DNA from: Novosphingobium sp. G106
GTDB lineage: Bacteria; Pseudomonadota; Alphaproteobacteria; Sphingomonadales; Sphingomonadaceae
Length of the DNA stretch: 64,000 nucleotides
Assembly (NCBI RefSeq): GCF_019075875.1
Contig: NZ_JAHOOZ010000001.1
Coordinates: 1,116,001 to 1,180,000 of the forward strand
Reading direction: 5' to 3'
Shown: positions 1 through 64,000 of the stretch, piece after piece
Numbering within the stretch: position 1 is the stretch's first letter
How the letters are laid out: each line of letters begins with the position of its first letter
Position numbers and translations under genes: made by a program
Notes under the pieces: generated by a model
What the model was told of the DNA's origin: nothing
The model's database searches: none
What the model saw: only the letters and a program-made list of their open reading frames with translations

Positions 1-500
1 CGCAGGGTGCTTCGGCGATGCTGGTCTACCTCGTGATCTACGTGGCGATGACGCTCGGTGGCTTCGTCTCGGTGCTGATGCTCAAGGATGCCGAGGGCAA
101 TCAGGTCGAGGCGATCTCCGACATTGCCGGCCTCGCGCGCGACCGCAAGGTGCTCGCGGCCTGCCTGGCGATGGTCATGTTCAGCCTTGCCGGCATCCCG
201 CCGCTGTTCGGTTTCTGGGGCAAGTTCGTCGTCTTCCAGGCGGCGGTCCAGGCGGGCCTCGTGCCGTTGGCCGCGATCGGTATCGCCGCCTCGGTGATCG
301 GCGCGTTCTACTACCTCAAGATCGTCAAGGTGATGTACTTCGACGAGCCGACGGGCATAGCCGTGGGCCGTAGCGACTGGGCGCACCAGGCGATCCTCGG
401 CGTGATGGCGCTGTTCATCTCGCCGCTCGGCTACCTGCTGACGAAATGGCTCGGCGGCCTGGCCGATACGGCCGCGACAGCCCTGTTCCACGCGGTGTGA
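1..500 (+). CDS. nuoN: NADH-quinone oxidoreductase subunit N, C-terminal part
   Basis: This is the 3' end of a gene that begins before the window; the frame is open from position 3. NuoN is a proton-pumping, antiporter-like membrane subunit of respiratory complex I. The visible 160-odd residues hold about four hydrophobic helices. They include the conserved run FSLAGIPPLFGFWGKFVVF and the following YYLKIVKVMYFDEP, both typical of the NuoN/Nqo14 C-terminal region. The stop codon overlaps the GTG start of birA, so the two are translationally linked. This matches the nuo-birA-coaX order common in sphingomonads. Confidence 0.93.
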   Translation, partial: QGASAMLVYLVIYVAMTLGGFVSVLMLKDAEGNQVEAISDIAGLARDRKVLAACLAMVMFSLAGIPPLFGFWGKFVVFQAAVQAGLVPLAAIGIAASVIGAFYYLKIVKVMYFDEPTGIAVGRSDWAHQAILGVMALFISPLGYLLTKWLGGLADTAATALFHAV

Positions 501-1204
501 TCGAGTACCTGGCCGAAACCGGATCGACCAGCGCCGATCTCGCCGCGCGGCTGCGTGGTGGCGACTTCGTGCCCGAAGGTCACTGGCTGGTTGCCGACCG
601 CCAGACCGCGGGGAAGGGCAGGCAGGGCCGCGACTGGTTCGACGGCGCGGGCAATTTCATGGGCTCGACCGTGGTCCACCAGCGCTTCGGCGATCCCGAC
701 CTGTCGTCGCTAGCTTTGGTCGTTGGGCTCGCGGTGCGCGAAGCCGTCGAAACGCGGCTTCCCATAGGCGAGCAGGTTAGGCTCAAGTGGCCCAACGACC
801 TGATGATCGGAACCGCCAAGCTTGCCGGCATCCTGTTGGAGCGAATGGCGGATAGCGTGATCATCGGCGTCGGCGTCAATCTCGCTTCAGCGCCCGAATT
901 GCCTGACCGAGAGACCGTTGCCCTGAACGCGCCGGACCGCGACGCCTTCGCCGCCGATCTTGCTCGCCAGTTCGACATCGAACTCGACCGCTGGCGCAGC
1001 TTCGGCTTCGCGCCGATCGTCCAGCGCTGGCTTGCCGCCGCCCATCCGCTCGGCACGCCGCTCAGCGTCGGCGAGCCCGGCGAGATTCCGCTGACTGGCA
1101 CTTTCGCCGGAATCAGCGAGGACGGCACGTTGCTGCTTCGCTTGGCGAGCGGCGAGACCCGTGTCATCCATGCGGGCGACGTCCGCCTCATCTCGGACTC
1201 GTAA
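497..1204 (+). CDS. birA: Biotin--[acetyl-CoA-carboxylase] ligase
   Basis: Biotin protein ligase activates biotin with ATP and transfers it to the lysine of biotin carboxyl carrier domains. The 235-aa product has the ligase motif KGRQGR (residues 40-45), which binds biotinyl-AMP, the KWPND motif (97-101), and a GVGVN segment near 125. It begins directly with the catalytic domain and lacks the N-terminal winged helix of E. coli BirA, so it should not act as a DNA-binding repressor. I chose GTG 497 because it overlaps the nuoN stop (GTGA) and gives the usual N-terminus. An upstream ATG at 446 would lie inside nuoN. Confidence 0.9.
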
Positions 1205-1215
1205 GGAGCCCCGCC

Positions 1216-2010
1216 ATGCTTCTCGCCATCGACGCCGGCAATACCAACGTCGTCTTCGCGCTGTTCGACCTCAAGGCCGATGGCGACCGCAAGATCAAGG
1301 CGCGCTGGCGAATCGCCACGGACGCGCGCCGCACAGGCGACGAATATGCCGTCTGGCTGATGCAGTTGCTCGAGATCCGCGGGGTCAAGCGCGAGGAAAT
1401 CACCCAGATCATCGTCGCCACTGTCGTCCCGCGCGCGCTGCACAACATCGAGATTCTGGCGCGCAACTACTTCTTCCTCGAGCCGCTGATCGCGGGGCAG
1501 GGCGCGGCGAACTATGCCATCGACATCGACGTCGAGCAGCCCAGCTCGCTGGGTGCCGACCGTGCGGTCAATGCCATTGCTGCCCATGACAAGTATCCGG
1601 GCGATCTCATCGTCGTCGATTTCGGCACGGCCACCACCTTCGACGTGATCGACTTCAACGGCGCCTACAAGGGCGGCATCATCGCGCCGGGTGTCAATCT
1701 GTCGCTTGACGCGCTGGTCGGCAATACAGCCATGCTGCCGCGCATCGCCATGCGCGCGCCCGAGAGCAAGAGCGTCATCGGCCGCAATACCGAGGACCAG
1801 ATGCTGATCGGCGTGTTCTGGGGCTATGTTTCGCTGATGGAGGGCCTGATCGCCCGCATGCGCGAGCAGATCGGCCGCCCGGCCAAGGTCATTGCCACGG
1901 GCGGGCTTGCCGTTCTGTTCGATGAGGCTACGGACATATTCGACGCGGTCGATCCCGACCTGACGCTCGATGGCCTCGCACTGCTGGCCGGACGCGCGAA
2001 CGCGCCCTAA
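1216..2010 (+). CDS. coaX: Type III pantothenate kinase
   Basis: CoaX phosphorylates pantothenate, the first step of coenzyme A synthesis. The 264-aa protein belongs to the acetate and sugar kinase/Hsc70/actin (ASKHA) fold. It shows the phosphate-binding DAGNTN motif (residues 6-11), the GADR motif (113-116) and DFGTATTFD (135-143) with its conserved Asp and Thr residues. Length fits the family. An AGGAG-like ribosome site lies at 1203-1207. It starts 11 bp after birA and is followed 22 bp later by rnj, a conserved cofactor/RNA-decay neighbourhood in alphaproteobacteria. Type III kinases are insensitive to CoA feedback (family knowledge, not visible here). Confidence 0.95.
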
Positions 2011-2032
2011 GGTCCTATGGGAATTCCAAGTA

Positions 2033-3667
2033 ATGAAACCCGGAAATGAGCTGATCTTCTGTGCCCTCGGCGGCTCGGGGGAGATCGGCATGAACGTCAA
2101 TCTCTACGGCTGCGACGGCAAGTGGCTGATGGTCGATCTCGGCATGACGTTCAGCGGGGCGGAATATCCGGGCGTGGATCTGGTCTTCGCCGATCTCGAA
2201 TTCATCGAACAGCGCCGCGACGACCTCGTCGGTATCGTTCTGACTCACGCGCATGAGGATCACATCGGCGCGGTGCCCTATTTCGCCGAAGAGCTGGGCG
2301 TGCCGTTCTATGCGACGCCGTTCACCGCCAAGCTCGTCGCGGCAAAGCTCGAAGAGGCGGGACTGCTCGGCAAGGTGGACTTGCGCGTCATCGACCATCT
2401 CGAGCCGTTCGACCTGTCGCACTTCACCATCCAATACCTGCCGCTGGCGCACTCGATCGCCGAGGGCAATGCGCTGCTGATCGACACGCCCTATGGCCGG
2501 ATCTTCCACACCGGCGATTGGAAGCTCGACGACGAGCCGCAGATCGGCGTGCCGACGACCTCGGAAGAACTCTGCGCGATCGGTGACGAGGGGGTCCTCG
2601 CGCTGGTCTGCGATTCGACCAACGTATTCAATCCCGAAGCCTCGGGTTCCGAAGGCGAGGTCTATCGTGGGCTGCTCGAGGAGGTCGGCAAGCACCGCGG
2701 CAAGCGCGTCGTGGTGACGACTTTCGCTTCCAACGTCGCGCGGCTGCAGACGCTGGGCGAAGTCGCGCGGGCTACGGGGCGCAAGCTCTGCGTGGCCGGG
2801 CGCTCGCTCGATCGCATGATCATGGCGAGCCAGGCCAGCGGCTATCTCGAGCACTTGCCCGACACGGTCGATTTCGGCCGGGCGATGGACCTGCCGCGCG
2901 GTGAAGTGCTGATCGTCGCCACGGGCGGGCAGGGCGAGCCGCGCGCGGCGATGTCGCGCATCGCCGAGGGCAATCATCAGATATCCCTGGAAGCCGGCGA
3001 CGTCGTGCTGTTCTCCAGCCGCCAGATTCCGGGCAACGAGATCGCCATCGGCCGCATCCAGAACCGGCTCGCCGATCGCGACATCACGATCGTCACCGAC
3101 CGCCAGAGCCCGATCCACGTCTCCGGCCACCCCGGGCGGCCCGAGCTCATGGCGCTCTATGGTTGGCTGCGACCTGAGATACTCGTTCCCGTCCACGGCG
3201 AGATCCGCCACATGCGCGAGCAGGCAAGGCTGGGTCGGACCTGCGGCATTCCCAAGGCGATTGACCAGAAGAACGGCGACCTCGTCCGCCTCGCTCCCGG
3301 CAAGCCGGGCAAGTTCGGCGAGGTGCGTGCCGGACGCCTGGTGCTCGACGGTGACATCATAGCCGCGGCCGATGGCGACGCCATGGTCATGCGCCGCCGG
3401 CTCGCGCACAACGGCATGGTGACCGTTGCGGTGGGGCCGGACGGTCGCATCGCTATTGCCGGCCTCGGCCTGCCGCTCGACGAGGACTACGACCAGTTCG
3501 TCGAAGAGGCCTGCGTCGATGTCGCCAAGGCGCTTTCCAAGCTCAAGGGCGCGGCCGCGCGCGATAAGGCCGAGCGGACCGAAGCGGCGCGCCTCGCGGC
3601 CCGCCGCGCCGCGCAGCGCTGGTCGGGCAAGAAGCCCCAGGTCCAAGTGCTGCTGCTGGAAGACTAA
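2033..3667 (+). CDS. rnj: Ribonuclease J
   Basis: RNase J is a cytoplasmic metallo-beta-lactamase-fold ribonuclease with 5'-3' exonuclease and endonuclease activity on mRNA and rRNA precursors. The 544-aa product carries the zinc motif THAHEDH (residues 71-77). Further metal-binding and beta-CASP motifs include LPLAHSIAEG, the HTGDWK segment, VCDSTN, and HVSGHPGRPE near the C-terminal catalytic core. The ATG at 2033 gives the standard N-terminus (MKPGNELIFCALGG); frames upstream of it run back into coaX. The last 50 residues are rich in Arg, Ala and Lys, which may help RNA binding. Confidence 0.93.
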   Translation: MKPGNELIFCALGGSGEIGMNVNLYGCDGKWLMVDLGMTFSGAEYPGVDLVFADLEFIEQRRDDLVGIVLTHAHEDHIGAVPYFAEELGVPFYATPFTAKLVAAKLEEAGLLGKVDLRVIDHLEPFDLSHFTIQYLPLAHSIAEGNALLIDTPYGRIFHTGDWKLDDEPQIGVPTTSEELCAIGDEGVLALVCDSTNVFNPEASGSEGEVYRGLLEEVGKHRGKRVVVTTFASNVARLQTLGEVARATGRKLCVAGRSLDRMIMASQASGYLEHLPDTVDFGRAMDLPRGEVLIVATGGQGEPRAAMSRIAEGNHQISLEAGDVVLFSSRQIPGNEIAIGRIQNRLADRDITIVTDRQSPIHVSGHPGRPELMALYGWLRPEILVPVHGEIRHMREQARLGRTCGIPKAIDQKNGDLVRLAPGKPGKFGEVRAGRLVLDGDIIAAADGDAMVMRRRLAHNGMVTVAVGPDGRIAIAGLGLPLDEDYDQFVEEACVDVAKALSKLKGAAARDKAERTEAARLAARRAAQRWSGKKPQVQVLLLED

Positions 3668-3681
3668 AGACAGGCTCAACC

Positions 3682-3969
3682 GTGAAAATCACTTCGATCA
3701 TCGCCATCTTTACGCTGTTCTGGGTGCTCAGCGCTTTCCTGGTCATGCCGTTCGGGGTGCGGACGCACGAGGAGGCGGGGATCGAGAAGGTTCCCGGCCA
3801 GGCAGACAGCGCGCCGGCCAATTTCAGCGCGCGGCGGATTTGCATCCGCGCGACGGTGCTGGCGGTGGTGCTGTTCGGCGCGTTCTACCTGAACTACGTC
3901 AACGAGTGGATTCTGCCGCAGGATCTCGACTTCTTCACTCCGCGCAATCTGGATGGCGGGCGCGGGTGA
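3682..3969 (+). CDS. DUF1467 family small inner-membrane protein
   Basis: A 95-aa protein with a GTG start and two predicted membrane helices (about residues 5-24 and 57-76). Between them is a polar loop containing the family-typical PFGVRTHEE motif. It matches the DUF1467 pattern found throughout alphaproteobacteria, usually just downstream of rnj, as here (14-bp gap). No biochemical role is established for the family. The C-terminus ends in a short periplasmic or cytoplasmic tail. It is probably the last gene of the nuo-rnj transcription block, since an inverted repeat follows and the next gene is convergent. Confidence 0.82.
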   Translation: MKITSIIAIFTLFWVLSAFLVMPFGVRTHEEAGIEKVPGQADSAPANFSARRICIRATVLAVVLFGAFYLNYVNEWILPQDLDFFTPRNLDGGRG

Positions 3970-3983
3970 GCTTTGCGCTTGTG

Positions 3984-4052
3984 CTCCGACAAGCTCCGCA
4001 TGAGCGGATGTTGTTCTAGGACCGAGACCCGCTCATCCTGAGCTTGTCGAAG
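3984..4052. repeat. Imperfect inverted repeat, dispersed-repeat-like, between convergent genes
   Basis: Two arms of about 24 bases (3984-4007 and 4029-4052) are nearly reverse-complementary. Each contains the GAGCTTGTCG/CGACAAGCTC core that recurs as an intergenic repeat in many sphingomonad genomes (general knowledge). It sits between the + strand DUF1467 gene and the convergent TipN-like gene, so it could work as a bidirectional transcription terminator. There is no T-tract. Confidence 0.65.
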
Positions 4053-4067
4053 GATTGCCGCGCGCCG

Positions 4068-6776
4068 CTAGCTCCGCAGGCGCTGGATTGCCTGGGCGAG
4101 TGCGACGTAGAGTTTGCCCATGTCCGAGGACAGCAGCGTAACGCTCATCGCCTGGCCGTCGCGAGCCGAGAGAACCTGGCGCAGCATCGCTTCGAAATCG
4201 TGGATGTAGCGGCTGACGTGCTCATGGAAATCGCGGTCGCGCTCGTAGATCTGCACGATTGCCTTGGCCTCGGCATTGTCGACCAGGCTTACCGCGCGGC
4301 GTGTGAAGATGCCGCGGTCGCCGCGCAGGTATGAAGTCCAGGCGGTGTCGGCGACGTCGGTCGACAGCGCCTTGGCAATATCGATGGCGTTCGAATTCAA
4401 GGATTCGGTGATCAGCGCGACGCGGCGGGTGAAGTCATTGTCGACCTGCTCCTCGGCGCGCTGGCGGGCGTGGGCCACGCGGCTTTCGAGGTTGCCGGCT
4501 AGTTCGTTGACCTTGCCGAGCTGGTCGCGCAGCTGCATCGCAGCCTCGCGGCTGATCGAGGCGGCCTGGGTGACCGCCTGTTCCAGCTGGCCGGCGGTCT
4601 GGGCAGCGCTGGCGCGCATCGCCTGGTCGAGCGCCGCGGCGCTCTGGCTGCCGAGCTGCTGGGCGAGGGCGTTGACGGTGTTGCTGCCGTTCTCGCCGAA
4701 AGTCTCGATGGCGAACTGGGTCGAGCGGGTCAGCTCTTCGAGCGCGGCCGTAAGCTGCGCACGCGTCGTCTCGGTCAATTGGCTGGTCTGGCCGGCGATG
4801 GCGTCGAGCTGGCCGCGCAGACCGGTCAGCGTGTCGCCGTGGAGCGCGCCGGCCTTTTCGAGCTCGGCCTGGAGCGCCGAAAGCTCGCCGTAGCTGCGCT
4901 GCAACGTGCCGTTCGCGGTTTCGATGGTATCGGCCAAATGGGCGCCGCGTGCATCGGTTTCCTGCGCTGCCTCGCGCAGTGCGATCATCCGCGCCTCGAT
5001 CGCCGAAAGCTGGTCATCGGTCCTAAGCAGCGCCTGCGGTAGCTGTTCGCTGCTCTGCTTGTGGCTGGCCTGGATCAGCTCGAGCAGGCGGACCGAACTG
5101 TCGGTGAGCCCGGCGATCTCGCCTTCGGTGCCGGCCAGGGCGAGGCGGCTCGCGGCAAGGCGTTCGGTCAGCGTGTCCAGGCTGGCGGCGAGCGAGGCCT
5201 GAGCGGCGCTGCCATGTGCAGCAATCGCGGTGGCGCGCGTCTCGAACTCGGCAAGCTGTGCGGCGATGGCCTCCGCCTGGGCGGCGATCTCCGCACCCTG
5301 CGCGGCGTGGCGCGTGCGACGCTCGGTCATTTCCGCGTCGATCGCCGTCAGACGCTCGCGCATCTCCTGGGCGGAAGCCTGGTCGATCTCGCCGTGGCGT
5401 TCGCGGCGCGTGATCGCAGCCTCGTCGAGCGAGGCGAAGTGATCGCGCATCCGGGCCGCGGCGGCTTCCTCGGCCGCGGCGGTTTCGGCGTGGCGCTGAG
5501 CGATTTCCCGGGTGAAGCGGGCGGCCTGTTCCAGGGCTTCGCGCTCGTACCGGGCGATGTCGTTGCCGATCGAGCCGATCCGCGCCTGGCTGGCCTCGAT
5601 GGCTTCGGCTTCGGCCTCCTGCAGCGCGACGAGCGCGCTTTGCAGTTCTTCCTTCATCCGCGTGACGCCGGCCTGCCAGCCTTCGAGCGCGCGGGTCTCG
5701 CCGTCGCGCAGGGCCCGCGAGATCGAGGTGCCTTCCTCGCGCAGGGCCGAGAGGCGCGCGCGCATCGAGGTCAGGCTTTCCGCCTCGTCGGCATCGAGCC
5801 GGGTGCGCGTCTGTTCGAGCTCCTCCGCCATCGCCGAGGCGCGGGTGCGGACCGCGGCGAGCGCCTCGACCTCGTGGTGTTCGAGCTGGTTGCGGAACTC
5901 GGCGCCGCGTTCGCGGAATTCGGCGAAGCGCTCGGCGGAAAGGTTGGCGAACTGCTCGGCCTGGTTCGTGAACTCGCCGATCGTCTCGTCGACCAGGTTG
6001 CGCAGGATCTGCACCTGGCGCTCGCTGGCCTGGCCGAATTCATTCAGCTTGCGGAAGCCGATGATCATGTCCTGCAACTGCGCATGGGCGGTGCGGCCGG
6101 CGTTGCCGATATTATTGGTGACGTCCTTGGCCGAGCTGGCGATGACCGGCAGCTGGCCGCGCAGCTTCTCCATGTTGTCGAGCGCAGCGGCGCTCACCGT
6201 GCCGATGGTCTCGACGCGGGCATGATTGTCGCGGATCAGTCCCTGCAGGCGATCGGCTTCGGTCGAGAGCTTGTCGGCGGCGAGGCGGCCCAGGGTCTCG
6301 AGATCGCGCGACTGCGCGGCGATGAACTCGCGCGCGAGGCTGAGCTCGCGGTTGACCGTCGACAGCCGCGTTTCGAGCAGTGCCGATTCATCGGACAGGA
6401 GGCGCGCGACTTGGCCGAAGCGCACTCCCTCGCGCCGGCTGTTGCGCATTGCGATCAGCCAGATCACGGCGAGCAGCACCACCGGAACGGTCCAGTCGCG
6501 GATCAGCTCGATCCATTGCCCAGGCGTCGTCGCAGCGGTCAGCCGGCCCTGCATTGCCCAGACGTAGAAGCCGCTCCAGGCGATCAGCAGGGCGACGCCC
6601 AGCGCCGGCAGCAGCCAGCCGCCCGGCGACGGGGAGGCAGGTTCCTCAACCTCCACGGCATCCCACTCGGGCGCGGAGGCGGCAACCTCGTGGCTCTCTT
6701 CGGTGAGCAGGATTTCGTCGTCCGCAGCGCTGGCGTTTGCGGCGTCGAAGGCGATGATGCGATTTCCCCCGGACAT
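4068..6776 (-). CDS. Large two-TM coiled-coil membrane protein, TipN-like architecture
   Basis: The 902-aa protein has an acidic N-terminus, two closely spaced membrane helices (about residues 54-74 and 95-110), then some 650 residues of Ala/Glu/Gln-rich heptad coiled coil. It ends in a compact non-coiled C-terminal domain of about 120 residues (for example WTSYLRGDRGIFTRRAV and LLSSDMGKLYVALAQAIQRL). Size and layout match TipN, the Caulobacter new-pole landmark protein (two N-terminal TMs plus a long coiled coil). The name rests on architecture and remembered C-terminal similarity, not an alignment. It is divergent from the Hpt-like gene at 6847 across 70 bp. Alternatives are a generic chemotaxis-receptor-like or scaffold protein. 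Confidence 0.62.
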   Translation of the reverse strand: MSGGNRIIAFDAANASAADDEILLTEESHEVAASAPEWDAVEVEEPASPSPGGWLLPALGVALLIAWSGFYVWAMQGRLTAATTPGQWIELIRDWTVPVVLLAVIWLIAMRNSRREGVRFGQVARLLSDESALLETRLSTVNRELSLAREFIAAQSRDLETLGRLAADKLSTEADRLQGLIRDNHARVETIGTVSAAALDNMEKLRGQLPVIASSAKDVTNNIGNAGRTAHAQLQDMIIGFRKLNEFGQASERQVQILRNLVDETIGEFTNQAEQFANLSAERFAEFRERGAEFRNQLEHHEVEALAAVRTRASAMAEELEQTRTRLDADEAESLTSMRARLSALREEGTSISRALRDGETRALEGWQAGVTRMKEELQSALVALQEAEAEAIEASQARIGSIGNDIARYEREALEQAARFTREIAQRHAETAAAEEAAAARMRDHFASLDEAAITRRERHGEIDQASAQEMRERLTAIDAEMTERRTRHAAQGAEIAAQAEAIAAQLAEFETRATAIAAHGSAAQASLAASLDTLTERLAASRLALAGTEGEIAGLTDSSVRLLELIQASHKQSSEQLPQALLRTDDQLSAIEARMIALREAAQETDARGAHLADTIETANGTLQRSYGELSALQAELEKAGALHGDTLTGLRGQLDAIAGQTSQLTETTRAQLTAALEELTRSTQFAIETFGENGSNTVNALAQQLGSQSAAALDQAMRASAAQTAGQLEQAVTQAASISREAAMQLRDQLGKVNELAGNLESRVAHARQRAEEQVDNDFTRRVALITESLNSNAIDIAKALSTDVADTAWTSYLRGDRGIFTRRAVSLVDNAEAKAIVQIYERDRDFHEHVSRYIHDFEAMLRQVLSARDGQAMSVTLLSSDMGKLYVALAQAIQRLRS

Positions 6777-6846
6777 CCCGCTTAAATACCACGCTTATGC
6801 ACGGGAGAAACCCTGCTTTAACCTAATTCCGATAGCCCCCCTGTGG

Positions 6847-7149
6847 ATGGCTTACGAAGCAGGTGCCCTCGATGCGACGATTTCCGCGGCCGCCGGAGAC
6901 GATCCGGCGCTGTTCGCTGAGCTGCGCGTGGCCTTCATCGAAAGCCTGTCGCGCCAGGTAGACCTGCTCCGCCGTGCGCGTTGCGACGGCAACTGGCAGG
7001 TCGCGGCGATGCGGCTCAAGGGCCTCGCTTCGAGCTTCAATGCCGAGCCCCTGATACTTTTGGCCAACGAAGCGATCGAGGCCGCCCCGGGCGATCCGGT
7101 CGCGGTCCGCCGGATTCAGACCTTTCTCGACGAGTTTTCGGCCAATTAG
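6847..7149 (+). CDS. Hpt-domain-like protein lacking the phosphorylatable histidine
   Basis: A 100-aa soluble helical protein. Residues 20-80 look like a histidine phosphotransfer four-helix bundle: a helix ending in LLRRARCDGNW, then VAAMRLKGLASSFNAEPL, which lines up with the Hpt signature AHxLKGxAxxxGA. In this alignment the phospho-accepting His is Met55, so phosphotransfer is not expected. It could be a binding-only domain. The ATG at 6847 is the first start that excludes the 5' region of the divergent TipN-like gene. No clear Shine-Dalgarno is visible. It is the first of four same-strand genes running to 10816. Confidence 0.6.
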   Translation: MAYEAGALDATISAAAGDDPALFAELRVAFIESLSRQVDLLRRARCDGNWQVAAMRLKGLASSFNAEPLILLANEAIEAAPGDPVAVRRIQTFLDEFSAN

Positions 7150-7224
7150 CTAGCCAAGCTTGGCACTCGCCGCCGCTTTCCCTAGAAGCTACGGCCTGCC
7201 GGGAGAAGCCAGCTGCGCGTTGCC

Positions 7225-8424
7225 TTGCTTGTCATGATGGAACCCGCGGGGACCGGCCAGCCGGCGCCGCGTGCATTCCTGCGCGTCGGCGGGGCGACAT
7301 TGGCGCGGCATCAGCTGGGGATCGCGCTGGCGCTAGAATGCCAGCGCGTGATCTGTGTCGCGCGCGATGTCACCCAGCCGATCATCGCCCTGCAGCACGA
7401 GGCCGAGCGCGCCGGGGTGCGGCTGCACGTGATTCCGGGGCCGCGCGCGCTGGCCGGGCTCGTCACGGCCAATGACGAACTGGTTGTTTTCACCGAAGGC
7501 TTGCTGGCCGCGCCGCAGGAAGCGGTCGGCCTGCTCGAGGCGGGGCATTCGGTGCTCGTCCAGCCGATCGAGAGCGGGCTTGCCGCGGGTTTCGAGCGGA
7601 TCGATCTCAATCACGCTGCCGCGGGCGCGATCCGCATTCCCGGCCGCCTTGTCGATGGTCTCGCCGACTTGCCGCCCGATTGCGACATCCCTTCGGCACT
7701 GACCCGGATCGCGCTGCAATCGGGCATCGCCATGCAGACGGTGCCCGCCGCGGCGCGCGAGGGTGCCCGCTGGAAGCTCGTGCGCGACGAGGTCGAGGCG
7801 CACGCCATCGAGGGTGCCTGGATCCGCCTGCACATGGGCGAGGGCGAGATGCCGACGCCCGGGATACTGCTGTCGCGGCTCGGCATCCTGGCGCTGGGCC
7901 CGTCGCTGCTTCACGCCGGCAGCGGCGGCGGCCTGGTGGCGCTGGGGGCGCTGGCGGTGATGCTGCTGGCTTTGGCTGCGGGTTGGCTCGGCTATGCCTC
8001 GATGGCGCTGCTGCTCTGCGCCGCCGCCTGGACGCTGCGCCGCGCTTCGGGGCTGCTGGAGCGTGTCGAGCACGATTCGCTCAACTTGCGCAAGAGCGGG
8101 CTTTCGAGCGAGCAGGTGCTGGGCTGGCTGCTCGACATCGAGCTCATCGCACTGATTGCCTGGAGCACGCCGCTACCCGAATGGGAAACGGTGCTGTCGC
8201 GCGTCTTTCCGCCGTTCATGCTGCTCGTCCTGACCCGTTTTCTGCCGCGCGTGCTGCTGCGCGGGTGGATCGCGTGGCTCGAGGATCGCGCGCTGCTGGC
8301 CCTGCTGCTGGCGCTGGCGGCAGTGTTCGGCGTGCTGGTGCCTGCGGTTCAGGTGCTCACCATGCTGCTCGCGCTGGCAGCATTGCTGCTTTCGGCCGGC
8401 AAGTCGCAGCTAACGCGGGTTTAA
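7225..8424 (+). CDS. Nucleotidyltransferase-like domain fused to a multi-pass membrane domain
   Basis: A 399-aa protein of uncertain function. The first 190 residues resemble a degenerate NTP-transferase fold (GxG-rich start AGTGQPAPRAFLRVGG, as in sugar-1-P nucleotidyltransferases). The rest contains about six hydrophobic helices (from about residue 220 to the end). The layout recalls fused inositol-1-P cytidylyltransferase/CDP-alcohol phosphotransferases. However, the D-G-AR-G-D-D signature of CDP-alcohol phosphotransferases is absent, so that activity is not supported. The start is uncertain: TTG 7225 is used, but CTG 7213 has a better-spaced GGGAGAAG upstream. It lies 75 bp after the Hpt-like gene and 2 bp before the next gene. 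Confidence 0.6.
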   Translation: MLVMMEPAGTGQPAPRAFLRVGGATLARHQLGIALALECQRVICVARDVTQPIIALQHEAERAGVRLHVIPGPRALAGLVTANDELVVFTEGLLAAPQEAVGLLEAGHSVLVQPIESGLAAGFERIDLNHAAAGAIRIPGRLVDGLADLPPDCDIPSALTRIALQSGIAMQTVPAAAREGARWKLVRDEVEAHAIEGAWIRLHMGEGEMPTPGILLSRLGILALGPSLLHAGSGGGLVALGALAVMLLALAAGWLGYASMALLLCAAAWTLRRASGLLERVEHDSLNLRKSGLSSEQVLGWLLDIELIALIAWSTPLPEWETVLSRVFPPFMLLVLTRFLPRVLLRGWIAWLEDRALLALLLALAAVFGVLVPAVQVLTMLLALAALLLSAGKSQLTRV

Positions 8425-8426
8425 CC

Positions 8427-9374
8427 ATGCTGGGCTATGGCGGTGTCATGACCGATGCAGCAGCCAATCCTCGATCGACGGATTCGGTTGAATCACGCCT
8501 GCGCGACGCGCTCGAGCGCGGCGATGCCGTGATCGGCACGGTTTCGCCGGTGCTGCGTCATCTGCTGACCAGCGACGACAGCGGCCTGTTCGCCGATGCG
8601 ATCCTGGCGCGGGTGCGCGGCATGATTGCCGATGTCGCGCGGCAGCTGGTCGATCACATGGGCGGCGGGGAGGCTGACCACGGCGCGCTGGTCGGTGCGC
8701 TGATGGCCAATCCGGCCTTCTTGACCCACCTCCACGCGCTGGTACTCGAATGGCAGCTGACCGAGCGGCTGCAGACGGGGCTCGCGCTCGATCCGGTGCT
8801 GTCACCGCTGCTCCAGGCGTTGATCGCCTCTTCGGATCAGACGACCGCGGCGCTGGCGATGAAGTTCCTCGCCGCACAGGCTCGCTTCGGCCAGGCGCAG
8901 CGCCGCATGCGGCTGCCGCTGACCGAACTGCCCGGTGACCTGCTCCACGGCGCGCTGGTCGCCATGCGCGGCATTGCCGGCGCCGAGGTGGAGGCCGATG
9001 CGCGCGCTGCCGCCGCGGAGACGGCGATCCGCGCCGACTATGGCGAGAGCCGCAGCCGGCTCGGGCTGATCTCGCGCCTCGTCACGGGTATGGGGGCGGG
9101 CGCGGTGGCAGCGCTGTCGATCCACCACGCCGGCGCGGCGATCTTCCTGACCGCCCTCGGCATCGCTTCGGGGCACGATCGCGACCTGGCGACGCTCGCC
9201 ACCAGCGAAACCCAGCGGACGCGGCTTGCGCTGGCGCTTTGCGCTGCCGGCCTCAAACCTTCCGCGATCGAGGAGCAGTTGCTGGCGCTCGATCCCGATG
9301 CCGCGCTGCCCGAAGGGCTGGACCGGCTGACGCCCGATCGCGCCGCGGCGCTTCTGGCCTTGGCGGGGCAATGA
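8427..9374 (+). CDS. Conserved-type hypothetical protein, helical, in pseudo-kinase gene cluster
   Basis: I do not recognise this 315-aa protein. It is mostly alpha-helical and rich in Ala and Leu, without a signal peptide. One weakly hydrophobic segment (about VTGMGAGAVAALSIHHAGAA) lies near residues 215-240. Its codon use and GC match its neighbours. The ATG at 8427 starts 2 bp after the preceding stop; ATG 8448 in the same frame is an equally good start. The stop overlaps the next gene's start by 4 bp (ATGA), so it is almost certainly co-translated with the histidine-kinase-like protein. That suggests the two products work together. Confidence 0.6.
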   Translation: MLGYGGVMTDAAANPRSTDSVESRLRDALERGDAVIGTVSPVLRHLLTSDDSGLFADAILARVRGMIADVARQLVDHMGGGEADHGALVGALMANPAFLTHLHALVLEWQLTERLQTGLALDPVLSPLLQALIASSDQTTAALAMKFLAAQARFGQAQRRMRLPLTELPGDLLHGALVAMRGIAGAEVEADARAAAAETAIRADYGESRSRLGLISRLVTGMGAGAVAALSIHHAGAAIFLTALGIASGHDRDLATLATSETQRTRLALALCAAGLKPSAIEEQLLALDPDAALPEGLDRLTPDRAAALLALAGQ

Positions 9375-10816
9375 ACGTGCCGATGGCCAGCCCCGGAACG
9401 ATCCGCGCGATCAGCGATGGCGCCGATTGCCTCGTCTCCGCCGACAAGGCGATCGCGGCGCTGCAACTGCGCTGCGGCGGCGAGCTGCCGGGGACGATCG
9501 CGGTGCCGGCGCTGCTCGAAGTCGTGCGCAAGGCGCGGCGTTATGGCCTGAAACTGGCGCGGACGATCCAGGCGCAAGACGGCTCGAGCGCGATCACCGC
9601 CTGGGTTGAGGTCGAGCCGATCGCCGGCGAGGATGCCGGCTGCGAGATCCTGCTGCGCAACTGGCAATCGGCCCCGCTCGCCGCCGAAGACGCCGCGGAG
9701 GCCGAGGAGCGCCGCGGCGAGATCGACCGTCATTTCGCCGAACTGACCGCCCGGCTCGATGCCGGGCAGCGCGTGCTGACGGTGGAGGCCGAAGGGCCCG
9801 ACCTCGCGGCACTGGCTGCGGCGATGGAAGCGGGCTTCGGCCGGCCCTGGACCGATTTCGTGGCCATTCCCGGCAACCACCAGCAGCCGATGCACTGGCG
9901 CCTGCTCGACGGCGGCGAAGTCGCGGTGCCGGGCTCGACGCGCTCCTGGCGCGCCAGCCTGTTCCCGCAGCAAGGGCTCGGCGAGGAGCCGGCGGGCTTC
10001 GAGCTGTGCCTCGTCTCGCGCGACCTGCCCACATCGGTACTCGAAGTGCCGCGAAGCAAACCCGTGCCGGCGCGCGACCGCCTGGTCGGCCGCGAGATCG
10101 CGCCGGTGCTGCGCCAGCCGCTCGCGCGGATCATCGCCAATGCCGAGACGATCCGCTCGCGCCTCGCCGGACCGCTGGCAGAGGACTATGCCAACTACGC
10201 CGCCGACATCGCCGCGGCCGGGCAGCACCTGCTGGCCTTGGTCGAGGACCTCAGCGACATGGAAGTGGTCGAGGCCGACGATTTCTCGACCGCGCCCGAC
10301 CGCATCGATCTCGCCGACGTCGCGCGCCAGGCTGCGGGCATCCTCGGCGTCCGCGCGCGGGAAAAGGGCATTACCCTCGATCCGCCGCGTGCAGGCGAGA
10401 GCCTGCCGGCGATCGCCGAGTTTCGGCGCGTGTTGCAGGTGCTGATCAACCTCGTGACCAATGCGATCCGCTATTCGCCCGAGGATTCGCAGGTGTGGAT
10501 CCGGCTCGAGGCCGGCGACGGTGAAGAATCCGGCCGTGCCCGGGTGATCGTCGCGGACCAGGGACCGGGCCTGTCAGAGGCCGATCAGGCGCGCGTCTTC
10601 GAGAAGTTCGAACGGCTCGGCCGCAGCGGCGACGGCGGTTCGGGGCTGGGGCTCTATATCTCGCGGCGCCTGGCACGCGCGATGGGCGGCGACCTGACCG
10701 TCGAGGCGGCGCCGGGGCAGGGCGCGCGGTTCATTCTGGAAGTGCCCGCCGATTTCGGTTCCGCGGAAACGGACGAGGGCGCGTTACCGCCGCCGGCTGA
10801 GCCAGATCAGCACTAG
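9371..10816 (+). CDS. Histidine-kinase-like protein lacking the phospho-accepting histidine
   Basis: A 481-aa soluble protein. The N-terminal 230 residues are PAS-like or unknown, and residues 238-300 are a dimerisation (HisKA-like) domain. The C-terminal HATPase_c domain keeps its ATP motifs: N-box INLVTNAIRYSP, G1 DQGPG and G2 GGSGLGLYIS. In the H-box the sequence is IAPVLRQPLARI, so Pro245 sits where SHELRTPL has His. Autophosphorylation in the usual way should therefore be impossible. Caulobacter DivL (Tyr for His) is a known precedent for a regulatory pseudo-kinase. The start overlaps the preceding stop. The 3' end overlaps the convergent small membrane gene by 33 bp. Confidence 0.78.
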   Translation: MNVPMASPGTIRAISDGADCLVSADKAIAALQLRCGGELPGTIAVPALLEVVRKARRYGLKLARTIQAQDGSSAITAWVEVEPIAGEDAGCEILLRNWQSAPLAAEDAAEAEERRGEIDRHFAELTARLDAGQRVLTVEAEGPDLAALAAAMEAGFGRPWTDFVAIPGNHQQPMHWRLLDGGEVAVPGSTRSWRASLFPQQGLGEEPAGFELCLVSRDLPTSVLEVPRSKPVPARDRLVGREIAPVLRQPLARIIANAETIRSRLAGPLAEDYANYAADIAAAGQHLLALVEDLSDMEVVEADDFSTAPDRIDLADVARQAAGILGVRAREKGITLDPPRAGESLPAIAEFRRVLQVLINLVTNAIRYSPEDSQVWIRLEAGDGEESGRARVIVADQGPGLSEADQARVFEKFERLGRSGDGGSGLGLYISRRLARAMGGDLTVEAAPGQGARFILEVPADFGSAETDEGALPPPAEPDQH

Positions 10817-10981
10817 ACCCACGACTGCCAGTACCGCGCCGTTGATCGCCCATTGCCGGTCGGCCAGCATGAAGCTTTCGGCCGGCCACATAATCAGTCC
10901 GAGGCCCTGCCCGACCCAGAGCAGGCCCATCAGCATCGCGAGGATGCCGAGGAGCCCGACCAGGCCGCGCAGGATGCGCAC
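10784..10981 (-). CDS. Small two-TM membrane protein
   Basis: A 65-aa protein with two hydrophobic helices (about residues 5-26 and 43-60) and a positively charged end (SRRR). I do not recognise a family. The GTG at 10981 is the first plausible start after the gltA stop at 10987 and gives a compact N-terminus (VRILRGLVGLLG). Longer versions would overlap gltA substantially. Tail-to-head placement behind gltA suggests co-transcription. It overlaps the 3' end of the convergent kinase-like gene by 33 bp. Confidence 0.55.
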   Translation of the reverse strand: MRILRGLVGLLGILAMLMGLLWVGQGLGLIMWPAESFMLADRQWAINGAVLAVVGLVLIWLSRRR

Positions 10982-10986
10982 TCGGA

Positions 10987-12270
10987 TTAGCGCTTGTCGA
11001 CCGGCAGATAGTCGCGCTGCGCCGGGCCGGTGTAGAGCTGGCGCGGGCGGCCGATCTTCTGGCCGGGATCGGAGATCATTTCGTTCCACTGCGCCACCCA
11101 GCCGACCGTGCGGGCAAGCGCGAAGAGCGCGGTGAACATCGTCGTCGGGAAGCCGATCGCCGAGAGGATGATGCCCGAATAGAAATCGACGTTCGGGAAC
11201 AGCTTCTTCTCGATGAAGTAGGGATCGCTGAGCGCGATCTCCTCGAGACGCAGCGCGGTCTCGAACAGCGGATCGTTGACCTTGAGCGCATCGAACACCT
11301 CACGGACGGTCTTCTGCATGACCGTCGCGCGCGGATCGTAGTTCTTGTAGACGCGGTGGCCGAAGCCCATCAGGCGGAACGGATCGTTCTTGTCCTTGGC
11401 GCGCTCGATATACTCGGGAATGCGCTCGGGGCGGCCGATTTCCTTGAGCATCTCGAGCGCCGCCTCGTTGGCGCCGCCGTGTGCCGGGCCCCAAAGGCAG
11501 GCGATGCCGGCGGCGATGCAGGCAAAGGGATTGGCGCCCGACGAACCGGCGAGGCGCACGGTCGAGGTCGAGGCGTTCTGCTCATGATCGGCGTGCAGGA
11601 TGAAGATGCGGTCCATCGCCTTCTCGACTGCCGGCACCACCTCGTATTCTTCCGCCGGCACGCCGAAGGTCATGCGCAGGAAGTTGCCCGTGTAGGACAG
11701 CGAGTTGTCGGGATAGAGGAAGGGCTGGCCGACCGAATACTTGTAGGCGGCCGCGGCGATCGTCGGCATCTTGGCGATCAGGCGGTGCGAGCTGATGCGG
11801 CGGTGCACCGGATCGGCGATGTCGGTCGAATCGTGGTAGAAGGCCGAGAGTGCGCCGACGACGCCGCACATTATCGCCATCGGGTGCGCGTCACGGCGGA
11901 AGCCCTTGTAGAAGCTCATCAGCTGCTCGTGCAGCATCGTGTGGCGGGTGATCGTGCGGTCGAACTCGTCGAGCTCGGTCTTGCTCGGCAGTTCGCCGTT
12001 CAGCAGCAGGTAGCTGACTTCCATGAACGACGAATTTTCGGCCAGCTGGCCGATCGGGTAGCCGCGGTGGAGCAGCACGCCCTCGTCGCCGTCGATATAG
12101 GTCAGCGCGCTTTCGCAGCTCGCGGTCGAGGTGAAGCCGGGGTCATAGGTGAACATGCCCGTCTGGCCATAGAGCTTGCGGATGTCGATGACGTCCGGTC
12201 CGATGCTCCCGCTGAGAACCGGATAGTCGAAGTCCTTGCCGCCCGCGGTCAGTTTAGCTTGATTGCCCAC
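10987..12270 (-). CDS. gltA: Citrate synthase (type II)
   Basis: Condenses acetyl-CoA with oxaloacetate to citrate, the entry to the TCA cycle. The 427-aa product has the hexameric type II length with the N-terminal beta-domain found in Gram-negative enzymes. Catalytic regions are visible: [10 protein letters not shown] with the first His, [13 protein letters not shown] with the second His, and [14 protein letters not shown] with the Asp. A good ribosome site (GAGGAG) precedes the GTG start at 12270. It lies only 10 bp downstream of gltX on the same strand, so the pair is probably one transcript. Confidence 0.97.
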
Positions 12271-12280
12271 TCTCTACTCC

Positions 12281-13753
12281 TCAGATTTGTCCTGCTTCGG
12301 GGGTGTCTGCCTGGGCGCCGATCCGCGCCAGACTTTCTTCCCGCCCGAGCAATGTCAGAACATCGAAAATACCCGGTGACGTCGTCTGTCCCGTCAGAGC
12401 CGCTCGTAGCGGCTGGGCGAGCTTGCCAAGGCCCAACCCGATCTCCTCAGCCATTGACTTGAGACTGGCTTCCAGCCCTTCGCTTGTCCAGCCGTTTTCG
12501 CCTGCCAGCCTGTCCCGGATGCGGCCGAGCAGGGTCCGCGCGTCGGGCGTGAGCAGGGCTTCGGCCTTGGCGTCGAGCGACAGCGGCCGCTGAGCGAAGA
12601 GGAAGGCGGCGCTGGCGGCCAGTTCCAGCAGGTCCTTGGCGCGCACCTTGAGGAACGGCATGGCACGGGTCAGCAGGTCGCGATCGAGGTCCGACGCCAC
12701 TTGGCCGTCCATGCGCTCGGCGGCAAGCGCGGCCAGGCGCGCGTCGTCGGCCTCGCGGATATAGTGGCCGTTGAGGTTGAGCAGCTTGGCCGTGTCGAAG
12801 CGCGAGGGGCTCTTGCCGACATGGACGATGTCGAACCACTCGACCGCCTGTTCACGCGCGATGAACTCGTCGTCACCATGGCCCCAGCCGAGCCGCAGCA
12901 GATAGTTGAATAGCGCTTCGGGCAGGATGCCCATGTCATCGCGATAGGCATCGACGCCGAGCGCGCCGTGGCGCTTCGACAGCTTCGCGCCGTCCGACCC
13001 GTGGATCAGCGGCACGTGCGCGTAAATCGGCACGTCCCAGCCCATCCCGTGGATGATCGCCAACTGGCGGAAGGCGTTGTTGAGATGGTCGTCGCCGCGG
13101 ATGACGTGGGTCACGCCCATGTCGTGGTCGTCAACCACCACTGCGAGCATATAGGTCGGCGTGCCGTCGGAGCGCAGCAGGACGAAATCGTCGATCTCGG
13201 CATTGCTGACCGTGACCTTGCCCTGGACGAGGTCCTCGATCACCGTCTCGCCCTCGCGCGGGGCCTTGATGCGCACGACGAAAGGCGCACCGGCCGGGGC
13301 GGTGGCGGGATCGCAATCGCGCCATTCGCTATCGATGCGGAAGGGGCGGCGCTCGGCCTGGGCCTTCTCGCGGCGAGCGGTCAGTTCCTCGGGCGTCAGG
13401 TAGCATTTGTAGGCATTGCCGCCGTCGAGCAGCGCCTGGGCTACTTCTGCATGGCGCTCCGACCGGGCGAACTGGAAAGTGGCGGGCTCGTCGCCGTCGA
13501 TGCCGAGCCAGCGCAGGCCGTCGAAGATCGCCTCGATGGCCGGCTCGGTCGAGCGGGCGCGGTCGGTATCCTCGATACGCAGCAGATACTTGCCGCCGTG
13601 GTGGCGGGCGAACAGCCAGTTGAACAGCGCGGTCCGCGCGCCGCCGATGTGGAGATAGCCGGTGGGCGAGGGGGCGAAGCGCGTGACGACGCGAGAAGCA
13701 CCGGGGCGGCCCTTGGCCGCTCCTGCGCCGCTGTCGCTATCGCTTGCCATCAT
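12281..13753 (-). CDS. gltX: Glutamate--tRNA ligase
   Basis: Class I aminoacyl-tRNA synthetase charging tRNA-Glu (and possibly tRNA-Gln, as in many alphaproteobacteria). The 490-aa product has the HIGH-type motif in [20 protein letters not shown] and the KMSKS-type motif [10 protein letters not shown], with the Glu-specific middle region between them. The start at 13753 is supported by AGGAAGGG just upstream; the frame continues further upstream but would overlap comEC. It is divergent from comEC with only 27 bp between, so promoters must overlap. It is followed by gltA. Confidence 0.95.
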
Positions 13754-13780
13754 CGACCCTTCCTGCCCTAACTCTCGTTC

Positions 13781-16090
13781 ATGCTCGAAAGCGCCGCTGC
13801 GCCCGACCAGACAGCCTCTGCCGCCGCCGATGGTCTCGTGCGGGGCGCTGCACTGCAACATCGCCCTTGGCGCAGCCGAAGCGGCTTGTCCAGCATGCTG
13901 CAGCGTGCTGAGCAATTTCTTAGTATGGCCGGCTTCGAGCGAGGACCGTGGCTGGCCGTGGCCTTTGCTGGAGGCATCGCGGCCTGGTTCGCATTAGCCA
14001 ATCGCTGGGAGTGGCTGGCGCTGCTCGCCCTGTGCTGCGCGGTGGCGTTGGCGAGCTTGGCGGGGCTGCGCGGCAACGGTCTTTTTCCCCATCTGCGTCA
14101 GTCGCTGGCGAGCCTGGCCCTGCTCGTCGGCGCGGGGTGCATCGTCGTCTGGGCCAAGTCCGAGCTGGCCGGCGCGCGTCCGATCGAGCGGCCGCTGGTG
14201 GCCGAGATCGCGGGGGTGGTGCTGGATCGCGAGCCCCGGCCGGCGGAGGGTCGCGTGCGGCTGCTGCTGGCGATGCGCGAGCCCGGCAGCGGCCGAGCGA
14301 TCCGCGTGCGGGTGACCGTGCCGATCGAGAACGATAGGCCCGAACTCAGCGAGGGCGCGAGCGTCAGCTTGAAGGCGCGGCTGATGCCGCCCGCGCCGCC
14401 GATGCTGCCGGGCGCCTACGACTTCGCGCGGACCGCCTGGTTCGCCGGGATCGCCGCGACGGGCAGTGCATTGGGGCCGGTGAAGGTGACCAGACCGGGC
14501 GAGGGCGGCGGCTGGCTCGAGCGAACCCAGGCGCGCCTTTCCGGGCACGTCCGGCAGCGGCTCGGTGGTTCGGCCGGTGCGATCGCCACGGCTTTCGCCA
14601 GCGGCGACCGCGGCGCGATCGCCAAGGAAGACGACGAGGCGATGCGCGATGCGGGCCTGAGCCATCTGCTGTCGATCAGCGGGCTGCACGTCAGCGCGGT
14701 GGTCGGCGCGGCCTATCTGGTGGCGCTGCGCCTGCTGGCGCTGTGGCCGTGGTTGGCGCTGCGCGTGCGGTTGCCGCTGGTGGCGGCCGGCGCGGGTGCC
14801 GGGGCCGGCGTGTTCTATACGCTGCTGACCGGGGCCGAGGTGCCGACCGTGCGCTCGTGCATCGGCGCGGTGCTCGTACTGGCGGCGCTGGCGCTGGGGC
14901 GCGAGCCGCTATCGATGCGGATGGTCGCGGTCGCGGCGTTCTTCGTCCTGCTGTTCTGGCCCGAGGCCGTGGTCGGCCCAAGCTTCCAGATGAGCTTCGC
15001 CGCGGTAATCGCGATCGTCGCGCTGCACGGCGCTGCGCCGGTGCGGGCCTTCCTGGCGCCGCGCGAGGAGGGATGGACCATCCACCTGATGCGCCAGTTG
15101 GCGATGCTGCTGGTGACCGGCGTGGTCATCGAGCTGGCGATCATGCCGATCGGCCTGTTCCACTTTCACCGTGCGGGGATCTACGGCGCGCTGGCCAATG
15201 TCGTGGCGATCCCGCTTACGACGGTGGTGACCATGCCGCTGATCGCGCTCGCGCTGGCGCTCGATCTCGTCGGTGCCGGCGCGCCGGCCTGGTGGCTGAC
15301 GGGCAAGTCGCTCGATCTGATGCTTGCTCTGGCGCACTGGGTCGCCGATCAGCCCGGTGCGGTGACGACACTGCCGGCGATGGGGCGAGTCAGCATCGCG
15401 TTGTTCGTCGCCGGCGGGCTCTGGCTGGCGCTCTGGCGCGGCAGGGCACGGCTCTGGGGGCTGGTGCCGGTGCTGATCGCGACCGCCTCGCTGGCGGCAA
15501 TCCGCGCGCCCGACGTGCTCGTCTCGGGCGACGGGCGGCATGTCGGGATCGTCGAAGCGAACGGCGACCTGCTGGTCCTGCGTGAGCAGAAGAGCGAGTT
15601 CGTCCGCGACAACCTGACCGAGCTTGCGGGCATGGACGGCGAACTGCGCCTGCTGGCCGACTGGCCGGGCGCGCTGTGCAACCGTGATTTCTGCGTCGTG
15701 ACGCTGAGCCGCGGTGGCCGCGACTGGCAATTCCTGATCGGGCGCGGCCACGATCCCGTGGCCGAACGCGAGCTCGCCGCCGCCTGCGACCGCGTCGATA
15801 TCGTGATCTCGGACCGGTGGCTACCGAACTCCTGCCGTCCGGCGATACTCAAGGCCGACCGGCGGATGTTGACGCGCACGGGCGGCTTGGCGATCGATCT
15901 GACGCGGCCGGGCGTGACGACGGTGGCCGAGACGCAGGGCGAGCATGGCTGGTGGCAGGTAGCGAAACCGCGGCCGCGTCCGACAATTCCTTCGTCGGCC
16001 CCGCCGGTGAAAGCCCCGTCTTCAAACAGTGCGGCAGTCGGAGACATGAAGCCCAAAGAGCCCGTCGCTCCTGCGAAGGCAGGGGCCTAA
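13781..16090 (+). CDS. comEC: ComEC/Rec2-type DNA uptake channel
   Basis: ComEC forms the inner-membrane channel that passes single-stranded DNA during natural transformation. The 769-aa product has an N-terminal DUF4131-like region with membrane helices. A competence domain with about seven helices follows, including [20 protein letters not shown]. The C-terminal region (after about residue 570) is a shortened form that lacks the HxHxDH motif of the beta-lactamase domain seen in Bacillus ComEC; this is usual in alphaproteobacteria. The last residues (PVAPAKAGA) are encoded by an inverted repeat. The start is uncertain: an internal Met before LQRAEQFL would also serve. Confidence 0.88.
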
Positions 16091-16167
16091 CTCGGTTGCC
16101 CTCCTAGACGCTGCCCTCGGCGCAAAGCTGCTAGCTCATCTGGCCCCCTGCCTTCGCAGGGACGACG
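16063..16167. repeat. Inverted repeat at the comEC 3' end (sphingomonad dispersed-repeat type)
   Basis: Arms of about 25 bases (16063-16087 and 16142-16167) are near-perfect reverse complements with the core CCTGCGAAGGCAGG. The spacer is 54 bases. The left arm codes for the last residues of ComEC and supplies its stop codon. The element lies between convergent comEC and lexA and probably ends transcription in both directions. The same core is common between genes of sphingomonads (general knowledge). Confidence 0.75.
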
Positions 16168-16181
16168 AGGTGACACGCGCT

Positions 16182-16880
16182 TCAGTGATAGCGGCGCAGC
16201 AGCCCCGCGAGCTTGCCCTGGACCTCGACTTCGCTGTCGCGGTAGATCTGCGGCTCGTAGGCGGAATTAGCCGGATCGAGCCAGACCATGCCCTTTTCGT
16301 GGCGCAGGTACTTGAGCGTCGCTTCCTCGCCGCGGACCAGCGCGACAACGATCTCGCCGTCACGGGCGGTGTTGGTGCGGCGGATCAGCGCGAAGTCGCC
16401 GTCGAGAATGCCGGCCTCGATCATCGAATCACCCGAGACTTCGAGCGCGTAATGCTCTCCGGGACCGAGCAACGCCGCGGGGACGGGCAGGGTTGCCTGG
16501 CCTTCGAGCGCCTCGATCGGCACGCCCGCGGCGATGCGGCCGTGCAGCGGGAGCTCGATGACGTCGTTCGCCGGTTCGCGCGGTGCCGCCAGTGCGGGCT
16601 TGAGCGCGGTCAGCGCCGTATTGCTGTTGGCCGCGGCCCGAACGGCGGTCTTGCCCGCGCTGATATCCTCGGGCTGCTTGAGTACTTCGAGCGCCCGGGC
16701 ACGGTTAGGCAGGCGGCGGATGAAACCGCGCTCCTCGAGTGCCGAGATCAGCCGGTGCACGCCCGACTTCGACTTGAGGTCCAGCGCTTCCTTCATCTCC
16801 TCGAACGAGGGCGAGACGCCGCTCTCCTCGAGCCGGGTCTGGATGAAACGGATTAACTCGTGCTGCTTGCGAGTCAGCAT
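16182..16880 (-). CDS. lexA: LexA repressor
   Basis: SOS-response repressor that cleaves itself when RecA is activated. The 232-aa product begins with a winged helix-turn-helix ([14 protein letters not shown], then [11 protein letters not shown]). It has the Ala-Gly cleavage site within GRIAAGVPI, the catalytic Ser in SGDSM and the catalytic Lys in [11 protein letters not shown] 16880 is preferred to ATG 16898 because GGGGGAGAG lies about 8 bases upstream and it gives the standard N-terminus. A typical alphaproteobacterial SOS box lies 32 bp upstream, so the gene represses itself. It sits downstream of moeA. Confidence 0.97.
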
Positions 16881-16912
16881 CGGCGCACTCTCCCCCATGT
16901 GAGAAGTTCAGT

Positions 16913-16927
16913 GAACGAATGCGGAAC
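16913..16927 (-). promoter_or_regulatory. LexA (SOS) box upstream of lexA
   Basis: Read on the minus strand the site is GTTC-CGCATTC-GTTC, an exact fit to the direct-repeat GTTC-N7-GTTC box recognised by LexA in alphaproteobacteria. It lies 33 bases before the lexA start and just after the moeA stop, so lexA has its own promoter despite being codirectional with moeA. Confidence 0.93.
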
Positions 16928-16963
16928 AATTAAGCAACGATTCGAGTCCCGTCAAGCCATCCC

Positions 16964-18169
16964 TCAGGCGATTCCGCCATTTTCGAGCAGGTAGGCGGTT
17001 ACCGGGTCGCCAGGGTCGGCCGCGGGGGCCTTGGCCAGGCGGTCGATCAGCACGTTGCTGGCGGCGAGCGGCGCGATCGCGCCGCTGTCCTGGATCGCCT
17101 GCGCGGTGACGCTGGTCCCGTCCCAGTTGGCGCGGAGGAATTCGCGGCGCGAACCACCGGCGCGTAGCGGGCTGGCCAGTGTCGTGCGAATGCGGCGGGG
17201 CAGCGGATCGGCGGCGCCGAGCAGCGCGCGCAGCAGTGGCAGCAGGAACAGGAAGGCAGTGACGTGGCTCGACACCGGATTGCCGGGAAGTCCTATTATC
17301 AATTGCTTGCCACGTGTTGCTACGAGAATGGGTTTGCCCGGCTTGATCGCCACGCGCCAGAAGTCGAGCTCTGCGCCCCAGGCTAAAAGCGCCGGGCGAA
17401 CGAGATCGTGATCGCCCACCGAAGCGCCGCCGCTGGTGACGATGACGTCGGCTTCCGATGCTCGTTCGAGTGCGGCGGCGAGGGAGTCCATCTGGTCCGG
17501 CACCGGACCGATCCGCTCGACCTCGCAGCACAGCGCGCGCGCCATGGCGGCGAGCATCATGCCGTTGCTCGCGGGAACCTGGTGTGCGGCGCAGGATTCG
17601 AAATCGAGTGCCAGTTCGTCGCCGCTGTCGAGCACGGCGACGCGCGGTGCACGGCGCACGGCGAGGTGGCTGTGCCCGGCGGAAATTGCGAGCGCAGCCT
17701 GGGCCGGGCCGATCCGCGTGCCGGCGGCGAGGACTTCTCCGCCGAGCGCGAAATCGAGACCGCAGCGGCGGATATGCTTGTCCTCAGGCTGCGGCGCCTC
17801 GCCGGTCAGTGTCAAGCGATCGCCCTCACGCGCGAGGTCTTCCTGGAGGATCACCACGCTCGCGCCGGCGGGCATCACGGCGCCGGTCGAGATGCGTGCT
17901 GCTGTTCCGGGGCGGACTTCGCCGGCGTAGGGGTGGCCCGCCGCGCTCTCGCCGATCACGTGCCACGGCCCGGCGAGGTCGCCCCCGGCCATGGCATAGC
18001 CGTCCATGGCCGAGAGATCGGCGGCGGGCTGGGTGCGGCGCGCTCCGACGGGCTGGGCGAGATAGCGTCCTAGCGCACCCTCGACGTCGACGTGCTCGAT
18101 CGGCAGCGGGGTTGCCAGAGCGAGCAGGCGCGCCTGGGCTTCCTCGAGCGGCAGCGGTGGTTCCTTCAC
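16964..18169 (-). CDS. moeA: Molybdopterin molybdenumtransferase MoeA
   Basis: Inserts molybdate into adenylylated molybdopterin, the last common step of molybdenum cofactor synthesis. The 401-aa product shows the MoeA features [10 protein letters not shown] near residues 50-60, the GAVMPAGAS segment, the MoCF-biosynthesis motif [11 protein letters not shown] and the [12 protein letters not shown] region. The start overlaps the moaC stop by 4 bp (ATGA), so the two are co-translated. Together with lexA, trpC and comEC it forms a gene order widely kept in alphaproteobacteria. Confidence 0.95.
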
Positions 18170-18651
18170 AGTTCCGCCTTCCAGTCGCCGGACTTGCCGC
18201 CGCGTTTCTCGATCAGCCGCACGTCTTCGATCACCATGCCCTTGTCGACCGCCTTGGCCATGTCGTAGATTGTCAGGAGTGCGATGGAAGTTGCTGTCAT
18301 AGCTTCCATTTCGACACCGGTCTTGGCGGTCAACGAGGTCGTAGCCGTGGCGCGGACGGCGCCTTCCTCGAAAGCGAAATCGACCGTCACCGCGTCGAGT
18401 GCCAGCGGGTGGCAGAGCGGGATCAGTTCGCCGGTCTTCTTGGCCGCCATGATTCCGGCGATCCGCGCCGCGGCGAGCACGTCGCCTTTGGGCACTTCCC
18501 CGTCGCGGATGGCGGCCAGTGCCTGCGGCGACATGCGGATGCGGCCCGAGGCGATAGCCACGCGCTGCGTCGCAGCCTTGCCGCCGACGTCGACCATGCG
18601 CGCGTTGCCCTGGTTGTCGAGATGGGTGAGTTGGTTCTTGTTATCGGTCAT
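18166..18651 (-). CDS. moaC: Cyclic pyranopterin monophosphate synthase MoaC
   Basis: Converts the MoaA product to cyclic pyranopterin monophosphate, the first intermediate of molybdenum cofactor synthesis. The 161-aa product has the expected length and the strongly conserved motifs [27 protein letters not shown] and [20 protein letters not shown]. The ATG at 18651 starts the standard sequence [12 protein letters not shown]; longer reading frames upstream have no family match. It is followed by moeA with a 4-bp overlap. MoaA is not in this window. Confidence 0.95.
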
Positions 18652-18706
18652 CGTCCATCCAGCGAAGCAAGGACCCGGGCGCCGCGCAAGAACAAAAGCG
18701 CATCGG

Positions 18707-19489
18707 TCAGTCGCGGCCGATCGCCCGGCGGATCGCGGTCTCGACCGGAACGTGGCTTCCGTCCTGGCGTTCGAGCGCCATAGGCAAGGTAGGAAGCAGC
18801 GGCGGCTGCGCGAGGAAACGCGGCTGTCCGTTGCGATTCGGCTGACCGGCATGGACGAGGAAGGGGTGACAGAGATAAACCGTCCCCGCCTTTCCCGTCG
18901 CCAGCGCTTCGGGCCGTTTGGCCGATCCGGCGAAATCGTCCTCGGCCAGATCGCGCAGCGACAGCCCTTCGTCGCCGGCAGGGGCGAGGCGCCGCGCGAT
19001 GTCGATATGCGAGCCCACGCGCAGGCGGGTCGGTGCGTCGAGCTCGTCGATGTCCGAGAAGAGGAACAGCATCAGCAGGGCACGGCCGCGGCTCGCGACG
19101 TTGAGGCGCCATTCCATGAAATCGGGATTGTCCGCGCCGAAGCTAGCGTCGACATGCCAGCCGTCGTCGCCGGGCGGCTCGGGTGACGGAAAGCGGACCA
19201 CGAAAGTGCCCAATGCGGCCGGCGGTTGCCAGCCGCCGGGACCGACCAGCCGGTCGAACGCGGCATGCAGCGGCGGCGTGTTCGCTGCCACACGGAACGG
19301 AGCTTGCGCATAGTGGCCGAGCCGGACGACGGGGCGGGTCCAGCCGGCGGAATCCGCGGGGTCGAGTTCCATGTCGCGCCAGAGAATCGTCCGCGCTTCC
19401 GCCGCCAGTTCGGCCGGAAAGGTGTTGTCGATCCGCACGAAACCATCCGTGATGAAGGCTTCGACCTGATCGTCGGCAAGGTGGGTCAT
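18707..19489 (-). CDS. Phytanoyl-CoA dioxygenase (PhyH) family protein
   Basis: A 260-aa putative Fe(II)/2-oxoglutarate-dependent oxygenase. The iron-binding facial triad is visible as WHVDASF (H112, D114) and a distal His in CHPFLVHAG (H213), with a plausible 2-oxoglutarate Arg in the following PRF. Substrate is unknown. The start overlaps the stop of the Lrp-type regulator gene by 4 bp, so it is in that regulator's transcript. With the divergent LysE-type exporter this suggests an amino-acid-related substrate (inference). The module separates trpC from moaC. Confidence 0.75.
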
Positions 19490-19929
19490 GCGCGCTCGTC
19501 CTTGGGCGATTCCAGCACCATGTAGGAGGTGATCGTGCTGACCTGGGGCAGGGCACCGAGCACTTCGGTGTGGAAATGCTTGTAGCTGGCGAGGTCGGCG
19601 ACTTCGACGCGCAGGATATATTCGATCGAGCCGGTGACGTTGTGGCACTCGCGCACGTCGGGCGAGGCGGCGATGGCCTGCTCGAAGGAGCGTTGCTGGT
19701 CCATCGTGTGGCGCGAGAGGCCGACGGTGACATAGACCGTAAGGCCGCCGCCCGTCGCAATGGGATCGAGGACTGCGCGATAGCCGCGGATCGTCCCGTT
19801 ACGCTCGAGTTCCTGGACGCGCCGCGAGCAGGCCGAGGGCGACAGGCCGACTCGCTCGGCCAGATCGACGTTGCTCACGCGGCCATCGCGCGAAAGCTCG
19901 CGCAATATTTTTCCGTCGATAGCATCCAT
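19486..19929 (-). CDS. Lrp/AsnC family transcriptional regulator
   Basis: A 147-aa regulator. The N-terminal helix-turn-helix reads MDAIDGKILRELSRDGR, then NVDLAERVGLSPSACSRRVQ. The C-terminal RAM/AsnC effector domain (about residues 65-140) ends with ITSYMVLES. It is divergent from the LysE-family exporter gene across an 82-bp region, a common Lrp/LysE arrangement in which the regulator senses an amino acid and controls its export. An exact palindrome TACGCGCGTA (19971-19980) lies in that region and is a possible operator. The regulator gene overlaps the downstream PhyH gene. Confidence 0.88.
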   Translation of the reverse strand: MDAIDGKILRELSRDGRVSNVDLAERVGLSPSACSRRVQELERNGTIRGYRAVLDPIATGGGLTVYVTVGLSRHTMDQQRSFEQAIAASPDVRECHNVTGSIEYILRVEVADLASYKHFHTEVLGALPQVSTITSYMVLESPKDERA

Positions 19930-20011
19930 TGTGGTGAAACCTTGTGTCTTGGCGGCGATGAATGCTCCATTACGCGCGTACATTGCGCCTGTCATCGCGT
20001 AGTATTGCGTC

Positions 20012-20632
20012 ATGCTTTCCGCCGAGACCCTTCTGGCCCTGGCCGCCTTCGCTTTCGTGTCTTCGATCACGCCGGGGCCGAACAACCTGATGCTGATGGC
20101 GTCGGGGACCAATTTCGGTCTCGCGCGGACCGTGCCGCATATGCTGGGCGTCGGCATCGGCTTCATGCTGATGATCTTCCTGGTCGGCGCAGGGCTCGGC
20201 GGGGTGTTCGCGCTCGTGCCTGGCTCGATGCTTGCGCTCAAGGTCGCGAGCACGGTCTATCTGCTCTACCTAGCTTACAAGATCGCAACGTCGGCGGCGC
20301 CGCGCATTGATGACGATGCCAGCGGTTCGCGGCCTTTCACGTTCCTGCAAGCAGCGGCTTTCCAGTGGGTGAACCCGAAGGCCTGGACCATGGCGCTGAC
20401 CGCGGCCGCGGTTTACTTGCCTAAGGACGACCGCTGGCTCGCGGTCGCGGTCGTCGCCGTGGTGTTCGGCCTGGTCAATATCCCATCCGTCACCGTCTGG
20501 GCGGCCGCCGGGGTGCAATTGCGCCGCCTGCTGCACCGTCCGCAGGCCTACCGTGCGTTCAACATCGCTGCAGCGCTGCTGCTGGTCGCATCGCTCTATC
20601 CGGTGCTGCTGCCGAGCGGCGCAGCGCACTAG
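20012..20632 (+). CDS. LysE/RhtB family amino-acid exporter
   Basis: A 206-aa inner-membrane protein with about six hydrophobic helices. It has the LysE/RhtB family start ([16 protein letters not shown], with the conserved TPGPNN motif) and the later FQWVNPKAW motif. Family members export amino acids such as lysine, arginine, threonine or homoserine by proton exchange; the substrate here is not readable. Control by the divergent Lrp-type regulator is likely. The stop codon overlaps the stop of convergent trpC (CTAG). Confidence 0.9.
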
Positions 20633-21417
20633 CCGGCGAGAAGGGCCTTCGTTGCGGCAGTGACGTCGGCCTGCCGCATAAGGCTTTCGCCGACCAGGAA
20701 CGACCGCACCCCGCAGCCTGAAAGTCGGGTGAGATCCGCGTGTGCGTTGATCCCGCTTTCGCTGACCAGCAGGGTGCCTTCGGGCATCAGCGGAGCGAGT
20801 CGTTCGGTCACGCTGATGTCGGTGACGAAGCGCTTGAGATCGCGATTGTTCACACCGATCAGGCGTGATTTCAAACTCGCTGCACGCATAACTTCATCTT
20901 GATTGTGAACTTCGACGAGTACGTCCATGCCGCGTTCGAGCGCTGCCGCTTCGATCTCGTGCATCTGCACGTCGTCGAGCGCGGCGACGATGATCAGGAT
21001 CGCGTCGGCACCGATCGCGCGGGCCTCGGCGACCTGCCAGGGATCGACCATGAAGTCCTTGCGCAGCACGGGCAGATCGCAGGCGGCACGCGCGGCGATC
21101 AGATAGTCCTCATGCCCCTGGAAATAAGGTGCATCGGTCAGGACCGAGAGGCAAGCTGCGCCGCCAGCCTGGTAGGCGCGGGCATGATCGGCCGGTTGGA
21201 AATCCTTTCGGATCAATCCCTTGGATGGAGAAGCTTTCTTGATTTCTGCGATCAAGCCGAAGCCGGCCGCGGCCTTGGCGGCCAGCGCCGCCCGGAAACC
21301 GCGCGGCGCAGTCTGGGCCGCGGCGCGCGCGTCGAGCTCGGCCAAGCTTGTGGCCTGCTTGCGGGCGGCGACTTCGACGCGCTTTGTGTCGCAGATCTCG
21401 GTGAGTTTGTCTGTCAT
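20629..21417 (-). CDS. trpC: Indole-3-glycerol phosphate synthase
   Basis: Closes the indole ring in tryptophan synthesis, converting CdRP to indole-3-glycerol phosphate. The 262-aa TIM-barrel protein has the family motifs [12 protein letters not shown] (substrate-binding Lys, Ser) and [11 protein letters not shown] (catalytic Lys). Also present are [16 protein letters not shown] and VSESGI. The start overlaps the trpD stop (ATGA), so trpG-trpD-trpC read as one unit. It ends head-on against the LysE gene, where the usual neighbour moaC has been displaced. Confidence 0.97.
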
Positions 21418-22406
21418 TTCAGCGAGGCGATCCAGCAGTCCAGCAGCGACTTTGCAAGCCCCTTGTCGAGCGCTTCGGCGGCTTCCTCGACGCCCGAGCG
21501 CCAGTCGGAGACTTCGCCCGCCACGATCAGCGCGCCAGCGGCATTGAGCAGCACGGCGTCGCGATAGGCGCCGGGCTCGCCCAGTAGCAGGCGGCGCAGG
21601 GCTTCGGCGTTGTGCTGGGGATCGCCGCCGCGGATCGCCTCGATCGGAGCCGAAGCGAGGCCCGCGTCGGTCGCGGCCACGCGCTGCATAGTGAAGCCTT
21701 CGGGGCCGACCACGGCCACTTCGTTTCCGCCGGCGAGGCTCAATTCGTCCAACCCCTCGTCGCCCGAGACGACGAAGCTGCGCTCGGTGCCGAGCCGGGC
21801 GAGCGCCTCGGCATAGATCGGCACATAGGCGGGGCGGGCGATGCCGACGAGCTGGCGGGCGGCGCCGGCAGGGTTGGCCAGCGGTCCCATCAGGTTGAAG
21901 ATCGTGCGCCGGCCCAGGCTTTTGCGGATCGGCATGATCCGGCCCATCGCCGGATGGTGCTTGCCGGCGAAGAGGAAGCAGATGCCGAAATCGCCAAGCG
22001 TCGCCTCGGCGGTCTCGGCTGCGCGGTCGAGGTTCAGGCCCAGCGCTTCGAGCGTGTCTGCTGCGCCGGCTTTGGACGAGGCGGCGCGGTTGCCGTGCTT
22101 GGCCACGGGCACACCGCAGGCCGCGACGACCAGCGCCACGGCGGTCGAGACGTTGAGCGTATGATGCCCGTCGCCGCCCGTGCCGCAGACGTCGATGGAA
22201 TTCGCCGGCGCCGCAATCGGGATCATCCGCGCGCGCATCGCCCGCGCGGCTCCGGCGATCTCGCTGGCGGTCTCGCCGCGGTCGGACAGTGCGACGAGGA
22301 AGCGGGCGATCTCCTCGTCGGCGACCTGGCCGTCGAGCATCGCCGCGAAAGCTGCTTCCGCTTCGTCCTCGGCGAGCGGCGTGGCGACGTCGGGCAGCGC
22401 GGTCAT
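21414..22406 (-). CDS. trpD: Anthranilate phosphoribosyltransferase
   Basis: Transfers the phosphoribosyl group of PRPP to anthranilate, the second committed step of tryptophan synthesis. The 330-aa product shows the PRPP-binding [18 protein letters not shown] segment, the [17 protein letters not shown] motif and the [11 protein letters not shown] region. All are diagnostic of TrpD. It overlaps trpG upstream and trpC downstream by 4 bp each. Confidence 0.97.
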
Positions 22407-22987
22407 GCCGGCAGGCGCGTGTTTATCCCGCAGAGCGCGAGGAAGTTCGCGAGCAGGGCGTGGCCATGCTCGGTGGCGATGGACTCAGGATGGAATTGGA
22501 CGCCGTGGATCGGCAGGCTCGCGTGACGGAAGCCCATGACATGGCCGTCGTCCGAGCGGGCGTTGACCACCAGGTCCGCCGGGATGTCTTCGACGATCAG
22601 CGAGTGATAGCGCGTTGCCGTGAAAGGCGAGGGCAGGCCGGCAAAGACGCCGCTGCCGTCATGCGTCACGGGCGAGGTCTTCCCGTGCATCAGCCCGCCG
22701 CGCACGACTTGGCCGCCGAAATGCTGGCCGATCGACTGGTGGCCGAGGCAGACACCGAGCAGCGGCTTCCCGGCATCGGCGGCGGCTGCGACGAGATCGA
22801 GGCTGATCCCGGCCTCGTTGGGCGTGCAGGGCCCCGGCGAGATCAGAAAGCCCTGCGCCCCGGTCGAGATCGCCTGACCCGCTGACAGGGCATCGTTGCG
22901 CACGACGTCGACCTCGGCGCCCAGTTCCATCAGGTAATGGACGAGGTTCCAAGTGAAGCTATCGTAGTTGTCGATGACGAGGATCAT
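22403..22987 (-). CDS. trpG: Anthranilate synthase component II (glutamine amidotransferase)
   Basis: Class I glutamine amidotransferase that supplies ammonia to TrpE. The 194-aa product starts with [18 protein letters not shown] and has the catalytic Cys in [11 protein letters not shown] and the His-Glu pair in GVQFHPES. The same subunit may serve p-aminobenzoate synthase. It is the first gene of trpGDC; trpE lies about 1.7 kb upstream, separated by three unrelated genes. Confidence 0.95.
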
Positions 22988-23040
22988 GCGCGGGCCCTAG
23001 CGGAACGGGATAAAAAGGGAAGGCTCCCCGTAAGATGGGA

Positions 23041-23595
23041 TCAGCGCTCGCGAAGGGAAGCCTCGGCGATGGCGCGGTGCAGGCCGTCGACCACGTCCGT
23101 CCCGACCTGCGCCTTGGGCACGATGTAGAACAGGTTGTCGGCGATGTAGAGCAGTAGCACGGCTTCGTTCTCGCGCCACCCGCGCAGCGCCGCCCAGGGA
23201 TAGCGCGAGTCCGAATGGATGGTCGTATGGCGGATGCCCTCGGCGCCGAATTCCCACTCGACCGGACCGGCGAGGTCGGCGCGCTGGGCGAGCGAGCGCT
23301 GCGCCAGCTTGCGGAAGATCAGCGGCCGGACGAGCACGGCGAGCAGCAGCAGAAGCGCGGCGAGAGCCAGCGCGCCTTCGAGCATCAGAGTCAGCGGGCG
23401 CGAAGTCAGCGATTGGCGCGCCAACGGCGAAATCGCCAGGAGTAGGACAAGCAGTGCCGTGACGAGAACGGCGGCCAGGACCAGCGGCCGGATCGCGGCG
23501 CGTCTGGCATTGAGGCGGAATGCCTCCACCAGATCGCTCTCGCCGAGCGTTACCGTGAAGCGTGTATTGCCCGAATTGCCGCTGCCCTCCGTCAT
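23041..23595 (-). CDS. YcxB-like family membrane protein
   Basis: A 184-aa protein with two adjacent hydrophobic helices (about residues 35-58 and 70-92). A C-terminal cytoplasmic domain follows, whose pattern (WEFGAEGIRHTT, then YPWAALRGWRENE and LFYIVPKAQV) resembles the YcxB-like domain. Function is unknown. It stands between trpG and the Phd-type gene and is codirectional with the trp genes. Its own ribosome site is weak. Confidence 0.6.
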   Translation of the reverse strand: MTEGSGNSGNTRFTVTLGESDLVEAFRLNARRAAIRPLVLAAVLVTALLVLLLAISPLARQSLTSRPLTLMLEGALALAALLLLLAVLVRPLIFRKLAQRSLAQRADLAGPVEWEFGAEGIRHTTIHSDSRYPWAALRGWRENEAVLLLYIADNLFYIVPKAQVGTDVVDGLHRAIAEASLRER

Positions 23596-23706
23596 GATCC
23601 GACTCTAGCGCTACTCTTCGAGAGCCGTAACCCACCCCGCAGAAATACGAGAATGGCAACAATCGGCCGATACGATAGACTGCTGCGGCCGAAGACCGGG
23701 GGCGCG

Positions 23707-23925
23707 ATGAAGACCAGGACCGTTACCGCGACAGAAGCGAACCGTTCCTTTTCCAAACTCCTGCGCGCCGTCGAACGCGGCGAGCGCGTGGAAATCACCT
23801 CGCATGGCCGCGTGGTGGCGATCATCGCGCCGGCCGAGACCGAAGCCTCGCGCGAGACGCGGGTCAAGGCGATCGAAAAGCTGAAGAAGCGCTGGGCGAA
23901 AGTAGAAGCCTCGGCCGCGGGATAG
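23707..23925 (+). CDS. Phd/YefM family antitoxin, apparently without a toxin
   Basis: A 72-aa protein with the typical Phd/YefM N-terminal DNA-binding and dimerisation pattern TVTATEANRSFSKLLRAVE, then GERVEITSHGRVVAII. A charged C-terminal tail would normally wrap the toxin. The ATG at 23707 gives the standard start; an upstream start at 23653 adds 18 residues not seen in the family. The next gene is on the opposite strand and no PIN, RelE or Doc-like frame follows. It therefore looks like an orphan antitoxin or stand-alone regulator. Confidence 0.8.
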   Translation: MKTRTVTATEANRSFSKLLRAVERGERVEITSHGRVVAIIAPAETEASRETRVKAIEKLKKRWAKVEASAAG

Positions 23926-23931
23926 CTTCGC

Positions 23932-24702
23932 TCAGTCGAACCCGGCGCGCGTGTCGATGAGGGGTTGCACCGGGACCTTTATCGAACCCGAATAGGGCCG
24001 GTCGAGGTCGAGGATCAGCGTCATCGCCAGCGTGAGCAGCAGGAACAGGATCGACGACACGACCAGATGGCGGCGATCGCCTTTGCGGCCCAGTACATAG
24101 CCGACAATGCCCGCGGACATGATCGCATAGAGGCTGAGCACATCGAGCACGCGTCCGGGAATGCGGGCCTGTCGCTCCGCCTTGCGGGTGGCGGCGGCAT
24201 CGAACATCTCGGTCATGGCCGTGATAGTCGTCACGGCGACCGGCGGCTGTGCTTGCGGCAGGGCGGTGCGCAGCCGCTGCCAGATCAGGGCCTGCGCCGA
24301 TGCGGTCTCGCGTTCCACCTGCCGGCGGTCGTCGGCTTCGGGCAGGCGCAGGCGCACATCGGTGTAGCTGCGGATCGCATCGCGCAGCGCCTGGCCTTCG
24401 GTTCCTTCGATCAACCCCGCGCGCAGCCACGCCGTGCCGATCGCGTTGGCCTCCTGGATGACGGCGACGCGGCGGCTGTCATAGCGACTGACCGCCAGCG
24501 AGAAGGTGAAGGCGATGAGCAGGCCGAGGAGCGCGAGGTTGGCCGAAAGTAGGTAGCCGTCGGACTGGGTCTCGCTAGCCTGGGCGTCGAGCCGGTGACG
24601 CAACAGGCCGCCCAGCAGCGATGCGCCGAGCAGCAGGAGGAAGAAGACGCTGCCGATGGCCCAGAGCGGAAACGATCTCAGAGCATGTTCGAGCGATGCC
24701 AT
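23932..24702 (-). CDS. DUF4239 (bestrophin-like) membrane protein
   Basis: A 256-aa protein with about four membrane helices: two at the N-terminus (around residues 12-35 and 50-70) and two near the C-terminus (about 190-235). Motifs LLIAFTFSLAVSRYDSRR, EANAIGTAWLRA and the terminal DLDRPYSG are characteristic of the DUF4239/bestrophin-like family. Its role is not established, though ion conductance has been suggested for relatives. It lies directly downstream of trpE on the same strand and may be read through from it. Confidence 0.78.
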   Translation of the reverse strand: MASLEHALRSFPLWAIGSVFFLLLLGASLLGGLLRHRLDAQASETQSDGYLLSANLALLGLLIAFTFSLAVSRYDSRRVAVIQEANAIGTAWLRAGLIEGTEGQALRDAIRSYTDVRLRLPEADDRRQVERETASAQALIWQRLRTALPQAQPPVAVTTITAMTEMFDAAATRKAERQARIPGRVLDVLSLYAIMSAGIVGYVLGRKGDRRHLVVSSILFLLLTLAMTLILDLDRPYSGSIKVPVQPLIDTRAGFD

Positions 24703-24732
24703 TGCGTTCCCCTTGCAATGTTTCCCCGACTA

Positions 24733-26250
24733 CTACTGCCCGAAACCGGCCTCGCTCGCCACTCGTACCGCTTCCTTGGCTGCGTCGAACAGCGCAGCGG
24801 CCTTGTTCTCGCATTCGCGCTGTTCGTACTCGGGGACCGAATCCGCGACGATGCCAGCGCCGGCCTGGACGTGGAGCGTGCCGTCCTTGACGATGCCGGT
24901 GCGCAGGACGATGCAACTGTCGACCGAACCGTCGGGCGAGAAATAGCCGACGCCGCCGGCATAGGCACCGCGCGTCTCGGGCTCGAGCTCGGCAATGATC
25001 TCGCAGGCGTGGACCTTGGGCGCGCCGCTGACCGTGCCTGCAGGGAAGCCCGCGAAGACCGCGTCGATCGCATCGTGCTTGGCCGCATCGAGCCGCCCCT
25101 CGACGTTCGAGACGATGTGCATGACGCGGCTGTAGCGTTCGATCGTGTAGCTCTCGGTCACGCGGACCGAGCCCGCCGTGGCGACGCGGCCGACGTCGTT
25201 GCGGCCAAGGTCGAGCAGCATCAGGTGCTCGGCACGCTCCTTGGGATCGGCGAGCAGGCTGACTTCGTTCTCCTGGTCTTCTTCGGGCGTCTTGCCGCGC
25301 GGGCGTGTGCCGGCGATCGGGCGGATCGTGACGTCGCCGTCGCGCACACGCACCAGGATCTCGGGGCTGGAACCGACCGCCGCGAAGCCGGGCAGGTCGA
25401 GGAAATAGAGGAAGGGCGAGGGGTTGATCCGGCGCAGCGCGCGGTAGAGCGCGAGCGGCGGCAAGGTGAACGGCGTGGTGAAGCGCTGGGCGAGCACGAC
25501 CTGGAAGATGTCGCCGGCCTCGATGTATTCCTTCGCACGCAGCACCATCCGGGCGTAGTTCTCGGCCGGCATCATCGGCGTGAGCACGGGCTCGGGCAGC
25601 GTCGCGTCGGCGATCACCGCGGGGGCGGCGCTGGCGAGGCGGTGCAGCGCGGCGTCGATCCGCTCCTGCGCCCCCTCCAGCGCGCGCTCGGGCGCCAGGT
25701 CGGACGGCCAGACCGGCGCGACGCAGAACAGCGCCTCGCTCAGACGGTCGAACACCAGGATCAGCGTCGGACGGACGAACAACATGTCGGGCAGCTCGAG
25801 GCTGCTCTGCGGCGCGCGCGGCAGCTTCTCGACCAGGCCGATCGTCTCGTAGCCGAAATAGCCGACCAGGCAGGCGAGCGCGGGCGGCAGTGCCGCCGGC
25901 ACGTCCATGTGGCAGCTTTCGACCAGCGCCCGCAGCTCGTCCAGGCTGTCCCCGGCGAGCGGGGCGAAGGCCTCGCGGTCGGCGCGCCACTGCCGATTGA
26001 TCTCGCAGCCGTGGCCCACCGCGCGGAACACGAGGTCGGGATCGAGCCCGAGCAGGCTGTAGCGGCCGCGGACTTCGCCGCCTTCGACCGATTCCAGCAG
26101 GAAGTCGCCGCGGCCCGGCTCGATCAACTTGACCGCGGCACCGACCGGGGTCTCGGTATCGGCGATCAGCCGGCGCCAGACGAGCGCGGGGTGCCCTTCG
26201 GCGAGCGCGCCGTTCGCGGCTTCCCAGTTTTCGAGCAGGCCCGTCGACAT
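24733..26250 (-). CDS. trpE: Anthranilate synthase component I
   Basis: Converts chorismate to anthranilate with ammonia from TrpG. The 505-aa product has the N-terminal tryptophan-sensing region, including the feedback-site LLES motif in DFLLESVEGG. The chorismate-binding core shows IAGTRPRGKTPEED, LDLGRNDVGRV, FAGFPAGTVSGAPKV and GAYAGGVGYF. I chose ATG 26250; a TTG at 26262 would overlap the ppiD stop by 4 bp and add four residues. Placement directly behind ppiD is common in sphingomonads. Confidence 0.96.
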   Translation of the reverse strand: MSTGLLENWEAANGALAEGHPALVWRRLIADTETPVGAAVKLIEPGRGDFLLESVEGGEVRGRYSLLGLDPDLVFRAVGHGCEINRQWRADREAFAPLAGDSLDELRALVESCHMDVPAALPPALACLVGYFGYETIGLVEKLPRAPQSSLELPDMLFVRPTLILVFDRLSEALFCVAPVWPSDLAPERALEGAQERIDAALHRLASAAPAVIADATLPEPVLTPMMPAENYARMVLRAKEYIEAGDIFQVVLAQRFTTPFTLPPLALYRALRRINPSPFLYFLDLPGFAAVGSSPEILVRVRDGDVTIRPIAGTRPRGKTPEEDQENEVSLLADPKERAEHLMLLDLGRNDVGRVATAGSVRVTESYTIERYSRVMHIVSNVEGRLDAAKHDAIDAVFAGFPAGTVSGAPKVHACEIIAELEPETRGAYAGGVGYFSPDGSVDSCIVLRTGIVKDGTLHVQAGAGIVADSVPEYEQRECENKAAALFDAAKEAVRVASEAGFGQ

Positions 26251-26258
26251 GGCTGGGT

Positions 26259-28190
26259 TCAATTGCCCGCGAGCTTGTCGCGGACGGCCTTGATCGCCTT
26301 GTCGTTGCGCTCGACCTTCACTTCGGCGCGGATCGCACGGCGCAGGCCGTCGGCATATTCGTTGCCGGCGAGCTGGCCGAGCTCGCGCTCGGCATCGGCG
26401 ATGAAGGGATCGTTGGCGGCCACCGGCGGCGTGACGATGTCCTTGAGCGAGACCACGAACCAGCCGCGATTGCCTGGTGCGGGCAGGATCTTGGTCGTGC
26501 CCTTGGCCATCGAGAACAGCAGCAGCAGCGGCGGCGCCGGGCGCTGTCCGCTGGCGGCGAGCTGCTCGCGGTTCATGTCGACCGGCTGTACCGGCGGGAT
26601 CGCGAGCTTCAGCGAGGCCACGGCCTGGGCGAGCGGGACGCCCTTGCGCGTTTCGGCGAGCAGCTTGTCGGCCGCAGCCTTGGCCGCCTGCGCGCCCTTG
26701 TCGTTCAGATAGACGGCCTGCACGTCCTGCTTGATCTCGGCCAGCGGGGCGGGGGCGGAGACCGCGATCTCGCCGACGTCGAAGATCACGAAGGTCTTGT
26801 TCGGCTCGAACTCGGCGACCTGCGGTTCGCCTTCCTTCTCCATCGCGAAGGAGGCCGAAGTGATCCGGCCAATCACCGGCGGCAGCGGCGCGTCGGGGTG
26901 CTCGTAACCCTTGCCGTTCGAGGTGATCGCGGGCGTCGTTTCGATCGTGATGCCCAGTTCCTTGGCGGCGTCGGCGAGGTTGCCGCCCTTGTCGAACTCG
27001 TCCTCCAGTCGCGCCGTGAGATCGCCGAGCGCGCTGCGGCGTTTGGCCGCGGTCAACTGCGTGACGATCTCGCCGCGGACCTGGTCGAGCGTGCGTTCGG
27101 GACGCTTGTCGATGCCGTCGACGTGGATCAGGTGCCAGCCGATCGGGCTGCGCGCCGGCGCCGTGAGCGCGCCCTGGGCGGCGGCGAAAGCGGCGTCTGC
27201 GACGGCCGGGCTGGCGCTGGCGGAGAGGCCGGCCTTGTCGGTAGCGGGCAGCTTGGTCGCCGAGAGGCCCTTTTCCGAGGCGGCCGCTTCCAGGCTCTTG
27301 CCCTTGGTCACTTCGGCGGCAACCGCGCGGGCGGCGGCTTCGGTGGGAACGACGAGCTGGGTCAGCCGGCGGGTTTCGCTGGCTGCATACTGCGCCTTGT
27401 TGCTGTTGTAGGCTGCGGCGATCTCGGCATCGCTGGGCGCGGCGAGGTTCTTGAGCGCCTCGTCGCCGAAGGTCGCATAGCGGATCGTGCGGCGTTCGGG
27501 CCGGACGAACTGGTTGCGGTGCGCGGCGTAGTAGGCCGAGAGTTCCTGGTCCGTCGGCGGCGTCTTGGGTGCGAATAGCGATGCGGGGAGCAGCGCGATG
27601 GCGCCGCTACGCTTCTCGCGCAGCAGCGCGGCATAATGGACCGCCAGCTCGCGCGGAACCGTCGAGCCGTAGCTGGCGGGTTCCAGGATCTGGCGCGCGA
27701 CCAGCCCCTGGCCGAGATCGGTGCGTACCAGCGCATCTGTAAGGCCGCGCTGGGCAAGCGCTTGGCGGTAGGCCGCTTCGCTGAACTTGCCGTCCAGCCC
27801 GCGGAAGGCGACGATCTTGGTGATCTCGCTGTCGATCAGCCGGTCGCTGGCGACGATGCCGTGGTCCTGGCCGAACACCGAGACCGCGAGGCGGTCGACC
27901 ATGGAATCGAGGACTTTTTCCAGCCCTCCCGCCGCCAACATGTCCTTCATCGTTGCACGCGGGTTCTTCTGCTTCAAATTCTCCAGCGCGTTGCTTGCCG
28001 CCTGACTGAGTTCAGTTCCCTTGATCGCCTGGCCGCCGACTTTGGCCACCCGGTCGCCGCCGCCGATGCCGGTCATGTTGAGCCCGGCGATATCGCCGGC
28101 CGCGAAACCGAAAGCGATGACTCCCAGGAACAGTATCGCGAAGAGCGCACCGAACTTGGAAGAGAGGAATTTCCGGAAGAGCTGCAGCAT
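26259..28190 (-). CDS. ppiD: Peptidylprolyl isomerase, PpiD/SurA-type periplasmic chaperone
   Basis: A 643-aa membrane-anchored foldase. A short cytoplasmic start and one hydrophobic helix (about residues 12-30) are followed by a SurA-like N-terminal chaperone region. Parvulin-type segments come next (APARSPIGWHLIHVDGI is the readable rotamase core), then a long C-terminal region. Length and the single N-terminal anchor match PpiD rather than SurA. It helps outer-membrane and secreted proteins leave the Sec translocon (family knowledge). It is the first gene of the minus-strand run to trpE and is divergent from tpiA. Confidence 0.88.
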   Translation of the reverse strand: MLQLFRKFLSSKFGALFAILFLGVIAFGFAAGDIAGLNMTGIGGGDRVAKVGGQAIKGTELSQAASNALENLKQKNPRATMKDMLAAGGLEKVLDSMVDRLAVSVFGQDHGIVASDRLIDSEITKIVAFRGLDGKFSEAAYRQALAQRGLTDALVRTDLGQGLVARQILEPASYGSTVPRELAVHYAALLREKRSGAIALLPASLFAPKTPPTDQELSAYYAAHRNQFVRPERRTIRYATFGDEALKNLAAPSDAEIAAAYNSNKAQYAASETRRLTQLVVPTEAAARAVAAEVTKGKSLEAAASEKGLSATKLPATDKAGLSASASPAVADAAFAAAQGALTAPARSPIGWHLIHVDGIDKRPERTLDQVRGEIVTQLTAAKRRSALGDLTARLEDEFDKGGNLADAAKELGITIETTPAITSNGKGYEHPDAPLPPVIGRITSASFAMEKEGEPQVAEFEPNKTFVIFDVGEIAVSAPAPLAEIKQDVQAVYLNDKGAQAAKAAADKLLAETRKGVPLAQAVASLKLAIPPVQPVDMNREQLAASGQRPAPPLLLLFSMAKGTTKILPAPGNRGWFVVSLKDIVTPPVAANDPFIADAERELGQLAGNEYADGLRRAIRAEVKVERNDKAIKAVRDKLAGN

Positions 28191-28342
28191 GGAGTAGACC
28201 GCTTGTGAAGTGCGCCCGGACGCGTCGTCTCGGGCGGGGTTGGCAGCCTTTAGGAGGCAATCCGTTTTCCCGCAATGGTCGCGCGGGTTATAGGGTGGGG
28301 GCAGATTGGGGCTTGGGGTTCACAGGATAGGGGCTAAGGGTT

Positions 28343-28370
28343 TTGACAATGGCGAGGTCGCTGGAATAGC
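28343..28370 (+). promoter_or_regulatory. Possible sigma-70 promoter of tpiA
   Basis: A perfect -35 hexamer TTGACA (28343-28348) is followed at 16-17 bases by a weak -10 (AATAGC/ATAGCA). It lies about 60 bases before the tpiA start in the 236-bp divergent region between ppiD and tpiA, which otherwise holds only GC-rich sequence. Confidence 0.35.
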
Positions 28371-28426
28371 AGCGCGCCAAGACAAGCGGCCGGTCAGGGG
28401 ATTCGGCCTGCAATTGAGGGCTTTTG

Positions 28427-29188
28427 ATGGCTGTACTGCCTTATATCGTCGGCAACTGGAAAATGAACGGGACCCGGGCGATGCTCGCCGAGGCCCGCGC
28501 GATCGATCGTGCCGCGAGCCGCTTTCCCGGGGTCGAGGTGGCGCTGGCGCCGCCGTTCACGCTGATCGGCGCGATGCGCGAGGCGGTGAACGACATCGGC
28601 GTCGGCGGCCAGGACTGCCACGTCAAGCCGAGCGGCGCCTATACCGGTGACGTTTCGGCCCCGCTGCTGGTCGATACCGGCGCCGATTTCTGCATCGTCG
28701 GCCACAGCGAGCGCCGGGCGATGGCGCACGAGACCGACGCACTGGTCCGCGCCAAGGCCGAAGCTGCGCAGGCCGCCGGGCTCGGCGTCATCCTCTGCGT
28801 CGGCGAGACCGAGGCGGAGCGCGATTCGGGCCATGCCGAGAAGGTCGTCACCGACCAGCTCGCCGGCTCGCTGCCGCAGGCAGGCGACGCTGCGGCCAAG
28901 CTTTCCGTCGCCTATGAGCCGGTCTGGGCGATCGGCACCGGTCGCGTGCCTTCGGTCGACGACGTCGGCGCGATGCACCGGGCGATTCGCGCCAAGCTCG
29001 TCGCGACCTACGGCGAAGCCGGCGCGGCGGTCCGCGTTCTCTACGGCGGTTCGGTCAACGCCGGCAACGCGGCGGAGCTGCTCGCGGCGGATGAGGTCGG
29101 CGGTGCCTTGGTAGGCGGCGCTAGCCTGACAGCCGAGAGCTTCACTGCGATCATCGGCGCGGCGGCGGCTTTGGCCGAGCACGGCTGA
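28427..29188 (+). CDS. tpiA: Triosephosphate isomerase
   Basis: Interconverts dihydroxyacetone phosphate and glyceraldehyde 3-phosphate in glycolysis and gluconeogenesis. The 253-aa barrel has GNWKMNG with the active-site Lys, the electrophilic His in IVGHSERR, the catalytic Glu in YEPVWAIGTG and the phosphate-binding YGGSV. ATG 28427 is preceded at 6 bases by GAGGG. Followed by secG, the usual order in bacteria. Confidence 0.97.
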   Translation: MAVLPYIVGNWKMNGTRAMLAEARAIDRAASRFPGVEVALAPPFTLIGAMREAVNDIGVGGQDCHVKPSGAYTGDVSAPLLVDTGADFCIVGHSERRAMAHETDALVRAKAEAAQAAGLGVILCVGETEAERDSGHAEKVVTDQLAGSLPQAGDAAAKLSVAYEPVWAIGTGRVPSVDDVGAMHRAIRAKLVATYGEAGAAVRVLYGGSVNAGNAAELLAADEVGGALVGGASLTAESFTAIIGAAAALAEHG

Positions 29189-29270
29189 AAGGCCGCGGGA
29201 TCGGCCCGACTTGCTTTGAGGGGCATCAAGTCCTAGATGCGCGCCAGCCCTTTTATTGTAGTCAGGTAGC

Positions 29271-29678
29271 ATGTCGATCTTCATTTTCCTCACGGTCGTC
29301 CAGGCCCTCGTCGGTGCGGCGCTGGTCGGCGTCATCCTGATGCAGCGCTCCGAAGGCGGCGGTCTCGGTGTCGGCAGCAGCTCGGCGAGCTTCATGTCTG
29401 CGCGCGGCGCCGCGGATTTCCTGACGCGTTCTACCGCAGTCCTGGCGACGATCTTCGTCCTGCTTAGCATCGTTCTCGCTGCCCTGGCGGCAAGCGGTAC
29501 GGAGAGCCGGAAGATCGACACCACGCTTGATCGCAGCGCTCCGGTCGCGCCGGCAGCGCCGGTCGATCCGCTTGCCGGAGCCGCCCAGCCGGGCGCTCCG
29601 GCACAGGGTACCCCGGCTCCGGCTGCACCCCAGCCGGCTCCGGCCAACGACCCGCTGGCAGGCACCGCCAAGAAGTAA
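29271..29678 (+). CDS. secG: Preprotein translocase subunit SecG
   Basis: Small subunit of the SecYEG translocon in the inner membrane. The 135-aa protein has two helices (about residues 3-22 and 55-75) with the conserved LMQRSEGGGLGVGSSSASFMSARG-type loop between them. A C-terminal tail very rich in Pro and Ala (from about residue 90) is longer than in E. coli SecG but usual for sphingomonads. It lies between tpiA and pyrG, a conserved order. Confidence 0.93.
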   Translation: MSIFIFLTVVQALVGAALVGVILMQRSEGGGLGVGSSSASFMSARGAADFLTRSTAVLATIFVLLSIVLAALAASGTESRKIDTTLDRSAPVAPAAPVDPLAGAAQPGAPAQGTPAPAAPQPAPANDPLAGTAKK

Positions 29679-29808
29679 CATTTCGCTGCCGTCGTCCTAA
29701 CGCCGGCCCGTTCAGGCGGGTCGCGGCTGGCTAGCTGTGGATTGCCGCAGCTTGCCGGCCGCTCTCTGCTTGCTCTATCCCCCCTCTACGCACTAAGGCA
29801 CAACTCCC

Positions 29809-31440
<1,632 letters not shown>

Positions 31441-31500
31441 AATAGGTATTATATAGGTCTGACAATGGTTTGATGTGGATATCGCTCCGCATCGGTTGAA

Positions 31501-31537
31501 AGTTCACTTTTGAACTAACGGATTGTTAGATTTTTTT
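31501..31537 (+). terminator. Tandem hairpins with T7 tract after pyrG
   Basis: AGTTCA/TGAACT (31501-31516, 4-base loop) is followed by CTAAC/GTTAG (31515-31529, 5-base loop). Then comes a run of seven T (31531-31537). This is a plausible intrinsic terminator for pyrG in an unusually AT-rich stretch. Confidence 0.6.
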
Positions 31538-31757
31538 GCTAACCTAGCTGCCAAGGACAAAACGGTCGCAATCAGCCGCACGCGGGGATGCAAGATCCCT
31601 GCGGCGGCTTGTTCTGTAAGTTCGTTATCCGAGGCTTGCCTTCGGGTGATCGTCATCAGCGACCCGGACGATCACCTTGGGGTCAGGGCGGCGCGCAAGC
31701 GTCGCGGGGGCGGACCAATCCCGGGTCCGCCCCCAATCCTACATTCGCTTCATATTA
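31538..31757. other. Structured intergenic region between pyrG and hsp20, no gene recognised
   Basis: No convincing coding region is seen in this stretch between the convergent genes. It contains several hairpins: GGGAT/ATCCC near 31584-31599, a perfect 10-bp stem (31645-31654 with 31667-31676), and the strong GC stem listed separately at 31706-31734. The density of secondary structure could mean a small RNA, but there is no clear promoter and the homology is unknown. Confidence 0.4.
31706..31734. terminator. Strong GC-rich hairpin before the hsp20 3' end
   Basis: A perfect 11-bp stem (GGGGGCGGACC, 31706-31716, with its complement 31724-31734) and a 7-base loop. No T-tract on either side. 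Its position 23 bases past the hsp20 stop, between convergent genes, suggests a bidirectional transcription stop or RNA-stabilising structure. Confidence 0.55.
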
Positions 31758-32222
31758 TTACGCGGCCTTGTCGCTAGCGTCGCTTTCGACAACCGATAGC
31801 GCGGGCTGACCGCCGATCGCGATCTTCTTAGGCTTCATCGCTTCGGGCACTTCGCGCACGAGGTCGATCACCAGCAGCCCATCCTCGAGGTTCGCGCCAT
31901 CGACGCGGACATAGTCGGCCAGTTCGAAGCGGCGCTCGAAGGCGCGCTGGGCGATGCCGACGTGGAGGAATTGACCGCTCTGCGTGTCCTCGGCCTTGCG
32001 GCCCTGGACGGTCAGCAGGTTCTGCTGCGCGGTGATGTCGATCTCGTTCGGCTTGAAGCCGGCGACCGCGAGCGTGATGCGATAGGCATCGTCACCGCGG
32101 CGTTCGATATTGAAGGGTGGGTACTTGTCCTCGGCGCCCTGGGCCTGCTTCTCGAGCAGGTCGAACAGGCGGTCGAAGCCGACCATCGAACGGCGGTAGG
32201 GGGCAAAATCCAAACGATTCAT
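31758..32222 (-). CDS. Small heat-shock protein, Hsp20/alpha-crystallin family
   Basis: ATP-independent holdase that binds unfolding proteins. The 154-aa protein has a short N-terminal arm starting MNRLDFAPYRRSMVGFDRLF. The alpha-crystallin domain spans about residues 35-125 (AYRITLAVAGFKPNEIDI, FERRFELADYV, GLLVIDLVREVPE). The C-terminal I-x-I-like anchor is KKIAI. The ATG at 32222 has GAGGA upstream; that ribosome site is held in a ROSE-type hairpin, and an RpoH-type promoter lies further upstream. Expression is therefore expected to be heat-induced at both transcription and translation. Confidence 0.95.
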   Translation of the reverse strand: MNRLDFAPYRRSMVGFDRLFDLLEKQAQGAEDKYPPFNIERRGDDAYRITLAVAGFKPNEIDITAQQNLLTVQGRKAEDTQSGQFLHVGIAQRAFERRFELADYVRVDGANLEDGLLVIDLVREVPEAMKPKKIAIGGQPALSVVESDASDKAA

Positions 32223-32313
32223 GGCATAAATCCTCTGTTGAGCAATTTTCCAAAAGGTGAAGCCCGCGAGCGGCGCTTCGGCTCGTCCCATGCCCTTGCG
32301 GCGCATGACACGC
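32223..32313 (-). promoter_or_regulatory. ROSE-type RNA thermometer in the hsp20 5' leader
   Basis: On the minus strand the leader ends with a hairpin made of TTGCTC (32245-32240), loop AACA, and GAGGAT (32235-32230) containing the Shine-Dalgarno. The pairing C-G, U-A, C-G, G.G, U-A, U.U reproduces the hallmark of ROSE elements: an anti-SD U(U/C)GCU that faces the ribosome site through a G.G mismatch. A-U pairs extend the stem towards the start codon. At low temperature the ribosome site would be hidden; heating would open it. The leader length of about 90 bases also fits. Confidence 0.78.
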
Positions 32314-32319
32314 CTGCCC

Positions 32320-32347
32320 AGATATGGTAGCCCGCCGCTCTTTCAAG
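32320..32347 (-). promoter_or_regulatory. RpoH (sigma-32) type promoter for hsp20
   Basis: On the minus strand CTTG (32347-32344) is followed after exactly 17 bases by CATATCT (32326-32320). The alphaproteobacterial RpoH consensus is CTTG-N17-CYTATNT, so all but one fixed position match. Transcription would start near 32313, giving the leader that carries the ROSE hairpin. The site overlaps the leader of the divergent grxC gene. Confidence 0.7.
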
Positions 32348-32365
32348 AGGTCCAAAGACGAGCCG

Positions 32366-32629
32366 ATGTCCGTACCGAAGATTGAAATCTATACGAAATG
32401 GGGCTGTCCCTACTGCGTCCGCGCCAAGTCGCTCTTCGACGGCAAGGGCGTAGCCTACACCGAATACGACATCACCATGGGCGGCCCGAAGCGCGACGAG
32501 ATGCGCGCCCGCGTCCCCGATGCCTATACCGTGCCGCAAGTGCTGATCGATGACGTCGCCTATGGCGGCTACGACGACATTGCGGCGCTCGACCGGCAGG
32601 GCAAGCTGGACCCGGTGCTGGGACTTTGA
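32366..32629 (+). CDS. grxC: Glutaredoxin 3 (GrxC type)
   Basis: An 87-aa dithiol glutaredoxin that reduces disulfides and glutathione-mixed disulfides. It has the CPYC active site (in KWGCPYCVRAK), the cis-Pro in YTVPQVLIDD and the GSH-binding GGYDD. ATG 32366 gives the family start MSVPKIEIYTK; the frame further upstream enters the hsp20 promoter. It is divergent from hsp20 and overlaps the next gene's TTG start by 4 bp (TTGA). Confidence 0.95.
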   Translation: MSVPKIEIYTKWGCPYCVRAKSLFDGKGVAYTEYDITMGGPKRDEMRARVPDAYTVPQVLIDDVAYGGYDDIAALDRQGKLDPVLGL

Positions 32630-33441
32630 CGAAAGTCGCTGTCCTCCAGATGACTTCGGGTATCGACCCGGAGGCCAATGCCCGCACGATCGTCGCCGCG
32701 CTCGAAGCGGCGGCGGGCGAGGGGGCGACGATGGTCTTCACCCCCGAGATGTCGGGCCTGATCGACCGCGACCGCAAGCGTGCGGCGCTCAGCGTCGTTC
32801 CGGAGGGCGAGGACCGCGTGCTAGCTGCGGTGCGCGAGGCTTCGGTGCGGACCGGCGTCTGGGCGGCGCTGGGTTCGCTGGCCGTTGCGCGCGAGGACGG
32901 GCGCTGGGCCAACCGCGGCTTTGTGATCGACGGCTCGGGCGGCATCGCCGCGCGCTACGACAAGATCCACATGTTCGACGTCGATCTCGCCACGGGTGAA
33001 TCCTGGCGCGAGTCCAACGCCTATGCCGCTGGCGACAGCGTCGTGACGGTCGAGACCCCCGCCGGCCGGCTCGGCCTGTCGATCTGCTACGACATCCGCT
33101 TTCCCGCGCTGTTCGAGGCGCTGGGCCGCGCGCGCTGCGATCTGATCGCGATCCCTGCGGCTTTCACCGTGCCCACCGGCCAGGCACACTGGCACCTGCT
33201 CCAGCGCGCCCGCGCGATCGAAGCGAGCGCCTATGTCGTCTCGGCAGCCCAGGTCGGCAAGCACGAGGACGGGCGCGCTACCTATGGCCACAGCCTGGCG
33301 ATCGATCCCTGGGGCGAGGTCCTGCTCGATCTCGGGGGAGAGCGCGCGAGGCTGGGCTTCGCCGAGATCGATCCGGCGCGTATTGCCGAAGTGCGTGCAC
33401 AGTTGCCGAGCCTTGCCAACCGCCAGACTATAGCCACTTGA
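32626..33441 (+). CDS. Carbon-nitrogen hydrolase (Nit1-like amidase)
   Basis: A 271-aa nitrilase-superfamily protein. The catalytic triad is visible: Glu in FTPEMSG, Lys in YDKIHMFD and Cys in SICYDIRFP. The sequence after the Cys (EALGRARCDLIAIPAAF, WHLLQRARAIE) is typical of the branch containing deaminated-glutathione amidase (Nit1) and omega-amidase. Its tight coupling to glutaredoxin (4-bp overlap) fits a role in repairing deaminated glutathione, but this is inference from context. TTG start at 32626. Confidence 0.88.
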   Translation: MTKVAVLQMTSGIDPEANARTIVAALEAAAGEGATMVFTPEMSGLIDRDRKRAALSVVPEGEDRVLAAVREASVRTGVWAALGSLAVAREDGRWANRGFVIDGSGGIAARYDKIHMFDVDLATGESWRESNAYAAGDSVVTVETPAGRLGLSICYDIRFPALFEALGRARCDLIAIPAAFTVPTGQAHWHLLQRARAIEASAYVVSAAQVGKHEDGRATYGHSLAIDPWGEVLLDLGGERARLGFAEIDPARIAEVRAQLPSLANRQTIAT

Positions 33442-33448
33442 GTAGAGC

Positions 33449-33934
33449 ATGATTGTTTTCGATCTCGAATGCCGCACGGGTGGCCATCGTTTCGAGGGCT
33501 GGTTCGGTTCTTCCGAAGACTTCGCCTCGCAGCAGGCGCGGGGCTACGTCGCTTGCCCAGAATGCGGTTCGGCCGACGTGATCAAAGCGCCGATGGCGCC
33601 CAACCTCGCGCGCAAAGGCAACCAGTTGCCGAGCGGACCCGTAGCCGCCTCGCCGGCGCCGCCTGCCACCGCGCCCATGGCCAAAGGCCCGATGCCGCCC
33701 GAAGCGGCCGAGATGATGCGTGCCCTGGCGACGATCCAGGCCGAGGCGCTCAAGCAGTCGCGCTGGGTTGGCGAAAGCTTCGCCGAGCAGTCGCGCGCTA
33801 TGCATTACGGCGAGCGCGATGCCGAGGCGATTCACGGCCAGGCCACGCTCGAGGAAGCCAAGGAGCTTCACGAGGAAGGCATCGAGGTCTCGCCACTCCT
33901 GTTCCCGGTAGCGCCCCCGGGCGAGGCCAACTAG
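33449..33934 (+). CDS. DUF1178 family protein
   Basis: A 161-aa protein with a short zinc-ribbon-like N-terminus: a Cys and His in LECRTGGHRFEGWF and a CPECGS pair near residue 36. A variable Pro/Ala linker and a C-terminal region with the family pattern WVGESFAEQSRAMHYGE and EEAKELHEEGIEVSPL complete it. DUF1178 has no known function. It follows the nitrilase gene by 8 bp, an order conserved in alphaproteobacteria (grxC-nit-DUF1178). Confidence 0.88.
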   Translation: MIVFDLECRTGGHRFEGWFGSSEDFASQQARGYVACPECGSADVIKAPMAPNLARKGNQLPSGPVAASPAPPATAPMAKGPMPPEAAEMMRALATIQAEALKQSRWVGESFAEQSRAMHYGERDAEAIHGQATLEEAKELHEEGIEVSPLLFPVAPPGEAN

Positions 33935-33988
33935 CGGCAAGCTCGACGATTGCCTTGCGCCCGCCGCTTGTCTAACACCCGGCGCGGG

Positions 33989-34065
33989 GCGCCCGTAGCT
34001 CAGCAGGATAGAGCACCAGATTCCTAATCTGGGGGCCACAGGTTCGAATCCTGTCGGGCGCACCA
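33989..34065 (+). tRNA. tRNA-Arg (anticodon CCT)
   Basis: A complete cloverleaf: acceptor stem GCGCCCG/CGGGCGC, D arm GCTC/GAGC, anticodon stem CCAGA/TCTGG with loop TTCCTAA (anticodon CCT, reading AGG), and T arm ACAGG/CCTGT with loop TTCGAAT. CCA is encoded at the 3' end (34063-34065). It lies between the DUF1178 gene and a convergent lipoprotein gene, with no integrase or attachment-site duplication nearby. Confidence 0.97.
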
Positions 34066-34074
34066 TTTCTTTGA

Positions 34075-34464
34075 TCAGCGCTGCGCCAAGGCCTTTCGGG
34101 CATCGGCTGCGGCAACGAGAGCCTGGGTCGCTGCGTTTTCTGCCTCGCGGGTCACCTTGCGCGGCTTTGCTGCGGGCTCGGCGCTGCGCGGTTCCTTCCG
34201 ATCCAGTTGAGCGACCCGCGCAGGCGGTTGGACGGCGGGCAAGGGCACGATGGCAACGTTGCCTTTTACCGGCCTGGCCGCAGGTGTTCGGCGCTGCGCC
34301 TTCGCCCGTTTTTCCGCCAGTTGATCCTGCGCCTCGCCGAGTTGTTGCTTGAGCGTGTCGTTCTCGTCTTCCAGTTCGGTCACGCGATCCTGCAGTTCGG
34401 CGCGGCTCGGGCCGCGACCGCAGGCAGCGACGATCAGCAGCAGCGGCAGAGCGGCTCCGCGCAT
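34075..34464 (-). CDS. Small putative lipoprotein with coiled coil
   Basis: A 129-aa protein starting with a lipoprotein signal peptide whose lipobox (LLIVAAC) puts the acylated Cys at about residue 15. A short heptad coiled coil (residues 20-55, rich in Glu, Leu and Gln) follows, then a basic Pro/Ala/Lys linker and a helical tail. I do not recognise a family. The ATG at 34464 gives the signal peptide; longer starts do not. It ends 10 bases from the tRNA gene. Confidence 0.65.
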   Translation of the reverse strand: MRGAALPLLLIVAACGRGPSRAELQDRVTELEDENDTLKQQLGEAQDQLAEKRAKAQRRTPAARPVKGNVAIVPLPAVQPPARVAQLDRKEPRSAEPAAKPRKVTREAENAATQALVAAADARKALAQR

Positions 34465-34559
34465 GATCTGCAAAACACACCTCGCTCGCCGGCTGCCGAT
34501 GCGGCAGCATAGCGCGCGATGTCCTACGCAAACCTTGCCGTCGCCATCGGGAGAGGGCC

Positions 34560-35522
34560 TTAGGCGGCGGTTTGCAGCTTCTGCCAGGCAGCGGGCGGCA
34601 GGCCGAATTCGCGCTTGAAGGCCCGGTTGAACGCGGCTTCGGAGTTGAACCCCACCGAGTAGGCGACATTGGCCGCATGCTGGCGCTCCTGTCGCAGCAT
34701 GTCGGCGGCGATGTTCATCCGCCACTTGGCGCAATACTGCATCGGCGATTCGCCGAGCAGTGCGCGGAAGCGATCGCCGAGCACGGTCTTCGAGACGCCG
34801 GCTTCGCGCGCCAGCCCTTCGAGCGTCAGCGCCTCGGCATAGGACTTGTGGATCAGCGCGATCGTGCGGCCGACCGCGGGGTCCTTGAGCCCGGCGAGCC
34901 AGCCGGCCTGCTCGGGCGGCAAGGCATCGATGTAGCGCCGCACTGCCTCGGCAAAGAGGCCCTCGGCCAGCTTGCCGACCGTCTCGGGCGAATCCTTGCT
35001 GAGGCCGTGGACGGCGAAGTCGATTGAGCGCCGGATCCAGTCGCTTTCCTTGGCGTCATCCAGGCCGACGACCATGATTGCCGGCAGGTTGTGGAGCAGC
35101 ATGTTCTCGGGCGTCGTGCTCGCCAGGAACCCGCAATAGACGCTGGTTTTCTCGCCGGTCCCTTCGAGCCTGACGCGGTAGAGGCCATCCTCGTCGAGCG
35201 AGTCCACCACCTGGCTGCCGTCCACCGGCTCGGACCGCTCGGGGCCATGGAGCAGGTGCGGCAGGTTGCGTGGCAGGAGGACGATCTGGCCGGCGCGAAC
35301 CATTACGGTCTCATCGTCGCCCTGCACCTGACACTCGAGCCAGCCCTCGCGGACATAGTGATAGGCGATGATGTGCGATGTCGGCGGTGCCGACAGGAAA
35401 TAACGCGCGGCTTCCTCGGGCGTCACCTGCGAGATGATCGACCACGGCCCCGCCATCTCGCCGTCGAGGAACACCCCGCCGGCCAGGCGCATCGACGATA
35501 GCAGGTCTGAAAGCGTGTCCAC
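34560..35522 (-). CDS. AraC family transcriptional regulator with cupin N-terminus
   Basis: A 320-aa regulator. Residues 1-190 form an AraC-type cupin sensing domain (Cupin_6-like: AGGVFLDGEMAGPWSI, AYHYVREGWLECQV, IVLLPRNLPHLLHG). The last 100 residues have the double helix-turn-helix (ALTLEGLAREAGVSKTVLGD and NVAYSVGFNSEAAFNRAFK). The GTG at 35522 is chosen because AGGGGA lies 8 bases upstream and the homologous domain begins there. It is divergent from the diiron gene at 35745 across 222 bp, which suggests it controls that operon. Confidence 0.85.
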   Translation of the reverse strand: MDTLSDLLSSMRLAGGVFLDGEMAGPWSIISQVTPEEAARYFLSAPPTSHIIAYHYVREGWLECQVQGDDETVMVRAGQIVLLPRNLPHLLHGPERSEPVDGSQVVDSLDEDGLYRVRLEGTGEKTSVYCGFLASTTPENMLLHNLPAIMVVGLDDAKESDWIRRSIDFAVHGLSKDSPETVGKLAEGLFAEAVRRYIDALPPEQAGWLAGLKDPAVGRTIALIHKSYAEALTLEGLAREAGVSKTVLGDRFRALLGESPMQYCAKWRMNIAADMLRQERQHAANVAYSVGFNSEAAFNRAFKREFGLPPAAWQKLQTAA

Positions 35523-35744
35523 CCAATTATCCCCTGGCCCAATCCCCTTGGGCAAAAAGCCGTTCGCTCGATCAAGTCTTCCGTCAGTTCGATCATATCC
35601 GCCGCCGACGGCGACAGGTAGTTCCGCGGGCAACAGCCGGCCGCGACTTGTCTGATTAAGTCAACGCCGGGCCGCACTTCGCAGACCGAAACCAAATTCT
35701 AGCGAGGGAACTGTCCAGCGGCAAGCAGAAGAGGAGGATCTGAG

Positions 35745-36653
35745 ATGTATCATGACTTCAGTTATCCGGCCGTGCTGTCGGCCGGTACCCGTGCCAACTG
35801 GCAGATCGAGGATGTGCTCCCGGAAGGAGCCCAGCTCGACTTCACGAAATCTTTTATGCCTGAGGCACTTGTCCGCATTGCGGGCCTGCCCGGGCTCAGC
35901 CCGAGCGAGCGGCTGACGCTCAATCATATCCGCGGGCACGAGTACCTCGCGATCTTCGGGCTGGTTGAAGAGTTCATCCTCCCCTTCGTGCTCGATCACG
36001 TCCGCGACGATCTCGCCGGGGACGAGCGCAGCCGCGCGCTGCTGCAGTTCGCCTCGGAGGAAGCCAAGCATATCCAGCTGTTCAGGCGCTTCCAGCAGAC
36101 CTTCGAAGCCGGCTTCGGCACGCCCTGTGCGGTGATCGGCCCGGCCGAGGCGATCCGTGCCGAAGTGCTGCGGCATCATCCGCTCAGCGTGGCGCTGCTC
36201 GTGCTCCACCTCGAGTGGATGACGCAGGGGCACTACCTGGGCAGCGTCCGCGACGATGCCGGGATCGACCCGCTTTTCGCCAGCCTGCTCAAGCATCACT
36301 GGATCGAGGAAGCGCAGCACGCCAAGCTCGATACGCTGATGGTCGAAGCGCTGGCGGCGGACTTGACGACCGCCGAGGTCGATGCCGCGGTCGACGGCTA
36401 CCTCGAGATCGGCGGCTTCTTCGACGCCGGCTTCAAGGCGCAGGTCGAGCTCAACCTGGCATCGTTCGAGCGGGCCATCGGTCGCACGCTCGACACCGAG
36501 ACCCAGAGCGCTTTCCTCGAAGGCCAGCATCAGGCGCTGCGCTGGACCTACCTCGGCTGCGGCATGACGCACCCGAACTTCGCCGCGAGCCTCGACTGTA
36601 TCTCGCCCAATGCGAAGGCGAAAGTGGACGCAGTTGCCCCTGCATTTTGTTGA
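35745..36653 (+). CDS. Ferritin-like/AurF-type diiron protein
   Basis: A 302-aa helical protein with paired metal-binding motifs EEAKH (residues 105-109) and EEAQH (188-192). Further helix acidic residues lie at HEYLAIFGLVEE (65-76) and HLEWM (155-159). This is the pattern of four-helix-bundle diiron enzymes such as AurF-type N-oxygenases. The exact reaction is not readable. A strong ribosome site (AGGAGGA) precedes the ATG. It is followed 28 bp later by an OsmC gene and is divergent from an AraC regulator, so the pair probably responds to a small-molecule or peroxide signal. Confidence 0.68.
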   Translation: MYHDFSYPAVLSAGTRANWQIEDVLPEGAQLDFTKSFMPEALVRIAGLPGLSPSERLTLNHIRGHEYLAIFGLVEEFILPFVLDHVRDDLAGDERSRALLQFASEEAKHIQLFRRFQQTFEAGFGTPCAVIGPAEAIRAEVLRHHPLSVALLVLHLEWMTQGHYLGSVRDDAGIDPLFASLLKHHWIEEAQHAKLDTLMVEALAADLTTAEVDAAVDGYLEIGGFFDAGFKAQVELNLASFERAIGRTLDTETQSAFLEGQHQALRWTYLGCGMTHPNFAASLDCISPNAKAKVDAVAPAFC

Positions 36654-36681
36654 ACGATGAACTGAGAAAAGGAGACGTGAA

Positions 36682-37245
36682 ATGACCGACGTGATGACCC
36701 GCAACGTAGTGAACGGCCTCGATCTCGAGGCGCTGAACGGCGTCGTCGGCGAGATCCAGCAGGATGCCTCGAAGGCGCTCGTCCGGTTCTCCGTGGCGAC
36801 GCGCTGGACCGGCCAGACCGGCAGCAAGACCACGGTGAAGGGCTACGAGATTGCCGGCGAGCAGGTCGCCCGCGAATTCGAGATCGAGGCGGACGAGCCG
36901 CACGAACTGCTCGGCACCAACCAGGCGCCCAATCCGCAGGAATTGCTGATGGCGGCGGTCAACGCCTGCATGACCGTGGGCTATGTCGCCGGCGCTTCGC
37001 TGCGCGGGATCACGTTGAGCAGGCTCGAGATCGACACCACCGGCCAGCTCGACCTGCGCGGCTTCCTCGGCCTCGATGACGGCGTGCCTCCCGGCTACGA
37101 GCAGATCGACTACACCGTGCGGATCGCCGGCGACGGCACGCCGGAGCAGTTCGACGAGATCCACGCCGCGGTGATGAAGACGTCGCCCAACTACTTCAAC
37201 ATCGCGCGGCCGATCCGCATGAACGGCAAGCTGCAGGTCTCCTGA
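36682..37245 (+). CDS. OsmC family protein
   Basis: A 187-aa protein of the OsmC/Ohr fold, members of which reduce organic hydroperoxides with a Cys pair. The peroxidatic-type Cys is at 96 in MAAVNACMTVGYVAG, preceded by the family NPQELL motif. At the place of the second Cys there is Ser168-Pro169 (KTSPNYFN), so this is a single-Cys member and the usual two-Cys peroxidase chemistry is doubtful. It is the second gene of the diiron operon and ends at a strong terminator. Confidence 0.82.
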   Translation: MTDVMTRNVVNGLDLEALNGVVGEIQQDASKALVRFSVATRWTGQTGSKTTVKGYEIAGEQVAREFEIEADEPHELLGTNQAPNPQELLMAAVNACMTVGYVAGASLRGITLSRLEIDTTGQLDLRGFLGLDDGVPPGYEQIDYTVRIAGDGTPEQFDEIHAAVMKTSPNYFNIARPIRMNGKLQVS

Positions 37246-37268
37246 ACCCCCCGGCCTGACGCCTGCCG

Positions 37269-37307
37269 TGCCGGCGCATCGGTTGCCCCCGATGCGCCGG
37301 CATTTTT
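37269..37307 (+). terminator. Intrinsic terminator after the diiron-OsmC operon
   Basis: A perfect 13-bp stem (TGCCGGCGCATCG with its complement) and an 8-base loop, followed by TTTTT (37303-37307). It ends four bases before the stop of the convergent TonB-receptor gene and may stop both transcripts, though the T-tract serves only the + strand. Confidence 0.92.
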
Positions 37308-37310
37308 GCG

Positions 37311-39449
37311 TCAGTACTTGGCGCGGACGCTCGCGAAGAAGCTGCGGCCCTGCTCGGGGAAGCCGTCGGTCAGGACGTAGTACTTGTCGAACAGGTTGCG
37401 GCCGCCGACGCCGATCGTCAGGTAGTCGTTGATGTCGTAATCGGCGCGCAGGCCGGCGGTGACGTAGCCGCCCGTCTGGTAATAGAACGGGTTGTTGGCA
37501 TTGGCCGTGACCGGCGTGACGGTGGTGCGGCCCGAGGCGAATTCGAGGTTCGGCGTCACCTTCAATCCGCCGAGCGGCTGCCATGAGAGATAGGCGAAGC
37601 CCTTGTGGCTGGGGACGTCGGTCAGCTTGAAGTTCCGGATCGTGCCGATGGCGGGGGTTCCGACATCGAAGGTGCGGTGGATATAGCTGTAGTTGACCCC
37701 AGCCTGGAACGCCTGGGTAAGCTGAACCGAAAGCGATATCTCGCCGCCGTAATAGTCGGCGCTGCCGATGTTCTGACGTTGGTTGAGCGGCGTGGTCACG
37801 CCCGGGATCAGCAGCGGCGCATCGGTCCTGATGACCGAGACCAGCGCATCGGTGAGGTGGCTGTAGAACAGCGCACCTTCGAGCCGGATCGGCCCGAACG
37901 AATGGCTGCCGCCGACTTCGAAGTTCGTCGCCCGTTCGGGCTTCAGGTTCGGGTTGGGCAGGGCCGTGCCGAACTGGCTGGAGAACCGCTCGAACAGCGT
38001 GGGGAAGCGGATGCGTGACGAGACGCTGGCGTGCAGTGCGGTGGCGCCCTGTACCCATTCGAGCCGTCCCTGTGCGTTCCAGCCGCTGGCATTGCGCAGC
38101 GGGAAGCTGAACAGGCGGTTTGCGCCGGTCTGGCCGAGCGGCACGCCGAATTCCTCGGCGCGGTCGGTGTCGCGCCAGTCGTAGCTCGCACCCACGGTCA
38201 TGCTCAGGGCCGGGGTGAAGGCGAAGCGGTTCTCGATCGCGGCGCTCCAGGTGCGTTCTTCGCTGGTCTGGACCGGCTCGAAAGTGGGCGTGGTGAAGCC
38301 GGGGCGGCTCGTCTGGCTCTCGGTGTGCTCGTCGTGGCGATAGTGGAAGGCGACGCTCAGCGTGTCGCGCTCGGCCAGCTTCACCGCCAGTTCGGCCGAA
38401 CCGCCATAGGCGGTATCGTCGTAAGGGCTGTTGAACGCGCGGGGCAGCGCTTGGCTGTTCTGCAGCCGGTTGTCCCACGAGCTCAGCAGGTTCTTGTACT
38501 TGTTCCAGTAGGCGCGCGTCTTGACCGTGGCCGTGTCGCTGAGCGCCGTGGTCGAGAGGAAATAGACCCCCTCGATGTTCCAATAGGGCCAGGACCAGTT
38601 GTGCAGCGAAGCGTTGCTGGTGTCGGTGATGTGCAGCGGCGCGTTCTTCGAGCCTTCCTGCTTGGTATAGCTGATCGCATATTCGTCGGTGGCATTGGGC
38701 GTGAAGCCGGCCTTGACGTTGACTCGCCAGTCCTCGGTACGGCTGAAATCGCGCTCGCCGCCGTTCTCGTTGACCGTCGGCTTGAAGCTGCCCGGCAGGT
38801 CCCAGTGATCCTGGAAGTTGCGCGCGTAGGAGGCCTGGGCGTACCACTGGTCGTGCTTGGTGCCGAGCAGGGCGAAGACGTTGTAGCCCGTGTACTCGGC
38901 ATCGCGGCCGAGATTGAGCGTGCCGCGGACTTCGGCTTCGATTTCCTTGGTCGGCTTGCGCGTGACGAGGTTCACCGCGCCGCCCATCGCGCCCGGCCCG
39001 TCGAGCACCGAGGCATAGCCCTTGGCGACCTGCAACTCGGCGATGTCGGGCGTCAGGAAGCGGCCGAAGTCGAGCCGGTTGTCGGCGGGCAGGTAGATGC
39101 GGATGCCGTCGATCGACAGCGGCACCTGGAACCGGTCGAAGCCGCGCACGAACAGCAGCCGCTCGTTGCGCGATCCGCCGCTGTTGCCCGCGGTGACGCC
39201 GGGGATGAGGTTCGCCGCATCGTCGAGCGTGTTGCGGTTGAAGGTGTAGATCGCATCGGCCTTTAGCGTCTCGCCGCCGATCTGCAGCCCCTCGGGCGGT
39301 CGCGCGGTGACGACGATCTGGCCGAGCGTGAAAGTGCCGTCGGTGCTGGCGCCGGTGTCCTCGGCAGGCTGCGCTTCGTCGCTCTGGGCATAGGCGGGCG
39401 CGGCCAGGACAAGTGCGAGCGTCGCGGCAAGGCATGTGATATGGCGCAT
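37311..39449 (-). CDS. TonB-dependent outer-membrane receptor (candidate molybdenum/metal receptor)
   Basis: A 712-aa receptor. The signal peptide ends near AYA-QS (residue 22), a TonB-box-like GQIVVTA follows, and a plug domain with LLFVRGFDRFQVPLSIDGIR and GPGAMGGAVNLVTRKP lies at about residues 60-170. The 22-strand barrel ends with aromatic Tyr (SVRAKY). The ligand is not readable from sequence. A ModE-box-like operator 44 bases upstream and the neighbouring Mop and DUF2478 genes point to molybdate, tungstate or a metal complex. The divergent MbnH-type enzyme instead suggests a copper link. Both are inference. Confidence 0.85.
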   Translation of the reverse strand: MRHITCLAATLALVLAAPAYAQSDEAQPAEDTGASTDGTFTLGQIVVTARPPEGLQIGGETLKADAIYTFNRNTLDDAANLIPGVTAGNSGGSRNERLLFVRGFDRFQVPLSIDGIRIYLPADNRLDFGRFLTPDIAELQVAKGYASVLDGPGAMGGAVNLVTRKPTKEIEAEVRGTLNLGRDAEYTGYNVFALLGTKHDQWYAQASYARNFQDHWDLPGSFKPTVNENGGERDFSRTEDWRVNVKAGFTPNATDEYAISYTKQEGSKNAPLHITDTSNASLHNWSWPYWNIEGVYFLSTTALSDTATVKTRAYWNKYKNLLSSWDNRLQNSQALPRAFNSPYDDTAYGGSAELAVKLAERDTLSVAFHYRHDEHTESQTSRPGFTTPTFEPVQTSEERTWSAAIENRFAFTPALSMTVGASYDWRDTDRAEEFGVPLGQTGANRLFSFPLRNASGWNAQGRLEWVQGATALHASVSSRIRFPTLFERFSSQFGTALPNPNLKPERATNFEVGGSHSFGPIRLEGALFYSHLTDALVSVIRTDAPLLIPGVTTPLNQRQNIGSADYYGGEISLSVQLTQAFQAGVNYSYIHRTFDVGTPAIGTIRNFKLTDVPSHKGFAYLSWQPLGGLKVTPNLEFASGRTTVTPVTANANNPFYYQTGGYVTAGLRADYDINDYLTIGVGGRNLFDKYYVLTDGFPEQGRSFFASVRAKY

Positions 39450-39492
39450 GAGAATTGGCCCCTGGAAATTCTGTTGTCGTTGCGGGGGCGAG

Positions 39493-39514
39493 CCTATATT
39501 TGCCGGTATATAGG
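39493..39514. promoter_or_regulatory. ModE-box-like palindrome between TonB receptor and secreted protein genes
   Basis: CCTATAT-N8-ATATAGG is a perfect inverted repeat. Read with the ModE consensus it gives TATAT-N7-TATAT, matching the TATAT-N7-TAYAT pattern of molybdate-responsive ModE operators such as E. coli modA (established knowledge). It lies 44 bases before the receptor start and 20 before the secreted-protein start, where it could repress both. No ModE gene is in the window. A related 8-base palindrome CTATATAG (41322-41329) lies upstream of the DUF2478 gene. Confidence 0.55.
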
Positions 39515-39533
39515 TATGCAAGGGTTGATCATC

Positions 39534-40070
39534 GTGCGCGCATTTCTCTCCCCGACTGTGGCTTTGCTGTTGCCGTTCCTGCTCGGTTCCGCGGCTTTCG
39601 CGGAGGAGCCGGCCATGGCGCCGGCCGCTACCTGTACCGCACCGGTTGCGCCGACTGGCGAACTCGCGCCGTGGTCGAGCCCTTCCGCGCTCAATGCCGC
39701 GGGCGATGCCGCCGGTCTTCGCGCGGCGAACCTGCCGGTGGCGCAGGCGGCGCGGGTGACGCTGCTGTCGACGCCCGAGGTCAAGTACCCGCTGCGGCCC
39801 GAGAAGCCCGGCGGATCGGTCAGCTACGGCGGGCTCGTCGGCGTCGAAATCGCCCAGGCCGGCACTTACCGCGTGGCGCTGAGCTCGGGCGCCTGGATCG
39901 ACCTCGTCAAGCAGGGCAAGGCCGCTACTTCTGTGGCGCACGGGCACGGCCCCGACTGTACCGGCGTGCGCAAGATGGTCGACTTCGCGCTTACCCCGGG
40001 GCGCTACACGCTCCAGCTCGGTGCCAACGGCGATGCGCAGATCACGGTGCTCGTCGCGCGCCTGCCCTGA
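39534..40070 (+). CDS. Small secreted protein paired with MbnH-type di-heme enzyme
   Basis: A 178-aa exported protein: signal peptide about residues 1-23 (cleavage after AFA), then a beta-rich domain. It has two Cys (one near the mature N-terminus, one in HGHGPDC) and two Trp. I do not recognise a family; it lacks the four-Cys pattern of MbnP. It lies 3 bp before the di-heme gene and so occupies the partner position that MbnP has next to MbnH. It could be the enzyme's substrate. GTG 39534 is preferred (AAGGG upstream, good signal peptide); ATG 39516 would touch the operator. Confidence 0.6.
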   Translation: MRAFLSPTVALLLPFLLGSAAFAEEPAMAPAATCTAPVAPTGELAPWSSPSALNAAGDAAGLRAANLPVAQAARVTLLSTPEVKYPLRPEKPGGSVSYGGLVGVEIAQAGTYRVALSSGAWIDLVKQGKAATSVAHGHGPDCTGVRKMVDFALTPGRYTLQLGANGDAQITVLVARLP

Positions 40071-40073
40071 CCC

Positions 40074-41054
40074 GTGCGGCTATTCCGGACTGCAGCGCTG
40101 CTTGCCGCGATCGGCGTGACCGCGGCCGCGGCGGGGGCGCCGCGATGGAAGTGGAACGTCCCAGCGGGAGTAGCCGCGCCGGCAGTGCCCGCGGACAACG
40201 CCATGTCCACCGCCAAGGTCGAGCTCGGCCGGCGGCTGTTCTACGATGCCGACCTCTCCGCCGACGGCACGATGTCTTGCGCGACCTGTCACGAGCAGCA
40301 TCGCGCATTCGCCGACGGCAATGCCAGCCACCCGGGCGTGACCGGTGAGCCCGGCCGGCGCAACGTACCGGGGCTGGCGAATGTCGCCTGGTTCAGCCGG
40401 CTGACTTTCGCCGATCCGGGGCTGACCTCGCTCGAGGGGCAGGTCGGCGTGCCGGTGCTCGGCATCCATCCGGTCGAGATGGGCATGGCCGGCCGCGAGG
40501 CCGAGATCGCCGCGCGGCTGTCGCGCGACCCCTGTTATCGGACGATGTTCGCCAGGGCTTTCCCCGAGTTCGGCGGGCGCATCGATTTCGGCAGCACGGC
40601 CAAGGCCATAGCCAGCTTCGAGCGCACGCTCGTGTCGTTCGGCAGTCCCTATGATCACGGCGCGATGTCGGTCCAGGCGACGGCGGGGCAGGCAGTCTTT
40701 GCGCGTTCCTGCGCCGGATGTCATGCCGGAGCCAACTTCACCGATCAGGACTATCATCGGATCGATCGCGCCGATCCTCCGGCCTTCGATCCTGGACTCA
40801 GCGAAAAGACCGGCCAGAAGGCCGATCTCGGCAGGTTTCGCACACCGTCGCTGCGCAATGTCGCGCTCGGCGCGCCCTATTGGCACGACGGCAGCGAGCG
40901 GACGCTGGCCGGTGCGATCGGGCGGCATCGGTTGACGCTGACCACCGACGAGAGCGCCGAACTGGTCGCGTTCCTCGAAGAGCTGACCGATAGCGAGTTC
41001 GTCAGCCGTAAGTCGCTGTCGTTGCCTGCGACGGCCTGCGGACGGAGGCTGTGA
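40074..41054 (+). CDS. Di-heme cytochrome c peroxidase family, MbnH/MauG-like
   Basis: A 326-aa exported c-type cytochrome: signal peptide about residues 1-21, heme site 1 CATCH (69-73) and heme site 2 CAGCH (213-217). The stretch from PADNAMSTAKVELGRRLFYD through the HPVEMG motif (132-137) to SFERTLVSF resembles MbnH, the methanobactin-associated MauG relative of the metallo-mystery-pair type. That enzyme modifies a Trp of its partner protein MbnP. Classical peroxidases are less similar. GTG start 3 bp after the secreted-protein gene, so the two form an operon. Confidence 0.8.
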   Translation: MRLFRTAALLAAIGVTAAAAGAPRWKWNVPAGVAAPAVPADNAMSTAKVELGRRLFYDADLSADGTMSCATCHEQHRAFADGNASHPGVTGEPGRRNVPGLANVAWFSRLTFADPGLTSLEGQVGVPVLGIHPVEMGMAGREAEIAARLSRDPCYRTMFARAFPEFGGRIDFGSTAKAIASFERTLVSFGSPYDHGAMSVQATAGQAVFARSCAGCHAGANFTDQDYHRIDRADPPAFDPGLSEKTGQKADLGRFRTPSLRNVALGAPYWHDGSERTLAGAIGRHRLTLTTDESAELVAFLEELTDSEFVSRKSLSLPATACGRRL

Positions 41055-41059
41055 TGGCG

Positions 41060-41266
41060 TTATTTGCCGATCAGCACGTCGCTCGCCTTGATCAGCACGG
41101 TCACCCGGTCGCCGACGACGAGGCCGAGATCGGCCACGGCTTCCTCGGTGATGCTCGAAGTGATGACGTTGCCGCCGCCGATGTCGACCTTGATCTGGCC
41201 GTTGACCGCACCCGGGGTGATCGCGGTGATCGTGCCGGAAATTTGGTTGCGCGCGCTGATCTTCAT
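41060..41266 (-). CDS. Molybdenum-pterin-binding protein (single Mop/TOBE domain)
   Basis: A 68-aa molbindin with the typical start MKISARNQISGTITAI and the motif GGGNVITSSITEEAV, then VGDRVTVLIKASDVLIG. Such proteins form hexamers that bind molybdate or tungstate in the cytoplasm and act as a store or sensor. It is convergent with the di-heme gene (5 bp between stops) and divergent from the DUF2478 gene across 78 bp. It links this island to molybdenum or tungsten handling. Confidence 0.93.
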   Translation of the reverse strand: MKISARNQISGTITAITPGAVNGQIKVDIGGGNVITSSITEEAVADLGLVVGDRVTVLIKASDVLIGK

Positions 41267-41344
41267 GGCTGGCTCCTTATCGAGATTTGGGGCTGTGGGA
41301 ATTTCGGTGGGCGGTTTTGCGCTATATAGAATACGAGGTTTTCA

Positions 41345-41887
41345 ATGGAACGGCAGTCCAAACCGATCGCGATCGTCCAGGGGGCGAGCAGCGCCGAGAT
41401 CCAGCGTTTGCTGGCGGTCTTCGTCGATCGCCATGCGCCGCGTCTGCGGATCGCCGGGCTGATCGAAGGCGCGGCGGGCGAGGGCGCTGCCTGCGGTGCC
41501 GGCCAGCTTCGCAGCATCGGCAGCGGCGGCAGCTTCGCACTGTTCCAGGAACTGGGACCAGGCTCGGAATCCTGTTCGCTCGATAGTTCGGGCGTGGTCC
41601 AGGCGAGCGAGCAGGTCTGCAACGACATCGCCCGCGGCTGCGACCTCGTCGTCCTGAGCAAGTTCGGCAAGCTTGAGGCGGAGAACCGCTCCGGGCTGAT
41701 TTCGGCCTTCGTTGCGGCGATGGAGGCGGGGCTGCCGATCCTGACTTCGGTCTCGCCCAAGCATATGGCGGCTTGGTCGGCCTTCGCCGCGCCATTCTTC
41801 GTCACCTTGCCGCCTGAGATGGCCGCGCTTGAAAGCTGGCAGGCCAGCGCCGGCGACTATTCGAGTTGTCATGCGGAAGCCCCATAA
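41345..41887 (+). CDS. DUF2478 family protein (molybdenum-locus associated)
   Basis: A 180-aa cytoplasmic protein. The patterns PIAIVQGASSAEIQRLL, RIAGLIEG, DLVVLSKFGKLEAENRSGL and GLPILTSVSPKH fit DUF2478. That family is often found beside molybdate ABC-transporter genes and shares a P-loop-NTPase-like fold, though no classical Walker A is present here. Role unknown. CTATATAG lies 16 bases before the ATG and may be half of a ModE-type site. It is divergent from the Mop gene. Confidence 0.82.
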   Translation: MERQSKPIAIVQGASSAEIQRLLAVFVDRHAPRLRIAGLIEGAAGEGAACGAGQLRSIGSGGSFALFQELGPGSESCSLDSSGVVQASEQVCNDIARGCDLVVLSKFGKLEAENRSGLISAFVAAMEAGLPILTSVSPKHMAAWSAFAAPFFVTLPPEMAALESWQASAGDYSSCHAEAP

Positions 41888-42337
41888 GGCAGGGCATCGG
41901 CGAAACGCACTCAAGCGGGCCAGGCAGGCTCCGGCATCCTCTCCTTGCTTGCCCGGCCCTGATCGACTTCCGCCGTCGCCGGCCTTGGAGTCGACTCCCT
42001 CGAAATTACCAGAAAAACCGCCGCGGAACATTGGATTCCTGCGGGTTTGGCGGACAAAAAAGACCCGGACGTTGCCGGCCGGGCCTTGGAAGTTTTGGGA
42101 GAGGATGCCTGAAAGGCCCGTCCCTTATCTGCTCCAACTGACAATGCTGCAAGTGCGAAATACGATGCTGCGAATGCGAAATATGCATGCGGCGATCGCC
42201 CTGCTGTGATGCCGAAACGGCGCGTTGGAGTCTTATCCTCAGCTATCTCTCGGCAAACGCGACGGGCCGATGGGAAGCTATTGAGTCGATTGTCGAAAAA
42301 CGCTTGAACCGGCGAATCAACTGTGATTCTATTAGCC
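41888..42337. other. 450-bp non-coding, strongly structured region before ftsB
   Basis: No convincing gene. It holds a perfect 12-base inverted repeat GGCATCCTCTCC/GGAGAGGATGCC (41933-41944 and 42098-42109) that encloses GCCCGGCC/GGCCGGGC (41951-41958 and 42077-42084) and a 12-base palindrome near 41988-41999. An intrinsic terminator faces the minus strand at 42056-42085. Two 21-base near-direct repeats lie side by side at 42144-42185. The rod-like outline (about 177 bases) suggests a structured RNA, but I cannot name one. Confidence 0.5.
42056..42085 (-). terminator. Minus-strand intrinsic terminator without an assigned gene
   Basis: Read on the minus strand: a 7-bp stem GGCCCGG/CCGGGTC (one G.U) with a 10-base loop, followed by TTTTTT. 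On the plus strand the G.U becomes an A.C mismatch and there is no T-tract, so the signal is directional. No minus-strand gene is recognised between here and ftsB. Confidence 0.6.
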
Positions 42338-42652
42338 ATGATCAAGAAGACGCGCACCGAACCGAAACTTGCACGGGAAAGCCTGGTTCAGGGATTTGCG
42401 CTGATGAGTCTGCTGGTCCTGGCCGGGGTTTCACTCGTGGGGCCGAGCGGTTTGCTCGCCTGGTCGGAGAACCAGCGTCTGCTCGTCGAACGGCGCGCCC
42501 AAGTGGTGCAACTGACAAAGGAGCGGGACGAGTTGCGCAACCGCGTCGCACTGCTCGACCCGCGCCATATGGACCCCGATCTCGCCGGCGAGCTGCTGCG
42601 CAGCAACCTCAACGTCGCCCATCCCGACGAAATGGTCATGCTGCTTCACTGA
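42338..42652 (+). CDS. ftsB: FtsB/DivIC-type septum formation initiator
   Basis: A 104-aa bitopic cell-division protein: a short basic cytoplasmic start, one membrane helix (about residues 20-42, followed by GLLAWSENQRLL) and a periplasmic coiled coil (LVERRAQVVQLTKERDELRN). Length and layout match FtsB, which links FtsQ and FtsL at the septum. Position directly before pdhA is the rule in alphaproteobacteria. ATG 42338 chosen; a start 15 bases upstream is also open. Confidence 0.82.
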   Translation: MIKKTRTEPKLARESLVQGFALMSLLVLAGVSLVGPSGLLAWSENQRLLVERRAQVVQLTKERDELRNRVALLDPRHMDPDLAGELLRSNLNVAHPDEMVMLLH

Positions 42653-42761
42653 CCTTCGGTTTTTGCGGGGTTTTCGGCCAGCTTTGATCTCGACGCGGCG
42701 CTATCGCTGCGGCTAGCTTGCCCCTATATCGACTTGCGAATCCGCCACAGGGGACAGGAAC

Positions 42762-43922
42762 TTGGCCAAACCCGCCAAAAGCGGCACCGTTGCCGTGAAG
42801 CGTACCGCAGCTAAGACTACGGGCGCTAAGACCACCGCAACACGAAGCCGGGCGGCCGCCAAGCCGAAGGCCGAGCCCGGTTTTCCTGAGGCGGGCGATG
42901 ACAATTTCGCGCTGCGCAGCCTTCAGGAAGCCCACGGTAACCAGAAGCATTACCAGGCCAGCGACGAGGAGCTGCTCCACCTCTACGAGCAGATGCTGCT
43001 GATCCGCCGCTTCGAGGAGCGCGCCGGCCAGCTTTACGGCCTCGGCCTGATCGGCGGCTTCTGCCACCTTTACATTGGCCAGGAGGCCGTCGCGGTCGGG
43101 CTGCAGTCGGCGCTCGACAACGACAAGGACAGCGTCATCACCGGCTACCGCGACCATGGCCACATGCTCGCTTACGGCATCGATCCCAAGGTGATCATGG
43201 CTGAGCTGACGGGGCGCCATTCGGGAATCTCGAAGGGCAAGGGCGGCTCGATGCACATGTTCAGCGTCGAGCACCGCTTCTACGGCGGGCACGGCATCGT
43301 CGGCGCCCAGGTGTCGCTCGGCACGGGCCTGGCCTTCGCGCACAAGTATCGCCAGGACGGCGGCGTCTGCCTTGCCTATTTCGGCGACGGCGCGGCGAAC
43401 CAGGGCCAGGTCTACGAGAGCTTCAACATGGCCTCGCTGTGGAAGCTGCCGATCATCTTCGTCATCGAGAACAATGGCTATGCCATGGGTACCGCGGTCA
43501 AGCGCGGTTCGGCCGAGACCGAATTCTATCGCCGCGGCACGGCCTTCCGCATCCCCGGCATGGATGTCAACGGCATGGACGTGCTCGAAGTGCGCGCCGC
43601 GGCCGAGATCGCGCTCGACTATGTCCGCCAAGGCAATGGGCCGGTGCTAATGGAGCTCAACACCTACCGCTACCGCGGCCACTCGATGTCCGATCCGGCC
43701 AAGTACCGCACGCGCGAGGAAGTGCAGGAAGTGCGCGACAAGTCCGACCCGATCGAGGGCGCCAAGAAGGAACTGCTGGTGCGCGGCGTGTCCGAGGACA
43801 AGCTCAAGGACATCGACAAGCGTATCCGCGCCGCGGTGTCCGAAAGCGCCGACTTCGCCGAGAACTCGCCCGAGCCTGAGGCTTCCGAACTCTACACCGA
43901 CGTGCTGGTGGAGCGCTACTGA
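42762..43922 (+). CDS. pdhA: Pyruvate dehydrogenase E1 component subunit alpha
   Basis: Thiamin-diphosphate-dependent E1 alpha subunit that decarboxylates pyruvate. The 386-aa protein has the ThDP motif from [15 protein letters not shown] to IENNGYAM and the [11 protein letters not shown] phosphorylation-loop region. The first 45 residues are an Ala/Lys/Thr-rich basic extension not needed for catalysis. TTG start at 42762 with AGGAAC just upstream. It shares one base with the pdhB start region (stop at 43922), so the pair is translated together. Confidence 0.96.
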
Positions 43923-45316
43923 TGGCGATCGAACTGAAGATGCCCGCGCTCTCGCCGACGATGGAAGAGGGCAAGCTCGCCAAGTGGCTGGTCAAGGAAG
44001 GCGACGAGGTCAAATCGGGCGACATCCTCGCCGAGATCGAGACCGACAAGGCGACGATGGAATTCGAAGCCGTCGACGAAGGCAAGATCGGCAAGATCAT
44101 GGTGGCCGAAGGCACCGATGCGGTGAAAGTCGGCACAGTGATCGCTCTGATCGACGGGGAAGGGGAGGAAGCTTCTCCCGCTCCGGCCCCGGCCGTCAAA
44201 GTGGAGACTGCAGCCACGGAAGCGAAAGCCGAGGAACCCGTTGCCGAAACTCCAAAGAAGGCCGACAGCGGTGCAGCCCAACTCGCCAGCGACGCAAAGC
44301 CAGCGAAGGATCCGGCTCTCCCCTCCGGCACCAACATGAAAACGGTCACCGTCCGCGAAGCACTGCGGGACGCCATGGCCGAGGAGATGCGCAAGGACAG
44401 CCGCGTCTTCGTCATGGGCGAGGAGGTCGCGCAGTATCAAGGCGCCTACAAGGTGACCCAGGGCCTGCTCGAGGAATTCGGGCCCGAACGCGTGATCGAC
44501 ACCCCGATTACCGAATACGGCTTCGCCGGCATCGGAACCGGCGCAGCGATGGGCGGGCTTCGCCCGATCGTCGAGTTCATGACCTTCAATTTCGCCATGC
44601 AGGCGATCGACCACGTCATCAACTCGGCGGCCAAGACCAATTACATGTCGGGCGGCCAGATGCGCTGCCCGATCGTGTTCCGCGGCCCCAACGGCGCCGC
44701 GGCCCGGGTTGGCGCGCAGCACAGCCAGAACTACGGCCCGTGGTACGCCAGCGTCCCGGGCCTGATCGTCATCGCTCCCTACGACGCGTCGGACGCCAAG
44801 GGCTTGCTCAAGGCGGCGATCCGTTCGGAGGATCCGGTGGTTTTCCTCGAGAACGAGCTGGTCTATGGCCGCAGCTTCGAACTGCCCGAGCTTGACGACC
44901 ACGTCCTGCCGATCGGCAAGGCGCGCGTGGCGCGCGAGGGCAAGGACGTGACCATCGTCACCTATTCGATCGGCGTCGGCCTCGCGCTCGAAGCGGCCGA
45001 GCAGCTCGCGGGCGAGGGGATCGATGCCGAGGTCATCGACTTGCGCACCCTGCGACCGCTCGATACCGATGCGGTTCTGACCAGCCTCGCCAAGACCAAC
45101 CGCGTGGTCGTGGCCGAGGAGGGCTTCCCGGTCTGTTCGATCGCCTCGGAGATCATCGCGGTCTGCATGGAGAAGGGCTTCGATGATCTCGACGCCCCGG
45201 TCCTGCGCGTCTGCAACGAGGACGTGCCGCTGCCCTATGCCGCGAACCTTGAGAAGGCAGCGCTGATCGACGTGCCCAAGATCGTCGCGGCGGTGAAGCA
45301 GGTCTGCTACCGCTGA
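43922..45316 (+). CDS. pdhB: Pyruvate dehydrogenase E1 component subunit beta with N-terminal lipoyl domain
   Basis: A 464-aa E1 beta subunit that carries its own lipoyl domain at residues 1-80 (lipoylated Lys43 in [13 protein letters not shown]). A Pro/Ala/Glu linker of about 55 residues follows, then the transketolase-like E1 beta core ([47 protein letters not shown]). Lipoyl-bearing PdhB is a known alphaproteobacterial trait. The lipoyl group would be made by LipA (53445-54383 in this window). Confidence 0.97.
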
Positions 45317-45320
45317 ACCC

Positions 45321-45959
45321 ATGAGCGTAGCCGATAGTCTGCTGGAGGCGTTGCCCCCGCTGCACCGCCTCGCTCTGGCCTATGCGCCGAAGGCGGCGCG
45401 TGAGCCGACCTTGGCCTTGCTCGCGCTCGACCAGCGGCTTGCCGGGATCGTCCGCAATTCGCACGAACCTTCGCTCGCGCAGTTGCGGCTTGCCTGGTGG
45501 CGCGAGCAGCTGATGGTCGATGCCGCCGCCTGGCCGCGGGGTGAGCCTTTGCTGGCGGCATTGCAATCGTGGCGGGGCAAGCACACGGCGCTGGTCGAAC
45601 TGGTCAATGGCTGGGAAATGCTGACCGGCGCCGCGCCGCTCCCCGACGCCGACCTGTCCGAGTTCGCCGGTGGCCGGGGCGAGGCTTTCGCGGCGCTGGC
45701 CGAAGTGGTCGGCGCGCCGTGCGAACCTGCGCTGCAGCTTGGCCGGCAATGGGCGCTGGCCGATCTCGCGACCAATGTCGCCAACCCGGAGGAGCGTGAG
45801 GCGGCTGCGCGATTGCTGGCGGCGGAAGGGCGGACTGCCCGGGTCGCCAGGTCGCTTAGGCCGTTGACCGTTCTCCACGGTCTGGCCCAGAGGAAGCAGA
45901 AGGGCCATTCGGCGGTCAGTCTCATGACTGCGATGCGGCTCGGATTGTTGGGGCGATAG
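45321..45959 (+). CDS. Squalene/phytoene synthase-like (NDUFAF6-like) protein
   Basis: A 212-aa helical protein related to the squalene/phytoene synthase fold. The segment LALDQRLAGIVRNSHEPSLAQLRLAWWREQL aligns with the region holding the first aspartate-rich motif, but the DxxxD metal site is not intact. That is as in the NDUFAF6 branch linked to complex I assembly. It is also shorter than true synthases (about 280 or more). A terpenoid reaction is therefore unlikely. It follows pdhB by 4 bp. Confidence 0.7.
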   Translation: MSVADSLLEALPPLHRLALAYAPKAAREPTLALLALDQRLAGIVRNSHEPSLAQLRLAWWREQLMVDAAAWPRGEPLLAALQSWRGKHTALVELVNGWEMLTGAAPLPDADLSEFAGGRGEAFAALAEVVGAPCEPALQLGRQWALADLATNVANPEEREAAARLLAAEGRTARVARSLRPLTVLHGLAQRKQKGHSAVSLMTAMRLGLLGR

Positions 45960-45994
45960 CGCGCTGCTAGTATAATTCGGAAGGGGGCCTTGCC

Positions 45995-46534
45995 ATGAAC
46001 CGGATGTTGCTCGGCGCTTTGGCTGCATTGCTGCTCGTTGCCGCCGGCGTCTTCTGGTGGCAGGGCCGCGCGGCGACCGAACGCGGCGCGCCGCCGCCGC
46101 CCGAGGTCGCTTTTGCTACGGGCATGCCCACCGACGAACTGCCCATAGCCGACGGCAAGGGCCTGCAAGGCGCCGCCCCACCCGAGGCCAACGAAGTCAC
46201 CCGCGAGCAACGCCGCTTCGACCGGCTCGACCGAAATCGCGATGCTATAGTCACCCGCAACGAGATGCTGGCCCCACGCGCCGCCTTCTTCCGCGCGCTC
46301 GATACCGATCACAACAATCTGCTGAGCTTCGAGGAATGGGCGGTACGCACTTCGGACCGCTTCAAGGCGGCGGATGTTAATCGCGATCTCAAGCTCGACC
46401 GCGCCGAGTTCGCCACTACGAAACCCAAGCGCGCGGTGCAGCCGCAATGCCGCTGCGCGCCGGTGCGAAAGGCCGGCCGTCCCGCGCAGCCGGCCGAGGA
46501 CCTAGCCGACGAGGCTGGGGAGCCAGAGGTCTAG
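45995..46534 (+). CDS. EF-hand calcium-binding exported protein
   Basis: A 179-aa protein with an N-terminal hydrophobic segment (residues 4-22, signal or anchor). Three EF-hand loops follow: DRNRD...E (79-90), DTDHN...E (103-113 or so) and DVNRD...E (127-138). The tail has two close Cys (QCRCAP) and ends acidic. It probably binds calcium in the periplasm; a partner is not known. Its 3' end overlaps the convergent trmFO gene by 33 bp. Confidence 0.8.
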
Positions 46535-47848
46535 ATCTACCTTGGCGCGCGCGGTGTAGGCTTCCTTGCGCTGCTTCTTCTTCACTTCGGGCGGGGGTGG
46601 CGGGAACAGCCCGAAGTTGACGTTCATCGGCTGATAGGACTCGGCTTCGGCATCGCCGGTGATGTGGGCCAGCAGCGCGCCCATGGCCGTGGTGCGCGGC
46701 GGCGCCTGCCAGTCGTGCCCGGCGATCTCGGCAGCGGTCATCAGCCCTGTCATCAATCCGACCGCGGCGCTTTCGACATAGCCCTCGCAGCCGGTGATCT
46801 GACCGGCGAAGCGGACATGCGGCGCGGTCTTGAGCCGGAGTTGGCGGTCGAGCAGCACCGGCGAGTTGAGGAAGGTGTTGCGGTGCAGCCCGCCCAGCCG
46901 GGCGAACTCCGCATTCTCCAGTCCCGGTATCGTGCGGAACAATCGCACCTGCTCGGCGTGCTTGAGCTTGGTCTGGAAGCCGACCATGTTCCAGATCGTG
47001 CCGAGCTTGTTGTCCTGGCGTAGCTGGACCACGGCATAGGGCCAGCGCCCATTGGGGAACTGCTCGGAGGCGGTGCGCGGATCGTCGAGGCCCACCGGCT
47101 TCATCGGCCCGAAGCGCAAGGTCTCAACCCCGCGCTCGGCCATGACCTCGATCGGCATGCAAGCCTGGAAGTAGGGGGTGTTGGCTTCCCACTCCTTGAA
47201 CTCGGTCTTCTCGCCGGCGATGAGGCCGGCGTGGAAGGCCAGGTACTGCTCCTTGGTCATCGGGCAGTTGATGTAGTCCTTGGTCTCGCCCTTGTCCCAG
47301 CGCGAGGCCATCCAGCAGACGTCCATGTCGATGGAATCGCGATAGACGATCGGAGCGATGGCGTCGAAGAAAGCCAGGCTGTCGGCCCCGGTGGCTGTGC
47401 CGATCGATCCGGCGAGCGCCTCGGCGGTCAGCGGCCCCGTAGCGATGATCGTCAGTCCCGCATCGGGCAGCCGATCGATCCGCTCGCGAACGATCTCGAG
47501 CGTGGGCTGCGCGGCGAGCGCGGCTTCGACTTCGGCGGAGAACACGTCGCGATCGACCGCCAACGCCGATCCGGCGGGAACCTGCGCCTTGGCCGCTGCG
47601 GCCATGACCAGCGATCCGCACTGGCGCATTTCGTGGTGCAAGAGGCCGACGGCGTTCTTCTCGTCATCGTCCGACCGGAAGGAATTGGAGCAGACGAGTT
47701 CCGCCAGCGCATCGGTCTGATGCGCGGGCGACCGCTCGCCGGTTCCGCGCATTTCCGAAAGCCGCACGCGAAGCCCCCGGCGCGCGAGCTGCCAAGCCGC
47801 TTCGCTGCCGGCGAGGCCGCCGCCGATGATATGAACGTCGTATTGCAT
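46502..47848 (-). CDS. trmFO: tRNA (uracil-5-)-methyltransferase TrmFO, folate/FAD-dependent
   Basis: Methylates U54 of tRNA using methylenetetrahydrofolate and FAD. The 448-aa protein has the FAD-binding [17 protein letters not shown] start, the strongly conserved [12 protein letters not shown] motif with its Cys, [15 protein letters not shown] and [10 protein letters not shown]. Full length. It is codirectional with the upstream DUF952 and gyrA genes, 26 bp after DUF952. Confidence 0.96.
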
Positions 47849-47874
47849 GGGCCGAGCCCTTAGCGCCGAAGCGC

Positions 47875-48228
47875 TCAGCCCGCGACCGGAAGTTTCACCT
47901 TACCGTCATGATCGCGTTCGACCGGACCGTAGGCGAGCACTGCCGAGAGCGGCAGCGGCGCATAGATATGCGGAAACAGCGCTCCGCCGCGCGACGGCTC
48001 CCATTTGACCGCATCGCCCAGCACAGGCAGGTCGACAGCCGCGACGTGGAGGTGATCCTGACCGGCGAAATGCTTGGTGACAGTCTCATCGAGCTGCTCG
48101 GCTGTCGAGAGATGGATGTAGCCGTCCGCTAAATCCACGGGGGCTCCCGCGAAGGTGCCGTCGGCTTCCAGCGCTTCCATCTGCTCTGCCGTCAGCACCT
48201 TGTAGGCGACCGCCGGGCGGTCATTCAT
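47875..48228 (-). CDS. DUF952 family protein
   Basis: A 117-aa cytoplasmic protein with the DUF952 pattern: [14 protein letters not shown] at the start, then [15 protein letters not shown] and a central [35 protein letters not shown] core. The fold is related to ADP-ribosyltransferases and RNA 2'-phosphotransferases, but no activity is established. The ATG at 48228 overlaps the gyrA stop by 8 bp, so translation is probably coupled. Confidence 0.88.
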
Positions 48229-50971
48229 TGGTGGCGCCATCGCCTTCGTCTCCGCCAACTTCGGGCGCTTGGGCGGCATCTTCTTCGACGCCTTCCTCTT
48301 CACCCGTATCGGCAAGACGCACGGCGCTGACCACATGTTCCTCGTCGGCGACGTTGAACAGCCGCACGCCGGCCGAGCCGCGGCCAATGACGCGCAAGGA
48401 GTCCAGGCCGAGGCGGATCAGCTTGGCCTGGTCGGTCACCAGCATGAGCTGGTCCGCCTGGCTTGCCGGGAAGCTCGCCACCACCGGACCGTTACGGCCG
48501 ATATTGTCGATATTGGTGATGCCCTGGCCGCCGCGGCCGGTGCGGCGGTACTCGTAGGCCGAGGACATCTTGCCATAGCCGTTGGCGCAGACGGTGAGGA
48601 TGAACTGCTCGCGGGCGGCGAGTTCGGTCATGCGCTCGGCAGGGATCGAGGGTTCGCCTTCCTTTTCGCCCTTCCATGGAGCGAAGCGGACGTATTCCTC
48701 ACGCTCTTCGGAGCTGGTGCCGACGCGGTGCAGGATCGACAGCGAGATGACCTCGTCGTCACCCTTGAGCGCCATGCCGCGAACGCCGGTAGAGGTGCGG
48801 CTCTGGAACTCGCGGACGTCGTCGCCGGCGAAGCGGATCGCCTTGCCCTGCCGGGTGGCGAGCAGCACGTCGTCGTCGGGCTCGAGCAGCGCGACGCCAA
48901 TCAGCCGGTCGTCCGAGCCTTCCTCGAAGCGCATCGCGAACTTGCCGTTCGAGGGAATGTTGGCGAACGAGTCCATGCTGTTGCGTCGCACGCTGCCCTT
49001 GGCAGTGGCGAAGACGACGTGGAGCTTGCCCCATTCCGCCTCGTCCTCGGGCAGCGGCAGCACCGTGGCGATGGTCTCGTCCTTGTCGAGCGCCGGCAGC
49101 AGGTTGACGATCGGCCGTCCGCGCGTCGCCGGCCCGCCTTCGGGCAGACGCCAGACCTTGAGGCGATAGACCTTGCCCGCGGTCGAGAAGAACAGCACCG
49201 GCGTGTGGGTCGAGGTGACGAACATCGTCGCGACGACGTCCTCGTCCTTGGTCGCCATGCCGGCGCGGCCCTTGCCGCCGCGGTTCTGCGCGCGGAAGGT
49301 CGAGAGCGCCGTGCGCTTGATATAGCCGTCCATGGTCACGGTGACGACCATGTCCTCGCGCTCGATCAGGTCCTCGTCGTCGATCCCGTCCATGGCGGGC
49401 ATGATCTGCGAGACGCGCGGCGTGGCGTAAGCCTCGCGCACCGCGACGAGTTCCTCGCGCATCACGTCATAGAGGCGGACGCGGTCGGCAAGGATGGCAA
49501 GATAGCCGCGGATCGAGACGGACAGTTCCTCGAGCTCGCCGCCGATCTCGTCGCGGCCGAGCGCGGTGAGGCGGTGGAGCCGCAGGTCGAGGATCGCCTT
49601 CACCTGGATCTCGGAAAGCTGGTAGGTCGAGCCTGAGAGGTCTTCCTCGCCCTCTTCGATCGCTTCCACCAGGCGAATATAGGGGGCGATCTCGCCGATC
49701 GGCCATTCGCGCGCCATCAGCGCGGCACGGGCGGCGGCGGGGTTGGATGCGCCGCGGATGATCGCGACCACTTGATCCAGGTTCGTCACCGCAACGACGA
49801 GGCCGAGCAAGATGTGCGCACGGTCGCGCGCCTTGTTGAGCTCGAACTTGGTGCGGCGGGTGATCACCTCCTCGCGGAAGGCGATGAACGACAGGATGAT
49901 GTCGCGCAGCGCCAGCGTCTCGGGGCGGCCGCCGCGGATCGCCAGCATGTTCGCCGGGAACGAGCTCTGCGCCGGCGTGTGCCGCCAGAGCTGGTTGAGC
50001 ACGACTTCGGCCGTGGCGTCGCGCTTCAGTTCGATGACCACGCGCACGCCGAGGCGGCTCGATTCGTCGCGGATGTCGGAAACACCCTCGATCCGCTTGT
50101 CCTTGGCGGCTTCGGCGATCTTTTCGACGAGGCCCGACTTGCCGACCTGATAGGGCATCGAGGTCAGCACGATCGAGCGGCGGTCGCCCCGGCCTTCCTC
50201 GATCTCGTGGCGGCAGCGCTGGAGGATCGAGCCGCGCCCGGTGGTGTAGGCCGAACGCGCGCCGTGGGTGCCGAGGATGATCGGCGCGGTCGGGAAGTCC
50301 GGCCCCGGGATGATCTCGAACAGTTCCTCGGTGGTGATTGCCGGGTTCTCGATCATCGCGAGGCAGCCGTCGATCACTTCGCCCAGGTTGTGCGGCGGAA
50401 TGTTGGTCGCCATGCCGACGGCAATACCGCCGGCGCCGTTGACCAGCAGATTGGGGAACCGCGCAGGGAGGACCGTCGGTTCCTTGCGCGAGCCGTCGTA
50501 GTTGTCGGCGAAATCGACCGTATCCTTGTCGAGATCGTCGAGCAGGAAGTTCGCGACGCGGGCGAGGCGCGCTTCCGTATAACGCATCGAAGCCGGCGGA
50601 TCGGGATCCATCGAGCCGAAGTTGCCCTGGCCGTCAATCAGCGGCACGCGCATCGACCAGTCCTGGGTCATGCGGGCGAGGGCGTCGTAGATCGCGCTGT
50701 CGCCGTGCGGGTGATAGTTGCCCATCACGTCGCCGACGATCTTGGCCGACTTGCGGTAGGGGCGGCCGGCGACCATGCCGCCTTCCTGGGCGGCGAACAG
50801 GATGCGGCGATGAACCGGCTTCAGGCCGTCGCGCACGTCGGGCAGCGCACGACTGACGATCACGCTCATCGCGTAATCGAGATAGCTCGTCTTCATTTCG
50901 TCGACGATGTCGACGCGCTGGAACTCGCCCAGCGGGTGAGGCGGATCTAGATTTTCGGAATCGTCGCTCAA
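48221..50971 (-). CDS. gyrA: DNA gyrase subunit A
   Basis: DNA-cleaving subunit of gyrase, which introduces negative supercoils. The 916-aa protein has the catalytic Tyr131 in [10 protein letters not shown], the quinolone region [15 protein letters not shown] with Ser92 and Asp96 (the susceptible residues of E. coli 83/87), and the GyrA box QNRGGKGR. The C-terminal beta-pinwheel ends in an acidic tail. The 291-bp region upstream (50972-51262) holds no gene I can recognise. Confidence 0.97.
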
Positions 50972-51262
50972 GGCCGGATTATCTTATTCTGTTGCCGGGA
51001 AAGGTTACAAAGTGGCCCTAGGCCAAGGGTGCGGGGAAAGCCAGCGGGAGCGAGGCGGCGGGTCGGATGCGGCGGCGGTTTTCCACATTTGCCGCACCGA
51101 ATCTGAACCGATGCGACTAATGGCATTAAATCGCCGTTCAGCGGTGCTTCCCTAGCGGCAGATTGGTTGCAAAGCGTCCGTTTCGACGCCAGTAGCAAAA
51201 GTGGAAGTTTCATTTTGGGGCGGGCGCCAGGGCCGCGACCCCGGATTTAGGAGAGACGACGC

Positions 51263-52666
51263 ATGACGCCCACCAGCAGCCTGAAACGCGGCAACACCTT
51301 CTCGCGCTCCGCCCTCGGGCTTGCCCTGTCGCTGGGCGTCGCTACCGGCGCCTTCGTCGCGCAGCCGGCTTTCGCCGCCAAGAAGAACGAACAGCCTGCC
51401 GGGCCGAAGATCGAATTCTCCCCGGCCTTCACGAAGGTTGCGGCAGAGCTCGACAAGACCATCACCGGCGCGCGCACGAATGCTGCGGTGCAGACTGCCA
51501 GCCAGCAGGTGCGGGCGGCGACGGATCCCGCGGCCAAAGCAGCGGCCGTGGCGCAGGTCGATGCCGCACTTGGCGGCGGCTTCAAGGCAAAGCTCGATGC
51601 GGCGACTGCGGTGGCAAGCACGCCCGGCGACAAGCTCAAGCTGGGTGAGATGACTCAGACCTATGCGGGGCTGATCAACGATCAGGCGCTGCAGTACAAG
51701 GGCCTGGTAATGATGCTCGAGAGCGGCGTGCTCGCGCCCGACATGCAGGGCAAGGTCGCCTGGTTCGCGGGCGTCTCGGCCTATCAGGCGCATGACTATG
51801 TCAGCGCAGCAAAGTACGTGCAGCAGGCCAAGGACGGTGGCTACACCGATCCGCAGCTCGACGCGGTGCTGAACGATTCCTATCGCCGCAGCAACAACCC
51901 CGCTGCCGCGCTGGCCAATGCGCAGAGGGACATTGCGGCGGCCAAGGCGGCAGGCACCAAGCCGAGCGAGACTTCGATCCGCACCGCCCTGCAGGCGAGC
52001 TATGATGGCAAGCAAACGGCACAGGCGATCGATCTGGCCGTCCTGCTCGTGCAGAACTATCCTTCGCAGAAGGCCTGGAACGCATCGATCAACGTCGTGC
52101 GTGCCTTGTCGGGCTACCAGTCGCAGGAAGCGCTCGACCTAATGCGGCTGATGGGCCGGACCAACTCCTACGACAACGAGCGCGACTACATCGAATATAT
52201 TCAGGCGGTCGATCCGCGCCGTCTGCCCGGCGAAGCCCAGAAGGTGCTCGACTCCGGCCTTGCGGCGGGCAAGCTGCGCGCCGCCGATCCGTTCGTCACC
52301 GAAGCCAAGGGCATCGTCGCCGGCCGCCTTACGGCCGACCGCGCCTCGCTGCCGGGTCTCGAGCGCGATGCGCGTGCGGCCAATGCTTCGGCTGCGACGG
52401 TTGCGGGTGCGGGCGATGCCTTCCTCAGCTATGGCGATGCCGCCAAGGCCGAGGCGCTCTATACGCTTGCGCTGTCCAAGCCGGGTGCCGACAACGAGCG
52501 CATGCTGACGCGTATCGGCATTGCCCAGGCCGACCAGGGCAAGGCTGCCGAGGCCGAGGCAAACTTCGCCAAGGTGCAGGGGCCGCGCAAGGCGATCGCC
52601 CAGCTGTGGTCGGCCTATGCCGCGCAGAAGGGTGGCGGCGCGGCGCCGGTTGCGGCCGCACAGTAA
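51263..52666 (+). CDS. Exported helical-repeat (TPR-like) protein, function unknown
   Basis: A 467-aa protein with a clear signal peptide (residues 1-38, cleavage AFA-AKK). The mature part is made of helical repeats; segments such as GDAFLSYGDAAKAEALYTLAL and GIAQADQGKAAEAEANFAKV look like TPRs. It is very rich in Ala, with no Cys and no enzymatic motif. A good ribosome site (AGGAGA) precedes the ATG, and an intrinsic terminator follows 24 bases after the stop, so it is monocistronic. It is probably a periplasmic scaffold. Confidence 0.72.
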   Translation: MTPTSSLKRGNTFSRSALGLALSLGVATGAFVAQPAFAAKKNEQPAGPKIEFSPAFTKVAAELDKTITGARTNAAVQTASQQVRAATDPAAKAAAVAQVDAALGGGFKAKLDAATAVASTPGDKLKLGEMTQTYAGLINDQALQYKGLVMMLESGVLAPDMQGKVAWFAGVSAYQAHDYVSAAKYVQQAKDGGYTDPQLDAVLNDSYRRSNNPAAALANAQRDIAAAKAAGTKPSETSIRTALQASYDGKQTAQAIDLAVLLVQNYPSQKAWNASINVVRALSGYQSQEALDLMRLMGRTNSYDNERDYIEYIQAVDPRRLPGEAQKVLDSGLAAGKLRAADPFVTEAKGIVAGRLTADRASLPGLERDARAANASAATVAGAGDAFLSYGDAAKAEALYTLALSKPGADNERMLTRIGIAQADQGKAAEAEANFAKVQGPRKAIAQLWSAYAAQKGGGAAPVAAAQ

Positions 52667-52689
52667 GCTTTCACTCTATCGCATGATGG

Positions 52690-52722
52690 AAAGGGCGGCG
52701 GGAAACTGCCGCCCTTTCTTTT
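52690..52722. terminator. Intrinsic terminator between the TPR-like gene and carbonic anhydrase
   Basis: Ten-bp stem AAAGGGCGGC/GCCGCCCTTT with an 8-base loop and a following CTTTT on the plus strand. The AAAG before the stem gives CTTT on the minus strand, so the hairpin can serve both convergent genes. Confidence 0.85.
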
Positions 52723-52724
52723 GC

Positions 52725-53379
52725 CTAGATGACGGGTCCGAAAGCGCCCGATGCTTCATCGAGCACGTGCAGCACGCCCTCCGAAATCGCGAAGAAGGCG
52801 CCGCGCAGACGCAGCTTGCCCTCGCGCTCCTTGCGGCGGATGCAGGGAAAAGTCCGCAGATTGGTGAGGCTGACCTTGACGCCGGCCTCTTCCATCGCCC
52901 GTTCGGCGGTGCGGCCGCTGGTGCCGAGCTCGGCGGCGATCGGCTCTCGGACTTCGTCGAGCAGGCCGATCCAGTTGGCGATGAAGCCGCCTTCGCCCGG
53001 AGGGGCGCCGTGCAGGTCCTGCGTCAGCGCCGCCTTGCAGCCGCCGCACATGCCGTGGCCCATGACCACGATCTCCTTCACTTCCAGCACCTGGACGGCG
53101 AACTCCAGCGCGGCCGAAACGCCGTGGAGGCCGGGCGTGGTCTCGAAAGGAGGGACCAGCGCGGCGATGTTGCGGACGATGAAGGCTTCGCCGGGCGCCA
53201 TGTCGAAGATCTGCGAGGGATCGACCCGGCTGTCGGCGCAGGCGATGATCATCACCTGGGGTTCCTGGCCGACGCGCGCGGCTTCCCAGCGCTCGCGGTT
53301 TTCCATCCAGCCCCCCCTCGCGGAAACGGCGGTAGCCTTCGACGAGCTGGGCGAATTCGGGAGAGATGTCGGTGCTCAT
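52725..53379 (-). pseudogene. Beta-carbonic anhydrase, reading frame broken in a G7 run
   Basis: Beta-class carbonic anhydrase, which hydrates CO2 with a zinc ion. The zinc ligands are present in ACADSRVDP and GHGMCGGC. The natural N-terminus (MSTDISPEFAQLVEGYRRFREGG, starting at ATG 53379) lies in a different frame from the rest (MENRERWEAA..., open from 53306). Joining them needs six instead of seven G in the run read from complement 53317-53311. So either the sequence has a one-base homopolymer error or the gene is disrupted. If only the ATG at 53306 is used, a 193-aa protein lacking the N-terminal helix would result. Confidence 0.85.
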
Positions 53380-53444
53380 GGGCCGCCTCATGGAGATGAA
53401 CTTTGGCACTGGCAAGGCCGCGTGCATCCGCCTATCTGAGCGCG

Positions 53445-54383
53445 ATGAACGATCTTTCTTCCGTCCCTTCAGAGCCGACGCCTGAACGTCGGCGCAAGCC
53501 CGACTGGATCCGCGTCAAGGCGCCGACTTCCAAAGCCTATGGCGAGACGCGCGAGTTGATGCGCAGCCTCAATCTCAATACGGTCTGCGAAGAGGCGGCC
53601 TGCCCGAACATCGGCGAGTGCTGGACCAAGAAGCACGCGACGGTGATGATCCTGGGCGACGTCTGCACCCGCGCCTGCGCGTTCTGCAACGTCAAGACCG
53701 GCATGCCGCGCAAGGTCGACGCGCATGAGCCCGCGCATGTGGCCGAGGCTGCCGCCAAGCTCGGGCTCGAGCACATAGTAATCACCTCGGTCGACCGTGA
53801 CGACCTGCCCGACGGCGGCGCCGGCCAGTTCGTCAAGGTCATCGATGCGCTGCGCGCCGCGACTCCGGCGACGACGATCGAGATTCTCACGCCCGATTTC
53901 CGCGGCAAGATGCAGGCCGCGGTCGAAGCGATCGTCACTGCGCGGCCCGACGTCTACAACCACAACCTCGAAACCGTGCCGCGGCTCTATCCGACGATCC
54001 GGCCCGGCGCGCGTTATTACGCCTCTCTGCGCCTGCTCGAGCAGGTCAAGCGCCACGATCCGTCGATCTTCACCAAGTCCGGCGTCATGCTCGGGCTCGG
54101 CGAGGAGCGGCTCGAAGTCCATCAGGTGATGGACGACATGCGCTGCGCCGACATCGATTTCCTGACGATGGGCCAGTACCTTCAGCCGACCCAGCGCCAC
54201 GCCAAGGTCATGGAATTCGTTACGCCGCAAGCCTTCTCAGCCTATGGTGCGATCGCGCGCTCGAAGGGCTTCCTGCAGGTAGCGGCGAGTCCGTTGACGC
54301 GCTCCAGCTATCACGCCGGCGACGATTTCCGGCAGATGCGCGAGGCGCGCGAAGCCCAATTGGCCAAAGCCCGTACTGCCTGA
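53445..54383 (+). CDS. lipA: Lipoyl synthase
   Basis: Radical-SAM enzyme that inserts two sulfurs into protein-bound octanoyl groups. The 312-aa protein has the auxiliary cluster Cys set [12 protein letters not shown], the radical-[11 protein letters not shown], and the C-terminal RSSYHA with the Ser that ligates the auxiliary cluster. ATG 53445 chosen over an in-frame start at 53403 that adds no family sequence. Its last base is shared with the start of the COQ10-like gene. Clients include the lipoyl domain of PdhB encoded in this window. Confidence 0.97.
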
Positions 54384-54844
54384 TGCCCGGTATCCACGAA
54401 GTCCGGCGGCTCCCCTACAGCGCGGAGCAGATGTTCGATCTCGTCGCCGACGTCGCGCGCTACGGCGAGTTCCTGCCCTGGGTGAAGGCGACCCGCGTGC
54501 GTTCGAACACCGAAGACGAACTGATCGCTGACATGCTCGTCGGCTTCAGCGCGATCCGCGAGAAGTTCACCTCGCGCGTCGAGAAGCGCCGACCGGAGGA
54601 AATCCGCGTCCACTATGTCGACGGACCGCTGCGCGACCTCGACAACCGCTGGCTGTTCCATGCCCTGGGTCCGCAGGAATGCGAGATCGACTTCACCGTC
54701 GACTTCGCCTTCCGCAACGCCCTGTTCGAGAAGCTGGCCGGCCAGTACTTCGACCGCGCCTTCCACAAGATGGTCGCCGCCTTCGAGACGCGCGCAGCCG
54801 AGCTTTACGGCAGCAGCAATTCGAGCGCGACCAGCGCCGCCTGA
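54383..54844 (+). CDS. COQ10-like START-domain protein (RatA/COQ10 family)
   Basis: A 153-aa SRPBCC/START-fold protein: HEVRRLPYSAEQMFDLVADV, then YGEFLPWVKATRV, and FAFRNALFEKLAGQYFDRAFHKMV. The family includes mitochondrial COQ10, which binds ubiquinone, and E. coli RatA. A ubiquinone-chaperone role is the likely one in an alphaproteobacterium. It shares one base with lipA (TGATG), the common alphaproteobacterial order. It overlaps the convergent CinA-like gene by 40 bp. Confidence 0.9.
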   Translation: MPGIHEVRRLPYSAEQMFDLVADVARYGEFLPWVKATRVRSNTEDELIADMLVGFSAIREKFTSRVEKRRPEEIRVHYVDGPLRDLDNRWLFHALGPQECEIDFTVDFAFRNALFEKLAGQYFDRAFHKMVAAFETRAAELYGSSNSSATSAA

Positions 54845-55302
54845 TGGCGCACGGCGGCACGGCTCGACGCGTCGAGCCGGCGTTCCTCGGCGTTGACTTC
54901 CTCGCTGCCGCGGACCGCGCGGGCGAAGACCACGGTGCCCACCGGTTTCATCTCGCTGCCGCCTTCGGGGCCGGCGATCCCGCTTATCGCCACTGCGACA
55001 TCGGCATCGCTGTGCTGGAGCGCGCCCTGCGCCATTGCCCAGGCGGTAGCTACTGAGACCGCGCCGAGGGTGTCGATGATGTCGGCCGCGACGCCTAGCA
55101 TCTCGCGCTTAGACTCGTTTGAATAGGTGACGAAGCCGCGGTCAAGCACGGCCGATGAGCCGGCGATCTCGGTGAGCGCGGCGGCGACGAGCCCGCCGGT
55201 GCAGCTCTCGGCCACCGTGACGCGGCGGCCGGCGGCCTTGTTCTCGTCGATCACGCGCTGGGCGAGGGTGACGATATCGTCGGGCAGAAGGCTGTCGGTC
55301 AT
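54805..55302 (-). CDS. CinA C-terminal domain protein (nicotinamide-nucleotide amidase type)
   Basis: A 165-aa stand-alone CinA C-terminal domain, which in PncC deamidates nicotinamide mononucleotide. The motifs VTVAESCTGGLVAAALTEIAGSS, GFVTYSNESK, GAVSVATAWAMAQGA and ISGIAGPEGGSEMKPVGTV are diagnostic, including the catalytic Ser in AESCTGG. Its start overlaps the stop of the four-Cys protein gene (ATGA). Confidence 0.93.
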   Translation of the reverse strand: MTDSLLPDDIVTLAQRVIDENKAAGRRVTVAESCTGGLVAAALTEIAGSSAVLDRGFVTYSNESKREMLGVAADIIDTLGAVSVATAWAMAQGALQHSDADVAVAISGIAGPEGGSEMKPVGTVVFARAVRGSEEVNAEERRLDASSRAAVRHQAALVALELLLP

Positions 55303-55826
55303 GGCTTGGCCTCGCGCGGGCAGGCGCGCATTTTGTTGTCGTTGCGCGCCACGGCGCTGAGAATCGTGGCGAACAGGTGAACCGTCTGGTCCGCGGAGAG
55401 CGGCGCGAGCGCTTCGGAAATGTCGTTCACTTCGCCGCAGGTCGAGGGCGAGACCGGAATCCTGATCTTCTGCGCCATCATGTCGTCGACCAGCGGCCGA
55501 AGCGCCTTGTCGCTCAGACCTGCCATCTCCTTCAAATCCTTGGCATCGCTCATCTTGAAGAAGGCACTGCGCGCCACCGGCCAGGCAGCGGTCTTGCCCG
55601 CGGTCAGCTCGTCGGCCAGCCGCGGGAAACTGGTGCGCAGGTAGCTCGCGGGCGGGAGCGAGCCGGCGCAGTTCTTGGATACTTCGGTCAGCACGTTGGG
55701 TAGGAAATAGGCGATCAGGCCGTGCATTTCAGGGGGTGTCAGGCATTTTTCCGGCGGAAGCGCCTGGGCCGTGGTGCTGGCGCAGATGGCCAGCGCGCCG
55801 GCGAGCCTGAACAAGGGTCGCTTCAT
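55299..55826 (-). CDS. Secreted four-Cys protein, paralogue A
   Basis: A 175-aa exported protein: signal peptide about residues 1-22, then a helical domain with four Cys (28, 53, 130, 169). Its pattern (KCLTPPEM, Y-F-P, AWPVARSAFFKMSDA, ALAPLSADQT) matches the next gene upstream at 55843-56388 along its whole length, including Cys spacing (25 residues between the first two). The Cys are probably paired as disulfides in the periplasm. No known family comes to mind. It overlaps the CinA-like gene by 4 bp. Confidence 0.72.
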   Translation of the reverse strand: MKRPLFRLAGALAICASTTAQALPPEKCLTPPEMHGLIAYFLPNVLTEVSKNCAGSLPPASYLRTSFPRLADELTAGKTAAWPVARSAFFKMSDAKDLKEMAGLSDKALRPLVDDMMAQKIRIPVSPSTCGEVNDISEALAPLSADQTVHLFATILSAVARNDNKMRACPREAKP

Positions 55827-55842
55827 TCCCGGATTCCCTGTT

Positions 55843-56388
55843 TCAGGCTGCGCAGATGCTGATGGCGCCGATCTTGGCGCGGCCGCTCTTGGCACCGAGG
55901 CCGACGGCGAGCGCGATCAGTTCGGCGGTGTTCTGCGCGGGCAGCGGCGCGAGCAGGCCGACCACGCGGTCGATCGTGGCGCAGCGCTCGAGCGGCACGT
56001 GCTGGCCGACGAGACCTTCCATCAGCGAATCCAGCATCTGCTGCAGCGAGGCGTCGGGCATCGAGCTGATCAGCTTGTTGGCATCGGCGTTGGTCGTCGT
56101 GCTCAGCTTGAGGAAGGCCGCCTTGGCGCCCGGCCAGGCGGCGGGCTTGGCCTGGGCATAGCGCTGGACCAGCTGCGGGCCCTGGCTGCGCAGGAAGGCG
56201 TTCGGAGCCAGCGTCGTGCTGCAGCGCTGCGCCGTGCCGTTGATGATGCTGGGCATGGCATATTCGGCCAGCGAGGTGAACTCCGCGGGGGCGAGGCACG
56301 GCGGCTCGGCGGCCGCGGCGACGGTCGGCACGGCGGCAAGCAATGTAGCGGCGGCCCATTTAATTGAGGGGGGGGTGAAACGGCGCAC
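55843..56388 (-). CDS. Secreted four-Cys protein, paralogue B
   Basis: A 181-aa exported protein with a signal peptide (about residues 1-27) and four Cys (31, 56, 136, 179) spaced almost as in paralogue A, 16 bp downstream. Shared features are [21 protein letters not shown] and [17 protein letters not shown] tandem duplication is the simplest explanation. Function unknown. It follows ispDF by 11 bp on the same strand and may be co-transcribed with it. Confidence 0.72.
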
Positions 56389-56399
56389 GGGAGGCTCCT

Positions 56400-57509
56400 T
56401 CAGTTCCGGATCAAGGTGGCCGCGGCCTGGGCGGCGATTCCCTCGCCGCGGCCGGTAAAGCCCAGCTTTTCCGTCGTCGTGGCCTTCACGCTTACCGCGT
56501 CGATGTCAACGCCGAGCAGTTCGGCGAGCCGCGCCCGCATCGCCTCGCGGTGCGGGCCGATCTTTGGCGCTTCGCAGATGATCGTCAGGTCGACGTTGCC
56601 GATGGCATAGCCTGCCTCGGCAATGAGGTTCGCGGCATGCGTCAGGAAGCGGTCGGACGAGGCGCCGCGCCACTGCGGATCGCTCGGGGGAAAGTGCTGC
56701 CCGATGTCGCCCGCGCCGATCGCGCCGAGCAGCGCATCGACCAGCGCGTGAATTGCGACATCGGCGTCACTATGGCCTTCAAGTCCTTGATCATGGTCGA
56801 TCTTTATCCCGCAGAGCCAAAGATCTTCTCCTTTGGCGAGGCGGTGGACGTCATAGCCGGTGCCGATGCGGACCAAAGGTGCCGCATTGGCTGCGAAGTC
56901 CTCGGCGAATGTCAGCTTGTGCAGGGCTTCGTCTCCTTCGACCAGGGCAACGGCGATCCCGGCGGCCTGGGCCACCTGTGCGTCATCGCCGGCGTGGGCT
57001 TCGCCCGTCCAGGCGCGATGCGCTGCGAGGATCGCGGGGAAGCGGAAAGCCTGGGGGGTCTGGACGCGGCGAAATTGAGCCCTGTCCGCAGGCTGTCCCA
57101 TCATGTCCCCCGAGGCATGAGTCAGGCTGTCCACTACGGACAATACCGGAATTGCGCCGCTTTGCGTGGCCAAGGTCGCCTGAAGACGCGCGATGACCGC
57201 AGGGGACAATCCGGGGCGGGCGGCATCATGAATCAGGACCAGGTCGGGGCCGTCCAGTTCCAGCGCTTCCAGCCCGTTGCGCACCGATTCCTGCCGCGAT
57301 TTTCCGCCGGTTATCAGACGGACGTCGATCCCGGCCAGCGCAGTCCGGGCCAAGTCTTCGCCGCCTTCGGGAATGACCACCACGATCGGCGCGACCCCGG
57401 CGCCCGCCAGCTCCTCTACCGAATGCCGCACCACAGGCTTGCCGCGCCAGCGCGCGAACTGCTTGGGAAGCGGCTGTCCGGCGCGCAGTCCCTGGCCCGC
57501 CGCCACCAC
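56400..57509 (-). CDS. ispDF: Bifunctional IspD/IspF isoprenoid enzyme (5' end probably frameshifted)
   Basis: Fusion of 2-C-methyl-D-erythritol 4-phosphate cytidylyltransferase (IspD, about residues 1-210) and MECDP synthase (IspF, about 215-369) of the non-mevalonate pathway. IspD shows [11 protein letters not shown] and [11 protein letters not shown]; IspF shows [11 protein letters not shown] with metal ligands, [12 protein letters not shown] and [11 protein letters not shown]. The only in-frame start is GTG 57509, which cuts into the first beta strand (AAIVVAAG). The natural N-terminus (ATG 57571) is out of frame across a C8 run (complement of 57524-57531). One extra C would give a continuous 5' end. 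Confidence 0.9.
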
Positions 57510-57647
57510 GATCGCGGCCGTGCGGGGGGGGCTTCTTTATATTTATATAAGGGCGCGTCGCCGGCGGACATTGCCGCGCCGGTAACCGCTTGCCGAGACG
57601 AGGGCAATCCACTATGCGCTGCCTGTTTTTTAGGCAGGTATACCGCT

Positions 57648-58658
57648 TTGCTTCCCACGCCTCCCGAATTGAAGCCGATTTCGGTCGGTCCGGTCCGCAT
57701 CGACTGCCCGGTGATCCTGGCGCCGATGACGGGTGTCACCGATATGCCGTTCCGCAAGATGGTGCGCCGCTTCGGCTCGGGGCTAAATGTCACCGAGATG
57801 ATCGCCTCGCCCGCGGCGATCCGCGAGACACGCCAGTCGATCCAGAAGGCGGCCTGGGACGCCATCGAGGAACCTGTCTCGATGCAACTCGTCGGCTGCA
57901 CCCCGCAAGAGATGGCCGAAGCGGCCAAGCTCTCCGAGCAGAAGGGCGCCGCGATCATCGACATCAACATGGGCTGCCCGGTGCGCAAGGTGACGAGCGG
58001 CGATGCCGGCTCGGCGCTGATGCGCGACCTGCCGCTCGCCGCCAGCCTGATCAAGGCGACGGTCGAGGCCGTATCGGTGCCGGTGACGGTCAAGATGCGC
58101 ATGGGTTGGTGCACCGACAGCCTCAACGCCCCCGAACTCGCGCACATCGCCGAGGATCTCGGCGCCAAGCTGATCACGGTCCACGGCCGCACGCGCAACC
58201 AGATGTACAAGGGTGAGGCCGACTGGGCCTTCGTCCGCAAGGTCAAGGACGCGGTCGCGCTGCCGGTCATCGTCAACGGCGACATCTGCGGGGTCGAGGA
58301 TGCCGCCAAGGCGCTCGACCAGTCGGGCGCCGACGGCCTGATGATCGGCCGCGGCGCTTACGGCCGGCCCTGGCTGCTCGGCCAAGTCATGCACTGGCTG
58401 CAGCACGGGACAGCGGTTGCCGATCCGACGATCGACCAGCAGTACAAGCTGATCGTCGAGCACTACGAAGGCATGCTCGCTCACTACGGGGACCTGACCG
58501 GCGTCCGCATGGCCCGCAAGCACCTGGGCTGGTACACCAAGGGCCTGCCGAGCTCGGCCGAATTCCGCAACAAGGTCAATTTCGTCGACGATTCTGCCGA
58601 AGTGCTGCGCATGCTCGGCGCGTTCTACGATCCCTTCCTCCAGCGCCAGGCGGCATGA
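57648..58658 (+). CDS. dusB: tRNA-dihydrouridine synthase B
   Basis: FMN enzyme that reduces uridines of the tRNA D loop. The 336-aa protein has [36 protein letters not shown] with the catalytic Cys, the [11 protein letters not shown] motif and [16 protein letters not shown]. The TTG at 57648 is the best start ([11 protein letters not shown]); the frame stays open far upstream but there lies antisense to ispDF. It heads the dusB-ntrBC-ntrYX order typical of alphaproteobacteria. A hairpin with T6 loop (57619-57637) sits in the leader. Confidence 0.93.
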
Positions 58659-58668
58659 GGCGTATGGT

Positions 58669-59780
58669 ATGAGCCCCGCCGAAGCGCTGGTCGCCGGAGC
58701 GCCCGATGCGCAGCGCCAGCTCGCCAGCCTGCCGCTCGCCATCGTCATGCTCGCGCCCGGCCTGCAGATCGCCGCGGCCAATCCCGCTGCCGAGCAGTTC
58801 TTCGGCCAGAGCCTGCGCCGTCTCGCCGGCCGCAAGCTGACCGATATGTTGTCCTTCTCCGAACCGCATCTCGCCGAGCGCATCGGCGATGCCGAGACGC
58901 CCGTCTCGGCGCGCGAGATCAGCGTAGTCGTTCCGGGGCAGGGCACGCGCCAGCTCGACGTCACCGTCACGCCTATCGTCGACGAGCCGGGCTGGCAGAT
59001 GTTGACCCTGCACGATACCAATGCCGAGGCGCTCGGCGAAGGCGCAGCGGGCGGCGACAATACGGTCCTGCGCGCTCCCGAGATCCTGGCGCACGAGATC
59101 AAGAACCCGCTGGCGGGCATCCGCGGTGCGGCGCAATTGCTCGGCCGCAAGGTCAGCGAGAAGGACCGCGCGCTGACCGGGCTGATCGCCGAGGAAGTCG
59201 ATCGCATCGCCAAGCTGATCGACCAGATGCAGACGCTGAGCCGGCAAACCACGGCCCCGGTCGAGCCCTGCAATCTCCATGAAGCGGCGCGCCGCGCCAT
59301 GGCCGTGATCGATGCCGCCGGCACGCGGCCGCGGGTCGAGGAGGAATTCGATCCCTCGCTGCCGCCGGTGCTGGGTTCGCCCGACGGGCTGGTTCAGGTC
59401 CTGATCAACCTTATCGCCAACGCTCGCGAGGCTTGCGCCAAGGCATCGAAGCCGAGAGTCGTCGTCCGGACGCGTTTCGCCAGCGGCCTGCAGCTCCATT
59501 CGGGCAAGGCGGGCAAGCCAGTGCGACTGCCGATCGAGCTTCGCGTCAGCGACAACGGACCGGGCGTCGATCCGGCCATGCGTGAGCATATTTTCGAGCC
59601 TTTCGTGACCAGCAAGAAGACCGGGCAAGGGCTCGGCCTCGCGCTGGTGCGCAAGCTGGTGCGCGACATGAACGGTCGGATCAGTCACGAGCGCGACGAC
59701 GCCAATGGCTGGACGCATTTCCGCCTCCACCTGCCGATGGCCGGCGAAACGCGCTCGCGCAGCCGTGGGGGAAGCGGTCG

Positions 59781-59784
<4 letters not shown>
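58669..59784 (+). CDS. ntrB: Nitrogen regulation sensor kinase NtrB
   Basis: Cytoplasmic histidine kinase/phosphatase that controls NtrC in response to nitrogen status through PII. The 371-aa protein has an N-terminal PAS domain (LPLAIVMLAPGLQIAAANPAA), the H-box ILAHEIKNPLAGIRG with the phospho-His, and ATP motifs NLIANAREA, DNGPG and GQGLGLALV. It starts 10 bp after dusB and overlaps ntrC by 4 bp. Confidence 0.95.
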
Positions 59785-61196
<1,412 letters not shown>

Positions 61197-61280
61197 ATGC
61201 AGCATCGCGGGCGCGCTGCGGTGAATTGAGCGGCAAAAACCCTTGCCGATCGGCAACAGCAGTGTTGTAAGGCTGCAACG

Positions 61281-63509
61281 ATGACCGCCGAAACCTCTTC
61301 GCGCAATCGGCCTTGGCCGCGCTGGTGGCGGCGGGCGCAGGTAGCTGCCCGCCGGGCGAACTTCTTTGCCGTCGTCGAGCTCGTCGCGGTCATCGCCTTC
61401 CTGATCATGACCGCGACTACCTGGATCGCGCTCGAATCGCAGGCCGCCAAAGGGCAGCTTCTCCCCTCGGACCTGACCGCACTGCTGCTGATCGGCACGC
61501 TCGTGCCCGCGATGACGCTACTCGTGCTGCTCGGCCGCCGCATGGCGCTGCGCCGCGCGGCCGAGACGATCGGCGGCACGGGGCGCATGCATGTCCGGCT
61601 CGTGTTCATTTTCTCGCTGATTTCGGCGATTCCGACGCTGCTGGTGGTGATCTTCGCGTCGTGGCTTTTCCAGTCGGGCGTCGAATTCTGGTTTTCCGAC
61701 AATTCGCGCGGGCTGTTGGAGAACGCGAACAAGCTCGCACGCGGCTACTACGAGCAGACGCAGCGCGACGTCGGCTACGAATCGGTCGCGATGGCCGAGG
61801 ACATGCGCGCCTTCCTCAGCGCGGAATCGATAACCAGCGGCACTTTCCGGGAGTTCTATGCCTATCAGGTGGTCAATCGGAAGCTGAACGAATCGGCGAT
61901 CATCCAGAAGGGTGCCGACGGCGAGCTGCGTACTGCCGCGATCGTCGACCCCGAGGGCAACAACCAGAAGCCCAGGATTCGCCCGGAAGTGCTGAGCCGC
62001 ATCGACGGCGGCGAGGCGATGGTGATCAATGCCAATGCCAACAAGATCGAGGCGGTGACACCGATCGACCGGCGCACGGGCATTTACCTTTACACCGCGC
62101 GCAGCTCGGACCTGCTCGCCTTCAGCCAGGGGCAGCGCGCGCAGAACATCGTCAAGGCCTACGAAGTGCTGACCAGCCGGGCGCGGGTGCTGCAGTTGCG
62201 CTTCAACGTCGCGCTGTTCGTCTTCTCGCTGGCGCTGGTCGGCCTGTCGGTGTGGATCGCGCTGCGTTTCGCCGACCGTCAGGTGAAGCCGCTCTACGAG
62301 CTCGTCGACGCCGCGCGGCGGGTCGGCAGCGGGAACTATGCGCTGCGCGTCGAAGGCCGCACCGGCGCCGACGAGATCGGCCTGCTCAACCGTGCGTTCA
62401 ACCGCATGAGCGCGCAGATCGAGGGGCAGACCCAGGCGCTGGTCTCGGCCAACGAACAGTTGCAGGAGCGTAGCGGGTTCATCGAAGCGGTTCTGGGATC
62501 GGTCAGCGCGGGCATCATTGCGCTCGACGACGAGGGCAACGTCCTGCTGATGAACAGCACCGCGCAGAGGCTGCTGCTCGACCGCAACGGACCCACCGCC
62601 GTCGGAGTGCCGCTCGAGGACGTGTCGCAGCAGCTTGCCGGCCTGGTGGCTTCGGACCTGTCGAGCGGCATCATCCAGTACGCGAAGGGCGGCGAACTGC
62701 TGACGCTGGCGATCAAGGTCAGCCGCGACACGCGCGGGCCGGTGATCACCTTCGAGGACATCACCCGCCAGCTGCTCGACCAGCGCCAGGCCGCTTGGTC
62801 CGACGTCGCGCGGCGCATCGCCCACGAGATCCGCAACCCGCTGACCCCGATCCAGCTCGCCACCGAGCGGCTCAACCGACGCTATGCCAAGCAGATCGAG
62901 ACCGACCGGCCGCTGTTCGAGGAACTGACCGCCACGATTATCCGCCAGGTTGGCGACCTCAGGAAGATGGTCGACGAGTTTTCCTCATTCGCGCGGCTGC
63001 CCAAGCCCGTGTTCCGCACCGAGGATCCCGTCGCGCTCGCACGACAGTCCTTGTTCCTCCAGGAAGTTTCGCGGCCCGACATCGATTTCCGCTTTTCGGC
63101 CGGGGAGGGCATCACCACGATCGCCTGCGACCGCCACCAGTTCGGCCAGGCCATGACCAACGTGCTCAAGAACGCGGTCGAGGCGATCGAGGCGCGAGCC
63201 AAGAACGAAAGTGCCGATTATCGGGGCTTGATAGCGGTTACCATGGCACGTGGCGACAAGGACAATGTCGTCGTGTCCATAGTGGACAACGGCATTGGCC
63301 TGCCCCAGGACGGCGAGCGGATCATCGAACCCTATGTGACCACGCGCGAGAAGGGCACCGGCCTGGGCCTCGCCATCGTCAACAAGATCGTCGAGGAACA
63401 TGGCGGCGAAATGAACTTCGGCCCGGCCGAGGGGGGCGGAAGCAGCGTCAGCATGAGCTTCGCCTGCGATCCGCTCGCGCTCGGACGCGGGTCGGAGGCA
63501 GCGGAATGA
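61281..63509 (+). CDS. ntrY: Nitrogen regulation membrane sensor kinase NtrY
   Basis: A 742-aa membrane histidine kinase. Three N-terminal membrane helices (about residues 32-50, 66-85, 107-130), a periplasmic loop and a fourth helix (about 310-330) come first. HAMP, PAS (SGFIEAVLGSVSAGIIALDD), the H-box RIAHEIRNPLTPIQLATERL and an HATPase domain (DNGIGLP, GTGLGLAIV) follow. It partners NtrX in nitrogen, redox or envelope signalling depending on species. It begins 84 bp after ntrC and may have its own promoter there. Confidence 0.95.
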   Translation: MTAETSSRNRPWPRWWRRAQVAARRANFFAVVELVAVIAFLIMTATTWIALESQAAKGQLLPSDLTALLLIGTLVPAMTLLVLLGRRMALRRAAETIGGTGRMHVRLVFIFSLISAIPTLLVVIFASWLFQSGVEFWFSDNSRGLLENANKLARGYYEQTQRDVGYESVAMAEDMRAFLSAESITSGTFREFYAYQVVNRKLNESAIIQKGADGELRTAAIVDPEGNNQKPRIRPEVLSRIDGGEAMVINANANKIEAVTPIDRRTGIYLYTARSSDLLAFSQGQRAQNIVKAYEVLTSRARVLQLRFNVALFVFSLALVGLSVWIALRFADRQVKPLYELVDAARRVGSGNYALRVEGRTGADEIGLLNRAFNRMSAQIEGQTQALVSANEQLQERSGFIEAVLGSVSAGIIALDDEGNVLLMNSTAQRLLLDRNGPTAVGVPLEDVSQQLAGLVASDLSSGIIQYAKGGELLTLAIKVSRDTRGPVITFEDITRQLLDQRQAAWSDVARRIAHEIRNPLTPIQLATERLNRRYAKQIETDRPLFEELTATIIRQVGDLRKMVDEFSSFARLPKPVFRTEDPVALARQSLFLQEVSRPDIDFRFSAGEGITTIACDRHQFGQAMTNVLKNAVEAIEARAKNESADYRGLIAVTMARGDKDNVVVSIVDNGIGLPQDGERIIEPYVTTREKGTGLGLAIVNKIVEEHGGEMNFGPAEGGGSSVSMSFACDPLALGRGSEAAE

Positions 63510-63534
63510 AATCTATGAGTGAATTGGAGGACAC

Positions 63535-64000
63535 ATGGCGCTCGATATCCTGATCGTCGACGACGAACGCGACATTCGCGAGCTCGTGGCCGGCGTACTC
63601 AGCGATGAAGGCTACGATTGCCGGACTGCGGGTGACAGCCAGTCGGCGCTGGATGCCGTCGATCAGCGCCGCCCGTCGCTGGTCCTGCTCGACGTCTGGC
63701 TGCACGGCAGCGCGATGGACGGGCTGGAAGTGCTCGACGCGCTGAAGGCGCGCGAGCCCGACCTGCCGGTGATCATCTTCTCGGGCCATGGCAACATCGA
63801 TACCGCTGTCGCTGCGATCGCCCGCGGCGCCGTGGATTTCATCGAAAAACCGTTCGAGGCCGAACGCCTGCTCCACCTCGTCGGCAAGGCGACCGAGACC
63901 GAGCGTCTCCGGCGGGAAAACGCCCGGCTGCGGCAGGACTTCAGCCAGATCGAGGAGTTCACCGGTAGCAGCACGGCGATCAATCAGGTGCGCGCGACGC
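63535..64000 (+). CDS. ntrX: Nitrogen regulation response regulator NtrX, N-terminal part
   Basis: The gene runs off the window; 155 residues are visible. The receiver domain has the acidic pocket DDERD (9-13) and phosphoacceptor Asp53 in LVLLDVWLHGSAMDG. A linker and the start of the AAA+ domain (FTGSSTAINQVR) follow. A strong ribosome site (GGAGG) lies 5 bases before ATG 63535. It follows ntrY by 25 bp. Confidence 0.95.
   Translation, partial: MALDILIVDDERDIRELVAGVLSDEGYDCRTAGDSQSALDAVDQRRPSLVLLDVWLHGSAMDGLEVLDALKAREPDLPVIIFSGHGNIDTAVAAIARGAVDFIEKPFEAERLLHLVGKATETERLRRENARLRQDFSQIEEFTGSSTAINQVRAT

Follow-up and report, generated by a model that had tools for sequence, protein, structure and literature searches.

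A candidate ModE-controlled molybdenum-acquisition module with a TonB receptor in Novosphingobium sp. G106

The genome of Novosphingobium sp. G106 carries a gene cluster in which a ModE-type palindrome separates the gene for a TonB receptor from genes for a small secreted protein (SEC) and a di-heme enzyme, with molbindin (Mop) and DUF2478 genes alongside. Comparative sequence analysis indicates that this cluster is very probably a molybdenum-regulon module, because the box is shared, ModE-type genes co-occur with it, and SEC runs with mod genes or with Mop. That the cluster as a whole serves molybdenum acquisition under ModE control is probable, and we infer with equal confidence that the receptor takes up a molybdenum species. 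Its genes stand under the same type of switch as the molybdate transporter, which suggests an undescribed outer-membrane route for scarce molybdenum. We found no earlier report of the module in the open-access papers searched.

Gene content of the cluster

The window is the whole stretch of 64,000 nucleotides that was analysed; its detailed annotation covers 33-47 kb and includes the following features.

37311..39449, minus strand: TonB receptor; plug and barrel over the Pfam cut-off
39493..39514 (core 39494-39513), no strand: ModE-type palindrome CCTATAT-N8-ATATAGG, between the divergent receptor and SEC genes
39516 (ATG) or 39534 (GTG) to 40070, plus strand: SEC; signal peptide recognised by eye
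39807..39821, plus strand: PGGSV segment of SEC (residues 98-102), which follows the presence of the di-heme enzyme
40074..41054, plus strand: di-heme MauG/MbnH-like enzyme; CCP_MauG 154 bits, two CxxCH
40926..40928, plus strand: His285 codon of the di-heme enzyme, aligned to a Tyr of 6e1c
41060..41266, minus strand: Mop (molbindin); TIGR00638 75.6 bits (cut-off 55)
41322..41329, no strand: half-site-like CTATATAG between Mop and DUF2478, not a full palindrome, read directly
41345..41887, plus strand: DUF2478 protein; PF10649 133.6 bits (cut-off 22.3)

Profile matches, the reading frames and the palindrome as read from the sequence confirmed the gene set and operator described by the first-pass annotation, and a scan of 39380-39620 for a sigma-70 promoter and a terminator found none. 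The annotation had also seen neither modABC nor modE in the window (annotated in detail at 33-47 kb), and a modABC set and a ModE-type match were located elsewhere in the genome. This modABC set lies at about C1:3318070-3320180, and the sole ModE-type match of the genome lies at C1:6042073-6042327 (TIGR00637, E 4e-20, 74.2 bits against a cut-off of 98.5) and is HTH-only.

The ModE-type box and its association with molybdenum genes

The perfect palindrome between the receptor and SEC genes fits the E. coli ModE consensus, as given in the part of PMC545781 used for comparison. The loose pattern TATATN7TAYAT proposed in the first-pass annotation matched once in the window and never in 100 shuffles; genome-wide it gave five matches in 7.23 Mb versus four for the reversed control, a non-significant result, and was rejected as genome-wide evidence for being no commoner than that control. 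Tightening the pattern to CTATATN8ATATAG and allowing up to one mismatch gave eight sites in the genome versus none for the controls, and a one-mismatch box also lies upstream of modABC.

The module is common to many soil and water bacteria. SEC loci were surveyed in two sets that share some genomes or contigs (e.g., L099/L058 and L107/L057): 80 named loci, which are the best 80 of 249 relatives and some of which end at contig ends, and 41 family loci, with six of 47 family SEC places (G034, G042, G081, G090, G117 and G139) left out at 20 kb. Of the 80 named loci (best 80 of 249 relatives), 63 had a box with at most one mismatch in the 400 bp upstream of SEC, as did 20 of the 41 family loci. 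The exact box was present at 40 sites in 34 of 199 family genomes, while controls gave single sites in three genomes; 30 of these 40 sites were examined, and 24 of the 30 loci hold modA, modE, SEC or this receptor. Exact copies also stand at modA/modE promoters of relatives, and receptor copies located apart from SEC are still boxed (L202, L208, L209, L211 and L216).

Co-occurrence analysis of hand-compiled genome sets revealed the same association. Among the 199 family genomes, 20 carry a close receptor orthologue (five candidates scored per genome), 43 carry SEC and 67 carry a strong ModE-type match, defined as a best E < 1e-15, a threshold chosen after seeing a gap in the scores. Close receptor orthologues occurred only alongside SEC and a strong ModE-type match (20/20 for both), and every one of the 24 genomes whose SEC is boxed (up to three mismatches) had such a match. 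Where the only SEC was unboxed, four of 13 genomes had a strong match and nine had none. Fisher values for this co-occurrence, and for the PGGSV/enzyme association described below, ignore shared ancestry. No match in 198 of the 199 genomes exceeded the curated TIGR00637 cut-off, and the ModE-type proteins are HTH-only; for these reasons their response to molybdate is not certain.

Gene order extends the link. In L161, SEC, the di-heme enzyme, modE, modA, modB and modC form a single run. Another family, without this box, contains a SEC-modA-modB-modC run in which all three mod proteins exceed their equivalog cut-offs, and also a Mop-SEC gene pair. The Methylorubrum plasmid pCMU01 combines the exact box with the receptor, SEC, the di-heme enzyme and DUF2478. 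Comparative genomics thus strengthened the first-pass proposal of a ModE-type box, a molybdenum link and a conserved receptor/SEC/di-heme module. Its expectation that the palindrome would accompany these homologues stood for the receptor, found with SEC and a ModE-type gene in all 20 cases, but only in part for SEC, as the box is lacking at 17 of its 41 family loci.

Boxes of at most one mismatch were likewise absent near SEC at the Nitrobacter loci L093, L096 and L098. The neighbours of eight of the 17 unboxed loci, read by eye, vary by locus (MutL-like, RuvA-like, PEP-carboxylase-like, RND-like) and show no molybdenum theme. On a tree of the 41 SECs, many forks of which are weak, box absence required 8 label changes versus a mean of 13.3 in shuffles, and enzyme linkage 3 versus 9.9, so both follow ancestry in part. 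Given the unboxed loci and their neighbours, the basic function of SEC may be wider than molybdenum.

Receptor similarity and alternative cargo

The receptor's plug and barrel domains scored 54.2 (PF07715, cut-off 23.9) and 112.5 (PF00593, cut-off 27). Receptor matches numbered 68 in the named loci (best 80 of 249 relatives), including four short ones (L120, L149, L163 and L165). Solved receptors match it weakly in sequence (best E 6e-10), and at profile level it shows a generic resemblance to receptors for heme and siderophores.

The usual cargo of TonB receptors is an iron chelate. This background, the heme and siderophore profile matches, and the presence of a further TonB receptor of unrelated type in 5 of 84 loci would fit a module that is molybdenum-regulated but, under molybdenum shortage, moves another cargo such as a pterin or an iron xenosiderophore. 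We consider this rather unlikely: SEC runs with modABC or Mop even where receptor or box is missing, and the recurrent neighbours with clear function are mod genes.

SEC and the di-heme enzyme

SEC matched no Pfam family at E 0.1 and, in NCBIfam, gave one sub-threshold Ohr match; its profiles matched no chain among PDB sequences at E 10 or 5. The AlphaFold model consists mainly of beta strands (mean pLDDT 89.2). Conserved features comprise two near-invariant Cys, Trp53, Trp127, His142, His144 and the motif HGHGPxC-GxRK. A Trp modification by the di-heme enzyme is hypothetical, and both Trp are also present in SECs without it. Four plasmid records were found, and in two of them a SEC-family protein carries the annotation homogentisate 1,2-dioxygenase.

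The enzyme is absent beside SEC in 17 of the 80 named loci (best 80 of 249 relatives). PGGSV, a motif picked after seeing the data, occurs in 68 of 69 SECs with the enzyme versus 3 of 43 without it. Because this segment tracks the enzyme's presence, SEC is quite probably its direct partner.

The enzyme's heme motifs are CATCH and CAGCH. Against TIGR04039 (MbnH) it scored 278.5 bits, below the cut-off of 362.85, with the best stretch stopping at profile position 272 of 336. The nearest solved chain is 6e1c, and the L132 alignment to it places the module's invariant His, His285, against a Tyr that we take to be a heme ligand in 6e1c. His285 is invariant in all 61 sequences holding the region (64 aligned); the register is possibly off by one, yet 60 of the 61 have no adjacent Tyr. 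The axial Tyr of the six-coordinate heme of MbnH/MauG was thus not found at the aligned position, which is His. BthA Tyr463 and the MauG Y294H change are treated in the relevant part of PMC6405878. By score and alignment, the enzyme is MbnH-like, not MbnH. A reading of it as MbnH proper is accordingly not supported, and the first-pass proposal of SEC as a new type of MbnH substrate survives as a SEC/enzyme partnership supported by co-variation.

The cluster could alternatively be a copper system of the MbnP/MbnH or CorA/CorB type, in which the secreted protein acquires a kynurenine-based copper site through the di-heme enzyme. Its gene logic is that of MbnP/MbnH pairs near MbnT-like receptors, as presented in PMC3621798: the secreted protein and a di-heme enzyme of the MauG superfamily are encoded next to a TonB receptor, here with 6e1c as the enzyme's nearest structure. 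Passages of PMC3912023 describe CorA binding Cu(I) through two His and a kynurenine, and SEC has conserved Trp and His; according to the same source, CorA/CorB and MopE/SACCP of methanotrophs also pair a metal-repressed secreted protein with a di-heme cytochrome. However, the metal there is copper, whereas this module is marked by a ModE box and molybdenum genes; MbnP models do not recognise SEC, whose profiles match no PDB chain; and the enzyme has His for the aligned Tyr. Neighbour clusters of at least four loci numbered 22 (six profile-checked, the others judged by blast identity or eye), and none is copper-like. The copper role raised in the first-pass annotation is therefore very unlikely, and copper was rejected as the main reading on the neighbour clusters and because SEC is not MbnP.

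Accessory genes and metal specificity

Mop is the only TIGR00638 match found in the G106 genome, and in L065, L140, L147 and L234 Mop adjoins an HTH-only ModE-type gene. DUF2478 joins the module also in L094 and L101 and on pCMU01. Within 8 kb either side, Mop and DUF2478 each occur in only two of the 80 named loci (best 80 of 249 relatives), and DUF2478 in three of the 199 family genomes. They were therefore rejected as core parts, contrary to the first-pass expectation that they would accompany the module, and on these gene counts are occasional, accessory members.

Tungstate can be a ligand of ModE and Mop proteins as well, so the module might serve tungstate rather than molybdate. Neighbouring transporters nevertheless reach the molybdate equivalog cut-offs (ModA, ModB and ModC in L244; ModA in L161) and fall far below the tungstate ones, which makes this highly improbable. 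A palindrome of another regulator or of chance origin, with a coincidental molybdenum link, is consistent with the genome-wide result for the loose pattern but is extremely unlikely given the conserved box position in many genera, the same element at modA/modE promoters and the strict co-occurrence with ModE-type genes.

Proposed molybdenum route

The usual view is that free molybdate passes the outer membrane passively, via porins, so the need for a molybdenum receptor is hypothetical. In a molybdenum-acquisition module, scarcity of the metal would release the HTH-only ModE, perhaps joined by Mop as a separate subunit that senses molybdate, from the box, and the genes would be expressed. The TonB receptor would pull into the periplasm a form of molybdenum whose size or low concentration makes porins inadequate, most likely organically complexed molybdate; neither a ligand nor a gene for ligand synthesis was seen. 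SEC, with its beta strands, Cys pair, two Trp and HGHGPxC-GxRK, would receive or process this species and feed ModABC. The di-heme enzyme, seen in most but not all lineages and probably a peroxidase-type MbnH relative, would mature SEC via the PGGSV face; alternatively, the two may act together on the ligand to release it. DUF2478 and Mop would be intracellular accessories.

We give an even chance to a dedicated route in which the TonB receptor imports a molybdenum-ligand complex, SEC accepts it as a new periplasmic family, and a His-for-Tyr di-heme peroxidase, co-evolving with one face of SEC, either activates that protein or releases the metal to ModABC. The exact chemistry of these steps is doubtful.

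The known ModABC system starts in the periplasm. The module shares with ModE-controlled ModABC, as covered in PMC545781, its operator type, regulator family and, in some genomes, gene runs, and differs in adding an outer-membrane receptor and SEC. An outer-membrane step for molybdate has been proposed in Pseudomonas aeruginosa, where a T6SS-secreted ModA acts with the outer-membrane protein IcmP (PMC11734730); by its description there, that machinery is different. TonB-dependent uptake of metal complexes is known for Fe, Zn, Co or Ni, and molybdenum is not among the metals listed in the relevant part of PMC4965479.

If the proposal is true, a receptor for chelated molybdenum would be directly testable in culturable bacteria. 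To our knowledge, such a receptor has long been missing from the metallophore field. The proposal would also suggest what a family annotated in some records as homogentisate 1,2-dioxygenase does, and would provide a naturally occurring member of the MauG/MbnH superfamily with His in place of Tyr, for which a protein partner is proposed.

A ModE-type box in the module and across the genome

The window spans C1:1116001-1180000 of a 7.23-Mb genome. In it, the first-pass annotation had described an island of five genes, encoding a TonB receptor, a small secreted protein (SEC), a di-heme enzyme, a molbindin (Mop) and a DUF2478 protein, and all five are present as it set out. The receptor and SEC genes are divergent and flank the palindrome CCTATAT-N8-ATATAGG (39493-39514), which matches in arms and spacing the E. 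coli ModE consensus ATCGNTATATA-N6-TATATANCGAT quoted in excerpts of PMC545781; a similar consensus appears in excerpts of PMC2700814. The AraC regulator, AurF-like and OsmC genes at 34560-37245 adjoin the island, with nothing indicating membership.

The proposed ModE-type palindrome between the genes was confirmed, and the loose pattern by which it had been recognised proved uninformative genome-wide (5 sites versus 4 in the control). A stricter box with at most one mismatch returned 8 sites against 0 in the control, one of them upstream of modA-modB-modC. Another of the 8 is a one-mismatch box 5′ of a different TonB receptor gene (L084, C1:5950044-5950063 of this genome), and a further one, a second exact palindrome, CCTATATCTCGATATATATAGG, lies at the 5′ end of an aldehyde-dehydrogenase-like gene (L078, C1:5880439-5880458).

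Across the host family, the exact box occurs at 40 sites in 34 of 199 genomes, while the control gave single sites in 3 genomes. Among 30 site loci examined, modA, modE, SEC or the module receptor adjoins the box in 24, and none of these was found beside it in L171, L176, L189, L190, L198 and L199. Two tandem ModE-type boxes, approximately 24-27 bp apart, precede the receptor in L209, L211, L213 and L246. Judged from sequence, the box is a predicted molybdenum operator, and sequence data could hardly support the predicted molybdenum regulation of the module more firmly. Among the matches listed from open-access literature (without preprints and most subscription papers), we found neither a molybdenum-regulated TonB receptor nor this protein set; the nearest outer-membrane precedent among them is P. 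aeruginosa ModA with IcmP (excerpts of PMC11734730).

The Mop of the window is the sole TIGR00638 match found in the genome, and therefore no recognisable one resides in ModC or ModE; the ModE of this genome comprises 126 residues and is HTH-only. Furthermore, a mop gene adjoins a ModE-type gene in L065, L140, L147 and L234. This arrangement suggests a split ModE, whose DNA-binding part and molbindin would be encoded separately.

Conservation of the module

SEC relatives were identified in 43 of 199 family genomes. Across 41 family SEC loci (the window and 40 fetched ones), the closest-matching box in the 400 bp upstream of SEC had 0 mismatches in 14, 1 in 6, 2 in 3, 3 in 1 and 4-6 in 17, the last class being approximately shuffle level. 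Named loci are the best 80 of 249 relatives, for which the corresponding counts were 39, 24, 5, 2 and 10; the nearest by receptor identity (79%) is that of Novosphingobium sp. JCM 18896 (L094), which makes a Novosphingobium-like sphingomonad the most likely host. In 68 of these 80, the 3 kb upstream of SEC contain a receptor homologue (same strand in five; four short hits). The di-heme gene directly follows SEC in 63, and 29 have a ModE-type gene anywhere in the locus, usually immediately after the di-heme or SEC gene. ModA (4/80), Mop (2/80) and DUF2478 (2/80) are rarer.

Of the 199 family genomes, 20 encode a close receptor orthologue (E at most 1e-140), and each of these 20 also has SEC (Fisher 7e-16) and a strong ModE-type hit (Fisher 4e-11; shared ancestry ignored in both tests). 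Their boxes have at most one mismatch in 17 of the 20; the remaining three have 2, 2 and 3. A box is also retained at five receptor copies located away from SEC. In a class-wide draw, SEC was present in 7 of 385 genomes, among them G571 (described below), and its distribution outside the home family is therefore patchy. Four Nitrobacter genomes (L091, L093, L096, L098) contain SEC and the di-heme gene; three of them (L091, L093, L098) also have a same-strand receptor (41-43%) upstream, itself preceded by two-mismatch boxes. Nitrite oxidation is molybdenum-dependent.

Gene runs with molybdate genes and plasmid-borne copies

In Novosphingobium album (L161), SEC, the di-heme enzyme, ModE, ModA, ModB and ModC are encoded consecutively on one strand, with ModA above the molybdate equivalog cut-off and ModE under its own. 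All four of modA, modB, modC and modE fall within the SEC locus in L113, L136 and L142. G571, a genome outside the host family but in the same class, encodes SEC-ModA-ModB-ModC consecutively, and its ModA, ModB and ModC each exceed the molybdate equivalog cut-off. A Mop-like gene (58% identity) precedes another SEC in this genome, and its SEC loci have no box with two mismatches or fewer. L071 combines a modABC run, a gene that appears porin-like by eye, and SEC, with Mop nearby; the porin-like gene is possibly an alternative to the receptor.

The conjugative plasmid pCMU01 of Methylorubrum extorquens CM4 (L233) carries an exact box before the receptor, SEC and di-heme genes, and a DUF2478 gene approximately 2 kb beyond the module with its own two-mismatch box about 180 bp upstream, insertion sequences being interspersed throughout. 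Plasmid p1 of Sphingomonas sp. NY01 brings together a one-mismatch box, a 155-residue fragment of the module receptor, SEC, the di-heme enzyme, a different TonB receptor, ModE and a TOBE protein, and L147 repeats this order with a full module receptor. In L147 (9413-11824) and L234 (6395-8797), the interval from the di-heme gene to modE-mop holds a second TonB receptor type (~800 residues), and L234 retains only a fragment of the module's own receptor; a receptor swap is possible. The cluster of this second type also includes L109, L136 and L155.

Neighbour clustering over 84 loci yielded 22 clusters spanning four or more loci: module genes, modE, modA, modB, modC and shadow ORFs; a short-chain dehydrogenase, a LysR regulator, a YitT protein and a GGDEF-like protein; and an unassigned protein (~810 residues), together with the second TonB receptor type (5 loci).

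SEC and the di-heme enzyme

SEC residues Cys40, Trp53, Trp127, His142, His144, Cys148 and Lys153 are conserved in at least 99% of enzyme-linked SECs (di-heme gene adjacent) and 91-98% of others, and its predicted model is confident (mean pLDDT 89.2) and consists mainly of strands. The homogentisate 1,2-dioxygenase label on relatives of ~170 residues (NZ_CP101723.1, NZ_CP032828.1) is most likely a misnomer.

The segment P[GS]G[ST][VM] marks 68 of 69 enzyme-linked SECs versus 3 of 43 others. The one linked SEC lacking it (L165) is adjacent to a fragment of the enzyme that contains a stop. For two of the three unlinked SECs with the segment (L151, L155), the genome encodes a module-type enzyme at another locus; that of the L155 genome faces a receptor across a box (L225), with no SEC detected between them. 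L156, whose variant PGGST was scored absent, likewise has such an enzyme elsewhere. Three SECs of the segment-bearing type without an adjacent enzyme (L099/L058, L101, L114) have altered segments; a search for a module-type enzyme found none in the L099/L058 and L101 genomes, and the L114 genome contains a 48%-identical di-heme gene. L124, which keeps the segment in a genome where no module-type enzyme was found, is the true exception.

By sequence, the nearest solved relative of the di-heme enzyme is 6e1c, which we take to be MbnH of Methylosinus; the enzyme did not reach the MbnH cut-off. A His invariant in all 61 module enzymes holding the region (64 aligned) matches the Tyr in DIYSEGG of 6e1c when aligned through L132, a Caulobacteraceae member with Tyr right after His. 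According to excerpts of PMC6405878, MauG and BthA with such a Tyr-to-His change (Y294H and Y463H, respectively) lose the near-infrared bis-Fe(IV) feature, and BthA Y463H retains peroxide reduction; by analogy, a peroxidase-like character is more probable for the module enzyme than that of a classic MauG-type oxidant.

A putative substrate of the receptor

The receptor plug contains six nearly invariant arginines (94, 102, 106, 117, 125 and 130; at least 95% of 49 sequences), a stretch that would suit an anionic ligand and is suggestive only. Because of the predicted regulation, the receptor type and the gene runs, the receptor would putatively import a molybdenum species.
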